Origin: Thuidium tamariscinum
Lineage: Eukaryota > Streptophyta > Bryopsida > Hypnales > Thuidiaceae
Length of the DNA stretch: 64,000 bases
NCBI GenBank assembly: GCA_947034885.2
Contig: OX344753.2
Location: 10,106,001 to 10,170,000 of the forward strand
Reading direction: 5' to 3'
Each line of letters opens with the position of its first letter. Position 1 is the stretch's first letter. This document shows, piece after piece, positions 1-64,000 of this stretch. Below the pieces are notes generated by a model, which worked only from the letters and a program-made list of their open reading frames with translations, searched no databases and was not told the DNA's origin. The position numbers and the translations under genes are program-made.

Positions 1-619
1 GAAAGATGTCAACTATTTTACATGCTACTTAAGTTCTTCAAAGCACAACCTTTCTATAGAACTCATTGTACTTCCACTTCTATTTGAGTTCACTTGATTT
101 TTTGTGTTTTTAATCAATTATGTCTTAGATATGTTTTTTTTGATTGGTCAATAACCTAATAATTTCTTTTTCCACTCAATTGATTTTCAAAATTTTCAAA
201 ATTGGTTTGGTGAAAATTTGACATTTAGTATTTGACTATATATCAAAAAAATAGTTGTACTTTTAAGAAGGGTTATTGTAAATTTCTAATGGTCAAAGAT
301 CCTTGTCTACATTTAAATTAGTTCAAGCTCCATTGTCTTGAGTTCAAGGATTTAGCCTACAAAAAATGCTACTAAGTTATAAATTAGGAATCCACACATT
401 TTTGGAGGCTAGTAAGATATTTTGTCAAAGAGACATCCAAATCAAATTTTGAAACCTTTTTGTAGGCCCAAATAGATTTGCTTGGCACTCAAGCACCATC
501 ACTTAGAAACAACCAATTAATCAAGCATATAAGTTGGAGCCAAGGTGGAGTATACAAAGAGAGACATAGCATTCAATCAAGTAGAAACTTAGTTGAAGGA
601 GAGAGAACAAAATCAAGTA
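1..619. other. AT-rich spacer, nothing recognised
   Basis: No coding region, RNA gene or clear repeat boundary is visible in this AT-rich stretch. Short open frames here lack codon structure and similarity to any family I know. Confidence 0.5.
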
Positions 620-1189
620 CTACCTCTGTCCCACTAAAAAGCTCCAAAAACATTCCTCTTGAAGGATTATCTATAAAGTCAATCATAGTACCACAAATAC
701 ATGCATTCAAGAATAAGTAAACCATCCCTTAAATCTATATAAAATCTTGAGTCTAGGTGTTGTTGTTAAGGCACTCAAAATTCATGTGGAAAGTGTGGTA
801 TTTGAGCACATCTTGTAAATGCTACCAGCTCTATCATTTTAAATGATTTAAAGTGTGGTGGCAACAATGGGATCTTATAAATATGTTCCCTAACCTATAT
901 ATCCCAAAAAAAAACCTAGCTCATTTTATGATCAAATTTTCATAGCACTAGAGTGATTACTAAATGCATTGTCAATACTATTGCGTGTAGAAGCAATTAG
1001 TACAAGGTACTTTATATGGGCAAGACCAAGCTTGCAAGGGCAAAGGATTGTTCTAAGATTGTTTTACTTGCCTCCACAAAGTTGTTCAACACAACAAACA
1101 CTTCCTAAATGGTTGGAATAAAAAAACGGAGCTTTTTAGTGGGACAAAAATTCTGCTTGATTTGGAGCTTTTTAGTAGGACGGAGGTAG
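620..1189. mobile_element. Tc1/mariner (Stowaway-like) non-autonomous element
   Basis: The two ends form a terminal inverted repeat of roughly 26-30 bp. The left end reads CTACCTCTGTCCCACTAAAA, and the right end is its near-exact reverse complement, finishing in GGACGGAGGTAG. A TA dinucleotide flanks each end (618-619 and 1190-1191), as expected for Tc1/mariner insertion. The CTACCTCYGTCC terminus resembles the CTCCCTCCGT end of plant Stowaway/mariner elements. About 570 bp long with no transposase frame, so it is non-autonomous. A second copy of the terminal motif (GGAGCTTTTTAGTGGGAC) lies just inside the right end. Confidence 0.7.
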
Positions 1190-1191
1190 TA

Positions 1192-3600
1192 TGATATTGT
1201 AGAACCTCTTTAAGTCAATAGGTTTAAGACCAATATGACAACAATTAATTATGGAGGCTTATTGGTTTGTTGAGGATCAATTTCAATCATAACCTTTATA
1301 ATGTGGCCTCATCTAGGATTGATTTGACAACATTAATTTATAGAGATTTATTGGCTTACAAAGGGTTGGGTGAGGGAGCTTCTACTCTAGTGTGCAAGAG
1401 AGATACAACCTTTGTTGAAGTTTTAAAACAAGGTGATGGAGACAAAACCTAATAGGGTGTGGCATTGCTTAGCAATTGTTTGGTTGCCTACTCAGGGGAC
1501 TTTGGTTGGAGGATAGATAAATTTTTTTACCTTGATGAAAGTTTATAGCTCATTTTCAACATTTAAAAATCTTGTTTAGCCCACTATTTCTTCACAATTG
1601 AAGAGGTATAAGACTACATATGGGTCATGTAGAGGGCCCCTAATGCAAGTCCCAATGGCCTTCCACAGGTTAAATATTTGTAGGAGTAAGTTAGAGACAG
1701 TTGATTTCCACAAACCATCAACTTTCATGGTTGGAAGTATAGGAGAGGGCTCATAAATTGTGTAGGCTTTTGCACCTCTCCACCATGAAGCTTCGAAATA
1801 TATAGCTGATTGTGAGAAAATGAATTGTGGATTACATTGAAGCATGCTAAGATTTGTTTTTTACTAATTGAATGGATGGTTTCAGATTTCCAATGGGTTC
1901 ATTCCTAACTAAGTGGATAGGTGTCTACTGATTATATTCAAAATACAAATTGGTTGTTGAACTATCTTCTTTCAAGTGTTAAAAATTTGAAATAATGATT
2001 TATTCAAGCATTCATTTCAATTTTAGAAAGGAAAGCATTTAGAAACAAACTCTATTACTTTTGACATGTTACAGTGCTAGTTTTTGAACCAAGCCAACTT
2101 TTTTTTCAAACTGTGCATCTATGGGTTTGCAAGGCCTACTGATCACAAAAAGGGCCCTATACCAGATTGTGTTTGAAAAATTCATAACTAATTCAATAAT
2201 GCTCCAAAAAATATGAAATGACTTGTGTTAGATTCCTCATCTATTTCTCCTTGATTGGAAAATATGCTAAAAATATTCCCATCTCAAAAAATACATGAAA
2301 AAGGCAGACCAGCTCTTAAATGAGCGGTTTATGAGCCTCCTCCCTTACATCCACTATCTTTCATTTTGTTTAGGTGATGGTCATCAAAATAAATAAAAAC
2401 TCTCACATGTTATACTTCCTAAAGGTCAGTTTTCTCATAAGTATCTTACATTGCTCCAGAGTGAGAAACAGTGGATAGGATGTACTGCACTGTACAAGAT
2501 GAGATACGTACTGGTCCAACTTTGGCAATGAGTATTTTGTTTTTTTATTTCTATGTATTTTTAAAACAAAAGAGAGGGGAGTATTCTGTTTTCAATGCAC
2601 TACACTTGGCAGTGACTGAGGCCCACCTTCCATGTGAGTCGGGCCAGTAGCAAAAGTGCTACAAGACAAGTAGCACGTACCGATTGTGTTGCCGGTCTCA
2701 ATGAGCGGAGAAGCACAAGCTCAAGTTTCACCAATATCGGTGAACGAGGCGATTGGTGTAGATTGAACAAAATTCAAGGGAATCATTACGTGTGCTTTTC
2801 TTACTCGATATCTCCCAACCAGCGTTCTCAAAACTGGCTAAATTTCACTTGGTTTCTACCAAAAAAATCCTTGTGCTACTATTACATTGTAAAAAAGGAC
2901 CTTTAATAAAGCCATTATAGTCAAAACTACAACAAACAATAAAATTTGATAGCCAATTTGTAACTTCTTCTATAATAGAATTAGCATATATTTAGTTAGT
3001 TTTGTCTTACAGTACTCCCAATAATCCTTCACAATTTACAAAATCCTTTCTTTTCTATTTTTGTTCTGCTACTACTCACTGTCAAGATGGCCAAAGGTGA
3101 TGCCTGCTTCTCTTGAAAGGTAGCATATTACACTAAATTCCAAAAACAGTTCTGAGATCATTGCTCCCCACCCACCGGGTCCACATAGAAATGTCATCAC
3201 TCGACTTCTCACTGTAGCTCTCCCTTGCAAATGCGACCGGCCCGGCTCACATGGAAGCTGGCCCTGACACGGACTTGCGGAAGGTTTTATCATTGCTAAG
3301 TTATCCCACTGCAACCGAAAGTTCACATGCTTCCGTATATCCGGCTGGAAAAGCATCCAAGCCCAGCCATTTCTAGAGTGACACCATTTTGTTTCACCTT
3401 CTCTTGTAGGGGAAGACGCAGTAGGATGATAAATTGATTTGCCACTTGGAATGCACTTGAGCTGCAACCTGTCGCACATTCCAATGTTTTAGGAAAAAAT
3501 GGCGGCTATGGTAGTTCAACGTTAGCTGGTGGAATTGGGAAAAAATCTACAAAATATCCACTTGGAGTAAAAAAAATAGGGGATTAATGGATTCAATAGT
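1192..3600. other. Spacer, no gene recognised
   Basis: AT-rich sequence with a somewhat GC-richer patch at about 2,440-3,480. Open frames of 90-135 codons exist on both strands there, but none shows a known motif and neither strand has convincing splice structure. It may be a decayed gene or repeat. Confidence 0.4.
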
Positions 3601-3840
3601 CAATATTTGAAAAATCAGTTCAATATAAGAATTGAAGAAAAACAAGGTAGGAAGTTCAAAGTCTGTTATGTTCCAGTGAATTCCAAGTAGAATAGACAAT
3701 TGGAAAATAAGGTAGGAGGCTCAAACTCCATTATGTTCAAACAAGTGGAGTTGTCTATTCCACTTGTCTTTCAAGGAAAATTTATTGGAAAATACTTTAA
3801 GATGTTTTACCACTCCAAAATTGAATTCCAACTCTTAGGT

Positions 3841-3996
3841 GGTCGGTTTATGGACCTCCTACCTTAGTTGGTAAAACTCAAAAAAATAAATCTCAAACAC
3901 TAGTACAATTATAGTAGAATGTACATCAAGTCATGTGAAATTGGTACACTTAAAAAATACCATGTAATTGAGGTAGGAGGTCTATAAACTATCCCT
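3841..3996. repeat. Short inverted-repeat unit with a motif recurring nearby
   Basis: The motif GGTTTATGGACCTCCTACCT near 3,845 is mirrored by AGGTAGGAGGTCTATAAACT near 3,970, giving arms of about 25 bp around a spacer of about 100 bp. The same motif recurs near 2,325 and 4,090, so this is a dispersed small repeat, probably a MITE remnant. I cannot define a target-site duplication. Confidence 0.45.
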
Positions 3997-4119
3997 TAAA
4001 TCTACCTATCTAATTGATGACAATAATAGATATCGTAAAGAACATGATTATCACTCATTCCTATATAGGAGATGCACGTAGAACTTGATTTGTTTATAGA
4101 CCTCCTACATTAGTAATTC

Positions 4120-5445
4120 AAAAGCAAAATGCAGTGACTCCAATTGAGAATTTTGAAGTTAAGTTATTGGATATCTTGCAAAGAACTTGCAAATAATCAT
4201 TTGAAGACCAATTAAAGGAATCCAAACTCCTATTCCAATCCTAAATCCCTTTCGAAACATCTAGAACTTAAAGCCCCATTTTTAGTTGTCTGCATCGGCA
4301 AATAGAGAATACAAATGAATAATTAATTTTTTATATTAGGAAATTGATTGCACAAATTGAAGATAATAAATTTTAGGATTGGGCAAAGTCTATGTGTTTA
4401 TTACAAATTACCATCAATTTACACTAAATTAGATTCAAATCAATTCACTATGGCACTAGAGGTTAGTAATTGCTATGGCGGTCATTATAGAAATGGATTG
4501 ATAGAAGACCTACAATAGCTACTTTTCTAACATTGATAGGCATGTCTATGGCAACGATGCTAGTGTGTGAGCATGAACATGCGAGCATGTGAGCTTCTAA
4601 TATATATAAGTAGATATACTACCACCTTTTAAGGTGTTTATAGTAAAAATACCTATAATATAGGTACCTATAATATAAATACATTCTTAGCATAGAAGAT
4701 TTCTATTGTATAAGCACCTATACTATACTTAGGTGCATCATCTTTGAGGCTCATAAACTCACACTTCTATACTCACATACTAGCAACCACGATGTCTATG
4801 GGCTCAAGTGGTATGTACAAGGCAACACCCTTCTATAATAAATTTTAAAAAAATCAAATGAAGTATACAAATTATTTTTCAATTATAAAGTTTTTTTTTA
4901 TTGCTTATCTACCACATAAATTTATTTTCACATTTTTCAAATACTAGTATCATACTTGTAAAGGGGTAGTTTACGTTACTACATGGAATTGTACATATTT
5001 GTGATCAATAATTGAACTTTAGGCCTACTATTTTATCAACCTTCAAAGTTCACAAATAACATTTTTAAGCATTTACATTTGCTATGCAAATCTACAATAG
5101 GAGGATAAGGACCATATTTGAAAGAACAGGGACTCAATTTATACTACAATTCACATGCCCCCTATTTGCACCATTATGTATTAGTATTGTGCATTTCAAA
5201 GTTTTAAATGTTTTTACTGCTGTGTAGTGTCTAGACAATGGCACATGGCATATATAGGATTTCCTACCATTTAAATATGTACTTCATATATTTGGAGTTG
5301 TGTAGAAAATAATATACTCTAAAGTAAAAAATCTATTTACATCCACACATATGAATGAATTAAGTAAAATATGGATGGCCAAAATAAACAAACATCACTT
5401 GAATGTATGGCAGTTACTGCCACTTCTAGGTAACAATGTACCCAG
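4120..5445. other. AT-rich spacer, nothing recognised
   Basis: No gene, RNA or transposon end is visible. Only local low-complexity runs, such as the TATA/ACCTATA alternation near 4,620-4,740, stand out. Confidence 0.45.
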
Positions 5446-5935
5446 ATTTGAAAAAAAAATTAATTAAATTTTTTTTAATTCAACCCCCCCTTTCCCCTCC
5501 CAAATTTTTTTTAATTAAATTTTAAATTTTTTTGGAAGGGGGAAGGGGGTGTTGAATTAAAAAAAAATTTAATTAAAGTTTTTAAATTTAGAGCCCCCCC
5601 CCTTCCCTCCCCTCTTGTAATTTTTGGAGGGGGGGAGGACTCCAAACAATATGGGACAAATCCAGTGTACACCTGTGTACACATCCAACTGTATTCGTAT
5701 TCATATTCAGACGTATTTCTATTTGAGCCATATACACATCAGACGTATTCGTAGATGTATTCAGACGTGTTCATACTCATAAGTGTATATATCAGTCGTA
5801 TTTGTATTTGTATTCTGCCATATATACATTTAGCCGTATTTGTATTTGATCCAACAGTTGTAAAAAATTCTTTGAAGGGGGGGGGTGCAATTTTTCCCCC
5901 CCAATCCAACGGCTCACAATGTTTTGAAGAGAGGG
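5446..5935. repeat. Palindromic A/T block with C/G tracts and degenerate tandem repeats
   Basis: Positions 5,450-5,580 form a large imperfect palindrome. An A/T-rich arm with a C7/C4 block is followed by its mirror with G5 runs (around 5,538-5,550), ending in matching TTGAATTAAAAAA stretches. Further C9 and G7 tracts follow at 5,594-5,636, and an opposed G8/C7 pair at 5,877-5,902. Between them, at about 5,690-5,850, lies a degenerate tandem repeat of units like CAGACGTATTCGTA. No coding content is convincing. Confidence 0.6.
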
Positions 5936-5939
5936 GGCT

Positions 5940-8805
5940 TGTTAATTAATGGCAAAACCTTGGTTGTCACTTTTCAGTACATTGTATACATAGATACAAC
6001 ATTTAATAAGCAGGCCTCAATTTGGTATATAAATAGAAATATAATCTTCATTGATTAGACATTATGTCCTAGTAGTAGAAAATGAGACAATTGGATAGAT
6101 AACAAAAGTTCCAATGAAGATTTAAACCATTCCAATTTAGGTGTTTAGAATGAATAGGGCATTAGGGTCTTGTTTAACCTTGGATTGTTGCCAATGCCAT
6201 TCTTTGGCATTTAAATGATAGTCCAAGGCCATAAGAACTAAGAAGAGATTAGAAGTAGTTTTTTCATCCACTTTTTTAATTTATTTTTATGACCTTTCAT
6301 GTTCATGTTCAGTTACAAAGAATATCCAATTGAGTTTTTAGTCAAACTAATGTTTGTTTTATATACGTGAGAAGTAATTAAAAAAAAATGGATGGCAAAA
6401 TATGTCATTTTAGTGTATTTTGATAAATTGAGTAAATCTGAAATTACTTCACAAAAATGATATTTCTTGAGTTTGAGACCAACTAATGAAATGAAGGTCC
6501 TCTATTTTAGTTCCTATTCCAATTAGAATTTTGAAAAATTTATAATATTGAATATTTTATTGTGGTTTGAATTTTGGATGTATTTTCAATGTCTACTACA
6601 TTCTAATTATAGAAGGATACGGAAATTGAGTTTGCACCATGATGTTTGTCATTGAAATGTACATACATGGTGAAATTTTCAGATTTTTGAGATAATTTTC
6701 TATTTGATATGATTCTTCCTTCACTTTATCTTTAAAAATTCTCATAAAAACAATTTTCCTCAAAAAAATCTAAATTTTTTGTAAAGTAGAGAAGACATGT
6801 AATTTCATCTCTGAAAAATAAATTGAATTTTTTTTGTACATATCTAGTTCCAAAATGGTAACAAACTAAGTGATGAGCAACAAGGCTTGAAATTAGTGGT
6901 AATAGGTCCGTCCTTTAAGGATTAAAGAGATAAAGGATAAGAACCCAGTTTGGAAAGTGCCACAACTTCAAAAGCATGGATCAAGCCCAAAATGACTTGA
7001 ATAATTGTTTGTGTAATATTTTGAATCCAAGTATGTATTTGATTTCTTTAAAGTCAAAATTTAATTGTTGTAATAAATTATTATTGTCCAATTTTGGATG
7101 ATATAGTGTAATATGCACCACTAAGCAAATAGTTGAATTGACAATTTATGCATGATGGATTTTGAAGAAATTACTATAACTACCATCAAAAAATCAAATA
7201 GTTTGTAATGTCAAGAAGTGATGTGCAAAGTGTGATGAATATTAATGTCACATGGAATTAGAATAAAATAAAATAAATTATAAGATTTGGTTGTTGAATG
7301 TTTGCAATGTATTTGTGCATTTTATTGGAAATTACGTTAAAAAGACCTTCAAATAAATCAAACTATCCTTTTTCTAATGATAAGACATAAATAAGAATGG
7401 TGACTTGCGAAATGACATCGCATTGGTTGAGATTTGAAGGCATTAGAAGCCCGCAAGTTTCTTTGAGTTCCCAAATTGTAAGGATGTGCTACATCAACAG
7501 TCTGACATAGTTGAGAGACTACTACATCAAAAAATATTATTATTTTTTGAAATTATTTTTTGAAAATTTTCAAAATCAATTGTAGGTTAGTTAACACTTT
7601 CTAGAATTTCTGAAGAAAAAAATCCAAAAATTCCAAGATTTCAGCCAAAAAGGTTGGTTCGTAGTTTCTAAATGCTCCAGAGAACATGTAGGGGAACAAT
7701 CCTAAGTTGGGCTTCTCTTGCCCTCAAATTCCTACTAATGTTTTCCTATAGATTTGTAATTCTACTACAAAATGAATTGCTCATCATCAAGTTGGGTAAG
7801 AATCCTAATAGGAACTAGAGATAAAACCATCTTTCATATAAAGCCTTAAATGCCCAAGCCTTTCCAAATGTGATCTTCCTATTATAAGAAAAACATGATT
7901 TTATAGTTACTCCCAATTAATGAAGCAATTTTTTAAAAATTCCAAATCTAACCTTATAGATGTTTGAAGACCTTCCTTGTTATGCATTCTATTTTTTTTA
8001 GTGTAAAATTGCATAGGAATTGCAAGATATAACAAAAAAAAATATATTTGCATCCTATTTTAGTATATTGCCCCTCTCTACAATGTTTGAAAATTTTCAA
8101 TATAAGAGTATATTTGGATTGGAGGTGATAAGAATAACCAAAAATTCTCTTAGCAACACACTAAAATGCACTTTCAAAAACTTTAAGTTCAAATAAAAAG
8201 TTATCAAACTTATTACATAATCTACCTTGCAATTGTTGAAATGCAATCAATTTTTTTATTACTAGAAATTGCAAATAAATCCAAATCAAAACATGCATGT
8301 TTAAATTTCAATGGTGAAATCATAAATATACTTTTCTCTTTTAATTAGAACCATTTTCAAAGTAGCAAATGGATAAGTATAATCTTTTAGATCTCAAAAT
8401 CAAATAAAATTGCCATGATTTACACTTCTTCTAATAGTACATATTTGCCTTTGACAAACTCTCAAAAATCAAATATTTAATTTTAGGTTAAAAATAAAAA
8501 CTTTGAGTAGTTAGCCTTCAATACTACCCATAAATTTCTAAAAAATGGTCAAAGAAATTTAAGAGCCGTCCTACAAATGAGCTTTAATTTTGAATTGAGC
8601 ATATATGGTTGCTCATGCAATTAGAGGTTGATGTAAATTTCTATTAAATATTTTCTTTGGAACAAATTTAAATTTATAAGTACAATCTAAATTGAATGAA
8701 TACTAATTTTTACTACAAATTTTGGTGCCATGCTATGCCAAAAAGTACCAACCGTAGTGGAACTGTTATTTTTATTGTAGCATTAGTGTGCCTTGTATCA
8801 TTGCC
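5940..8805. other. AT-rich spacer, nothing recognised
   Basis: Very AT-rich and without any open frame worth reporting. I see no transposon termini, RNA genes or repeats with clear boundaries. Confidence 0.45.
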
Positions 8806-8809
8806 ACAG

Positions 8810-9040
8810 ACAAAATAAAAATAAAAATAATTTCCTAATTTTCTAGATCCAAAAACAACTCAAAAATCTATAATCCTCACATTGTAGACCCAAATGCTAC
8901 AAAACAAAGCCGGTGCACCCTTCCTTGGTACCAAACTTTTTGATATAATATGAAGCACATGATAGGATGATCCACAATCCAAGAGACCTCACTGTAACAA
9001 ACAAACAAAACAACTTGTCCTAAGGTATAGATAGTTGCAA
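8810..9040. repeat. Dispersed repeat, copy 1
   Basis: This stretch matches two others in the window, at about 44,150-44,262 and 58,345-58,970 (the last split by a MITE). Shared landmarks are CAACTCAAAAATCTATAA, CTACAAAACAAAGCC, and a tail like CAAACAAACAAAACAACTTG. All copies lack coding capacity. The family is not recognised. Confidence 0.55.
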
Positions 9041-9392
9041 AGGTTTTTTTTAGGGAATTTTGTAATGGACTAGGACAATCAATCCAATCACATAGCCAAT
9101 TTGTTATAAGTAAATTACACAAAACAAAATTCCAATCACTACATTTAAAATAAACTATAATAACACTTGTATACACAATAATTTACTAAAAAGACAAATT
9201 AAATTATATAAATTGAAGGTGTTCAATTTATATAAAAAGAGATGCAACAATTTGTCTAACAAAAGTGAACCAAAACAATCATGGATGAGTATAGATGACA
9301 AATTGCTTGCCTATATGCTACTAAAAAGTAAAGAGAGACATTCAACTTCAAACGGCATGAAGGCAAATTACTTCTCTTCCTATAATCCTATC

Positions 9393-9434
9393 TAGTCTTT
9401 TCATAACTATTTATAGTCTTTTTATAACTATTTA
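9393..9434. repeat. 21-bp direct tandem pair
   Basis: Two adjacent 21-bp units of the form TAGTCTTTTYATAACTATTT A. Minor local duplication in spacer DNA. Confidence 0.6.
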
Positions 9435-10912
9435 AATCCTTTTCCTATTGATTAACATTCTTTCTATAATGTAAAACCAAACTTATCAACTACATTGCAT
9501 ATGGTATATTGTCAAAACTTGAAAATTTCACATGCTCACATGTGATGATCCCAAGATTTTGTAGCAATGAGTAAATTTCATTCATAAAGTAATTGAAACA
9601 AGATGTTTATCATCAAATATTCTCTTCATACGGTTTTTTTTAATCTACAAATCCTATAATGCCGATCTTATGACCACCTTTGACAACTTCTAATTTGTTC
9701 ACTTTGTATGCTCTTTATTCATAATTACATAGAAATAAAATTTTATATGTTCCTTTTTTATAGATGAAAATCACATGTCTTCTTTACACCACAAATTTCA
9801 ATGGTTTTTCCATGATTAATAGTTTTTCTAAGAATTTTTGAAGAAAAAGTGAAGGAAAGTAATACCAAATAGAAAATTATGTCAAAAAATCTAAAAATTT
9901 AGGCCCCACAAGTGTACATTGTAGTGAAAACCATCATAGTGCAAATAAAATTTCTATGTCACTCATTCCATAAATTGAAATTAGTAAGCATTGGAAATAC
10001 ATCCAAGATTCCAGGTATAAAAAATTATTCAATTTTAAAATTTTCTAAAAATTTGAAGTTGAAAAAATACTAGCCAAGTTGATAATCTTTATTTCATTAA
10101 GTCAATTCAACTAATTCAAAAATCTCATATTTATGGAGAAAATTCAAATCTAGAACAAAGAACAACAACTTTTCCAAATACACTAGAAAGGTAGTTTGTA
10201 TTGATATGTTTTTGTAGCATTTTCTTCTCTAAAAAAGTCAACAATAATATAATGAGGGTATTTCTAACACTGTTACTTTTCAAAATCATCCAAGTAGCCC
10301 CAAGATGAATTAGATGATAAATGGTTTCTCATTAATATTCTATATTATTTCAAAGGGCTCATTTAAATACTACAAAATGGCACCAAGAAGAGGACTAGTT
10401 TGAAAGTGAGTTTTCACTTCATAAGATCATCTTCAATTCAATTGTTCTATTAGCTCCTCAAATGTGTCTCTATCATTTGATTTATATATAATTAGAACTA
10501 GAAATTACTATTGTTCGAAACACATCTAAAAGTATTTCTAATAAGCATAAGAAAATTTAAATTTAGACACTACACAATCACTTCAAACCAAAATATTAAA
10601 AATTATAGAGGCTTTGACAAATCATACTACTAAAAGAAAAATGTGACCAATTGCATGTTATATTTGTATTAAAATTAGCCAAATTTTACTTTTATTAGTA
10701 TAATTTGCCAAATCTTCTATGGAGTATCATTTTTGAACTTTTAGTGTGATTATTTAATGTCTAAATTTGAAATTTATTAATGTGTATTTTAGATATTCTT
10801 CAATGCATTTCCATTGACAATAATTTTAATTTCTAGTTATATAGAAGTTGAAAGTTAGAAAATACATTTGAAAAACCAATATACTAGATAGATTGAGGAT
10901 GCTCTAAGCCTT

Positions 10913-11692
10913 GCTTCTTGCATGTACTGTACATGAATTCTATAATGAAAACATTCCTCTATTTTCTACTTCATAATTGCATAACTTCTCCTATTTCCAA
11001 TGACAATTGGTCAAATGATGCACATAACATTTAGTAGCTTGAAGAAAATTCGCCTTCCCTACTCTTTGGCTATCATCAGTAAAATTCATCTACATCTCAA
11101 TCCAACATGACACAATACATAAAACTCAAGAAATGGAAAAATTACATGATTTGTACTCAACCACCTCTTCATATGTTATTTGATTCAGTTGTTTGGAACT
11201 TCATTACCTTGTTAATTGAATTAACTACATTAACATTTCTTTTTTCTTTATTGTGTTAGGGAATGGTAGAATTTAGTTCTTTAATCCCTACATTAGGCTA
11301 CCATGACACATGGCAATCATTTAATCACTACATTTTAGTTGATTATAGTTATTTAAGTAAGTGCATGATGTGATTATTGATAGATCTTTGAAATATTTTA
11401 TTCATGTACATTTAATACCTTTTCTATTTTTTGTGCAACTTTTTGACAATGTAGACAAGTGTCCCCATAGCTACAAATTATGATGTTGACTGTTCAACAT
11501 CATTCCTTCTATAGGATAGAATAATGTTGAATATTCTATATCATTCTATTGGAGAGGAAGCAGTCCCTAATCTGACTACTAAATGTTGTGTATATATTGT
11601 ACATGAATTCCACAATGAAACTGACACTCTTCTATTTTCTACTCCATAATTGCATAACTTCTATTTCCAATGACAATTGGTGGAATGATGAA
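10913..11692. repeat. Pair of ~110-bp direct repeats about 670 bp apart
   Basis: The segment at about 10,925-11,025 (GTACATGAATTC, CTACTTCATAATTGCATAAC, CAATGACAATTGGT) recurs at about 11,590-11,690 with small differences. The intervening 560 bp has no coding content. It could be a duplicated spacer segment or the remnants of a small repeat; no target duplication is visible. Confidence 0.55.
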
Positions 11693-12298
11693 AGGTAGAC
11701 TGTCTAGTCCATTACCATTTGCTTCTAATTTTGTCATCCTACTTTTGGTTCTGTTTTCATTCAACACATCACACAAATTCTGACAATTTTCTGACAATTT
11801 TCTAACAATTTCAGTGCATTAATGTCTAAAGTGTTTTTATTAAAAAAAAAAATTTAATCTTTCATTGGTGAACACAAGAGTGCCAATGGATACATATGAG
11901 AGTGGTCATAGTTTTTTATTTTTATAATAGATGTTTATGTGTCCACTCCATATTTGGTTTTGTAATTTGAGGATAGACCACTTCAAAAATTCATAAAAAT
12001 CACAATTTTAATTGGAAAATTAACATCCCTCTAGAGATTGACTTGTGAAACAAGCATACACCTCTGAAAAATATGTAAGTTGCTCCAATTGGAGTTGGGC
12101 CCAAGATATTCACATTGAAAATCAGGGTGTTAAGAATACGCTTGTCTACCTTGGCACTGACTAAAGCGTAATGCCCACAACAAGCACACAAGTGGAAAAG
12201 TCCAATGAGAGAACTCTTGTTCCTAACTAGGAAGTAGTCTCGAGGGTACAAATGCGCAATCATGAAAGTTTGAGTACTGAGGCACGAATCATGGAAGT

Positions 12299-12450
12299 TT
12301 GAGAGTACAAATTTGCATAAAGTCCAACAAGGCAATGGGGTGCTAGTCTGCTAGAGTACAAATTTACACCAATACCCACAAGACAGTGGGTGGCGAGTAG
12401 TACAATCTGCACAAAAGTTCACAAGACAGAGCCAGAGTACAATCTGGCCC
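12299..12450. repeat. Degenerate ~50-bp tandem repeat
   Basis: Three to four diverged units begin with GAGTACAAATTTGC or close variants and contain an ACAAGRCAGTG-like core. They lie about 320 bp beyond the stop codon of the WRC gene, on its 3' side. Confidence 0.45.
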
Positions 12451-12770
12451 CAAGCCGACATAACTTAGTGCACTGGAGTCTATGGCTTACGGATAATTTC
12501 ACTTTTCCACTAAAAGAAGCTGTTCATGCTTGTTTACCCTCAGAGGCTGGTAACTAATGCAAAACCCTCATGCCAAATACATGAGCGAGTATGCAATTTC
12601 ATCAAATGAATGTCAAGTACAACTAAGACATGATAGTTTGGAGCTGACAGTGATCTTTTCATCATGTTCCCTCAGTGAAAATGTACTCAAAATGTGAGAT
12701 GACTGACAGCTCATTTGTGTGTCGATTCTTGCTTTTGAGTATGATGGACGGAGTTCAGCAGCATCTAACC

Positions 12771-15700
12771 CTAATTGTGCTTCTTCTTCTTCTTGTTGTA
12801 TTTCGATCTGCTTCCCGGTTTGCAGCGCAGCTTGTCGAGGTGGTGGTCGCAGAGCTGGTACCCAGTTTTGGCAAGCAAAGGGCAAGTCCATCCTTTGCCA
12901 TCAGTTCGATTGCATTGATTCCCGAGCTCTTCGACATTGTCCTGCTTTAGGTACTTCAATCTTTTCGGTCGTCCACTTCGTCCAGAAGGTTTGCGCTCCT
13001 TATGTTGTGAGGATGCTCCTATAGTGGCAGTACCACCACTCTCGTTCGCCGTTCTTTCAAACTCAACTTCCTCGTTCCTCTTCTCATTGTCTGTCATCGC
13101 CAGTGAAGAAGAGGAAACAGGAAGTCTGCTTGCTTCTGGTCTTTGCGAAGAATCTGAACCGGCTGCCTCCTCTAAAGGGTCACCTTCCTCTTCAATCATG
13201 GCACTGCAGAGCGCAAATTTCCCTTCCCCGAGTTCCATGAAATAGGGCGAGCTGTGCAGCAGTTTCTTAACATGCCGTCGGGAGCAGCATTCCGGGTCTT
13301 CAAAGCCAGGTAATTCTTCTTGCATTATTTTGGACATGGCTTCCCCTGCTGTCAGCCCTTCCCGACCCGCTTCGTGATAAACTGTGTACAACGAAAACAT
13401 TGGGCTTCTCCTTGGTTGCTTGGCAGGGTGGTCCGCTGGCAGAGGAGCTTCGGTAGTTGTTTGTGCCGGCGATGGGAGGCGCCTTCTGTTTTTACTATCT
13501 GCACAGCAGGAGACACAGCCAATTCATCAGGTGCCATCATATAGCTTACACTCAGACCTCTTGAATATAACCTTGTCGAAATGACATTTAGGAATACCTT
13601 GCACACTGCCATCGCCACATATTCAAACGATCTCAAAGTGGGATTCTTAGGACCCCCAGAAGTAATATTGATGAGGTCTGACTCTGCTCTGTCCTGGGGT
13701 GTCACATTTGAACATGACTCCTGACCTAATTGAACTCCTCCTGATCGAGATATTCTTGCACTTCATGGAGTTCAATAACAACCCAAATGTAATGGTGGCA
13801 TAGCCAAAACAGCAATAATAGATAGTGGGATAAACAACGGGAAGGCCTAAGCAGGTCTTAATTGCAGACAACAGAATATGATAGTGATTGTTTCTCTATG
13901 ATTTGAAAGGTAAGGTGATTTTTCCCATTTATTCGTACCAGTATCATCGGTAACTCTTCTCTCCTTGCTAAACCTGTGGAAACAACAAAGACCAACAAAC
14001 GTGGAATGGCATGAGTTAGACGACAGAGTAACACCCAGAACACTTCGACGGTTCGATCCCGCTGCCGCAGATTGTTAAGCGGAAATTGCAAGTGCACCCG
14101 AATCATGCTGCGATCTGTTTAGCGGATCTAGGAGCCACTAACAGGGCGAAGCATTGTTCACAGGATGTCGGCAACAAACTTGAATCTAGCATGACATTTG
14201 CTACGAACTGAAATGAAACACTACATGAAAATCCACATCAAGAAAGGGGAATTGCAGATACCATGGTTCCATGCTTTCTGTAGAGGATTTCATCGTTTGG
14301 AGACCCGACGGAGATGGCTCAAGCTCCAGTTGTGCAACCGCCAGATTCTGTACAACACCACCAAATCCTTTAGCAAATCAGCATAAGATGAGAAATCATT
14401 ATCAAAATCCCTCGTAATACCCCGATTGCCGGAACTCTAATTGTGACTTAATCATGGACTTACGCTCGTGTGAGGATGTCAGATCAGAAGTCACATAAAG
14501 CATTAGCCCAGTTTCATTGACATGGTGGTCTCTGTCAAGAGTCTCTAAGGCTAGCTGCAAATATTACTGGAGATTTATCGATCATCAATGCAATCGAAGG
14601 TCCTAATAATTAGAACTCTCATGAAGCTGAAAGCCTAGACCAGGCTGCTTACAGCAAGCGAGCTTAATATATATATATTCTATCCCTAGTCTACTAAGCA
14701 CATAATCCAGGCTTCCAGACCAGTGAAATATTCTTGATCTCCAACTCGAGTAATACGTTGACATGACCTAATGTCACATGCACTTGTATTGCATAAACAT
14801 GTCTGAGTTTCAGAACGACTGAAAAGTAGAAAATCTCAATTCTAACAGCGTCTTTTTCCAAAACTCTAAAATCTCGAAAACAGATACAACGTATAAATAT
14901 ACATGCACGAATCTTATGTAAGCCCAATTCGAGCAATGACCTGATTTGACATCCTAACTCTTGAACCATGAATATTTTAAATTATGAAGACGGTACATCC
15001 TCTACACAACAAACCTTGTATTGATTCTGAATCACTTATCAAAAAAACTTTCAACACTCGTAACATGTCCCTTTCATTTTGCTAACAGATATCCACAAAC
15101 AGCAATCAACTAGACTGATAGAAGGAACAATGCTCCAATTGTGCATAATGCTTAGGTTAAGAGGTTTTCTGAAATTTCCATAATCCCTAAATCGATGCAT
15201 TTTGCAAATGCTCTCAGAATTCTCAAGAAATCGCCCAGAATTTTCTCATGCATCCAAAGCTAATCTTGACCATTTCTTAATAAATCATCTCATACATCCT
15301 GATTAAGACAGCGTCAAATAAGAGCACGAAGTGAGAGGGTCAATACTATTACCGATACTGGTCGTCGCACCGTGTTGCTTTCATCGCATTCCTCAACGGG
15401 ACTAGGCGAGGGCGAGCTCTTCTGATTCCGACCCTCCAATGTTCCATCGCCGCCTCTGTCTGTATCTCAAGTCATCAGAAATGAATCACACACTACATTC
15501 CTTCATCAGCACCAAAAAATAAGAAAAAGAAAACTTCACTTCGCCAAATCTCGCATACAGCACCGTGTCGGAAATCTGCACTCTAATGGACACAAAAACG
15601 ATAGGGAAGACCAAAAGAAATAAATCGTGCAATCGATTTCCTATAGTTGCATCGCGAAAAAAGGGCAAAAAAACTATGATTCGCCACGCCGAATCACACA

Positions 15701-16454
15701 AACAGCCCGATGCCGGCAATCAAAAGAAAAGTTGAAAACAAACAGAGTGCACGAAAGCGATGAACTCACCATATCCAGCTCGCGGGTTGCCACGCCTCTT
15801 CACATGAAATTCGGGTGCCAAATTCTCTCGGCTGTCGTTCTCAGAGCCGGATTCAAATTCCTCTGAAAATCCCATTTTACTTTTCCCCCGCTCCTCTCTT
15901 CTCGCCATGGCGGGGTGACTCGCCTGCCCCAGGCGCAAAGACGTGTCAAGCTCCTCGAAGGACGAAGATTGCGACGCCATTGAACTCCCGCCTGCTAATC
16001 TTTCAACATGACGGTCATCAATCTGCACCGCGTGCGCCACGCTGCTGTCGCGTGGCTGATCTGCCAACTCTTCTGCTGGAAAGCACTTCTCTCTCGCTAA
16101 CGAGTTCACGAATTCATCCAGATTCATGTACGATTCCGATGGGTTGAATGTTCCTCTGCCACTTTGCCATAAATCCACGACTAACGTTGGTGATGGACGA
16201 GAAGTCGAACCACCAATTCCTGCTCTCTCGTGAATCCCAGCGCCGGCTGAGATTCCTGTCCCTCCGCGAGATCCTTCTTCACCCGTATTCCTCACCGTGT
16301 CGCGTTCTACTTCATTTGCAGTTGCATCACAATCTTGCTCTATTTGCAAGCTCGATGCCTCAAGCTGCTCCTGATGACTGCCAACAACGCCGCCAGGGCG
16401 TTGTGCGCCGGAGGATTCGCCAGTTCTCGCATTGCCGCGCTTGCGAATGCGCAT
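12771..16454 (-). CDS. WRC-domain nuclear protein with a HARE-HTH-like winged helix (5 exons)
   Basis: My model joins exons 15770-16454, 15353-15459, 14262-14347, 13939-13973 and 12771-13498. All have GT/AG borders and compatible phases and give 546 residues. The first ATG begins MRIRKRGNARTG, a start I associate with plant WRC proteins. Residues about 1-330 are acidic or Ser-rich and probably disordered. Residues about 338-405 (SLYTVYHEAGREGLTAGEAM to ELGEGKFALCSAM) look like a HARE-HTH-type winged helix. The WRC zinc-binding motif CX9CX10CX2H uses C500, C510, C521 and H524, followed by a Lys-rich tail that could be a nuclear signal. WRC domains bind DNA in growth-regulating factors, but no QLQ domain is seen here, so this is not a GRF. 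A role in transcription or chromatin is inferred. Exon 4 is only 35 nt and needs transcript proof. Confidence 0.8.
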
Positions 16455-17300
16455 TCTTTCTCGATCTTCAATGAACGTCGGACTGAACGTCGGGTTCAAT
16501 GCACACTGAAAATTCAATCGCGGCCTGTGTCCTGAAATTCTTCTCTCCTGCAACCCAATCAAGTAGACATTCACTGAACTCGTGAGATACGATCCTCCGA
16601 TCGATTTTCACCACGACTAGATAACATTTCAATCAAACTGACTGCCTCATTCTGTATCTCTTTAACTCGGAATCGCCGGCCAACTCACTTACTGCAGTCA
16701 CAATTCTCACCGATCTGCAACAATATTTTCATCTCGGAATGCGCAACGGAAACCCCAAAAAACTTCTTAACTCATCATCAAACGTCCGAAACCCAATTTC
16801 ACAGACCAGTTCAATCGAATCCAAAGACGGAAGTTCAAGGACCTCTCGCCTTTGAATGCGATTGCGTGCACTTCACTCAATCTCAACCACCTGAATACTG
16901 TGACCCTTCACTCAACCTCAAATCACCTCAATACTGTGACAATACTCATAGGAAAAAAATTCCCCCATCGAGTGGGTTCAGGAACTTCACGTACTCAAAC
17001 AGATTTCGAAGTGATCAATTTCAAACAGGTTGCTACGATCGCACTTCCCACCAAAATTCCCACCCCGTCCCGTCCCCGATTTCAAGAATCTCTACCCAAT
17101 CACTTCACTCACTGCAGTCAGTCGATCTCAAGGAGGTAGCTTTCCGCAACCCAATCAATATAGATGCCACCTCCCCATTTGAATGCTTGCACCTCCGGCC
17201 TACAACAACGTACTTCCTCCTCAAGCTGGGAGTGAAGATCGAGATTGAATACCAAAACGAAGTAAAGTTCGGTACTTTTCTTCAACTGAATTCCCTCCTG
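16455..17300. promoter_or_regulatory. Probable promoter and 5' leader of the WRC gene
   Basis: Balanced-composition sequence directly upstream of the WRC start codon. It includes a 34-35-bp tandem pair at 16,871-16,940 (each copy ends in CAATACTGTGAC or GAATACTGTGAC). No TATA box stands out. Confidence 0.35.
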
Positions 17301-18260
17301 CAGTCGATTGAAACGTCACTTACCGGCTAGCTCGAGTGCAAAAACACCAAGTGGCGGTGCCACTTGGCGAGGAGGTCTTGCACTTTTACCGAAGGCCTGC
17401 ATGAATCTTGCGCAAGCAAATTCAGCGAGTCCTGCAGGTAGCCTTCAGCAGCTCCTTCGATCCCAAGAATCAACCAAGTCCAGCGTTGCATTAAACGCAC
17501 ACTTGTAGTTCAGTGGTGATGATTTGTTGGATGCTGGGCTTCGGGAGGTTGATTGGTCGTTGGCGGCGGTGAGGCGGCAAAGGGAAGCTGCCAGGCACAA
17601 CAGATGTCGGAGTCCTCCCCGCCGACCTGCTCTGTCACCAATTCACCATAGCCAGCCAGGAAGCCTCTCCAGGCAAGTGCCCCAAAATGTCCCAAAATTA
17701 CAAAAAAGGCCCGAAATGAAGATAAAAAAAGGCTACCAACCTGACCCAATTTGTCAGGCTGCAGGAATACGTCTGCGATGTACGCCATCTGGAGGCCTGT
17801 CCGCACTTGCAGCGGCTCATGCAAAAAACTTAGTGATATCTCTCTGAGCCGAAGGAGTCGCCTGAAAAGAGCATGCATGGCCCACTTGGCAAATTTTCTA
17901 ACATTCTCAGTGAATCTCTCCCCGTCCCGACCTCTGCTTCGGCTCCATCAGTGGAGTGGGCCGTAAGCTTCAGGAAGACACTTGGGAAGGGGCGACGGGA
18001 GGGGGAGGGCGGGGAGGGCGTTTTGACCGACAGAAGGTGCCGGGAATGTTCCCTCCTCCTGGGGAGTCACGTGGCTGCCCGTCACTTGCGCAGTATCTAC
18101 GGGACCCTGGAGGGGGCCAGCAGAATGACGTTTACTCACGCGGGGGCTTCTTTAGTTTGGTGGCGCTCTGGCAGCGTCTCAGCAGTGGTCCCAATTGGGA
18201 CATGCATTGGAAGTCAGATGCACATGGTGGAATGGCGTTTTCGCACATGCTTTGAATTGG
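17300..18260. other. GC-rich island with coding-like frames on both strands, unresolved
   Basis: This block is much richer in G and C than its surroundings. On the minus strand, a frame ending at about 17,747 reads LFRRLLRLREISLSF and later VRTGLQMAYIADVF, and stops at a good donor (CAG|GTTGGT). On the plus strand, a frame to about 18,255 contains PSLAQYLRDPGGGQQ and GGFFSLVALWQRL. Neither matches a family I can name, and I could not build a full model. It may be a decayed gene, the first exon of a poorly conserved one, or a promoter CpG-type island shared with the WRC gene. Confidence 0.3.
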
Positions 18261-18502
18261 GGCACATTGGTGCTTATTGGATGGTACAATTACAATTACA
18301 CACAACTAATTTCGATTTCATCAAATTATCAATAAATGAAAGGTTTAAAAAGATTCAAGTAATAAGGTGGGTACACATAACATTCAGTAGCAAGAAGAGA
18401 CTCTGCCTTTTCTACCAAGCAGACAGAGTCATCCACAAATTTCAAGCTGAAACTCTGACATGTTGCTGCTTTGCCTTGCTACTGAATAAAAGTTACTGAT
18501 TT

Positions 18503-18564
18503 GGTGTGGAATATCCCACACCATTTCATCCTTTTGGATGGAATGATGTGGGATATTCCACACC
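18503..18564. repeat. Near-perfect 29-bp inverted repeat (short hairpin)
   Basis: Two 29-bp arms match at 27 positions around a 4-nt TTTT loop. Each arm begins with an inner palindrome, GGTGTGGAATATCCCACACC on the left, so the structure is nested. It could be a very small MITE, a terminator-like hairpin or a small-RNA precursor. It is not part of a recognised gene. Confidence 0.7.
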
Positions 18565-18610
18565 ATTCCCTCCTCGGGAAGGCAGCCCTGCAGAGTGCTA
18601 CTGAATGTTA

Positions 18611-18876
18611 TGCACCCAAAAGCGCCCTGTTCCTAAAAGCGCCATATATAGTGGAAATACATTTCGGAAATCAGTCATGTTCACAAACTGTAGATGGTGT
18701 TTTCAGAAACAAACTTTGACTGTTAATAACTTTTGCATATGGTATCCAAATCCTACGTTCTTTAGTGCGTTGGAACATGCTTTCACTTGTCAACAAGACT
18801 ACATAAAAATTTGAACTAATTAATAATAGGAACTAGGCTCAGTATGAATAAGTGGCGCTTTGGGGGGGTACCTACC
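18611..18876 (+). mobile_element. PIF/Harbinger-like MITE, copy 1
   Basis: About 266 bp, homologous along its whole length to the element at 43,415-43,686 in the opposite orientation. Shared internal landmarks include TGACTGTTAATAACTTTTGC and GTATCCAAATCCT. The terminal repeat is based on GGTACACCCAAAA, eroded here at the left end. TTA occurs at both flanks (18,608-18,610 and 18,877-18,879), fitting the TWA duplication of PIF/Harbinger elements. It has no coding capacity. Confidence 0.65.
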
Positions 18877-18879
18877 TTA

Positions 18880-21800
18880 CTTCAGTGAGAGGAATGAGAC
18901 TTTATTTGGTAAAAAATGTTATCTAGAAGCATTGTATTCATCATCCTCGATATGGACTTCGAGCATTTAGGCATAAGAGGTTTTTTCGAAGTATTCAGAG
19001 ACTATTTTAGCCTTGTTCCCTATTCTATGAACCAGCCACTACTGGTCAGAATAAATAATAATTTAATAATAATAATAAATTTTTTATTTCATAAAATATT
19101 ATTATCTGATGTCGTAGTCTCTGTGCCACATCAAATTAGCTGTTGGGACAGTTTTCACCAAGTTCCCATGGTCCGGGAACTCACAGTCTCCCAACATGGT
19201 AAAAAACCCTCTTATGGGTTATTCCATTGTTGCATTAACCCTCAAAAGATGTGGGGGTCACTGTGAAATTCATCATTTTTAAAACCTTGGGAATCATTAG
19301 TAATCAAATATTCAAAAAACTCATTTGAAGTCAAAGAACTATAAAAGATCTCCACTTTCCATTCCTATAACCAGGGATGAATGATTGTATCATTGTCCTA
19401 CATGGAAGAATTCCTTGTCATTCATCGGACCATTCTGGTTGCGTCCTTACAAAATTAAGCTCAACTATCTTCAATCATGTTGTTATGCATATAGATTATT
19501 ATATTCAAAATCAACAAACATGAAAAATTAATTATTTAATATTTTTAAAATATCTTCTTAAATTATTTTTTTCTAAACATTCTGAAGTTTTTTGGAAAAA
19601 AAATTAATTTTTTTTTCAAAATTCAAAAATTCAGACCAGTAGGGGGCTGGTTTGCAACAATGGGAACTGTTTCTTGGAACAGCCCTGAAACAATCTTCTT
19701 TGGGGCCATAAATCCTCTTATGCACAAAAAGAACTATTTATACTTCTTGGATAATTTTATAAGTTTGGGAATTTTTTTAATTTGGACATCTTCAAGATTA
19801 GAAGATGGTACCCCTTAACCTATAAAAGCCCATTGTCTCCCCCAGGGACAATTTGGAGTTCGGGCAAGTTTCAATGACCTCAATTTAATAGTGAAACTTT
19901 TTAAAACTTTCTTCTAAGATAAGAAAATTGATCACCCATGTGGAAATATAATTTTTATCTCAATTTGTGCCCAGGAGAAAAAATGATACCACAAAAAGTC
20001 AAAATTTCAGCTCTATAATAGAAAATTAAATCCACAAAAAAACAAAAATAAAATTACTATTATTTTTTTATCTTGTAGATTATATTTTGAGTGTTTTTTT
20101 TACACCAAAATTACCTTGGGCCTTCAGGGGTTAAAAGTGTCAAACCATATATAGTAGTATTAATCTTTTGAATGAAAATGAGATGGGTTAAGGGCAAAAC
20201 ACCCATTCCCGCACTTGTTCCTTGCAGTGAATTGTAGATTCACCGAAATGTGTTAGTAGAGTTCCCTTAATGTATTTTCCATATGTGTGATTGTAATTTG
20301 CTGATACAATTGAAGGACATATAAGAAAATCTAGTTCACTGAGTATTGATTTTCATAGGGTTCAGTTTTGGGGGCACCTATAGGACGGTTCCACAAGTCT
20401 AGGGAGCCAACACTTTGGAAATTTATAGAAATTACATACTATATCCGAAAAATCTATTTTTTTTTTAATATTCATGATTTTCATTCACTAGTACTAGAAA
20501 AATATCATTTTTAGAAAATGCTGCCTCCAAGTATGCTGAATTCCTTATTTAGATGGTTTTGGGTGTTTCCACTGTATGAGTATCTCAACTTACAAAATGT
20601 TCTAGAAATCCCCAAATGAAAAGGGCAAGCTTCAATCTATTTTTGTACATTAAAAAAAAGGTTTGTGAAGGAAATATTCTTAGCCACATGCCTGATTGTT
20701 AAAGTAGTCATAAAGAGTATTCGCTTTTTCTTTTACCGTCAAAAGAGAATTGCACTTGATTGGCTGAGGCTGACAAGTTGCACAAGGTCAGTCGGTCAGT
20801 GGATGGATTCAGTTATGGAAGATGTAAGTTAAAGAACTGAAAAAGCCAGCCAGGTTAGTTGTTGATTTCTGCCAAGCATTTTTTGCCACGTGGGATTCTA
20901 AGTGGGTGCACTGGCTTCTTCTTTTTTAAGTTACTGGTAGATTTTCTTTTTTGCCAACAGTCTAGGTGGATTTGAAGTTTGACAGGGCGAGGAAAACAAT
21001 ATTTGTTGGGGAGGTGGGGTCCATCCCCATCAATACAAATATCTGCTGTTGTGACATGGGCCGGGTTTGTTGCATTAGAGGAGAGTTGAGGCCATTGGAA
21101 GACTGTGGGTCCTAGGCTGTGGGAACGCAACTTTTGCCATGTGAACAGGAATCCTATGTGGTCGAGAGAATGTCATGTCATTAAAATTTATTTATTTCTG
21201 AATTAAAAAAACAGGACTTTATTTTCATATTTTAAGACCCAATTTTTCTTATGGTAAATATTGGCCTGACAACAGCTAGTAGCTGCGAAAACAGTTTCGG
21301 GAATAGCCTGAAAATAGCCCTTTGGAGGCCTCAACTCTCATCTAATGCAAGAAACACTTTGGCTCAAAATGGCATATAAGCTATAATATTGTGATTTTTG
21401 GAACATTTTTTAAAATGATATAAAGTATAGATAATTTACAAAGCAATGTACATAGTATGTGAGTGAAAATTCCAATCTAGAAAAATTTATCCCTAAAAGT
21501 TATGGTCACTCAAAGTATGATGAAAGATACAAAAAAGTAGATACATTGGTATTTGATTTTAGAAAAGAGTTAATTTTTTTTTTTAAAATTAAAAAAAAAA
21601 TCAAACTTGAAGATGCTTCTTTACAACCATAAACTGTTTGCGTCTTCAAGAAAAAGAAATTGTATTTTCTGCTCACGCACAAAGGTAGTGTACTTTGAGA
21701 AGTTGTGGAAGGTGAATACTTTGATATTTTTAGGAAAATTTCTTCATAAGCTTGTGCAACTATAGTTGAAGTTTTTGTAATTTATATCCTAATTTTCACC

Positions 21801-23325
21801 TACAAATTTGCATTTCCAGTTGGAAATGGTACTAAAAGTCCTAAAATTGGTCATGGTAGATATTCAATCAAGTGCAACTTAGAAATTGGAAATTAATTTT
21901 TAAGAATTGGAAAAAATCACTCATCTCTACAACTACCACATGTACTTTCATTTCAAATTATTGTGGAAAACAAATATACTATGCAAAAGCTATGAACAAA
22001 TAATCACTTATTGAAGGCTAAGGGGACACAAAAAAAACACAAGTGTTTCTTGCAATATATATGACCCCACATTGCTATGAAAGTAGACCAATATTGTAGA
22101 GCATTTTACTGAGAATGTGGTTCTCTACTAGAAGTATTGTGGCTTTATTCTATCTAAAATAAACCCTCATCCATTTGTTGACTATAGCAATTGAAGATGC
22201 CAAAATCTAACACACCATTTATAAATGGAGTCTCAAAAGAGCTCTACTCTTTCAATGGAATACAATCAATTGATGCATTCTATTTCAAAGAATCCTTTCA
22301 GTTTTTTTAAATGCTAAAGGAAAATGTCAAAACTACCTATGGAAATGGTGACATTTAGATCTAATCCTTTAAATGGTACTAAATGGGTTTTTTTAGATTA
22401 AAAAAGAATTACGTCGTCATTGTTGTTTGCTACTTGGTAGTGTTTTATAAAAACAATAGGGCCTTCTTTAGGAGATTCTTGTGTCTTCTATAGGTAAATG
22501 TGTATGTCTATGAGTTGTAGCTTTTATTATATGTATCATGGGTGGTTCTATAACACATATGGCACATATATAACGAAGGAATCATAATCAAGAAATACTA
22601 GATTGAAAAGAGTATACATTTTTGTTACATTGAAGGTTTGAAGGTTATAAAAATCAAGGAGGATTGGAACCATTACTTTGTAAACTACACATCTTTTTTG
22701 TCAAGCATTTGCTATAATAATAGCTAATATAGAAGCTTCTTGCTTATAGCACAACATCCTAAGGCTATTTGATCATAAACCTAATTGTCAAGAAAAGTTA
22801 AAATCATCCACAATAGCCCTATTTTCTTCCTAATGTATTTGTTTCAACATGGGACAATTTTTGGCATGCTATAGGGTGGCTTCAACCCCATTAGTAGCGA
22901 TTTGTCACAATCCAATAGACTTTGAATCCTAGGAGTGTAAGGAGACTTCAAACCCTAGGAGCATGGATTGTGACTTACAACTAAGATGCCATAGATCCTA
23001 TACATTTGATTAGCAACAAAGTTTTTTTGTTTTTGTTTTTTCCTCCAAAACCAATTGACAATAGTTGGTTTTTTACTTAGAGGTGGTTAGGGTAGGATGT
23101 TTGCATTATCAATTAAATGAGATAGTATTTTGAAAGTCATTGCTAAATTATTCAATTGCATTGGATTTAATAATCCATTTTTAAATTTTTGGAAGATTTA
23201 GATTATCTAAAGGACATAATTGTGATACAAGAAATCAATCCAAAACAATATAAGCAGTGATTTCTAAAAGGATATTAAAAACATCATTGAAATCAACATT
23301 ATAGTGGCATCAACATAGTCATATT
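18880..23325. other. AT-rich spacer, nothing recognised
   Basis: No gene found. A short higher-GC patch at about 20,840-21,150 has a 91-codon minus-strand frame without recognisable motifs. A CACTAGTACTAGAAAAA motif at about 20,485 looks like a CACTA end but has no partner. Confidence 0.4.
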
Positions 23326-23327
23326 AG

Positions 23328-23870
23328 AACATTTTACTTATACAATTTGAATGCTAAAATTTGATCCTATAATTGTTGTCCTTCATTTCATATTATCTAG
23401 ATTGATTCTAATATTATATTTTTTCACACCAAACTAGGATGGCAAAATTGCAATGGAATGTCTTTCCTATTTTGACCTATTCCAAGGGAGGAAATCAATG
23501 TGGTATTCCATCTAGTTTTTGTAGTGCAAAATCTTCTTACATTTTGAGTTCCTTCACTCCTATAGACAGAGTGGACTTTTACAAAAATGAAATTAAAATG
23601 TTATACTTATACAATTTTAATCTTAAAATTTGTCCCTATAATTATTGTCTTAAATTATGCATTATATAGATTGATTCCAATGCTATAGTATAGTTTTCAA
23701 ACTAAATAGAAATGGAAAAATTGTTATGGAGTCTCTCTCCTATCTTGAATCATTGTAGTGGGAGAAAATAGTTCTAGCAGTTCATCTTCTTGTAGTATGA
23801 ACTTCTTTCATTGAATGAATCTCTTGCTTCTGTACAAGAAGTGAACTCTTACAAAAATGAAGAAGTCTTT
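23328..23870. repeat. Tandem duplication, ~270-bp unit, two diverged copies
   Basis: Copy 1 (about 23,328-23,596) and copy 2 (about 23,597-23,870) share, in order, ACTTATACAATTT, AAAATTTGTCCCTATAATT or its variant, TAGATTGATTC, CTCCTATCTTGA or its variant, and CTCTTACAAAAATGAA. Many substitutions and small indels separate them, so the duplication is old. No coding content. Confidence 0.65.
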
Positions 23871-25120
23871 GCCTTGGTTTGTAGGACACAATCCAAAACT
23901 ACATGCTCTAAATTGTGGAAGAAAGCATTAGGCTTTTGTTCCTTTTGTTGACTCTGTCCTTTGAACACAAACTATGGCATCAATTCTCCCAATAAATTCG
24001 TTTTTTGGATTTGATTTTTCAAATCCTATCTACAATGGCATTGACATTGTACAATGTGGTCATGATTTGGTCAAGAGGGTGGGTAGGTTCTAATTAGGCT
24101 CCAATGGGGGGCATGACCACTTTTTACAATTTATAATATTTTCCTTGTTTATCATTGATTCAATGTCTATTAGTTTAATTTCCATACTATCCACTATCAA
24201 TAAACTAGTATTTTATTGTTTACCTATGATAGTTATACCATTTTTGTTTCAAAAACAACAAGGAAAAGGAAGGGTGACAAGATGATTTTACTTATTGAAG
24301 CTTGAACACTTTATGCTAATATAGCTACATATTGCATTGTAGGTTGGGATGATGAGCCCTTGGACCCAACTTTGGACTCCAAAAATTGACCAAGTGATTA
24401 GACCTTGTAGTCCAGCTAAGGTAGTTGATCCCTTTCTAATCAACTTCCCATTTCCAAAGTCTAGAGTGTTCAATATTCAAGCATAGGAAGTGGGTGTAAT
24501 GGGCCCATTACAATGCATTATGAGTCATTGATTTTCTTTGCATTTCCTCACTAATCTATAATTGGAATTAGAAATACATATATGTCAAAAATAGGTTTCA
24601 AAGAATCTTAACAAAAAAAATCAAAGTAATTTTGTTTTTGGGTAGAAAAATTTGGAAAAATTCCAAATCCGTCTTAATTCTATTTCCGCATAGTGGAAAA
24701 ATTTCCCTCCCACCAAACTCAACCAAGAACTATGCTAATGTAGAGGTATCCATTCCCGACTAGGGACCCATATGCAACCTATAGACTGCAATTATTTCCA
24801 ATTGAAGCTTGGAATGCATTTTTTTTCCATTTCAAGGTTGGGCCCAATAAAATCATGACACGTGTCCCAAATTAGTGAGTAAGAAAGTAGGAAGTAATGG
24901 GCATGAAAGTACTTAGTTTATGATTGAAATTGAAAGAGTTTAGACATTGGCTATTAGTTTGGACAACTTTTTGGCTTCCAAAAATCACAATAATTTCAAT
25001 TTTGAGAAGAAAAATTTGAAAAATGTTTCCTATCTTCCTATTGAGTAAAAATTTCACTTACCTCATATCACTTACAATCTCCCTAAAAATCGCCTAAACA
25101 ATCGACTGCAGGTACATCTA
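23871..25120. other. Spacer, nothing recognised
   Basis: No gene or transposon end is visible. Short frames show no familiar motif. Confidence 0.4.
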
Positions 25121-25953
25121 CCTACAATTCCTTAAGTGATCGGAAATGGGTTTCAAGCCTCTGAAGGGGTCAGCATTCTGGTGGCCGCCACCCCACCCGC
25201 CACGTCATCATGCCACGCAGGCATGCCAAGTGGGAAAAGCTGGAAGCACCAGGAAAAGCACGGCCACGAGGCCCTTTGCTTTGCAAATTGCGAGTTGCAG
25301 TGCCGGTCTACTCTTACTCACAACGTCCCTTCAGTTTGTCCACAAATCCAAAAGTGCTTGCCATGCATTGCATGGCACTTTTATCCGCTCTGGAGGGATC
25401 GCAGAAATTTCTTTCAAAAGCGACTGCATTGCAGGCTTTTTTATCCGATCTGGAGCGATCGCCTTCTTCCAAGCGTCTCGCATGCATGCCAATTGTGCAT
25501 GATTGACTCTACCGAAAGTCAGGCTGCAAGTTGCAGTTAGCGGTTAGAAGGAATCTCTCTGAGTTTCTCCTCAAATTTGTGGGTTCGAAATTCACTCTAG
25601 AGCAAGAGCGTTTGCAGCGGAGTACAATTTTTACTTTCCCCCACTTTTCTTCAAGCGGTTACTGAGGTTTCGGCTGAAAATCTTGGTTTCGGATATGGGC
25701 TCTGCGTAATTTTTAGGCTACTGTAGGGTTTGAATAATTTCGGCTGCGGTTCCGAAAGTCTTCCTCGATTTTCTTGATTCACAATTCGCTCTGCAGGAGT
25801 TTGTGTGGGCGATCTAATTTGAAAAGATTTGAAGGATTTTCGTTGACTAAGCGATTTTTCTTAGAGTTCTTCTCCTTTGATCAATTTGTAGGTGCGATTA
25901 GTTTTCGGTGCGATTAATTTTTCGTGTCTTTGTGGAGTTGTGAATTGGTAGCC
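25121..25953 (+). promoter_or_regulatory. Probable promoter and leader of the twin CX9C gene
   Basis: Composition shifts to higher GC from about 25,140, ahead of the ATG at 25,954. A 24-bp direct repeat, TTTTATCCGMTCTGGAGSGA followed by TCGC, occurs at about 25,379 and 25,440 and could be a duplicated cis-element. Several overlapping frames of 98-134 codons here have no recognisable protein motif and are probably chance. Confidence 0.35.
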
Positions 25954-26391
25954 ATGCCTCGCGGCTCACGAAACTCGCGACCATCGCGACCAGCAGCGCG
26001 GCCATCGACTGCTCCTGCTGTGGTGCGAGCTCCTCCTCCTCCTGCTGTGCCGCAGCAACAGCAGCAGACGGGGGGGATGATGAGGGGGATCGGGAGCACA
26101 ATTGCTGAGGGCATGGCGTTTGGAGGTGGTAGTGCGGTGGCGCATCGGGCTGTGGACGCCGTCATGGGACCGCGCACTGTCCACCACGAAGTGACCCAGG
26201 TGACGCAATCGTCGTCGTCAACGTCGGGGACAAGCCAGGAAGTGGGTGCTTGTGCGAATCAAGCGAAAGCGTTCAAGGATTGCTTGCAAGCCAATGCCAA
26301 TGACGTCGGCAAGTGCCAGTTCTATGTGGACATGTTGACGGAGTGTCGAAAATCGGCCGAGGCGCAGGCTCCACAATCTTCTGGCTGGTGA
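25954..26391 (+). CDS. Twin CX9C (CHCH) protein, At12Cys / CHCHD2-Mix17 family
   Basis: A single uninterrupted frame of 145 residues from ATG (context GCCATGCC) to TGA. The N-terminus (residues 1-40) is rich in Arg, Pro, Ser and Ala with a Gln run, typical of the family's targeting region. The central segment IGSTIAEGMAFGGGSAVAHR (about 46-65), leading to a VMGPR motif, is the conserved hydrophobic family signature. The C-terminal CHCH fold has two exact CX9C motifs: C100-C110 and C121-C131. In Arabidopsis the matching proteins (At12Cys-1 and -2) are imported into mitochondria, and relatives act in the intermembrane space in respiratory-chain maintenance and stress response. Length is normal for the family and it looks intact. 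Confidence 0.93.
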   Translation: MPRGSRNSRPSRPAARPSTAPAVVRAPPPPAVPQQQQQTGGMMRGIGSTIAEGMAFGGGSAVAHRAVDAVMGPRTVHHEVTQVTQSSSSTSGTSQEVGACANQAKAFKDCLQANANDVGKCQFYVDMLTECRKSAEAQAPQSSGW

Positions 26392-29050
26392 TCAATTCCG
26401 TCGGTACCCACCTGCTCTCAGATTTATAAACTCATTCAAACTAATTAGCGTAGTGGCTCTCGAAGATAATATGAATTCTTTCGTACAGGCATTCTTTTGA
26501 AACAGCGATAGATTGTAGATTGAATCTGAGGTTTCACATTGTCTCCTTGATTACTGGTATATAATTGTTAGACGCTCTCAAAATGATTCATGCTTGACGA
26601 TCAAATCAAGCGTAACGGCAATCGAAGAATAGAATTATTTTTGCATACATTCTACATGTTGAAACAGAGATAGGATGTAGGTTAAATCCAAGGATTATCA
26701 GACCAAACATCAAGTAGTGGCGATTCATGACACGGATACTAGTTTTGTTGTAGAAATTTCTCTGAATTCGGGAACGGGGCTTTCAGTTACGCTTAGGAAG
26801 TGTTACACTTGGACCAAGCCAAAAGAAATTTACAATTCTGAGCACTCTCATCGGTGGGGAGCTTTGAAATGTCTGAGCTTGATTAATGAGAGTGCTCATG
26901 TTTTTTGATATACTTGGCTTGCTCCCAATCCTCCCATACAACAATTGCTGGGGACTTGATTTGTCTCCAGTGTTGTCCATTATTACCACCAGGAACTCGT
27001 CATACTTTTGGATGAACTTAAAAACAAGTGATAGAAGCATGACTTGGCTAAATGACTTTTGTTGTTGATCTTCAAATGAAAATGAGTTGTCTTTTAGTTG
27101 TAAGAGTTGACAACCTCCTACCCCTGGAATCGCAAATGCAATTTATATATATAGTGATAAAAATTTGATGTCAATAGAATTGCTCTCGTTATAACATTTG
27201 ATCTTCTCCATATTCATATTGCTCCTCTAAAAACCGTGCTTCTTCAAGTATTGATGTGCTTAACCCTAAAAGATGCCAAGGACCACACATGTTTTTAACA
27301 ACAAAGAATACACCTATTGGTTCAATAATCAAAGCATTTTGGTGACTACCTTGGTCAGCTGGCCTCCATCCTTCAAGGATCAATCCTTGAAGGACCAATT
27401 CTATACAATAGTGACATTACATTGTCATGCAATATTTCTACGTATAGTTTGATTTTCTTAATAAGTTTTTGTTTTATATTTTTGCTACACTAACCTATGT
27501 TGCATAACAAGTGTAATATCTTTATAAGATTCCATGAAAAAGTATAATTGTTATAATTTTTGTTGTCAATGATGAGAATAAATTAGAAATCTAATTAATC
27601 AAATCCAAGTAATTTGAAATTTCTTCCTAAAGTTTTAGTAGTATGAGAACTGAGATGAGAACACTAAATTTTAGTTTATTAAACTCACAATAAACTTGGT
27701 TATAACTTTCAAGTAATTTTTCCACTACTACAATAATTTTCGTCCTCATCTAATTACAAAAAAAGAGAATTTTACATATAATTCTCTTATTTTCTTAAAC
27801 TTTAAAAAAAAAATTTAAATGAATTATAAATTCATGTTAAAAAACTTATTCAATATTTATTCTAGAAAGCATTTGAATTCTTACACTATTTAAATTTTGT
27901 TAGGAATAACAAGACATAGCTTATTGGCTACTTGTATTTCAATGCTAACAAGACATATTAATAGCATACAAGCTAATTACATTGAGTTGCGTCTTTTCTA
28001 CATAGACGTTGAAGTCCCACCTTTGAAAAAAGAAGGGATTGAAAGCATATTTGTACCACTTATAATATATTTCTTATGGTGAAAGCTTAATATTTTTGAA
28101 CATATTTTGTTTTTAATATGAAAGTTTTCACTTTTCCATAGAAACATTAACAACAATGTAATTTCAAATCTTCATCAAAAAAATAAAATTTTAACGAATC
28201 TTAGAAGATATTTGATTTCATCTTTGAAAAATAAATATAAAAATTTCTCTCAAAGAAAGTAGATGTCCAAATTGCTACTTTTTGCTATTGTGCTTAATTA
28301 CTATTATTAGAATCTTCAAATTCCTATATTTTCTTATTGGTGAGTGAAAGGAGATTCTAATGCACCAAAGAATACAACATTTGAATGCTATATGAAAATT
28401 ATGAAGGTCAAATTTTGTTTAGGAAGATATTCTAAAATTGTTTCTTCAATACATGTATTTATTGATTTTAGAGATGTGCATAGAGTGATGATGGCAATTT
28501 TAGGCAAGATGTGAATTTAGATGTATCCACTACTAAGCATCTCTACTAAGGTCCTACATTCTTAAAAAATTTAGAGGAGGCAAGACCTAATTCGATATAG
28601 TACCATACAAAGAATTCAAATCAACCATGTGTATATTGAACAATACTAGTGGAGAAGAATATTCCTAATCTCCATATCTATTGCCCTTTCATATTGATAG
28701 ATGGAGATAGGGATAGTCAAAATTGGGGCTCTTTTTTACCAATGTCTTTGCTAATGGCCTTCCTCTATAGGCCAATTTTTAGAGAGCTAGTTCATCAAAT
28801 TCTTACAAATTTGGCCAAAATTTCACCCCAAAAAGAAGCCCTAGCAAAAATGCTTTTATAGTTGTAAAATGGTAGCTACCAAAGTGAAGAACTTTGAGGA
28901 CCATTGCTTCACAGTTAATTCTTCATTTGGTTAGTTTTAGATGGCATTACTTTATACTAGCACGGTCTTCTTGCAATATAACATTGAACTTCAGGGAATA
29001 TCAATTAAATGAAAAACATTTGAGAAGCCAAGATGAAAAACATCCAAGAT
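26392..29050. other. Spacer between the CX9C and GLDH genes
   Basis: No gene is established. Minus-strand frames near 26,783-27,040 and 27,189-27,398 look somewhat protein-like (for example GLILEGWRPADQG), but I recognise no family and see no joined exons. The rest is AT-rich. Confidence 0.35.
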
Positions 29051-29080
29051 AATCACTGATCATCACTGATCATCACTGAT
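29051..29080. repeat. 10-bp tandem repeat, three copies
   Basis: Three consecutive copies of a CATCACTGAT decamer (the first begins AATC). It lies about 370 bp beyond the GLDH stop codon, on its 3' side. Confidence 0.8.
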
Positions 29081-29451
29081 ACGAGAAAATAATATGTGGG
29101 GTGAAAACATGACCAAATTTGTGACAACAGGTCGTGACAGATTGAGTGACGATGTGTATTTAATAGAATAGAAGAAGATGGGCAGCAAATTTACTCCCAC
29201 AAGCTCCCATGGAATCCGTTTCTTTCAGGCATTCCACCTCAATGCAACACACTTTCCTACACGCCCAGCTTGAACTGGAAATCCTATTTTATAGTTTTCC
29301 CAAGACTGGTACCAGCTCTAGGAAAAGCACATGAATGTCATCACAAGCAAAGCAATGATGTTGGAAGGAAGGCAAATTGCCTTAAAAATCAATCAAACCC
29401 ACGTCAACACAGATGCAAATTGGAGACGGCCTGGAAATAACTTGATCTCAA

Positions 29452-32400
29452 TTATGTTGACTTGGCTTCAGGAAGAGTTCGCGGCAAAAGTTTGCTAATG
29501 GCGTCATTTGCAAGAATGTTCTTCGGGTCCAGCTCCTCTCTTGCCTTGTAGAATTTGTCCAGCGCATACCTTTGCGCAAGCCGCTCCCGAACCCATTCCA
29601 AGGAATTCTCGTCCTTCGGGACCTGCACGAAACAAGTTGGGTCATCAAAGCAGATCTCGATCTATTCTTTTTCGAAGTCACAAATCCAATGAAGCATTAT
29701 TAAGCTGTCTTGGTTTAAATTGGATCTTGTTGGTAATTTGAAAACGTTCCTAGAATCTTGTAACAAGAATTTTTTGGACAATCTATGAAAAAGCAATGAA
29801 TTTTCAAAGTGTTAGATTATATGAGCGCCGAAAATTGACCCTAGAATCTCATGTTCAGAAGGTGTGCATTTAGACAACAATTCATTGGGGTCAGTTTTGC
29901 ACCATGATCGTAATTAAGTGAAAGGTACCATATAGTGACCCTTTGTTACCGATGACAATTCATTTATTTATACACTTGGTTGGCTATCAATTAGCAAGGA
30001 GTGTAAGTATGGACTGGGCAAAATGTCTATTGCCACTGAGCTTTGAATGAAGAGGAGATCCCTTCAGTACTGGTCTACAACCTCACTTTGAATTTGCAGA
30101 GGAAATTAATACGCAAACTTCATAAAACTTTAACTTCTTAATAAATTTAGGCTCTTGTACCGAAAGTGATCCCTCACAGCCCTACATTGGTCCCCCCAAA
30201 ATCGGTACTACATATGTTGAAATGTTTAAAAGTGATGTGAGTACCATCCACATCTGGTCAATGTAAAAACAAGGCAAAAAATGGATTTACTTACCTCTAT
30301 CTTGGCCCAATGTTCATGTGCTCCATAAGTATCCCAAATCTGGTGCTGTGCAGACTTACGGTACTCAAAGAAGCGCTCCGTGATAGCTTCCCTCTGTTTC
30401 TCATCAGCGGTTGGGAGATACATAATAATGCCAACCTGGTAAATGTCCAAAAAACGAAACAAGTCAATGGGATTCAACAAAAGCCTCTTCTTCCACCCCA
30501 GTGACTACATGGTAAAAAATGGACGCTTCCTGTCTTTAGGAAGTGAAAGAATCGCAAAGGAAGTTGCAATGGAGGTAGCAAAAATGTTACAATTGAAAGA
30601 AGAAATCATGTCCTACATCTTGAAATTGTCAAAATATGTTGAAAAAGTTACCATGATTAGCTATAAGTGTCTAAAGTAGACGTTTTGGGTATTTTGTGCT
30701 CAGTGAGGTAGGGTTACTTTTGAGACTATTGGAACTCACCCATGAGAATATGCTGTCTGCAGATGAAGCAAAAGCTGGGCTAAGAGGGCTTCGACTGCTG
30801 GCCGTCCACCGCTGCTCGATGGGAGATGGAGCAGGAATGCCTTCTCGCTTGATCATACTCATGACTTCCTCAATAAACTTCAAATCTTGCATATCCGGTT
30901 TCTGAATTGTTCCCGTTGGGAAACACGTCTCGGACACCCACTGCTGACCCCCGCAATCAAAGCCCAGGATTTCATCACTCCAACCCACCCTGGTGCCCTC
31001 ACTCATCTTCCAGTACTCGGCCTCAACTCGGTTCACCTGCACAATGAAAACAAGTTGGTTTCCAGCACAGTATACAAAACAAGATTTGCATTAAAATTCG
31101 ACTGTTTCAAGGGCTTTTAGACAACTCTCAAGCCTCGTTAATCCTTACACCAGGGGTCCCAATACTTCACTGCGACATAGTCCGAATGTATGACAAGAGC
31201 GCTACAGTCAATGATAATGTGTCAAGCGTGCAGGATATTCTAGAATGTCATCCTAAAAGGTCAACATAAAGAAGTTTTAACTGAACATCATGAAGAGAAT
31301 CTTCCCTGTGATTCATGAGTAGGTTTCCATGCGATGGTCATCCAAAAGCCTCTCCATGATGCATAGGGGGGCTTCCATATGACCATAGGAAGACCTTCTC
31401 ATGAATCACGGAGAAGATTCTCTTCATGATGTTCACTAAAAGCTCTACTAGCAGTCTAATTACTTGAAAGCCACTACCAAAAGCATCGGGGTGTGCAGAA
31501 ATGAGAGCTCACTTTGATAACATGGGCTTGGTTGAGAGGGTCAAATCCAAGAAGCTTATCACGAAGCTCGGTGAATGAGAGCGAATCCAGCTCCTCATCA
31601 GAAAGATGTCCAACAGGGTCTCTGCTACCTGCCCCAGTTCCGCCCCACATCCCAGACTCTGCTTGCGGAGTTTTTGTTCCTTGCACTTCATGTGCCTCAG
31701 GCTCATGCGACTTCGCCCTGTCAACCGATAATATGGTTAGAATCTAATTTTAGTCATTTACTAGGACAGTGGATTTCTCACATTAATCCCTGTATGGACA
31801 AAAGTGTCTGCTTGAAATAAATCATCCAGGAAGGTAAGAAAAAATACCAACAAAAAGAAGAAGAAATCGTATCTACATTTTGAAAGTTGCTACGATTGAC
31901 TATGAGCTTCCAAAGTGAACTTTGTATTTCTAAATTGGGTACTTAGGGGTTAAGTCCTTGCAGTCATAAGTACTGAGAAAAAGTGGCCTCCAACAACGAG
32001 CTTTTCTCGACGAGTGGTGACAACCATAGCCAATGGCGTGGGTGGAGTGGACGAAAGCTACTTACACGTATTGTGCAGTCATTTCTTTGTATAAAGATCG
32101 TGCCGCACCCAACCTCTCGTCCACACTGTACTTTGACGATGCCTCCTTGGGAACTTGGCCTTCCTTTAGAGGATTACATCGCACCACCACTACTGTATCT
32201 GTGCTCGGGATCCACATATAGCGTAGATGTTGGTTTTCTTGCAGCCATTTCCTGCATGTCGATGTAAAAGTCGTTTAGTAGACAGAAACTAATACTGTGG
32301 ACTGATGTACCCAAAATGATGAACAATGGTGCATATTAAAAATAAAAAAACCAATAATGAGATTGATACAACTACCTGTTGCAATGAATCTAGGAAGGAA

Positions 32401-34657
32401 TGACACAATCGAAGCAGTATTCTTACTTGTGGTTTCTTTTGACTTGCTTCATATTGGTGACAGTCGTTGTTTCCAAAAGCTTGTGAGCTTGCACACATTG
32501 GAGCTCAACTTCAGCAACCACACCCAGAGCACCCAACCCACATCGAGCAAGGTAGAACAAATCTTCATCTTCCGGCGAGAGGTCCAAAGTCCCCTTGCCA
32601 GGAGTGACCAGCTTCAAACTCACCACCTGCTCATCCACTGGAGGCAGCTTGGCTCCGGTTCCATGAGCCCCCACCTGCCACAGAAACCATCACCACCACA
32701 ACAAGCCCTAAGCATAACATTCTTCAAAGGATCTCATAACACCTTGACTCAATCTTATTATTCAAGGAAGAATCAGGGTATCCATGATGCTCCAACCCTG
32801 CGGCACCTTCTTTATTAGACACTCCTCCCGTAACATCTAGAATTTTAAAACTCCCATCACATGATTCAAATTCATCACGTTGAACAATCCCTTCGTAAGC
32901 ACTCAACATTGCAGTGACATGCACAACATGCTCCAAATCAATAAAAAAGAATCACCATGAAAACACTGTCAAATCTAGACAACCGCAACCAATCCTAGGT
33001 GCCTCACATCCAACCTCTTGTCACAAACCTCAAGTTATCTCATAGAACAATCTCTTTGCAAGCACTCAAAGAAGTAAGTCGAATTTCAACAAATTGATTC
33101 CCAGGGTATGCACAGGACTCTCCAAATCAATAGGAAGAATCAAAATAAAAACACTCTCAAATCAAGACCCCTACAACCAATCCTAGGTGCCTCAAATCCA
33201 GGTTCCATCACATGCCTCAAGTTACCAGATTGAACAATCCCTTCGCACTCACTCCAAACGTGTCCATCAAAATTCAACAAGTTCATTGCCATGGCATGCA
33301 CAATATAACTCCAAATCAAACATTCGTAATGTCAACAACCTCAAGGTGTTTCTAGATCAAGGTTTAGGGTTTAAGGGAGAGGATTTCCTCAACAAAAACC
33401 CAAATCAATAGAAAAACCCATCACAATGCCTTACAATACTAAGGAGCCTCTTAATAAAGTACAGGGTTTAAGGGAGGAGATTTTCCTCCCTTGAGCGAAG
33501 AAACTCCAAGCAAGCAAGGACCAACAATCAAATAGAATGATTCCTTTGCAAGCACTCAAAACATGTTTGTCGACATTCATCAAATTGATTCCCATGGTAT
33601 GCACACGACACTCCAAATCAATAGCAAAAAACAATCACAATATCAAAGCAACTCAAGGAGATTCTCAATCAAGGTCTAGGGTTTAGGTCTAGGGTTTAAG
33701 GGGGAAGGCAAATTTCCACAGCAACTGTAAAGAAATTCCAAGCAAACAATGACCAAATGTTTACTAATCAGATTGAACAATCCCTTTGCAAGCACTCAAA
33801 ACATATTTCCTCAAATTCAACAGATTGATTCCATGGTATGCAATGTCAATGTCAAACAGCACAAAGGAGCTTCTCAATCAAGATTTAAGGTTCAAGAGTT
33901 TGAATTTCCCAGCAATCAAAGCCCAAACCTGAATGAACCCTCCGATTTGCTGCTCTCGTATGGATGCATAATTTTGCAACGTCAATCCATATGGCCTCAA
34001 TGCCTCCACCACTTCGGCAACCCTAGCCCCTGCTTGAACTCGCACCCTCTTTGTCTCCGGATCCACGCTCACCACCTGATCCATCAACGCCAAGTTCACC
34101 ATACCTGTCTTGCTCAACCCAATTCCATTGGGCGACAACCCCGACCCCACAGGTCGAATCCTCTGGCCCTGCTCATGCGCAAGCCGCACAATCTCTTCCA
34201 ATTCCTGCAAACTCTCGGGTTGCAGGTACACGCGTGTAGTGGCAGAGTGCGTGCCGCTCCAGTTCGTTACTGTGTGCTCGTCATCAAGGGGAAGAGTGAG
34301 ACTGGGTTGTTGCTGTTGCACGCGTGGGCCACGATTGGGGTGTGGGTAGTAGTAGTATGTCAAGATGGCTGACCCACCCAATAGAACCGTGTAACCCACG
34401 TAGCGGCCGTACCAAGGGAGTTGCGCAGGAAGAGGAGCTGTTGTCGCACTTGCAAACCCTCGCGAAGCTCCACATTGAGCTCGGAAAGTTGATTTGCAGC
34501 CTGTTTGGGAAGAGTTTGACCAACGATAGCGAGAGGCGAGATGGGTTAGTTGGAATTCGGAAACAGGAGAGGAAATCGGAATGCGCCGTGAAGAAGATGA
34601 TGTTGCCGCGTTTGCGAGTTGAAGAAGCACCTTTGCGACTCTCCTGCGACCTCCCAT
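29452..34657 (-). CDS. GLDH: L-galactono-1,4-lactone dehydrogenase, mitochondrial (7 exons)
   Basis: Catalyses the last step of plant ascorbate synthesis, passing electrons to cytochrome c, and assists complex I assembly. Exons: 33929-34657, 32427-32674, 32066-32251, 31513-31717, 30740-31036, 30295-30435 and 29452-29622. All have GT/AG borders and matching phases and give 658 residues (Arabidopsis about 610). Residues 1-70 are an Arg/Ser-rich mitochondrial presequence ending near RGFASA. A hydrophobic segment at about 88-104 fits the known membrane helix. The FAD-binding domain shows RIRPVGSGLSPNGIGL (167-182) and the HGTG motif (247-250). The C-terminal aldonolactone-oxidase domain shows GWSDEILGFDCGGQQW (474-489) and HEHWAKIE (595-602). 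The first ATG was chosen as the start. Intron 1 holds a tandem array and intron 4 a hairpin element. The gene looks intact. Confidence 0.95.
31282..31435. repeat. Hairpin element in GLDH intron 4
   Basis: Two arms of roughly 70 bp form an inverted repeat. The outermost 20 bases are TGAACATCATGAAGAGAATC on the left, with the exact complement at the right end. Mismatches increase toward the centre. With almost no loop, it looks like a foldback MITE or a precursor of small RNA. It lies wholly within intron 4, clear of splice sites. No convincing target duplication was found. Confidence 0.75.
32860..33905. repeat. Degenerate tandem array in GLDH intron 1
   Basis: About five units of 160-300 bp, each marked by a core like CAATCCCTTTGCAAGCACTC (starting near 32,888, 33,050, 33,234, 33,540 and 33,776). 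After the core come CAACAAATTGATTCC, CTCCAAATCAATAG and, in the longer units, a GTTTAGGGTTTAAGGG-type motif (33,361; 33,675-33,705) resembling plant telomere repeat. The last unit runs to within about 25 bp of the donor site of exon 1. A second copy of most of this array lies at 37,790-43,225. Confidence 0.8.
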
Positions 34658-35110
34658 CGTCCCCTCAATCACATGACTTCGTTCCAGCCGTATCTTGGTC
34701 ACCGCCTCCCCTCACAGCCACTCCATCAAGCTTGAAAGCCCACGTTTTCAAGACGTTCAATCAAAACTAGAGTTTCCACCAGAAAATCTGCGACAGCCGA
34801 GGCTGATGCCAACAACTAACTTAATTCGGAACGCTCAACCAAACAGACAGACAGACTGAAGATGCGAGCGCATCTGAAATAGAAGATGACGAAAAAGAGA
34901 GAAAGCTCAGGAGATCAAAGAGCACAATACCAGATCAATGTGCGACGATACGAAGCGGATCTTGTATGGGATCTTGTATCTTCGGAGCAGTGACGGATCT
35001 GCTCCGAAGCTCCAAAGCGATGGCACAGCGAAGCGAAGCGCGGATCGGAGGTTGTCGCGCAGCACACGGGCAGGCCTCGGCCATTAAGGTAAGGTACTGG
35101 GACACTTGCT
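34658..35110 (-). promoter_or_regulatory. Probable promoter and 5' region of GLDH
   Basis: GC-richer sequence directly upstream of the GLDH start codon. Direct repeats of GGATCTTGTAT and of GCGAAGCGAAGCGC-like stretches are visible at about 34,955-35,045. AT content rises sharply beyond 35,100, marking the likely upstream limit. Confidence 0.35.
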
Positions 35111-36935
35111 AGTTTCACTATTTCGTATAGAGTGAATAGATAAAGTAAAAATACAAGAAGAGATTTCCTTTTAATTGTACTCGAATGAGAAAATCCATAA
35201 ATTTCAGGAAATAAAATAGTATTGTATAATAGTTTTTTAGAATTTTCTTAAGATTTTTGTGAATTTTCAAAAATGAAAAATTTGAAGAAACTTCAAAAAG
35301 TTCTATAGGTGCATGTTTAGATTTTTTATTAAACAATTCAGAATCAGTCACTAAAAGCTTAATTACTTTACATCTATGATGCACCATGTACAAAGTTGAA
35401 GACATTTCCCAATGTGAGTTTTGGTCCTAAAATATTGTACCCAAAATCAAGGCCAGAATTGCCATAAAGTAGTCTTTTTCAAATTGCAAAGCTATAATGT
35501 TAATTTATTCATGATTTATTTCTAGTAAATGCAACTATAGACTCATTCAGTTCAATAATGCAAATACATAAAAGTGTTTAACTATGTTCTTTCTTCTTCA
35601 AGTTCTTAAGTCCTCAAGTTTCATTGACCCTTTGAGAAACAAAATGGATTTTGGATTGTGTACCTTCAATTTTTTGTGTGATTTTCTAGAACTTTTTCAT
35701 GAGATAAAAAATCATACTCTTTCAATAGGTTGGTTAGAGTATAAGTTATACTACAATAAGCTCAAAATGAAGGAGACTTGGCAACAAAATAAATCTATAA
35801 AATCTTGAATTAAAAAAAATTTAATTTCTTATCTCGTAGATTATATTTTGTCTACATGGAAAGGTTTAACTCATTCAATTTGGATTAGTGATGTAAAATC
35901 ATGGAGCTTCTTGTTTTGCAAGTAATCACAAAAGTCTCTCAAAAAAATAACTTAGTTCTTTCATGTTTCAACTCAATTTTTGCCTTTTCTTAAAACATAA
36001 AGTCCTATAAAGTTAACAATGCTAGCTACAACAATCTTACTACAATTGAAATTAGAGTATTTCAATTCCTTTTTGGAACTATTAATGACTTAGATCTTCC
36101 CTCAATCTTGTACTTCCTTCTACTTAACAAATTGTAAAAATTGAATATAATGAATTTTCAAAAAAATAAAATTCTTGAGACTTTTAATTCAAATATTCAA
36201 TATAAATAATCTTTAAATCAAGATTTTTATTGCGAAATTTTTAAGTAATGGAGATTCAAATTCAAATAATCTAATCATCCAATCTATTAAAAAATCATTT
36301 TTTGTACTTTAAAGGCAAATATCTTGTAATCTATCTTGTAAAAGTTTTTGAAATTTCTTCCATATATGTGTATACTAGTCTAGTGCAAGATTTAATAATC
36401 AGATATTTTAAGAAAACAAATTGCTCTTTGCAATAGAAGTGGAACTTTTGAGTGATTTTTGATGAAGAAAGGGTCTTCAAACTTTAGGGATAAAGAATAA
36501 TTCATTGTTAGAAACCTATAGAGCAACTTTGAATAAAGTCCTACAAGTTGAGTGGTTGGTCAAAAAATGTTATTGCATAAAAGTTTGTAAGAATAGGGAC
36601 TTTCTCCTAGCTAAAAATGCTATGGTATGTTTTTCTAAAATTTTAGGGTGAAAGTCCCTTCAAGTGCATGATCTTGAATCTTAACTTCAAAGACTAGACC
36701 TTTCTAAATATGAAGTTCTATCTTTCCAAATTTGTAGTAGAAAATGCATGTATCCTACAAAGAATGCATTTCAACCTTTAAAGGACAAGTTTGAAAAATT
36801 TTAGTGCATTTATCAAAATTGAAATAAAAATCATTTCTTAGAACTTCAACCATACAAAAGTCTAGTTGACTATTGCATAAATATGTTAAATATTTCATCC
36901 CATTTCACACAATGGATTGAAAGATTATAATATAT
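35111..36935. other. AT-rich spacer, nothing recognised
   Basis: No gene, RNA or transposon ends seen. Short open frames lack motifs. Confidence 0.45.
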
Positions 36936-36938
36936 GAA

Positions 36939-36980
<42 letters not shown>
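36936..36980. repeat. (AT)n microsatellite
   Basis: About 20 uninterrupted AT dinucleotide repeats. It lies in spacer DNA. Confidence 0.95.
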
Positions 36981-36983
<3 letters not shown>

Positions 36984-37789
36984 GGTGTCAATAGACCTTG
37001 GCCCTTCTTGCATTAAATTTTTTGCTTTAAACCATATCTTCTTAGGTACATGCTTGCAAATTTTTAAAAACAAATAATAAGTCTACCATAATCTAAATCA
37101 CCTTGCAATATGAGGGGTTCAAATAAACTAGAAATTTTGTCATTTTTTGTTGATTTCTTGTGCAATGATAACATTTTTTATTTGAAATCCAAACAATGAA
37201 AAATTGAAGACAATTATATGGAATAAGTGGAAAATATTTTTAAGGATTTTGAAAATAAAAATTTCAAGATAATTACATTTATAATTAGAGAGAAATTATT
37301 TTCTTCAAACTTGTCCAATAGGATTAGTTGAAATCTAAATCCTCTTGGTGTGAGATTTTTTAATAAAAAATAGGGGTTCTTTTACAATTGCATACTTTCT
37401 AGTTAGCCTTGATTTTTTTTCAATTAGAGTGAATTTTGTAATCAATATCTTTGATTCATAATGTTGAAGGACCTTTTGCAAATCTTATAGGTATTTACAA
37501 TACATCGTTGCAAAAGACAACTATGTCACTTCACACCTATATTCTTTGGATATTTCAAGGTCATCTACTTCATTTACAATTGATTTAGGCATTGAACACT
37601 TAATAAATGCCAATATAAAATACAAAGAAACATGGTCCCTTACAAAGTTTCATAGAAGAACAAACCTTCAAGATCTAAAAGGACTCATTGCCCTTGTTCT
37701 AAATATCAACTTGGCCTTTTGTGAATAGAATCATTTGTAATATTTCACAATATACAAAATTTGGAAATTAGATTGAAGCATCTATATCA

Positions 37790-38865
37790 AGCCTCACATC
37801 CAACCTCTCATTATAAATCTCAATTTCTAAACTTCTTTTAACTTTGTATCTAAAAGGGTACTAACATTCAAAATCAAAGGAACTAACATTATATAGAACA
37901 ATCTCTTTGCAAGCACTCAAAGAAGTAAGTCATGAATCCTAACGTATGCACAAGACTCTCCAAATCAATAGAAAGATTCAAAATAAAAACACTTTCAAAT
38001 CAAGACCCCTACAGCCATTCCTAAGTGCCTCAAATCTAGGTTCCCATTACATGTCTCAAAGTTACTAGATTGAACAATCCCTTTTCACTCACTCCAGACG
38101 TGTCTATCGAAATTCAACAAGTTCATTGCCATGGCATGGACAATGGAATTCCAAATGCCTTGAGGTGTTTCTAGATGAAGGTTTGGGGTTTAAGGGAGAG
38201 GATTTCCTCAACAAAAATCCAAATCAATAGAAAAACACATCACAATGTCTTACAATACTAAAGAGCCTCTTGATAAAATATAGGGTTTCAGAGAAGAGAT
38301 TTTTCTCAACAAGAGCAGAGAAATTCAAGAAGACAAGGACCAACACCTAAAGTAGTCAAATTGAAGGACCCCTTTGCAAGAACTCAAAACAAGTTTGTCG
38401 ACATCCAACAAATTAATTCCTTGGAAATGCAAACAACAATCCAAATCAAGAGAACAAAACAATCACAATGTCAAAGAACATTGAGAAGCTTCTAGATCAA
38501 GGTTTTAGGGATTTGGGGGGAGAATTTTCTCAACAAGTGTAAAGAAACTCTAAGAAGACAAGGGCCAACAATTAGATAGAATGATTACTTTGCAAGCACT
38601 CAAAACATATTTGGTGACATTCAACAAATTGGTTCTCATGGAATGCATACAATGCTCCAAATCAATAGCAAAAAATAATCACAATATCAAAGCAACTTGA
38701 GGAGATTCTTGATCAAGGTCTAGAGTTCAACGAGTGACAAATTTCTACAGCAATTGTAAAGAAATTCCAAGCAAACAAGAATCAATGCCTTGAGTAATCA
38801 AATTGAACTGTCCCCTCATAAGCACTCAAAACATATTTTCCCAAATTCAATAGATCAATTCTATG
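37790..38865. repeat. Displaced copy of the GLDH intron-1 array (left part)
   Basis: Collinear with about 32,990-33,835 of the GLDH intron, including the cores near 37,898, 38,070, 38,365, 38,590 and 38,813 and the sequence between them. It carries no GLDH exon. The copy is interrupted exactly at 38,865 by the CACTA element and resumes at 40,530. Confidence 0.85.
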
Positions 38866-40529
38866 CACTACTAGAAAAACAGTGCCCAAATTAACAAAAC
38901 ATTAACAATTTTTTGTTAATTTGGATACTGTAACATCCATTTTCACAAATATTTGTTAACTGTGTCCAAATTAACAAAATTGTCTCATTTTTTTTGTTGA
39001 TTTGGATAGTACAATTACCACATCAACAAAATTTTGTTAATTTTTTTGAAATATTTTAAAATCTATTAAAATCTCTTGAAAAAGTTTAAAAATCTTCAAA
39101 ATCTTCAAAAACCTTTTAAAATCTTCAATATACAATGTAGATTTAAGAATAAAATAAGTACACATTCAATTTGGTGTTTATTAAAGTCATAAAACTTTAG
39201 GGTCAATTTTCACCTTGTAAAATTAATTTTTTCAATAAATTTTGGACTAATGAAAGTTGTAAAATTGATATATCTTTCACCTCCAACAGTTTTTTTGAGA
39301 TTTGGATCTTCCAATCAAAAGTTATGAACAAAAATCAAAGATGAGTAGAAATGGACATTCTTTTTTACATTTTTAAACACCTTCTCTGATTTTTGTCCAT
39401 ACCTTTTAATTGAAAGATCTAAATCTTAATTGGATTGTTGCAGATGAATGATATCTTCATCTTACAACTTTCATTAGGCCAAAGGTGTTTTTGAAAAGTT
39501 TATCTACTAGGATAAAATTGCCACTAAAGTCTACTGACTTTTGATGGGAAAAAAGTTAAAGAATAATATTAAAATTAAAATTATATGTCTCAATTCAAAA
39601 TTCAAATATAAGTATAATTTTAATCCTTTTGTTTCTTTATAATCCTTTGGAGTCTTAATTTTACAATGTAGATTTCGTTTTAAATTAAATTATCACAAAT
39701 CAGATTTTTGAAAAGTCAGCAGACTTTAGAGGCGATTCAGACCTAGTAAAAGAACTTTTTTGGAAAAACTTTGAAATAAAAGAAAGTTGAAAAATAAAGT
39801 CTTCTTTCACCTCCAACAATTTTTTTGAGATTTGGATCTTCTAATCAAAAGTTATGGACAAAAATCAGAGAGGGGTGGAAATGAACATTTATTTTAAAAA
39901 TTTTCAAACTCCCTCTCTGATTTTTGTCGATAAATTTTGATTGGAAGATCCAAATCTCAAAAAAATTGTTGGAGGTGAAAGAAGACTTTATTTCTCAACT
40001 TTCTTTAGTTCAAAGCTTTTCCAAAAAAGTTCTTTTAATAGGTCTGAATTTCCCCTAAAGTCTGCTGACTTTAAAAATGAATTGAAAAAACCCCGAAAGA
40101 ACTATCTAAATACATTTCTACTTCACCAACAATCACACATCTTGAGTGCTTGGTGCCTTAACAAGAGCCTTGGCCTCCAACCATGAGGTCGCGGGTTCAA
40201 ACCCCGATGGCCTCATGTCCTCAATAGTTGCCATGTGGCAATTGGATAGGTTGCCACGCGATTGATGGCCATGTGGCACCTCCCTAGAGGTCGGAAAAAT
40301 TTAAGGATTTTTAAAAATATATTTCAAAAAAAGGTCCAAATTAATCAAAAAAATCAACACTTTTTTGTTAGAAAATGAACGCTTTCTTGTTAAAATTTGA
40401 CATTTTTTGTTAAAAAATCAACACTTTTGTGTTCAAAAGTACCCAAATTAACACGTTCAAATCAACAAAAAAAATCAACACTTTTGTGTTAAGTTTTATT
40501 AATTTGGTCACTGTTTTTTTCTACTAGTG
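38866..40529. mobile_element. Non-autonomous CACTA-type transposon with serial long hairpins
   Basis: Termini are CACTACTAGAAAAACAGTG and its inverted match ending CTACTAGTG. The 3-bp duplication ATG lies at 38,863-38,865 and 40,530-40,532. Subterminal copies of AAATCAACACTTTTTTGTT and variants occur near both ends, like transposase-binding repeats of CACTA elements. Inside, two long inverted repeats follow one another: about 39,180-39,540 and 39,715-40,070, the second with arms of about 170 bp. A tRNA-like module lies at 40,141-40,210. No transposase frame exists in 1,664 bp. The uninterrupted target is readable at about 33,835 in GLDH intron 1. Confidence 0.9.
40141..40212 (+). other. tRNA-like module within the CACTA element
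   Basis: A B-box-like T arm, GCGGGTTCAAACCCCGA, lies at 40,191-40,207. It is preceded by a potential anticodon-arm stem (GGCCTC/GAGGTC) and a weak A box near 40,151. The loop does not give a sensible anticodon with U33, so this is not a working tRNA. A homologous module lies at the same relative place in the element at 60,803-63,469. Both are followed by GCCAYGTGGCA palindromes. Confidence 0.6.
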
Positions 40530-40705
40530 ATGGTATGCAATGGGAATGTCAAACAACATTAAGGAGCTATTTGATAAAGATTTAGGATCACTTTTAAAAC
40601 TTGTATTTTTTCAGTGAAAAATTTTAGATGACATCAAATGTAGCAACTCATGTTTGAATATGAACATTAATGTTCACAATAACACCAAGATGTTATGGTG
40701 AACAT
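40530..40705. repeat. Array remnant plus left part of a second CACTA element, duplicate of 42,290-42,450
   Basis: 40,533-40,590 continues the GLDH-intron copy. From about 40,591 the sequence matches the left part of the element at 42,332 (TTTTAGATGACATC, ATTAATGTTCACAATAACA). The first five bases are altered, and the match ends near 40,705. This is best read as a duplicated, truncated insertion. Confidence 0.65.
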
Positions 40706-41890
40706 TAATTGAGGGCTACTAATCAAAATGTGATTGGAATGAAAGCAAGCATTCAAGAACAAGGGATTGAAGAACAATGAAAAGGTCATTGTGTTGTAGA
40801 ACAATATCATCCATCTTGATCCTTTTTTTTCAACAACATCGCCTCTATGTAATTGATTTGTTCTTGATCACCTTATTGACAAAGACCAAGACGAAGGCAA
40901 TAAAAGGAATTCACATAGTTATGGCATGGAAAGGGTTTCTATTGGAGTGCGTAGCCACTTTTGTTGTTTGCCTTTGCTCTGAGTTGATTAGGCTTATCTT
41001 TTTGGACTATTCACAAAATTAACTACAATCACTCTTTGTAGTGAAGAGAAAGAGTCCATCTACATAAGTATGCATGTACTAACAATTGTTGTATTGCTAA
41101 AATAATGAAATGAAACATGAAATTGGAATGACAAAAAACAAATGACTTTTCATTGGCAGTCAATTGATTAGAAATTAATAGAGAAATAACCACCAACCTT
41201 TGCAAGTTATCTACAACAACAATAAAACATATCATCTGGAAGAGAGTTGACTAGAGAAATTAGGTAGTTTGAAACTATTTTTTAATGTTTGCTCCACCAA
41301 GACTACATTCCTACTCTCCTTAGGTTGAAGCAACACTATCAATTGACAGAAATTGATTGGAACTCAAATACATTCAATTAAGACAAAATTGAATGTTTAT
41401 TGCATCCATTCTTGAAGAAACTATCAAAAGCAAGTAGATGGCTGGTAATTCGAAAATTGAGAAAGAATTTTAAAACAAAAAAATTGAACCCTTCATATTG
41501 TGTACTCATGGTTATTAGAGGGTTGAAGATGTAGTATCTAGATTTCTTGAATCCCGTGGTCTTGAATTCTAAATTTTTGAAGTTGAAACTCTACATTGGA
41601 AACTTTCAATCTTATGTATGAATTCAAAACCTTGTCAATTCTAAAGAGACTAGTTTCACGACCTAAACTTCTGTGAACTATAAGGTTTGTAAATCATATC
41701 TACTAAAGATCCTAGTAGGTTTTACTACTTGATTAGGGAGGCTTGAATTTAAACCCTTAGAAAAAAAATTGTTACATTCAAGAATTGTTGATACATACTA
41801 AAGACAAAAAGCAAGAAATTGATGTAAAGTAAAGCTTGAAAGACAAAGTATAAGGAGAGAAGAAAATACCTAACAAACTAGAGATTTGAT
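40706..41890. other. Spacer, no gene recognised
   Basis: The part near 40,720-40,910 is distantly similar to about 43,985-44,150 (ATGTGATTGG, AATATCATCCATC, GACAAAGACCAAGA-type landmarks), so it belongs to a repeat. Nothing else is recognised. Confidence 0.4.
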
Positions 41891-41891
41891 T

Positions 41892-42012
41892 GTCACAACT
41901 TCTATTGTTATTACCACAATTCATGTCGTTATTACCATAGCTCATGTCGTTATTGCTGCAACTTCTAATATTATTGCCACAGCTTATCATCGTCGCACCA
42001 ACTAATCGTTGC
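41892..42012. repeat. 21-bp tandem repeat, five diverged units
   Basis: Units such as ACCACAATTCATGTCGTTATT recur with a 21-bp period. Because 21 is a multiple of three, the minus strand reads as a seven-residue repeat of the (S/N)(C/Y)GNN(D/N)(M/R) type within a 78-codon frame. I see no evidence that it is a gene. Confidence 0.7.
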
Positions 42013-42331
42013 AACTTTTGCTACTTCAACTGCAACTCTCTGATTTGATCCAACCCCTTTGTGAATACACCACTCTACCTACTCCTAATATTCCAATCTA
42101 AACTCCGCCTTCCATTCACGGTCCACCACCGTATGCCACATAGACATTCTTAGGGAAAACAAAAGGCTTTGAAGGTATTGTCACAATCCCTATTAGGTGT
42201 TATTATCCCTACTTGTTAACTGTTAGCAATAATTTCACATGAGTACAATCCATAGTTTGGAATGAATAATCTTCACATTTGAAGAAAGGTAAATAACAAC
42301 ATTCAGGAGCTCCTTGATAAAGATTTAGGGT

Positions 42332-43202
42332 CACTATAAGAAATCATGTTTTAGGTGACAAATTTTAGATGACATCTAATGTAACAATCCATCTTTGAAT
42401 GTCAACATTAATGTTCACAATAACATCAAGATTTTATGGCAAACATTAATCCTAGAGTGTCTTGAATCATATCCAGAATTGATGATTTGGGAAAAATCAT
42501 TATAAAGTACTATTTGGAAGAATATTTTGGAATTGTAATACAAACAAAAATTGTAAATTGTGAATTTTAGATTCCATCCATATGGTTAGATTCCCCAATG
42601 CTTTGACCAATATTTTTCTATAGATTCTGAAAGAAAAATTTCAAAATTCCTTCAAAATTCAATTACAAGCAAAATATTATCATTTTTCAAGTAAAACTTG
42701 TTGGAGTGGGTTTGAAATGAGCTTCTCTTCACATGGTGATTTTTTAAAAAAAAATTGTTCTTTAATTCTATAACCTCATTTTTGCAAATTTGGTTTTGAA
42801 CTATAGTCAACACAAATCAACCACTTGACATACTTCCACATTTGTAATTTTAGAAAATTATATACTTTAGAAATACCAAATCCAACCCTTGGATAGAACA
42901 AAAACTTCATAAAGGATTCCTCAAAATTAGGATGACTTCCATCCAAGCAGTAACGAGATAGAAAAATAATTTTGAATCTGTTCATCGTCTAGAAATTGGA
43001 CGTTGGCACGCTCTAGGGTTAAGTGAGAAATTTTAAGTGATATTCAATTCAACAACTCTTGTGTTTATGTCAATAATAATATCCACTATAACATGAAGTC
43101 ATTAAGGTATTATGGTGGACATTGTTATTGATATAAAAACATAAGTTGTTACACTGGATGTCATTGAAAATTCGTCAATAGAAACACAAGTTTTTTGTAG
43201 TG
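42332..43202. mobile_element. Non-autonomous CACTA-type transposon, 871 bp
   Basis: It begins CACTATAAGAAATC and ends TTTTTTGTAGTG, matching the common plant CACTACAAGAAA terminus. GGT is duplicated at 42,329-42,331 and 43,203-43,205. Subterminal inverted sequences are evident: the motifs near 42,360-42,450 (GATGACATCTAATGTAACA and the ATTAATGTTC region) recur inverted at about 43,090-43,190. No coding capacity. The empty site (AAGATTTAAGGTTCAAGAG) is preserved near 33,880 in the GLDH intron. Confidence 0.85.
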
Positions 43203-43270
43203 GGTTCAAGAGTTTGAACACCAATCATTCATGACATGTTTGGGAAAAATGATTGCAAAAGGGTTGTTTA

Positions 43271-43878
43271 GTAGAATCCATCGACTCTCAACTCCAAGCC
43301 CCTCATTGGTACGCCACCAACTAGTGCATTCTTCATGGTAGCCAAGTGATTATCAATGGTCGTGTTGTCTTCAACATCGAGGTCATCCCTTTAGTAGCTA
43401 AGGACCCCATTTAAAGTAGGTACACCCAAAAAATCCACTTATTCATATTGTGCCTAGTTACCATGATTAGCTAGTCCAAATTTTTATACAATTTTGTTGG
43501 CAAGTGAAAGCATGTTCCAATGCACCAAAGAATGCAGGATTTGGATACTGTATGCAAAAGTTATTAACAGTCAAAGGCAGTTTTTGAAAGTGTCATCTAT
43601 AGTCTGTGAATATGACTGATTTTGGAAATGTATGTGCACTGCAAATGGCACTTCTAGGAATAGGGCACTTTTGGGTGTACCTACCTTAATTCCCTTTCTT
43701 TAATGCCACCAATGATGTTGAGAACTACAACCTCTACCCATTCATGCACCTCTTTTCGGATGGCATGTTCTTCATCTTTGCCAACCACGACTCAATCACC
43801 TACAACTACATGACTAACATGGTGGTGCAGACATTTCCGAGGATCTCTAGGATTACCCATCTGCAGGAAGCTCTATAA
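43271..43878 (+). pseudogene. Glyoxal oxidase-like (GLOX) pseudogene, split by a MITE
   Basis: Two fragments of a plant aldehyde/glyoxal oxidase of the galactose-oxidase fold remain. The first (43,271-43,416) reads LQAPHWYATN, a stop, then CILHGSQVIINGRVVFN, matching the family's WYATN...LPDG...GGR region. The second (43,690-43,878) reads NATNDVENYNLYPFMHLFSD and FIFANHDSITYNYMTNMVV, the very characteristic NNLYPF...DG.LFIFAN block. There is an in-frame TAG after WYATN and a frameshift before NATND, and most of the gene is missing. The MITE at 43,415-43,686 sits between the pieces. It is not functional. Confidence 0.8.
43415..43686 (-). mobile_element. PIF/Harbinger-like MITE, copy 2, inside the GLOX pseudogene
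   Basis: 272 bp with terminal repeats AGTAGGTACACCCAAAA and AGGTAGGTACACCCAAAA (the second in reverse complement). It is flanked by TAA at 43,412-43,414 and 43,687-43,689; in element orientation this is TTA, the same as copy 1 at 18,611. A TTAA reading is also possible from the sequence alone. Non-coding. Confidence 0.75.
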
Positions 43879-43989
43879 TGTTGCCTTTGCTAACTGTGAA
43901 TCAATTTTCAATGGTAGATGTGCTGATTTATAGAGGTACGCAATATAAGGGATCGGAATGTAATACATGTGCTGATTTGTGGAGGTGTG

Positions 43990-44265
43990 TAGTATTAAGG
44001 ATTAGAATGTGATTGGAGTGATCAAGTGTAAGGATTTACAATAAAAATGGGAAACATCACTCTGTCATAGAATCATATCATCCATCACAAAAGGTCCATC
44101 CACCCCTCCTCACTAAGGGCTTTCTTGACAATACCAAGATTGCAACCAAAATGTAAATAAAAGTAATTTTTTAATTTTTTAGAACCAAAAATAACTTAAA
44201 AATCTGTAACTTTCACACCATTGGTTGGAATGCCACGAAACAAAGCCCATGCACCCCTCCAAAAT
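43990..44265. repeat. Dispersed repeat, copy 2
   Basis: 44,150-44,262 matches the families at 8,810 and 58,345 (AATAACTTAAAAATCTGTAA; GGAATGCCACGAAACAAAGC). The upstream part (43,985-44,150) matches 40,720-40,910 distantly. It supplies an uninterrupted version of the site occupied by the MITE at 58,429. Confidence 0.6.
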
Positions 44266-44529
44266 GACAAAATCCATAAAGAAACACGATTGCATAAATT
44301 CAGTCACTTTCCCTCCGTGTAGCATTTCCGCAAGAAATTCGTGCAAGAACCATCACCCCTTTGCAGATTTCAATTTCTTTTATTAGTAGTGAATTGATCC
44401 TGTTTCTGATTTCAACGCAATCTACTAACAAGAGTGTGCTTCTACCAAAAAGGTTGCAGCATATAAGTAGTTTCGATGCTTCTATCAGGGTACACATAAT
44501 TAGAAGGTTCCGATGCTTTCATTAAGGTT

Positions 44530-45063
44530 TCAAGGTCCATGATCTTCAGAGCTTCGATCCCTCCCGTGTGGGAACAGTTGGGATGCGTTCAGTGGCAGCC
44601 ACGGCTGGTAAAACGCCCAGAGCTGCTGATTTGCTACAATGTTGCTCCCATTGTTGTCAGGGCTCTCGTTGTTGTAGCTTTGCAGCTCCACGTAGAAGCC
44701 GTCCGGCGTGACTTTGTAGTTGCAAGGCCCAGTCACGGAGCAGGGTGGTCGCGTGTCGTAGTAGCTCCCCTTCCACGCCTGGAACTTCTGCGTGAACGTC
44801 TTCCAGAAGAACTCGCAAGAATAGAGCGTCATGCCGAAGATGTTCGGGCTAAACGACCACGAGTAGTTTGCCCCCGGCATAACTGGATACGCGCCCAGAT
44901 CGGAGTCCTTGGACTCGCAATGCACCAGAATGGGGTCCAGCCCAGCATTCAAAATGTGCACAGAAGCTCCGGAGGAGTAGTCGCAACTCACTGGGGGCGT
45001 TTTGGCCATAGCGATGGTGGTCAGCACCACCACGAGCAGTCGAAATCCAAGCCCGGGCTCCAT
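44530..45063 (-). CDS. Plant self-incompatibility S1-like (SPH family) secreted protein
   Basis: A single-exon frame of 177 residues from ATG to TGA. Residues 1-20 (MEPGLGFRLLVVVLTTIAMA) are a signal peptide. The mature part shows the family pattern: VHILNAG, then LVHCESKDSDLGAYPVMPG, YSWSFSPNIFGMTLYSCEFF and an F.AW segment. Cysteines lie at 27, 49, 83, 108 and 114; Asn-X-Ser sites at NYS, NES, NGS and NAS suggest glycosylation. The founder of this family (PF05938) determines self-incompatibility in poppy stigmas, but most members in other plants have no known role, so only a small secreted signalling or defence protein can be inferred. The C-terminal tail (about 135-177) is longer than usual. 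It lies divergent from the LEA_3-like gene. Confidence 0.88.
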   Translation of the reverse strand: MEPGLGFRLLVVVLTTIAMAKTPPVSCDYSSGASVHILNAGLDPILVHCESKDSDLGAYPVMPGANYSWSFSPNIFGMTLYSCEFFWKTFTQKFQAWKGSYYDTRPPCSVTGPCNYKVTPDGFYVELQSYNNESPDNNGSNIVANQQLWAFYQPWLPLNASQLFPHGRDRSSEDHGP

Positions 45064-45957
45064 AGCTCCTGAAAACAAGCTCCAATTCTCGAGAAGGTAA
45101 CATTTCTGGCCCTTATTCAAGAATTGGATCGTGATTTGAGAGTTTAGGGTGTCCAGTTTCTTCACGTTGCGGAAGTCCGAGGAGAATGTGATCGCAAGCT
45201 GGGCATACGCGTGGGTTCCCATGCAGGCATCCTCTCTTGCTGCTCTCTATACCATGTACCATCAGCGGCATAAATGCGGCATTACTGGAAACTCTCTGGA
45301 GATTCTGGATTTCAGAGGCACCATGAGCACCATGAGAATTTCTGCAAGGCGGAATCAACCTCTACGAGACCCAAATTGACCTTCCTGATTTTGTTTGCAC
45401 TTTTGAGTGGGGATCATATGTGGCCTATTTTTGTTCAAATTTCCTCTCTTTAAACAACAACTGCAATGCTCTTCACGGACTCTAGCAATGTAACATTTGG
45501 TCCCATTTGAACTCTATTACCGTATTTTCACAGAATGATAAATTTAATTTGCCAATCTTTACCCATGGTCCTGAACCAGCTGCTCTTGAGTACTGGATCC
45601 CTCTTGATGAGCCACTAACGTGAATGCTCCTCTGTCGTTGGTCTCGTGAAGGCCAACTGATTCATGTGGTTGTGGCAGCTCCAGAACCACGTCTTTGTAC
45701 CTTGGAAATCGGCCCCATGTACTGATCACAAAAAAAGCATGCTGGATGCAATCAACATGGGTTGTTCATGAACTGGCCAACGTTTTACCTCATTTCATTC
45801 ACAATGCACAACCTTCTCCGAATTGACTACCGTAGGTGAGCTTCTGATCTCATTCATGTTGGGATCCAAGAGTCACGCCCTTCCGAAGTCGAGAGCTCTG
45901 CAGAATGAAGACACAGTTCACAACATGAATTGAATCAAAGGGCGGATCAGGGCTTAA
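45064..45957. promoter_or_regulatory. Shared divergent intergenic region
   Basis: About 0.9 kb separates the start codons of the S1-like gene (-) and the LEA_3-like gene (+), so it probably holds both promoters. Open frames in it have no recognisable motif. No repeat is evident. Confidence 0.4.
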
Positions 45958-47343
45958 ATGCAAATGGCGGAAAAGTTGAGGATACTAAGAAGCGCTGGGA
46001 GTCTGACGCAGCAACACCAGAGGCTGGTGCAAACCCTAAGTCACCCATGGTTTTACTCACAGGAAACGACTTTCAACCCTAAGTGCGCACCGCTAAGGTA
46101 TGTGAACCTCAAAACAGTCACCATCCGAAATGCTACACCTGCATCACATTTGGCACTGAAAGCCATGTGCATTGGATCCACAAATGTCACACTTTTCACA
46201 AGATTTCAATACAAAGTGAAGAGTATTCTAAATCTACCAATGAAAGTTGAAGCATTTCAATTCTTGTTTTCAAGGATGTTTAATGAAGGTAATCTAGTGC
46301 CACCAGTGATTTCAATTTTGAAAATCCATATTTTGAAAGTATTTAAGCATATCAAAATTCATTCAATGCACACTAAAAGTGATTTGCTAAAACTGAAGTG
46401 AAAGTTCAATCCGTACTCTCATTCAGATGGCGGAATCAGCAAACCTGTCGCATTCAAGGTAGATTACCATACTCTTGTAAGACTGTCCATGACGCTCTCG
46501 TGCACACTACAGCTTCTGAGACCTGAGATTATGTCTGCATACGAATCCATTCGATACACCGTAATTTGCTACCACTGAAGTAAAATTTCAATCCAAATCC
46601 TCGTTCAAAAGTAGTGTAAACAACAAACGAGTCGCATTTAAAGTAGCTTACCCTCATCCTTTGAGCCAGTTCATCATACGCCGGAGCACAATTAAGGGTT
46701 TTAAGAAACCTGAAATCCTGTTTGGAAGCACCGCAACAGTGACTTCCTACCACTGAAGTAAAATTCCAACCCATGACCACGTTAAAAAATGGTGGAATCA
46801 GCAGACTTGTTGCATTTAGGGTTAGCTTACCCTAATCCTGTCAGTCAGTTCATCATCCTCAAGGGAACATTGTAGGGTTTCAGAGACCAAGCATTATCTA
46901 TCTTTACATACGAAATTCATTCCATGTACCGTGACATCGAATATTCCAGAAGTAGAGCCCGTGGCATGAGCACCAACACGAAGTCGGGATGGAATCCAAC
47001 GAAAGGAGGGAGCGAGAAGGAGAGCTCGGCCCACGCCCACGGCGACAAATGGCGAAAGGACTTTCTGGAGAAACAAACGGACCCTCGGAAAAAGTTTGCG
47101 AATGTGAAGGCGGCGCCAGTCCTCAAGAACGAGTCCTGGTGGACGCCGGACCCCCTGACGGGCGTCTATGTGCCGGAGTACTACCACGGCTACGTGACCA
47201 CGGCGCCTCGGGCCACCAGGAAGAAGGTCTCAGGCCTCGGGGCTTCGTATGAGCGCAGCGGGACTGATCTGGATCAGAGTCAAGGGCCTTGGTTCGACAA
47301 TATGGAGGAGCTGCCTGACATGGAACGCCACAAGAAAAAATAA
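45958..47343 (+). CDS. LEA_3-like (late embryogenesis abundant) protein, probably mitochondrial (2 exons)
   Basis: Exon 2 (46,950-47,343) encodes a hydrophilic, Lys-rich protein with the LEA_3/SAG21-type signature WWTPDPLTGVYVPE and a C-terminal tail ending ELPDMERHKKK. Exon 1 (45,958-46,097) is inferred. It supplies an Arg-rich presequence (MAEKLRILRSAGSLTQQHQR from the second ATG at 45,964, which has the better ATGGCG context) and ends at a strong GTATGT donor. Its phase joins cleanly to the acceptor ATTCCAG|AAG, giving LRSRARGMSTNTK and a total of 175 residues. Group-3 LEA proteins of this type are commonly targeted to mitochondria and induced by stress. Without exon 1, translation could start only at ATGs inside the intron end (46,924) or at 46,968. 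The intron contains a triplicated segment. Confidence 0.65.
46383..46930. repeat. Triplicated ~180-bp segment inside the LEA_3-like intron
   Basis: Three units are anchored by CTGAAGTRAAA at 46,393, 46,575 and 46,753 (periods 182 and 178). They share a GTCGCATT or GTTGCATT core, TTAGGGTTAGCTTACC-type stretches and a CATACGAA...CATTC end. The array runs up to the last 20 bp of the intron, so copies of the acceptor region may also be present. Confidence 0.75.
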
Positions 47344-47735
47344 CAGGAAATATAAGGTCTCCCTTCACCATACAGTAAGGGAGAGGTTCCATTCACTGTA
47401 AGGTACTGTACAGGTGAACTTTGAACCTTTTCGCACAACAATTTACAAACTTGCACCAGCTTTAACTTGCGAAAAAAGAAAGGTCAAAAGATCAAGTGTT
47501 TTCACAGTTAGCTCAATTCAAAGTTCCCCTGTATAGTCAATGGAGTCTCTGATGTACTGTATGGTTCATGAGTTATGGAGCCTCTACCTTAACTGCACTT
47601 CACATTTCTGCACACTTTTAATAGTCATGGAACTGATTGCATTGTTGTTGACTAATTTTCCCTCATCACAGCTACAAGAGGTCTTACAGATTCAAATGGC
47701 TCATACTGCCTCTATTTAGAAGAAGCAGGGTTAAT
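47344..47735. other. 3' flank of the LEA_3-like gene
   Basis: Probable 3' UTR and spacer; nothing recognised. Confidence 0.35.
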
Positions 47736-47739
47736 AAGT

Positions 47740-48420
47740 TCAAAAGATCAATTTGCGTACATCTTGCAGAAGAGCGACGCATGAGAGAGCAAGTTTTCAT
47801 TTATGACATTCTTTAAGCCACTCGGAAGACCGTAAGTGAAGTCATGGACATGAACAAAGACAATGATGGAACAACAAAATAAGTGAGAGAGAGGATATGT
47901 GGAGAACTTACAAAGAGCCAGAGAAGTCTCTTTAAACGCAAAACACGCACCTGCGGATATGAAACAAATCCCATTCAAGAATGTCATGTAACGGCTGCAA
48001 GCAGGGAAATCGGTATCACAAGGGAGAAACTTGGCAGCTTAGGATGTTGCAAGGAATACTGCCAGGATGGCTTGCCGTAGAATAACCTTGCCGAAGTTCT
48101 TGGGATACTGGGGCTCTGTAAAGTCACTCGTGGAAAATGATTGGAAATCCTTGATTGGACACTCGATAGGATTACAGCATTCCTTGGAAAAGCTGTCACT
48201 TGGGCTGTGGCATGGGCTTGTAGCTGCAAGTCGAACAGAATGCACAACTGCTCAAATTCTCTCGGCGTAATGAGACCTCAGGAAAACTCCAACTACCCAG
48301 AGGAGTGTTGGAATCTGCGCTCAAGAAGTTCAGTCAAACAGGGGATAATTCTCTACAAGCTGCAGCTGCAAAGTCGAGACTAAAGAGTTGAGATATCAAG
48401 TGCAGTTATAACAGCGATCA
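47740..48420 (-). other. Possible small unrecognised gene
   Basis: Minus-strand frames look protein-like: one ending near 48,039 reads SDFTEPQYPKNFGKV then ILRQAILAVFLATS, and one near 47,910-47,990 reads MTFLNGICFISAGACFAFKE. Good splice signals occur nearby (acceptor CTGCTTGCAG at about 47,999, donor GTAAGTTC at about 47,905). I could not join them in phase, and I do not recognise the product. It might be a small organellar membrane protein, or the 3' untranslated part of the P5A ATPase transcript. Confidence 0.25.
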
Positions 48421-48902
48421 TTTGGTAGATGATGCGTGAAATTGAAAGTATTAGATATGGGCCTCAAGATACAACTTCCCTTTCCGAATGCATGCATGGG
48501 AAGATCAGCACTCAACTTCTGGCTAGCAGAATGAGAACAGCCCGAGCAGAGCTAGGCCCTTTGATTCTATTAAAAAAAAAAGATGCGCAAAAGAAGAACC
48601 ACTGATCACAATTTGAGTCAATAACAGTGCGAGCTACTCCCAAACAAAAGTGAGACTGATAGACCTGCAAAATGCCTCGTTGGATTAGAGAATTAGAGAA
48701 GTTTACACGGTTTTTTTTGTCAGTTCCAAGATGACTAGGAGTCATCACTTGCTAAAAAAATTGAACAAAATTTATTAAGTATACCACTGACGAGAACACT
48801 GAGGCACATTCCCGATGCGAAGAAACAATGAGGGCTGCAAAATGTAAGTGGGCGTCTAATCTCTTCAATTACCTGATAATCCACTATCACCTGTAACTAT
48901 AT

Positions 48903-51900
48903 CTACTGGATCTTTTTAGCACCTGAAGCCCTGGTAGGTCTTCGGCGTGGCCGAGATAAAGGCATCTTTGCGGGAAATAGCCATCGCAGAGAATGTTCCC
49001 AGATATAGCAACTGACCATCATTCCAAATGCCATCAAAAGAAGTTGATGCCCGAAGGGCTTTGGGAGAGGCACAAGCCTCAGCCAATCATTCAAACTGCG
49101 AAACACATCAGATGTAATGGCAGTGAAGAATATTGCTGCCGAGGTTAGAGCATAGTAGAAAGCCTTGTTCTCCCGAATACTTTGGTTGAAAGGATGACCG
49201 ATATAATTCACAGCAAAGGTGGCCACCTGTGACATCATCACTAGAAGTCAGTCCCAAAAAATAAAAGTTAACTTCTGCTTCTGTAAATAAAAGGCCATTG
49301 CACCTCAGTTTGACAGCTGTAATGAAATCAATATAGCTCGTGTCTGCAAATATGATAAAAGGAGCATTCAAACGATATTCTCTTAGGTGCATTACCAGAA
49401 AAATGATTCTTTAAAAGAATGTCACAAGCTCCTAAGACATACACACCACCTCTGTAAGCAACGGATTTTACCTGAATCATCATATTGGCCATATATGAGA
49501 CTGTGTTGACAAGATTGGGCGTGAACTCTGAGTCAGGCTCAACGCATTCTTCGGGCATGAAAGCCTGGGCACCCTTCACAGCTGTGATGAGAAATGATAT
49601 ATGTATAGCAAATTGACCAAGCAGCGAAAGAATGACATAAGGGCTGAATATGTTCGGATGTGGTCGTTGAGCTGACAAGGTGTCAAGAGGTCGAGCGTGG
49701 GAAATGAAGAGGAAAAAGGTTGCAGTGAACAGACCGCTAATCGTCGCCTGCATCATAAAGATGAAAAAATAGTAGCTGAGAGCAAGATCTTCAATGGATT
49801 TCTTAACATCAACTCGATAACAAAAAAAGCGTGTATAGAAAACAATTAGATTCAAATAAAAACTCAATATTAGGATTAAAAAAGACGAGCAGCTAAAAAA
49901 TGTAACCCAAGAGGATAATAATACTGACCTGCATGTCACCAAGCTTCACTCCATCCAGGTACATCACACTCAGAACATAAGCTGTTGCCAAGCAATTTAA
50001 ACCCAAAATCTTGAACATCTGCAAGGTTGTTACTAGTGTACTACGACCTTGGCGTATAATATCGGTAGTGGGCCGCACAGAAGAATGTTTTGCAGTGAAA
50101 GGAGCTGCCATAGAGGCATCTCCCAGCTTCACCACTGGAGCCCTTCCATCACCTTCCTCATTCATGTCGTCAATCAACTTCTTCAACTCCTTCCTCTTAA
50201 TTTCAGCAGGGGTGAGTTGTCGACCACTTGGTGACAGTCGATCTGCAGCGGAGAGGCCAGATTTCGAAGATTGTCCGCCTTCGATAGGTGTGACAGCGCC
50301 TTGAGAACCTGAAACCCCACCCTTCCGCCTTGGTTTGGCGTTCACAGCTGTATCCAGTACGATTTGCAATTAGAAAAAAGGAACTGGCTAAGACACATAC
50401 CAGATTGCTCCAGCTGGAACTTGAAAAAAGCCCTCAATTATATGGTCTGAAAAATCGTCACTGTAATTGCTGGAGCATCAATTACAATATTGAAAAACGT
50501 TACGAAGAGGGCATGCTGTTAATTACCTGGACTAGATGTCGTACCCGACGAATCTGTTGGAGAGGCAGTTGCTGATTCCTTTGAGGCTTTTGCCGGAGGA
50601 ATGGCGTTAAGAAGCGCCACCCCAGCATGAGCCTAGACAACAAGACAAGATTAATCAGTTAATCCTGGCCCAAACCTTGCCAAATTTTTCATGCATGTTT
50701 AGCATAATCACCAGAAGTTCATCAGATAGGCAACTCACCTGCTTCAGTGCTCCAACATCATTGGTACCATCACCACACATAAGAGTAGTGCGGCCCACAG
50801 CTTTCAATGTTGTTAATATTAACTCCTTCTGGTCAGGAGCCACCCTGGCAAATACCTGAAAGCGAGCACCACTTCTTAAGGTGATATTTACCCCGTCTCA
50901 AACCTACTTTTCACTTAAAAAGCTGTCTGGAACTCTATCATAAATTCAGAGCAATGATGTTTCACCCATGAATGAGGATACTGCTAATTGCAAATCTTGC
51001 GGACAATATGGTTTTAAGACCGTGAAATGATACTGACCTGAGTGAGAGGAACAACTATCTGCAGAGCATTGGTTCGCTGCAGCATACCAAGACCATCACC
51101 AGCAACACAAAAATCATGGACCTCTGCCACGTCCAAAACCTCATCTTTGCTGCAAGAAAAAGCACACTCACTCTCGTTACAGATTACTCAACAGGCAGAT
51201 GTCCATATGGATTTTCAATTTAGAATACTCTTACAATAAGCCCAACTAAATGAGAGGATGAAAATGCAACCGAACGTACTTGTACGGTAATTTAAGTTTT
51301 TCATCAGGTGAAAGCCAGTCGAACTGCCCAGCTAAATCACCAGATCGTTGTGTCAAAATTAACACAGGCCTAGTCACAATATGAACTTGAGCTGCCACAT
51401 GGCAAGCAGTTAACGCCTGATCGCCAGTAATCATCACCTGTCAAGCACAGCGAACACAAATTACTTTCAGGTACGCTAACCAAAACGATACGGACGAACA
51501 TTAGGCAAACACTAATGTAGATCTATTGGGTCTGCATTTAGTCTAAAGCTCAGAAGACTGCAACACCCCAACCATGTGTAGACATACGAATTTCATTAAT
51601 TCAATTAATGAGCCAAGTGCAGCAAACATACCAGTGTAATCATCACCTAGAAATCAGTCTAGGACAAGTCAATCGCTATTCCGTGAGCTAAGGGCACTGA
51701 CATCACTGCTGATGACCCAGGTATGCTTATTGACATCATTTCAGAAAACATAAGACAACGTCCATACAAGAATTCCTGATCAATAACATCAGAGGTGTAT
51801 ATACCAAATCATGAGAGGCCCCCTTGAGCTCCTTCAGAACGTCTGCAGAATCATTACGCAAAGGACATGCAAAAACCTGCATAACGCGGTACACACTTGA

Positions 51901-54900
51901 GCACCCAAGAGTGTTTACTCATGTTCAAATAACTGCAGCAAATTACCTTCTACCAGTCATTGAAAATTCAAAGAAAACTCTTTCCTAAGAATTCTCAATA
52001 ATGTAGAATAGATATTTGTACACACAGCGAATCCAGCAAACGTCAGATCAGTCTCCACAGTTTCACGATCCAAAGACCTGGCTTCACCAACCTGCAATTT
52101 CAACAGAAAATTAACATTACTCAAGAAACGCATAAGTAGGATCTGAACGCAATTATTGAATGAATCTAAAGTTCCAATATACATTTCTGATCCATTTGCA
52201 ATCGAGGCATGACAAAACGTTCGTATACAGAAGTCACAAAATTAAAATGTTGATCAACTGACCAAGACTATGAACTTACCGCCATGTCTGGAAGAATTTT
52301 GTATGCCAAAGCAAGTACACGAGCCCCTTGACGAGTATATTCCTTGTATGTTTCTACATAGTTCTCAGGGACATTGGCCAACCTCTCCTGTATTGTTTCT
52401 GGAGCACCCTGCAGAAGGAAGGAATCAATATCACAAACTAGCCAACCATATCGACCGACTTATAAATTACTCGAGCATTGCACGAGAGATGCTTCTGCAA
52501 AGGCATCACCAAGTACATCCCTGAAGAAATACTGCATTAGGTGTATACATTCATTTCGACAGAAACTTAGTACTGGGTGGTTTACGAATAAAAATAGAGT
52601 TGGCAAATACAAGTCGCAACAAGTCGCGCTGCCCGAGTGGCCGACTGACTAATGGTTACCTTAACGAGAGCCAGAAAAGTATCGTCGGTGCGAGCAACAA
52701 CAGCCATTCGCTTCAGATGCGATGCAAAATGATGCCGCTGAATTATTTGAACTGGCTGCCCTGCTCCCCTGCACAGCATGATGGCAAATACTTAGTTCGG
52801 CGATCATCTAAACGTGACGCGCACAATACTTCGTTCAAATAAAAGTATTTTCCATAACTGACCCTTCAGACAAGCTTGACTGGCAAATGCGCAAAAGCTT
52901 GAAGAATCCATCGTCAAATTCTGAGTGAGTTAAAGTTTGGAAAGAAACCAGAAGTAAAGCTGGACTTGCAATCCAACTAGAGGCTCTTCAAATTTCAGAT
53001 TTGTTTCGGTTAACCTCCCTTAAAACACAGGCTGGTTTTAGCCAAAATAAACTCCCTCTCCTTGATAAAACACGACATTCCCCTCAAACTAACAGAATTC
53101 CCAAAACAAGAGAAAGCTGGACTTATACCCAAACTTACTTGCGAGAAATGGCCTTCTCATCGGCAGTGTACATCCACTCTATTCCTTTCAGTGCTGCCTT
53201 CTCCAGCGGATCACCAACCTGTCGATGTTCCATGGCACGTCATACATCTAACAATGACCATCCTTTCGTAACTTTACTACAGACATTCATACTCAAATCA
53301 CGCCATCTCTTCGTGCCAGAGAGAAAAGGAAGGGAATCTTACAGTCTTGCCGTCAACAAAGACCAGGGCATGGCACGCAGCAAGAATCTGCATGGTTAAA
53401 GTTGCCAACTTGCTCGGCTCTGTTTCCAACTTTGAAGTCCCGTCAGCACCAACTACTCCTCGAAATTCCTGGTTGCAATCATATCAATCTAACGTTAGGC
53501 TCTGCAGCGGTACTGGTATAAAACCGCAACGACTCTAAAGCTGTGGTGCTCCTATGAAAAAGTTATATGCTTTTTTAATCTGATAACACAGCAAGATCAG
53601 AACAGCAGGAGAATGAACTTTACAGGTGGCCCCAAATATACGTCTATGCCTCATGACACGTGAATTACCATGTCATCACTGGTTAAAGTGCCAGTTTTGT
53701 CAAAGCAGCAGACATCCACCTGTCAACAACCCCGGCGTTAAAGTTTTGTCAGACAATACATAAAAATTCTTTGAAGTGGATTGTCTGAAGCTGTAATATT
53801 GCCCATCAGCCACGCAAAAATCATATATCAAACTTAAATATGGGAAGTAAAACATAAATTTCTAAGAGCTGCATGACGGATACAAAATGCAACAAGATGT
53901 TCTTCACACACTCTACAGAACAATAAAACTAAAAGTAAATATCGCGACGCCTATCAGAAAAGTCAATAAAACAAACCTTGCCACCGAATGGGATACGAAA
54001 TGGCTCTGTGCAATATATGCCTTTGCGCGCTAGTGCGATGAGAGAAGTGTTAACAGCAATGGAAAGCTCCATGGGCAGTTCCGGAGGAATAACGGAAGTG
54101 ATGATAAGAGAGCAGTTCAGTAACAGCTTATACTTGCTCCTTGTTGGATCTTCCAGACCCTACACAAACCAAGTATTGGCCATAATTGTTTAATAGCATG
54201 GCCACCATCTCTCAAGGGACTGCTACACAGGAAATAATAATAAATACAGCATCTTCAATGGATCATTCTGGACACCAATACTAGGTACACTTTTCTTAAA
54301 AAAATGTTCTCAAACTAAAATTTCACATGTCTTCTTTTTTCAGAGAGAAGGCAACGACCATATCGTCAGGATAATATCAAAACAACGATGATAGACTTCT
54401 TAAAGTATGAAACATGGAATCATTACCTTTTTCAGCACATAACCGGCAGCAATCAGGGCAAAAAACACCAGGAAGAGGATAAAAATTCCACTTTCCCAGT
54501 TATTTGCAGTCACCTGAAAACACAAGTATCTTCCAAGGTCAGAAACCTACAACTATTCAATTTATCCAATTCTGGGGAGAGGGGATAGGGAGGATAAACA
54601 TTGGAAACAGAAAGAAAAGGACAGATATGAAGTAATAAATCGTTCGATCATCAGGCATAATTCTGAAACGTAATTGACATATAAAGAACTCAGAATCATT
54701 GCTAGAGGGAATGTCATCAAGTCGGTGTAAGAATAAATGTGCCTGCAAAAATAAAATAAAAATAAAAGCGAATACTGGCAGGTCGGACAATGTAGTAAAT
54801 ATTTGTAAGAAACAAAAGTTTGAATAGATAGACAGTACCCGTTCTGTTGAGAAAAGAATAGTACGCATAAGTTTCCCTTGACTGGTCTCAAAGCCTGTTC

Positions 54901-57750
54901 TTAATACAATCGCTAAACAACCTCCATCAGGTGTCTTCAGAGTACAGGACTGCAGTCAATTAGCCAAGTGATGAATCAAAATGAGAAGCATCCCCCCCGT
55001 CAGATAAGATCTAGAAGAACTCATTCGATTTCTGGCAAGCCCAATTCAAATCTTGTTACAAAATTGACGTGAGCATTAGCTACCTTGTCAGGAGTGTGTT
55101 GCAGTATCTTGGTGCCCCCAAAGAGGACATGATTTTTATCCCGCCTTATTGATAATCTCTCGTCAGAATCTCGACCAACGACAGACCCCTGCAGACAAGA
55201 CAGGACTTTGATAATTACTCTTCGTGCTGAAATACACAATACACGTTCTCCTCAGATAGTGGCTATCCACAACAAATTGCTCCAATAGGATGCAGCTACA
55301 GCAGAACAACACCCTCCAAAATTTGTCTGCTACAAAACACGTAGGCATCGTAACCTACGCTCCTAATAGAAGTCAAGCCAAGACACGATACGTGACGTAG
55401 AAGAGGTTTTATTCATAGACAATTCAGTGCTTACTTTCCATTGTGGCGTAGACTCTCCAGTAAGCAGAGCTTCATTGGCGATTGCGCTTCCAGCAACAAG
55501 TAACATGTCTGCTGGAACAGTTCGCTCCTCGCTACCAACTCCAGTAGGTCGTCCAATTGAAACCACATCTCCAGGAATAAGATCCATCCCTGACATTTTC
55601 ACCCACCTGTGATAATCAGAGACTCCATTAGTTCAAATCAGGTCACTGACAGCAAGATTGAACTAGCACAATTGAGAAACCATAAAAAGAAAGCCACAAA
55701 ACTCTCGGATGAACTTACTTTCCACCACGATGGACCGTTAGAGTCTGGCTATCCACTCTAACTCTTCGCAGCTCAGACAAAGTTCGCAGCCTGCTCTTGA
55801 CAACGGTTGATTCAAAAAGAACAAGCATGAAGAGGGTGAAAACGCTGTAGAGCCAATAGTCGTCAAGGCACCATAGTCCAACGCAAAACACCTGCACAAC
55901 TCAAGACAAGCCTAATTATAGAAGTAATGAATGACAGTGAATCTTCTTTGGTGTCACCAAAATTAATCTATATGCCCTAAATGAGAACCTTACTTCTACG
56001 GCGTAAACAAAATAAGCTTTAAGCAGTACAGCTTCCTTATCTTCAAAGTCTATCTAATACATTTATCAGAGTTCACCACGGATGTGTTAAAAGCGTAGTG
56101 TACACCTCAGTAGCACACCTAACGCAGCCAAGGACTTTAAACCCCACTAGTTCAATAGATCTGTATTGTAAAACACTTGGTTTAACACCTACGGAACTAT
56201 TTGGATGCATTCAGACTAGAGCACAGAGGAGGATATATAGCACAGAGGAGATAGAGGATGGCATCCATACCTGGAAGACAAAAAATGGCTCCATGCAGTT
56301 CTCCTTCATTAGTTTTTGAAAATTTGGCTGTGGAAATTCAAACCTAAATACACAAACACAATGCAAAGTTAGGTTGACAAGCCTGCTCAATTTCAATTCT
56401 ATTTACTTCTCTTGATAATAATAACGCAACCAAGTTAAATTCTTGATTAATAACCCCACATAAAAGAAGCAAACGTCAGCCAACGAATATGCAAGATCTT
56501 TATGAGCTCCAGTCTCAAAAATTTGCACGCGAATAGGTTAAATGGAAAAAAAAATCTACTAGATATTGATCACTGGAATATAGCACAATGCAGCGCAAGA
56601 GGAGGCAGAGAAGATAGACAAGAAAACGTACATATTCTTCCCCCACTTTTCAGTTGCAGCCAATGCCTTTGCCTCACTGCCATGACCAGTGCTTTTGGTA
56701 TAAATTCCAAATGTTTCCTTTGTTGGATAATCCAGTTTACAGAACTTATTGAGCTCTTTGGAATAAGTGAAGCGTTGTTTCCTAAAGTCAAATCCGATTT
56801 CCTCAAAACCTGCAGGAAGGTAGTCGGAGACAAGCCCATAATCTCGACCCCCCGATCGCTTCTCAGCAACTATCTGCAACATGTAAGAAAATTTTTAAAT
56901 TGATGAGAATGAAGTGAAAACCCTCAAGTGATACAGAAACATCGGAACGCTCCTCTAACTTATCAATGCTTACTACATCATTGTCGTTCACAGATACAGA
57001 AAATCTAGTTTGACAATTTTCACTCTGCACGTTGTGAGCATCCGTAATTAGCTCATACAACTAACGAGGAGATTCACCATTAGCTCAAAGAACTGACCTT
57101 GCAACTCATGAACCCAATAGAACTAATGCACACTCAACTCAAAAGCACGATTCTCTAGCAAGACTTTAAATTTACCTTGACTACCAAAGACTTGCAATTG
57201 AATTATCAAAAGTCCGATTCTCTAGCAAGACTTAATTTCTTCAATCAATCGTAACAGTGCTCAAGATCGCCTAATCAGGAAACCTACAGTAAGGAGCTTA
57301 CCAATTTCCTCATTTGCAAGGGCACGACTTCCTTGCCCCCTGAGAATTTGGTAGGAGTGACCTTGCAAACATCCGCCTCGTGAATGTCGGTCACCTGTCA
57401 TTGATTCCAGGTACACAAAATCAAACCCTAATAACCTGAATTCACCTCAATTCTCAAAACCCTAAAAATAAAAAATTAAACTCTACACAGCCAATCCCTC
57501 GCACCTTGCTAGCCTGCGAGAAGCAACGAAAATCCACCGACCATGCGGAGAACAGGAACGTCAAGATGTGCAGAATGGCAATCGCGGCCAGCACAATCCC
57601 GGCATCCGTGGAGTCCAGCTTCGTAGCCACTCCGAGCAACCAAAACACGTAAGCGCCCAGGAAGGGCCAAATATCCAATCGCCATATGGTGGATCGCCAC
57701 TTGTAAAGCTCCACCTGTCGCACAATCTTTCCTTCCGCCGCCAACCCCAT
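48903..57750 (-). CDS. PDR2: P5A-type cation-transporting ATPase, MIA/PDR2 orthologue (24 exons)
   Basis: ER-membrane P5A ATPase (yeast Spf1 and human ATP13A1 are relatives, known to remove mis-inserted helices). Arabidopsis MIA/PDR2 acts in pollen and phosphate response. Exons: 57505-57750, 57302-57394, 56632-56873, 56271-56343, 55719-55891, 55435-55606, 55084-55188, 54839-54949, 54427-54513, 53977-54159, 53669-53719, 53343-53468, 53139-53218, 52660-52768, 52280-52408, 52026-52091, 51805-51876, 51280-51437, 51038-51149, 50739-50855, 50527-50632, 49929-50347, 49472-49747, 48903-49226. All join in phase with GT/AG, giving 1,209 residues (Arabidopsis about 1,179). Motifs: TGES 325-328, PPELP 459-463 (P5A type), DKTGT with phospho-acceptor D502, HFASHLKRM, and [11 protein letters not shown] 824-834. 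Only the Ser/Pro linker at about 850-925 differs much from Arabidopsis. The first in-frame ATG was taken. The gene looks intact. Confidence 0.96.
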
Positions 57751-58070
57751 CGCTGCCGGCGACCGTAACTTAGTCTCAGCCCTCTCCCCTGTTCCGAACG
57801 CCACCCCGAAGGTGTGTTTTATTATTAGGTCACGAAGTACTCTACAGCGTGTGCCAGTCCATAACCATGTATCCTCTGTGGCGATGGTGTTTTAGGGTTT
57901 CTGTGGAGCTTGCCGAGAGCTCGCAAGCTCTACCCTTCCTGCGAGGATCCTCTGCGTATCTCCTCCTTTGAATCGCAAAACGAAGGAGAAGACCGAAGTG
58001 AGCACCGCCTTGGTGGCCGCGTTCACACTGCTGGTTCTCCAAAATCAAAGTAAGTCACGTGGGTTTTCTT
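57751..58070 (-). promoter_or_regulatory. Probable 5' leader and promoter of the P5A ATPase gene
   Basis: Higher-GC sequence directly upstream of the start codon. It includes a CACGTG (G-box-like) hexamer near 58,055. An in-frame GTG lies 18 codons upstream of the ATG, but family alignment favours the ATG. Confidence 0.35.
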
Positions 58071-58344
58071 CTTCAAAGAAAGATGGAGTGATCAACTGAG
58101 TGTGCCCTGGGCCGGCCGGGGTGAACTGACCCCTCACTCGGCCACTTGGGAAAATACTGAAATTTCTTATTTTTCACTCATGATTAAATTTGCAAATTCT
58201 GATTAGCAATCAGAGGTCCCAAATTAGCTAGGAGAGGTGTGCTAGTAAATTAAATGAGCATAAAATAGGGGGCTTTTATTTTTACTTGCATACCTAGAAT
58301 GACTTGGTGTGGCCAAGTAAGGAGGCTAGTTCACCCGGGCCATA

Positions 58345-58970
58345 GCTATAGCCAAAATCCAAGAAAAAATAATTTTCTAATTTTTGGGAATCAAGAATAA
58401 CTCAAAAATCCATAACTTTCTCACCTAAGAACATCCCCATGCCTGCTCTTCAAAGGGCTCCAAATTGATTATATGGAGTGTTTGCCCTGTGAAACTGCCC
58501 CATGCCAGGCACTTCAAACCAAATATTTACCCAGCAAAAACTTCAAAGTAACAACCACACTCTATTGTTGTGTTTCTTCAACGTGGCTCACTAAATCTCG
58601 ATTTCCTCAATCTGGCACACTTTCACAGAATTTTCAGCCATTGGGAGCTTGGAGGCCCAACACTTGGCCTGACACCTTGCACTGGCTTAATAAAGGTAGT
58701 TTTTTTACTTGGGGGATGTGTTTAGTGAGTCTATTTGGAGTGTTGGCATGGGGCATGAAGCACTTTCACCAACCATGAACCCATGTCAAAACTCATTTAA
58801 CGCCCCTGTTTGAAGGCTGTGGCATGGGGATGCTCTAAAGTCGGAATGCCACAAAACAAAGCCCATCCATCCCTCCTCGTCAAGAGCTTTCCGAAGGTAC
58901 CAAGAACACAACTTGGGGATGTATAGTCTAAGAGATCTCAATGTGACAAACAAACAACTTGCCTTAACCC
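58345..58970. repeat. Dispersed repeat, copy 3, interrupted by a MITE
   Basis: The left part (58,345-58,428) and right part (58,836-58,970) together match the repeats at 8,810 and 44,150 (AACTCAAAAATCCATAACTT; GGAATGCCACAAAACAAAGC; TGACAAACAAACAACTTG). Confidence 0.65.
58429..58835. mobile_element. Tourist/PIF-Harbinger-like MITE, 407 bp
   Basis: Ends are GAACATCCCCATGCC and, inverted, GAGCATCCCCATGCC, with weaker similarity continuing inward (CTCTTCAAA / CCTTCAAAC). TAA flanks both sides (58,426-58,428 and 58,836-58,838). The related uninterrupted repeat at about 44,213 has exactly one three-base unit at this place, so the insertion and its 3-bp duplication are supported by comparison. Non-coding. 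Confidence 0.75.
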
Positions 58971-60802
58971 TTGAACATTGAGGCAAATGTTTTGTATGCA
59001 ACAAATGACAAAGAATCTTCTCTCGTAGGACAAAAGTGCAACTATTCATCCTCAATATTAAGGGTAGAAAGGAGAGATCTTCTTCAAGACTTTGACTTCC
59101 AATGAGTATATTTGGCTTATTCAAACAAAATGATGTCACACGATATCAAAATGCATGATTTTTACAACCACCAGTCCATCATTCAAGGACTAAAGTATAG
59201 ATAGTGAAAAGGTCAAATTTAGGTACATAATCCTAATTGTGCACTTGATATTAAAATTGATATTGGCAAAGTAAATTGAATTGAAAAGTATACTTCAATT
59301 CATTCTTAAAACCACTTATTAACACTATTATTTTGACATCCAATGAGAACATAATTTTTTTCAACCTTAAAAACAAAACAAAAGACTAAATGTGTTCCAT
59401 AAATGATTTTCAAAAAAATGTAAAATCAAATAATCAGCCTGTTCATCATAGAATCTAATGAATTATAGAAGGGCTACATCATTCTATAGCTAAGATGATT
59501 AAATCTAATTGTAATCCCTACAAAATTTGGCTTTGAATTGTTACCTATTTTCATTGTATAAGAGCTTCAATTTACTTTCAAATCATTTATTTATAGGACT
59601 TTTAAAATCCTAGCCTAGTAATTGTAAAGTGTCAAAAGAATACATTAGTAGGCAATATATAACACCCTCCTAACTTCCAAGGAGATTCAATAAAAAATTA
59701 AGCAACTCAACAATAAGAACAATCCTCAATTGTTTCTTTGGATGCCATTAGGCTTAGCTACCTCAACCTCCAACACTTATGGTATCTTTTCAAGAACAAA
59801 TTTTAGTAGAGACTACAAAAAAAATGGATAAATTACATCCATATATGTTGATAGGATTGTTTTCTCTTCATTCATGCATTAGAGTAATTCTCATTGCTTT
59901 GTGTTTTTTGTGCAAGGTTCACAATCAATTCAACTCTAGATAAAATTGCAAAATGAGGATTGTTTATCAAGATACTTCTCTATTTATTATTCTATATTAT
60001 ACTATCTCAAAAGCCTGAGATCTACATTCCTATTAAGGCAATTTCTTTTTTGGTAGTTTGTCATCATTTTGTACCAAAATAATGAGCTTTGCACCAAGCC
60101 TTTAGAAAATAATTAGTAAAATTTTGGATGAAATTGCCACAAAATTTCAAGTTAAAAAAAATCTTGAATGAAATCACCAAATTGTGGATGAAAATAGAAT
60201 TGTAGATATGTTATGTATGTTAATGTGTTATTTTCTATTCAATACGTCAATGAATGTTGAAATTAGGAGCTCCACTACAACATTTAATATCACCACTTTG
60301 GTGCTTCACAAGAAATGAAATTTAAAAAAAAAACTTGCATTGAGGATAAACAACTCATTGCATTCAAATGACCTATAGTAGACACCTATGAAATGACTCC
60401 ATCATAGGGGTTTTCAATATGTGAGATTTGGGCCACAATCAATGTGTTATATGATAAATTAGTAATGGAGTGATAAATGACCTTCTTATAAACTTCCAAC
60501 TTTTTAGCATAAAATTCATTGTAAGAATTGACCTTTAGGGACTTCCATGTTAAAAAATATTGTGACTGCATTAGAAGATGACAACCCATTACTAATTAAT
60601 CTCTATTTCCAATCAATAGGTTGTTTTCTTTCCATGAAGTTATGGTGTAGTTTCCAGAGCAATTGTGGCACATTATAATTGGTTGCAAGGCTCTTATAAA
60701 TGCAACTAGCCCTTGGTTGGTTTTGCAATCAGCCTATATCACCATTATAGGTAGAAGAGAATCTTATACTAAAAAATTCATAATAATTACAATTTGTGTA
60801 AT
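58971..60802. other. AT-rich spacer, nothing recognised
   Basis: No gene or repeat boundary recognised. A (TA/AT)-biased background with scattered short frames only. Confidence 0.45.
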
Positions 60803-62699
60803 CACTAGTAGAAAATGACGTCCAAATCAACAGAAATATGTTGATTTTTTGTTGATTTGGGTACTGCAATGTCCAATTTCACATTTTTTTGTTAATGGTG
60901 ACACTCTTTTCTATTGATTTGGGCAGTAAGTGACAAAATCAACAGATTTTTGTTGAACATTTTTTGAACCTTCAAGAATCTTTTGGAATCTTTTGGAATC
61001 TTTTGGAATCTCTTAGAATCTCTTGAAATCTTCATTATACAATGTAGTTTTTTTTTAAAAAGTATTGACAATTTGGTGTTCATTAAAGTCAGCAGACTTT
61101 GGAGGTCATTTGCGCATAATAAATGAACATTTTTCAAAAAACTTTCAACTGAAAAAGTTGAAGAATTAAATCAACTTTCATCTCCAATAATTTTTTTTGA
61201 GATTTCAAATCTCCAATCAAAAGTTATAGACAAAATTCATAGAAGTGCTGGAAATTGTTTTTTTTATAAATTCAAAAGACTTTGGAGGCCGTTTTGGTAT
61301 AGTAAAAGGATTTTTTGGAAAAACCTTTAAATTAAAAGAAGTTGTAAATTCAAAAAAATTCATCTCCAATCATTTGTTTAGGGTTTAGATCCTCTAATCA
61401 AAAGTTGTGGATATAAATCAAAAAAATCTCAAAAATCTCAAAAGTAATGTTTTCCCAACCTTCCTTTGAACTTTGTCCACAACTTTTGAGTAAAAACTCA
61501 AAACCTCAAATGGGATCTTGGTGATGAAAGTTTGTTTTGAATAAATGATTGTTTTTTTGTTCAAAATGTTTTCAAATAAATTCTTCTACTATATATGCTA
61601 AAACAACCTCTAGTTTGCTACATTTACAAAGAAATAATTTCCAAAACCTATCTCCATTTTGTTCATAACTTTTGATTGGAGGATTAACATCTTCAAGGGA
61701 TTGTTATTATTTGAAGTTCAAAGTTCTTTCAAATTTAGTTATAAAATTTTGAAATGTCAATTCCAATCATCATTAACCCTTTAACACGTTGACATACAAA
61801 AAATGAATGCATTTTGGCCAAGCTCGATTACAACTTTTAAAATAACTATTTTTGGAATTCAATTTCAACTAGGATAGCAAAGCTTGACAAGTTTAGTTCC
61901 TGCTTCATTTTAAAGTTTTTAGAAATGTCATAAATTGAAAGATTTATTGAAATTGAAATCCAAATAACACAAAATGGTGTGCTTTTCATTCATATTTTTT
62001 TTAAATATTCTTATATATATTGTAATTGATATAATTTTATTTCTACCTTTACTTTTGAAAAATCAGAGTAATTTTGTTTTTCCTTCAAAATTATTGAGTA
62101 CATACAAAATAAATAGAAAATTTATTTTTTTATTAGCTTGAAATATTTGAAATTTATACATCAATGAAATAAAAGGATTAATTTGGTTTAATAGTCCAAT
62201 TTGACTTTAAGGTATTTGATGTGGCTATTTGGGGTGTAAGAAATAAAAAAATCAATTGAACATTTTAAAATATTTTTGAGACTTTCGAGTTTCCCAAAAA
62301 TTAATGAAAGTCACATATCATACATTAATTTTTCAATCATATGATCAAAAGTTTTAAGAGTTAGTGTGCCATAAAGCTACTCTTCCAACACACGTCTTGT
62401 CAAATTTGAAAGCAAAAAAATTGAAATTTTGTCCACATTGAGCTATCCAAAATATCATTATTTCCAAAAATTGCCATTTGGTCAATTAGAGGTTAATTTA
62501 GTGGTTATGTTCTATCTTTCAAAGAATTTATTTAAAAAATTGTATGTCAATTTGAAAACTTCCAAGTTTTTATTATATGTTAAAGAAATATGTTGAAAAT
62601 TTATACTTAAAACTTCAAAAGCATATTTCATATTCATGTTTGAAAGGAAAGTATATATAAATTTTTTTTAATAACTTCATCATTCACAAATTGGTGTTT

Positions 62700-63055
62700 T
62701 CAAAATTCAGTAGACTTCAGGATCCGTTTTCACATAGTAAATTAACATTTTTTTTGAAACTTTGAACTAAGAGAAGTTGGAAAATAAAGTTGTCTTTCAT
62801 CTCCAAAAATCCGTTTGCGATTTGGAGTTTTTAATAATAAGTTATGGACAAAATTCAGAGAGGGCCATTTTTTTTTCACTTTTTAACAACCTTTCTGAAT
62901 TTTGTCCATAACTTCTTATTAAAAACTCTAAATCGCAAACGGATTTTTGGAGATGAAAGACAACTTTATTTTCCAACTTTTCTTAGTTCAAAGTTCCAAG
63001 AAAAAAATTAATTTACTATGTGAAAATGGGCTCTGAAGTTTGCTGACTTCACAAG
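62700..63055. repeat. Long near-perfect inverted repeat inside the CACTA element
   Basis: Arms of about 170 bp meet at about 62,880. Matching landmarks are AATCCGTTTGCGATTTGGAG on the left and its near-complement around 62,930 on the right, and GAAAGACAACTTTATTTTCC opposite GGAAAATAAAGTTGTCTTTC. A transcript would fold into a long double strand, a likely siRNA source. Confidence 0.85.
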
Positions 63056-63119
63056 GCACATGCAACAAGAACATAGAAGTAGCTAAAACTGAATTTTTTT
63101 TCCCCAAAGACATGCAACC

Positions 63120-63195
63120 TCCTTGGTGGTTGAGCGGTCAAAGACCTTGGAATATTATTTCAAAGGTCTTGGGTTCGAATCCCCCCAGTGCCACC
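63120..63195 (+). other. tRNA-like module within the CACTA element
   Basis: Box A-like TGGTTGAGCGG (63,127-63,137) and box B GGTTCGAATCC (63,172-63,182) lie 45 bp apart, the right spacing for an RNA polymerase III internal promoter. A stem AAGACCTT/AAGGTCTT sits where the anticodon arm would be, but its loop is far too long, and the acceptor stem does not pair. So it is tRNA-derived, not a tRNA gene. D-arm features resemble Leu/Ser tRNAs. Confidence 0.65.
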
Positions 63196-63472
63196 CACTT
63201 GGTGCATTGCCTAGGTGGCTGCCCGTGTGGTGGGCTGCCACGTGGCAGTTTTGAATTTTTTCAAGAATAAATTGGAAAATTTTATAGAAAAAATTGTTGA
63301 AAATCAACACTTTTTAGTTCCTAATGAACATAAAATTGCTGATTTGGACGTCCAAATCAACACTTTTTTGCTATACAACGTCTGGGTCAACGCATCCTAA
63401 TCAACACAAAAATTAACAAACCAAATCAACACTTTTCTATCACTGTGGACGCTGAATTTTCTACTAGTGAAT

Positions 63473-64000
63473 AAAGTTCTGAAAAAATATGGCATCCTTC
63501 TAAATTCTATTTTTGTACATGAAAAAAAATTTGCATTAGAAAAAGCTATAGTCTACGTATGTGTAATTGCTTAAGTGGTTGGAAATGGGTGAAATACTTT
63601 AGGTAGTAAAATGAGCATTATGGATTCAAATTTTGTAAGTTCTAGGGTAGTCAACAAACTCTTTTGGGCCATAATGCAATGAGTATTTCAAAAATTCCTA
63701 ACAAATTCATACTTTGTTATAAGAAAAAAAATTCAATTACACTTCTTGTTTCTTACACTTGTCTTCATGTGAAAAAAACATTGAAAAATTTCAATGACAA
63801 CACTAGGCCAAACTCCTAATTCTGACCACAATGGGTTGTTTTGCCTTAGCATCAGTAGGGACTCTTAAAATTCAGAAACTCGAAATTGCCGTGTTGTCAT
63901 TCCTATGGGGCATAATTAGTGCGGACGGTTGAGGAAATAGGGGAAGAAATAATTTAGTTGGTGGGGCATTCTGAAGGAGTTTTAACCCCTAAGCGCCGCC
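63473..64000. other. Spacer, nothing recognised
   Basis: No gene or element is recognised up to the window edge. Confidence 0.4.

Follow-up and report, generated by a model that had tools for sequence, protein, structure and literature searches.

A tRNA-derived segment with a conserved B box is fixed near the right end of a lineage of CACTA transposons in the moss Thuidium tamariscinum

A search of the host genome has revealed that a tRNA-derived module is fixed in a lineage of CACTA transposons: it was present in all 73 elements examined, always in one position and one orientation, across at least eight groups. The module is related to tRNA, with a B box that is conserved between the groups. 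The explanation that we favour, and to which we give an even chance, is that an ancient tRNA-derived segment was captured by the lineage, became fixed in it and has been kept mainly for its B box, as a putative binding site of TFIIIC. The earlier note on this DNA had proposed a transposon family with a fixed tRNA-derived promoter. Its interpretation is partly supported, because fixation (by the census), tRNA origin (by Rfam tRNA hits) and the B box were borne out and the conservation of the A box between groups was unsupported.

Two of these elements, e1 and e2, are located in the window (the whole stretch of 64,000 nucleotides that was analysed, C5:10106001-10170000 of the host genome). Both lie on the plus strand, e1 at 38866-40529 (1664 bp, TSD ATG/ATG) and e2 at 60803-63469 (2667 bp, TSD AAT/AAT), with exact 3-bp duplications and with the termini CACTA[G/C]TAGAAA on the left and TTTCTACTAGTG on the right. 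All stop-to-stop frames were of at most 81 aa in e1 and 92 aa in e2. The order inside both elements is long inverted repeats, tRNA-like module, palindromes, subterminal repeats and right terminus. Except for inverted repeats and palindromes, to which no strand is assigned, the features are on the plus strand. In e2 they comprise a long inverted repeat left of the module (62704-63049, self-complementarity about 85%), the tRNA-derived module (63120-63195) with the A box TGGTTGAGCGG (63127-63137) and the B box GGTTCGAATCC (63172-63182), the palindrome TGCCACGTGGCA with the G-box core CACGTG (63236-63247), a candidate Pol III terminator that is the first TTTT past the B box, 66 nt downstream (63249-63252), and the right end with AAATCAACACTTTT-type subterminal repeats (63285-63469), which recovered other groups when used as a query. 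The corresponding features of e1 are the inverted repeat (39704-40078, about 88%), the module (40142-40218), a degenerate A box TGGTGCCTTAA (40151-40161), the B box GGTTCAAACCC (40194-40204) and the palindrome TTGCCATGTGGCAA (40228-40241). Thus, the place near the right end that had been described as common to both modules was confirmed, with 297 bp in e2 and 335 bp in e1 from B box to right terminus. Both modules follow the right-hand inverted repeat and precede the palindromes that had also been described, of the CACGTGG type in e2 and the CATGTGG type in e1 (GCCACGTGGC / GCCATGTGGC).

The CACTA nature of the family was also seen outside the window. Strict 12-bp CACTA ends, inverted and on both sides, were found in 15 of 21 e1 and 11 of 16 e2 elements inspected, and a 3-bp TSD accompanied every one of these pairs of strict termini (15/15 and 11/11). 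Genes for PF02992 (Transposase_21-type) transposases are plentiful in the host genome (150 of 627 candidates scored), and a left-end search gave places only, no autonomous element with e1/e2-type ends being identified. The left 208 bp of e2 (60803-61010) were 90-98% identical at 39 other places (40 of 301 candidates scored), which include e2, e3 and e5 elements, whereas the non-e2 right ends were only 77-80% like e2, so that the two ends are asymmetrically conserved, the left more than the right. Long inverted repeats occupy much of e1 and e2 (39178-40078, 61083-61692 and 62704-63049) and would be expected to give long hairpin RNA if transcribed; at related loci they scored below threshold against plant microRNA families (MIR781 at most 55.2 bits, cut-off 88). 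The GC-rich stretch after the module (63196-63248 in e2, and also in the elements L012, L018 and L022) is made of GCCTAGGTGGC or CACGTGG-like units of variable copy number with G-box cores, and at least one of CACGTGG and CCACGTG was present in the 420 bp that follow the B box in 38 of 72 elements, against none of 52 upstream control stretches.

The tRNA-type B box that had been claimed for both elements was confirmed, since the only two exact matches to GGTTCRAAYCC on both strands of the 64-kb window were those at 63172-63182 and 40194-40204, one per element; with up to one mismatch there were eight matches, against 3.2 expected from shuffling. The B box of the window copy of e2 is atypical for its own group, in which all the other copies (16 of 17) start with GGAT. 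The claim of an A-box-like region 43-45 bp upstream stood for e2, where TGGTTGAGCGG fits TRGYNNARYGG fully at 45 nt from the B box, and not well for e1, where the window copy has a poor A box at 43 nt and the form found in most members of the group, TGGTGCCTTGG, carries two mismatches. The A-box consensus TRGYNNARYGG and the B-box consensus motifs used here are the standard ones; no plant source for the form GWTCRANNC was found in a text search of the literature.

Relatedness to tRNA was apparent in two modules only. The best Rfam match of the e2 module was tRNA over 63126-63186 (22.1 bits, E 0.0068 in a 91-base search), and the e5 copy L075 reached 23.8 bits over the full model, both below the cut-off of 29. 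With E values up to 10, no Rfam tRNA match was obtained in L067 (e3), L096 (e8), 12 loci and 9 e2 loci. A real tRNA gene was rejected because, besides these scores, ARAGORN found no tRNA gene and Rfam at gathering score gave no match in the window. The module is best described as a decayed tRNA-derived sequence that, to judge from these scores, is recognisable as such only in its better copies.

The host genome searched comprised 363 Mb in 19 contigs. By best match, the 73 elements fell into groups e1 (27 elements), e2 (17), e3 (12), e4 (3), e5 (10), e6 (2), e7 (1) and e8 (1); the census covers the elements that were opened, and its counts are lower bounds for the genome. As many as 52 of the 73 were either fetched via right-end searches or belong to a set that these searches listed in full. 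The other 21 were e1 elements, 20 fetched by the module and one in the window, and the e2 set consisted of 15 fetched by a module search, L036 obtained from a 30-letter pattern and one in the window. Searching with the e2 module returned 18 matches, which lie at 16 places, and the 30-letter e2 pattern, with up to three mismatches, matched at 17 places and its reversed control at none. The e2 right-end search (40 of 162 candidates scored) yielded 17 e2 elements, a set identical to the 17 of the module pattern, and 23 more distant elements, 14 of which were fetched, followed by L075. Further right-end searches with e5, e1 and e7 queries added elements (20 right ends fetched, then one), so that 35 elements were fetched through the right end (14 + 20 + 1).

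One element, L063, was considered as a module-less candidate and this was rejected, since a nested insertion of some 1.5 kb separates its module, on the upstream side, from the stretch that was read first; no frame longer than 123 aa was present within the 10 kb read. This 4.3-kb relative (L063/L095, C9:7736349-7740677) has its post-module GC-rich stretch split by the nested insertion, which has inverted ends. In L079 the B box is decayed, with three mismatches. Two pairs of neighbouring elements carry identical modules, L041 and L042 (C6:10.42 and 10.37 Mb) and, in opposite orientation, L061 and L062 (C8:7.70 and 7.71 Mb); these pairs are probably local duplications and not separate insertions.

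Independent insertions of a genomic SINE into the individual elements, which would have told against fixation, were not detected within the reach of DNA similarity, a search in which a diverged SINE could be missed, and neither a free SINE nor a tRNA source was found in the genome in this way. The nine genome matches of the L075 module all fell on e5 elements by position (eight of them opened), and the matches of the e2 pattern were the 17 e2 elements, with no free copy. Among 41 matches of the e1 module, 21 of which were opened as elements, 40 covered almost all of the 241-base query together with its element flank (scored for 40 of 76 candidates).

The B box differed by at most one mismatch from GGWTCRANNCC in 71 of 72 modules, its position being taken as the best within 14 nt, and the exact form GWTCRANNC was present in 60 of 73 modules, compared with 20 occurrences elsewhere on the plus strand in 226,799 bases of these loci. 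An offset control was carried out with one element from each of the eight groups, in which every offset was given the same best-within-14-nt freedom because the B-box position had been chosen so. The B box scored 0.847 and ranked second of 270 offsets, the first being its own one-base shift (-1, 0.864); the highest score at a distance of more than 12 nt was 0.727, and the mean was 0.611. When the majority rows of seven groups were compared, the B box again ranked second, of 110 windows (0.88 versus a mean of 0.51). The eight groups are not mutually independent, and three consist of one or two elements. By the same measure, 11-mers anchored at the right terminus gave 0.945 at the very end and values of 0.67-0.86 at nine further offsets that were sampled. 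The conservation of the B box thus roughly equals, and does not exceed, that of the subterminal repeats. These comparisons support a conservation of the B box between groups beyond that of its surroundings.

Conservation of both boxes across copies had been put forward in the earlier note as a check, and it was borne out for the B box and not, between groups, for the A box, whose scores between groups were at background both in the offset control (0.59-0.64) and in the majority rows (rank 49 of 110), which leaves its conservation between groups unsupported. Within groups, A-box columns agreed in 93-98%. The mean best A-box mismatch was 0.12 in e2, 0.6 in e5 and 1.7 to 3.0 in the other groups, compared to 3.4-3.8 in shuffles. 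Thus, e2 and e5 have an A box with none or one mismatch at the tRNA-like spacing of 43-45 nt from the B box, and it is weaker in the other groups (mostly two or more mismatches in e1, e3 and e4, up to three in e6 and e7). The best-fitting A box was located 43-45 nt upstream of the B box in 69 of 72 modules, a position that was itself chosen by fit.

The stretch between the boxes differs by about 40% between groups, as a result of either fast divergence or repeated replacement. In majority-row alignments it is still 0.47-0.70 identical; a gapped alignment of group representatives gave 0.727, against 0.718 for shuffled sequences, and since this pairwise scheme is lenient (shuffled about 0.72), the offset control and the comparison within and between groups were relied on instead. 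A conserved RNA structure was rejected: the consensus structure has three T-stem pairs only, no pair was changed on both sides, and folding of the inter-box stretch was mostly at background (mean z -0.8 to +0.8 in e1, e3, e4, e5 and e6), with e2, e7 and e8 as the only groups whose average hairpin is strong. In e1, e2 and e8, whole modules folded somewhat better than shuffled ones (mean z -2.3, -2.7 and -4.6, respectively), and single stretches of the window gave z values of -1.3 to -3.0. Because the B box is kept over the A box and sequence over structure, TFIIIC binding would fit better than a structured RNA product. The first TTTT after the B box was found at group medians of 66-138 nt (at 40308 in the window copy of e1). 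In 71 of 72 copies the inter-box stretch is free of TTTT, and the same was true for 0.85 of shuffles, so composition alone nearly predicts this absence, which is weak evidence for Pol III use.

Identities within and between groups were compared in e1, e2, e3 and e5, with L014, L023 and L059 omitted and any element without a segment skipped for that segment; within-group values come from single copies and between-group values from majority rows. The B box was 0.855-0.942 identical within groups and 0.865 between them, the inter-box stretch 0.80-0.94 and 0.60, and the hairpin arm 0.90-0.95 and 0.73, which gives a between/within divergence ratio of about 1.4x for the B box, about 3.3x for the inter-box stretch and 4x for the arm. 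Between groups, substitutions in the B box were 35 transitions and 7 transversions, and in the inter-box stretch 141 and 191, in pairs that are not independent. These values bear on the possibility that the module is a neutral relic, a tRNA or SINE fragment inherited from a common ancestor as a functionless passenger whose B box appears conserved by chance. The tRNA fold, the A box between groups and the inter-box stretch are largely lost, as expected of such a passenger, and the inter-box stretch differs clearly more than the arm within groups only in e3 and e5, decaying about like the arm in e1 and e2; within e2 the B box (0.855) even varies more than the arm (0.952) or the inter-box stretch (0.943). 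Nevertheless, the top place of the B box among 270 offsets under equal alignment freedom, its low divergence ratio and the prevalence of transitions among its changes make a neutral origin of this pattern somewhat unlikely. The same values may be understood if single copies decay and lineages have kept the B box.

Conservation of the B box could also reflect a site for a binder other than TFIIIC. The block GGGTTCRAACCC would then be recognised by an accessory factor of the transposase or by a host factor with a liking for near-palindromes, the tRNA origin being now irrelevant. The best-conserved window does extend a single base beyond the B box (offset -1), the GGG/CCC arms are retained, the adjoining subterminal repeats are similarly conserved and the A box is weak. 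However, many copies, for example in e1, e4, e5 and e7, read TTCAAA, a form in which the palindrome is broken, and the changes tolerated are those of a B box. We consider this reading unlikely. A recurrent capture, in which the groups swapped in different tRNA or SINE heads at one place and shared the B box through every source, would account for the near-shuffled inter-box similarity in gapped alignments, which is below that of the flanks, for left ends that are 90-98% like e2 at the 40 scored places (e2, e3 and e5 included) and for the hairpin of its own in e8, but is improbable given the residues shared outside the boxes (such as AGGT before the T arm in 7/7 majority rows), the common box spacing and the identity that the inter-box stretch retains in the majority rows.

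According to the favoured explanation, that of a captured segment kept mainly for its B box, an ancestor of the CACTA lineage would have captured a tRNA pseudogene or a SINE head between the right inverted repeat and the right subterminal repeats. The segment would then have become fixed in position and been passed down to at least eight groups; its tRNA fold and the greater part of its sequence would have been lost, and active lineages would have retained the B box, oriented toward the right terminus and presumably bound by TFIIIC. Transcription by Pol III typically starts about 12 nt before the A box. In the groups with a good A box (e2 and e5), Pol III may produce an RNA that terminates at the first T run and is about 135-210 nt long; for e2, a start about 12 nt before the A box and a stop at the TTTT at 63249 would give a transcript of about 135 nt. 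A cut-and-paste element needs no RNA template, so a benefit to the element would likely be exerted in cis, where TFIIIC or Pol III might keep the right end open or insulated for the transposase or set the nuclear position of the element. A bolder version, possible but doubtful on present sequence evidence, is that of a class II lineage living on the host Pol III, with CACTA elements that depend in cis on TFIIIC at a domesticated B box and Pol III factors that serve excision or integration.

Regarding known systems, the elements resemble plant non-autonomous CACTA (En/Spm) transposons in their CACTA...TAGTG termini, 3-bp TSD and subterminal repeats and in the lack of a transposase-length frame in e1 and e2, and differ from them by the tRNA-derived module beside the right subterminal repeats and by the long internal inverted repeats. 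In tRNA-derived plant SINEs, a tRNA-like head with A and B boxes precedes non-tRNA sequence; this head is shared with the module, which, unlike a SINE, is carried in a fixed position by a DNA transposon and has no free copies by DNA similarity. Extra-TFIIIC (ETC) sites have a B box without a Pol III gene structure, as is the case here, although the module lies in a mobile element and has a fitting A box in some groups. A literature text search that mostly left out subscription journals listed no DNA transposon in which a tRNA-derived Pol III module is fixed, and this argues only weakly for absence.

In retrotransposons, the retention of small-RNA promoters is usually explained by the role of the Pol III RNA as template. 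Since a cut-and-paste transposon has no need of a template, retention of the B box throughout the lineage suggests that mobile DNA puts TFIIIC to a different use, for which the opening of chromatin, insulation, placement in the nucleus or a regulatory RNA across the right terminus are candidates. With eight or more groups in a single genome, the inter-box stretch turned over and the putative TFIIIC site, the B box, retained, the lineage forms an unusual natural series, and it hints that these CACTA transposons use part of the host tRNA-gene machinery.

The closest parallels are found among LTR elements. Helenus is an LTR TRIM with a tRNA-like sequence and Ajax one with a 5S sequence, both have TSDs of 4-5 bp, and the Pol III RNA of these TRIMp3 elements is proposed as a template for reverse transcription (PMC10886601). 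They share with the present elements a non-autonomous nature and a fixed Pol III promoter sequence derived from a small RNA, and differ in being LTR retrotransposons, the carrier here being a cut-and-paste DNA transposon. The CACTA ends and 3-bp TSD place the present elements outside TRIMp3; a lineage dependent on Pol III, if real, would be the DNA-transposon counterpart of these LTR-based elements, without the role of the RNA as template. The Cassandra TRIM carries a 5S rRNA promoter in its LTR (PMC10853983), and is similarly a transposable element that has retained an internal Pol III promoter sequence, of the 5S type in an LTR element, unlike the tRNA-type module described here. LTR elements with fixed Pol III promoters (Cassandra, Helenus and Ajax) are therefore already known, and the odd part is the carrier, a CACTA DNA transposon that needs no template RNA.
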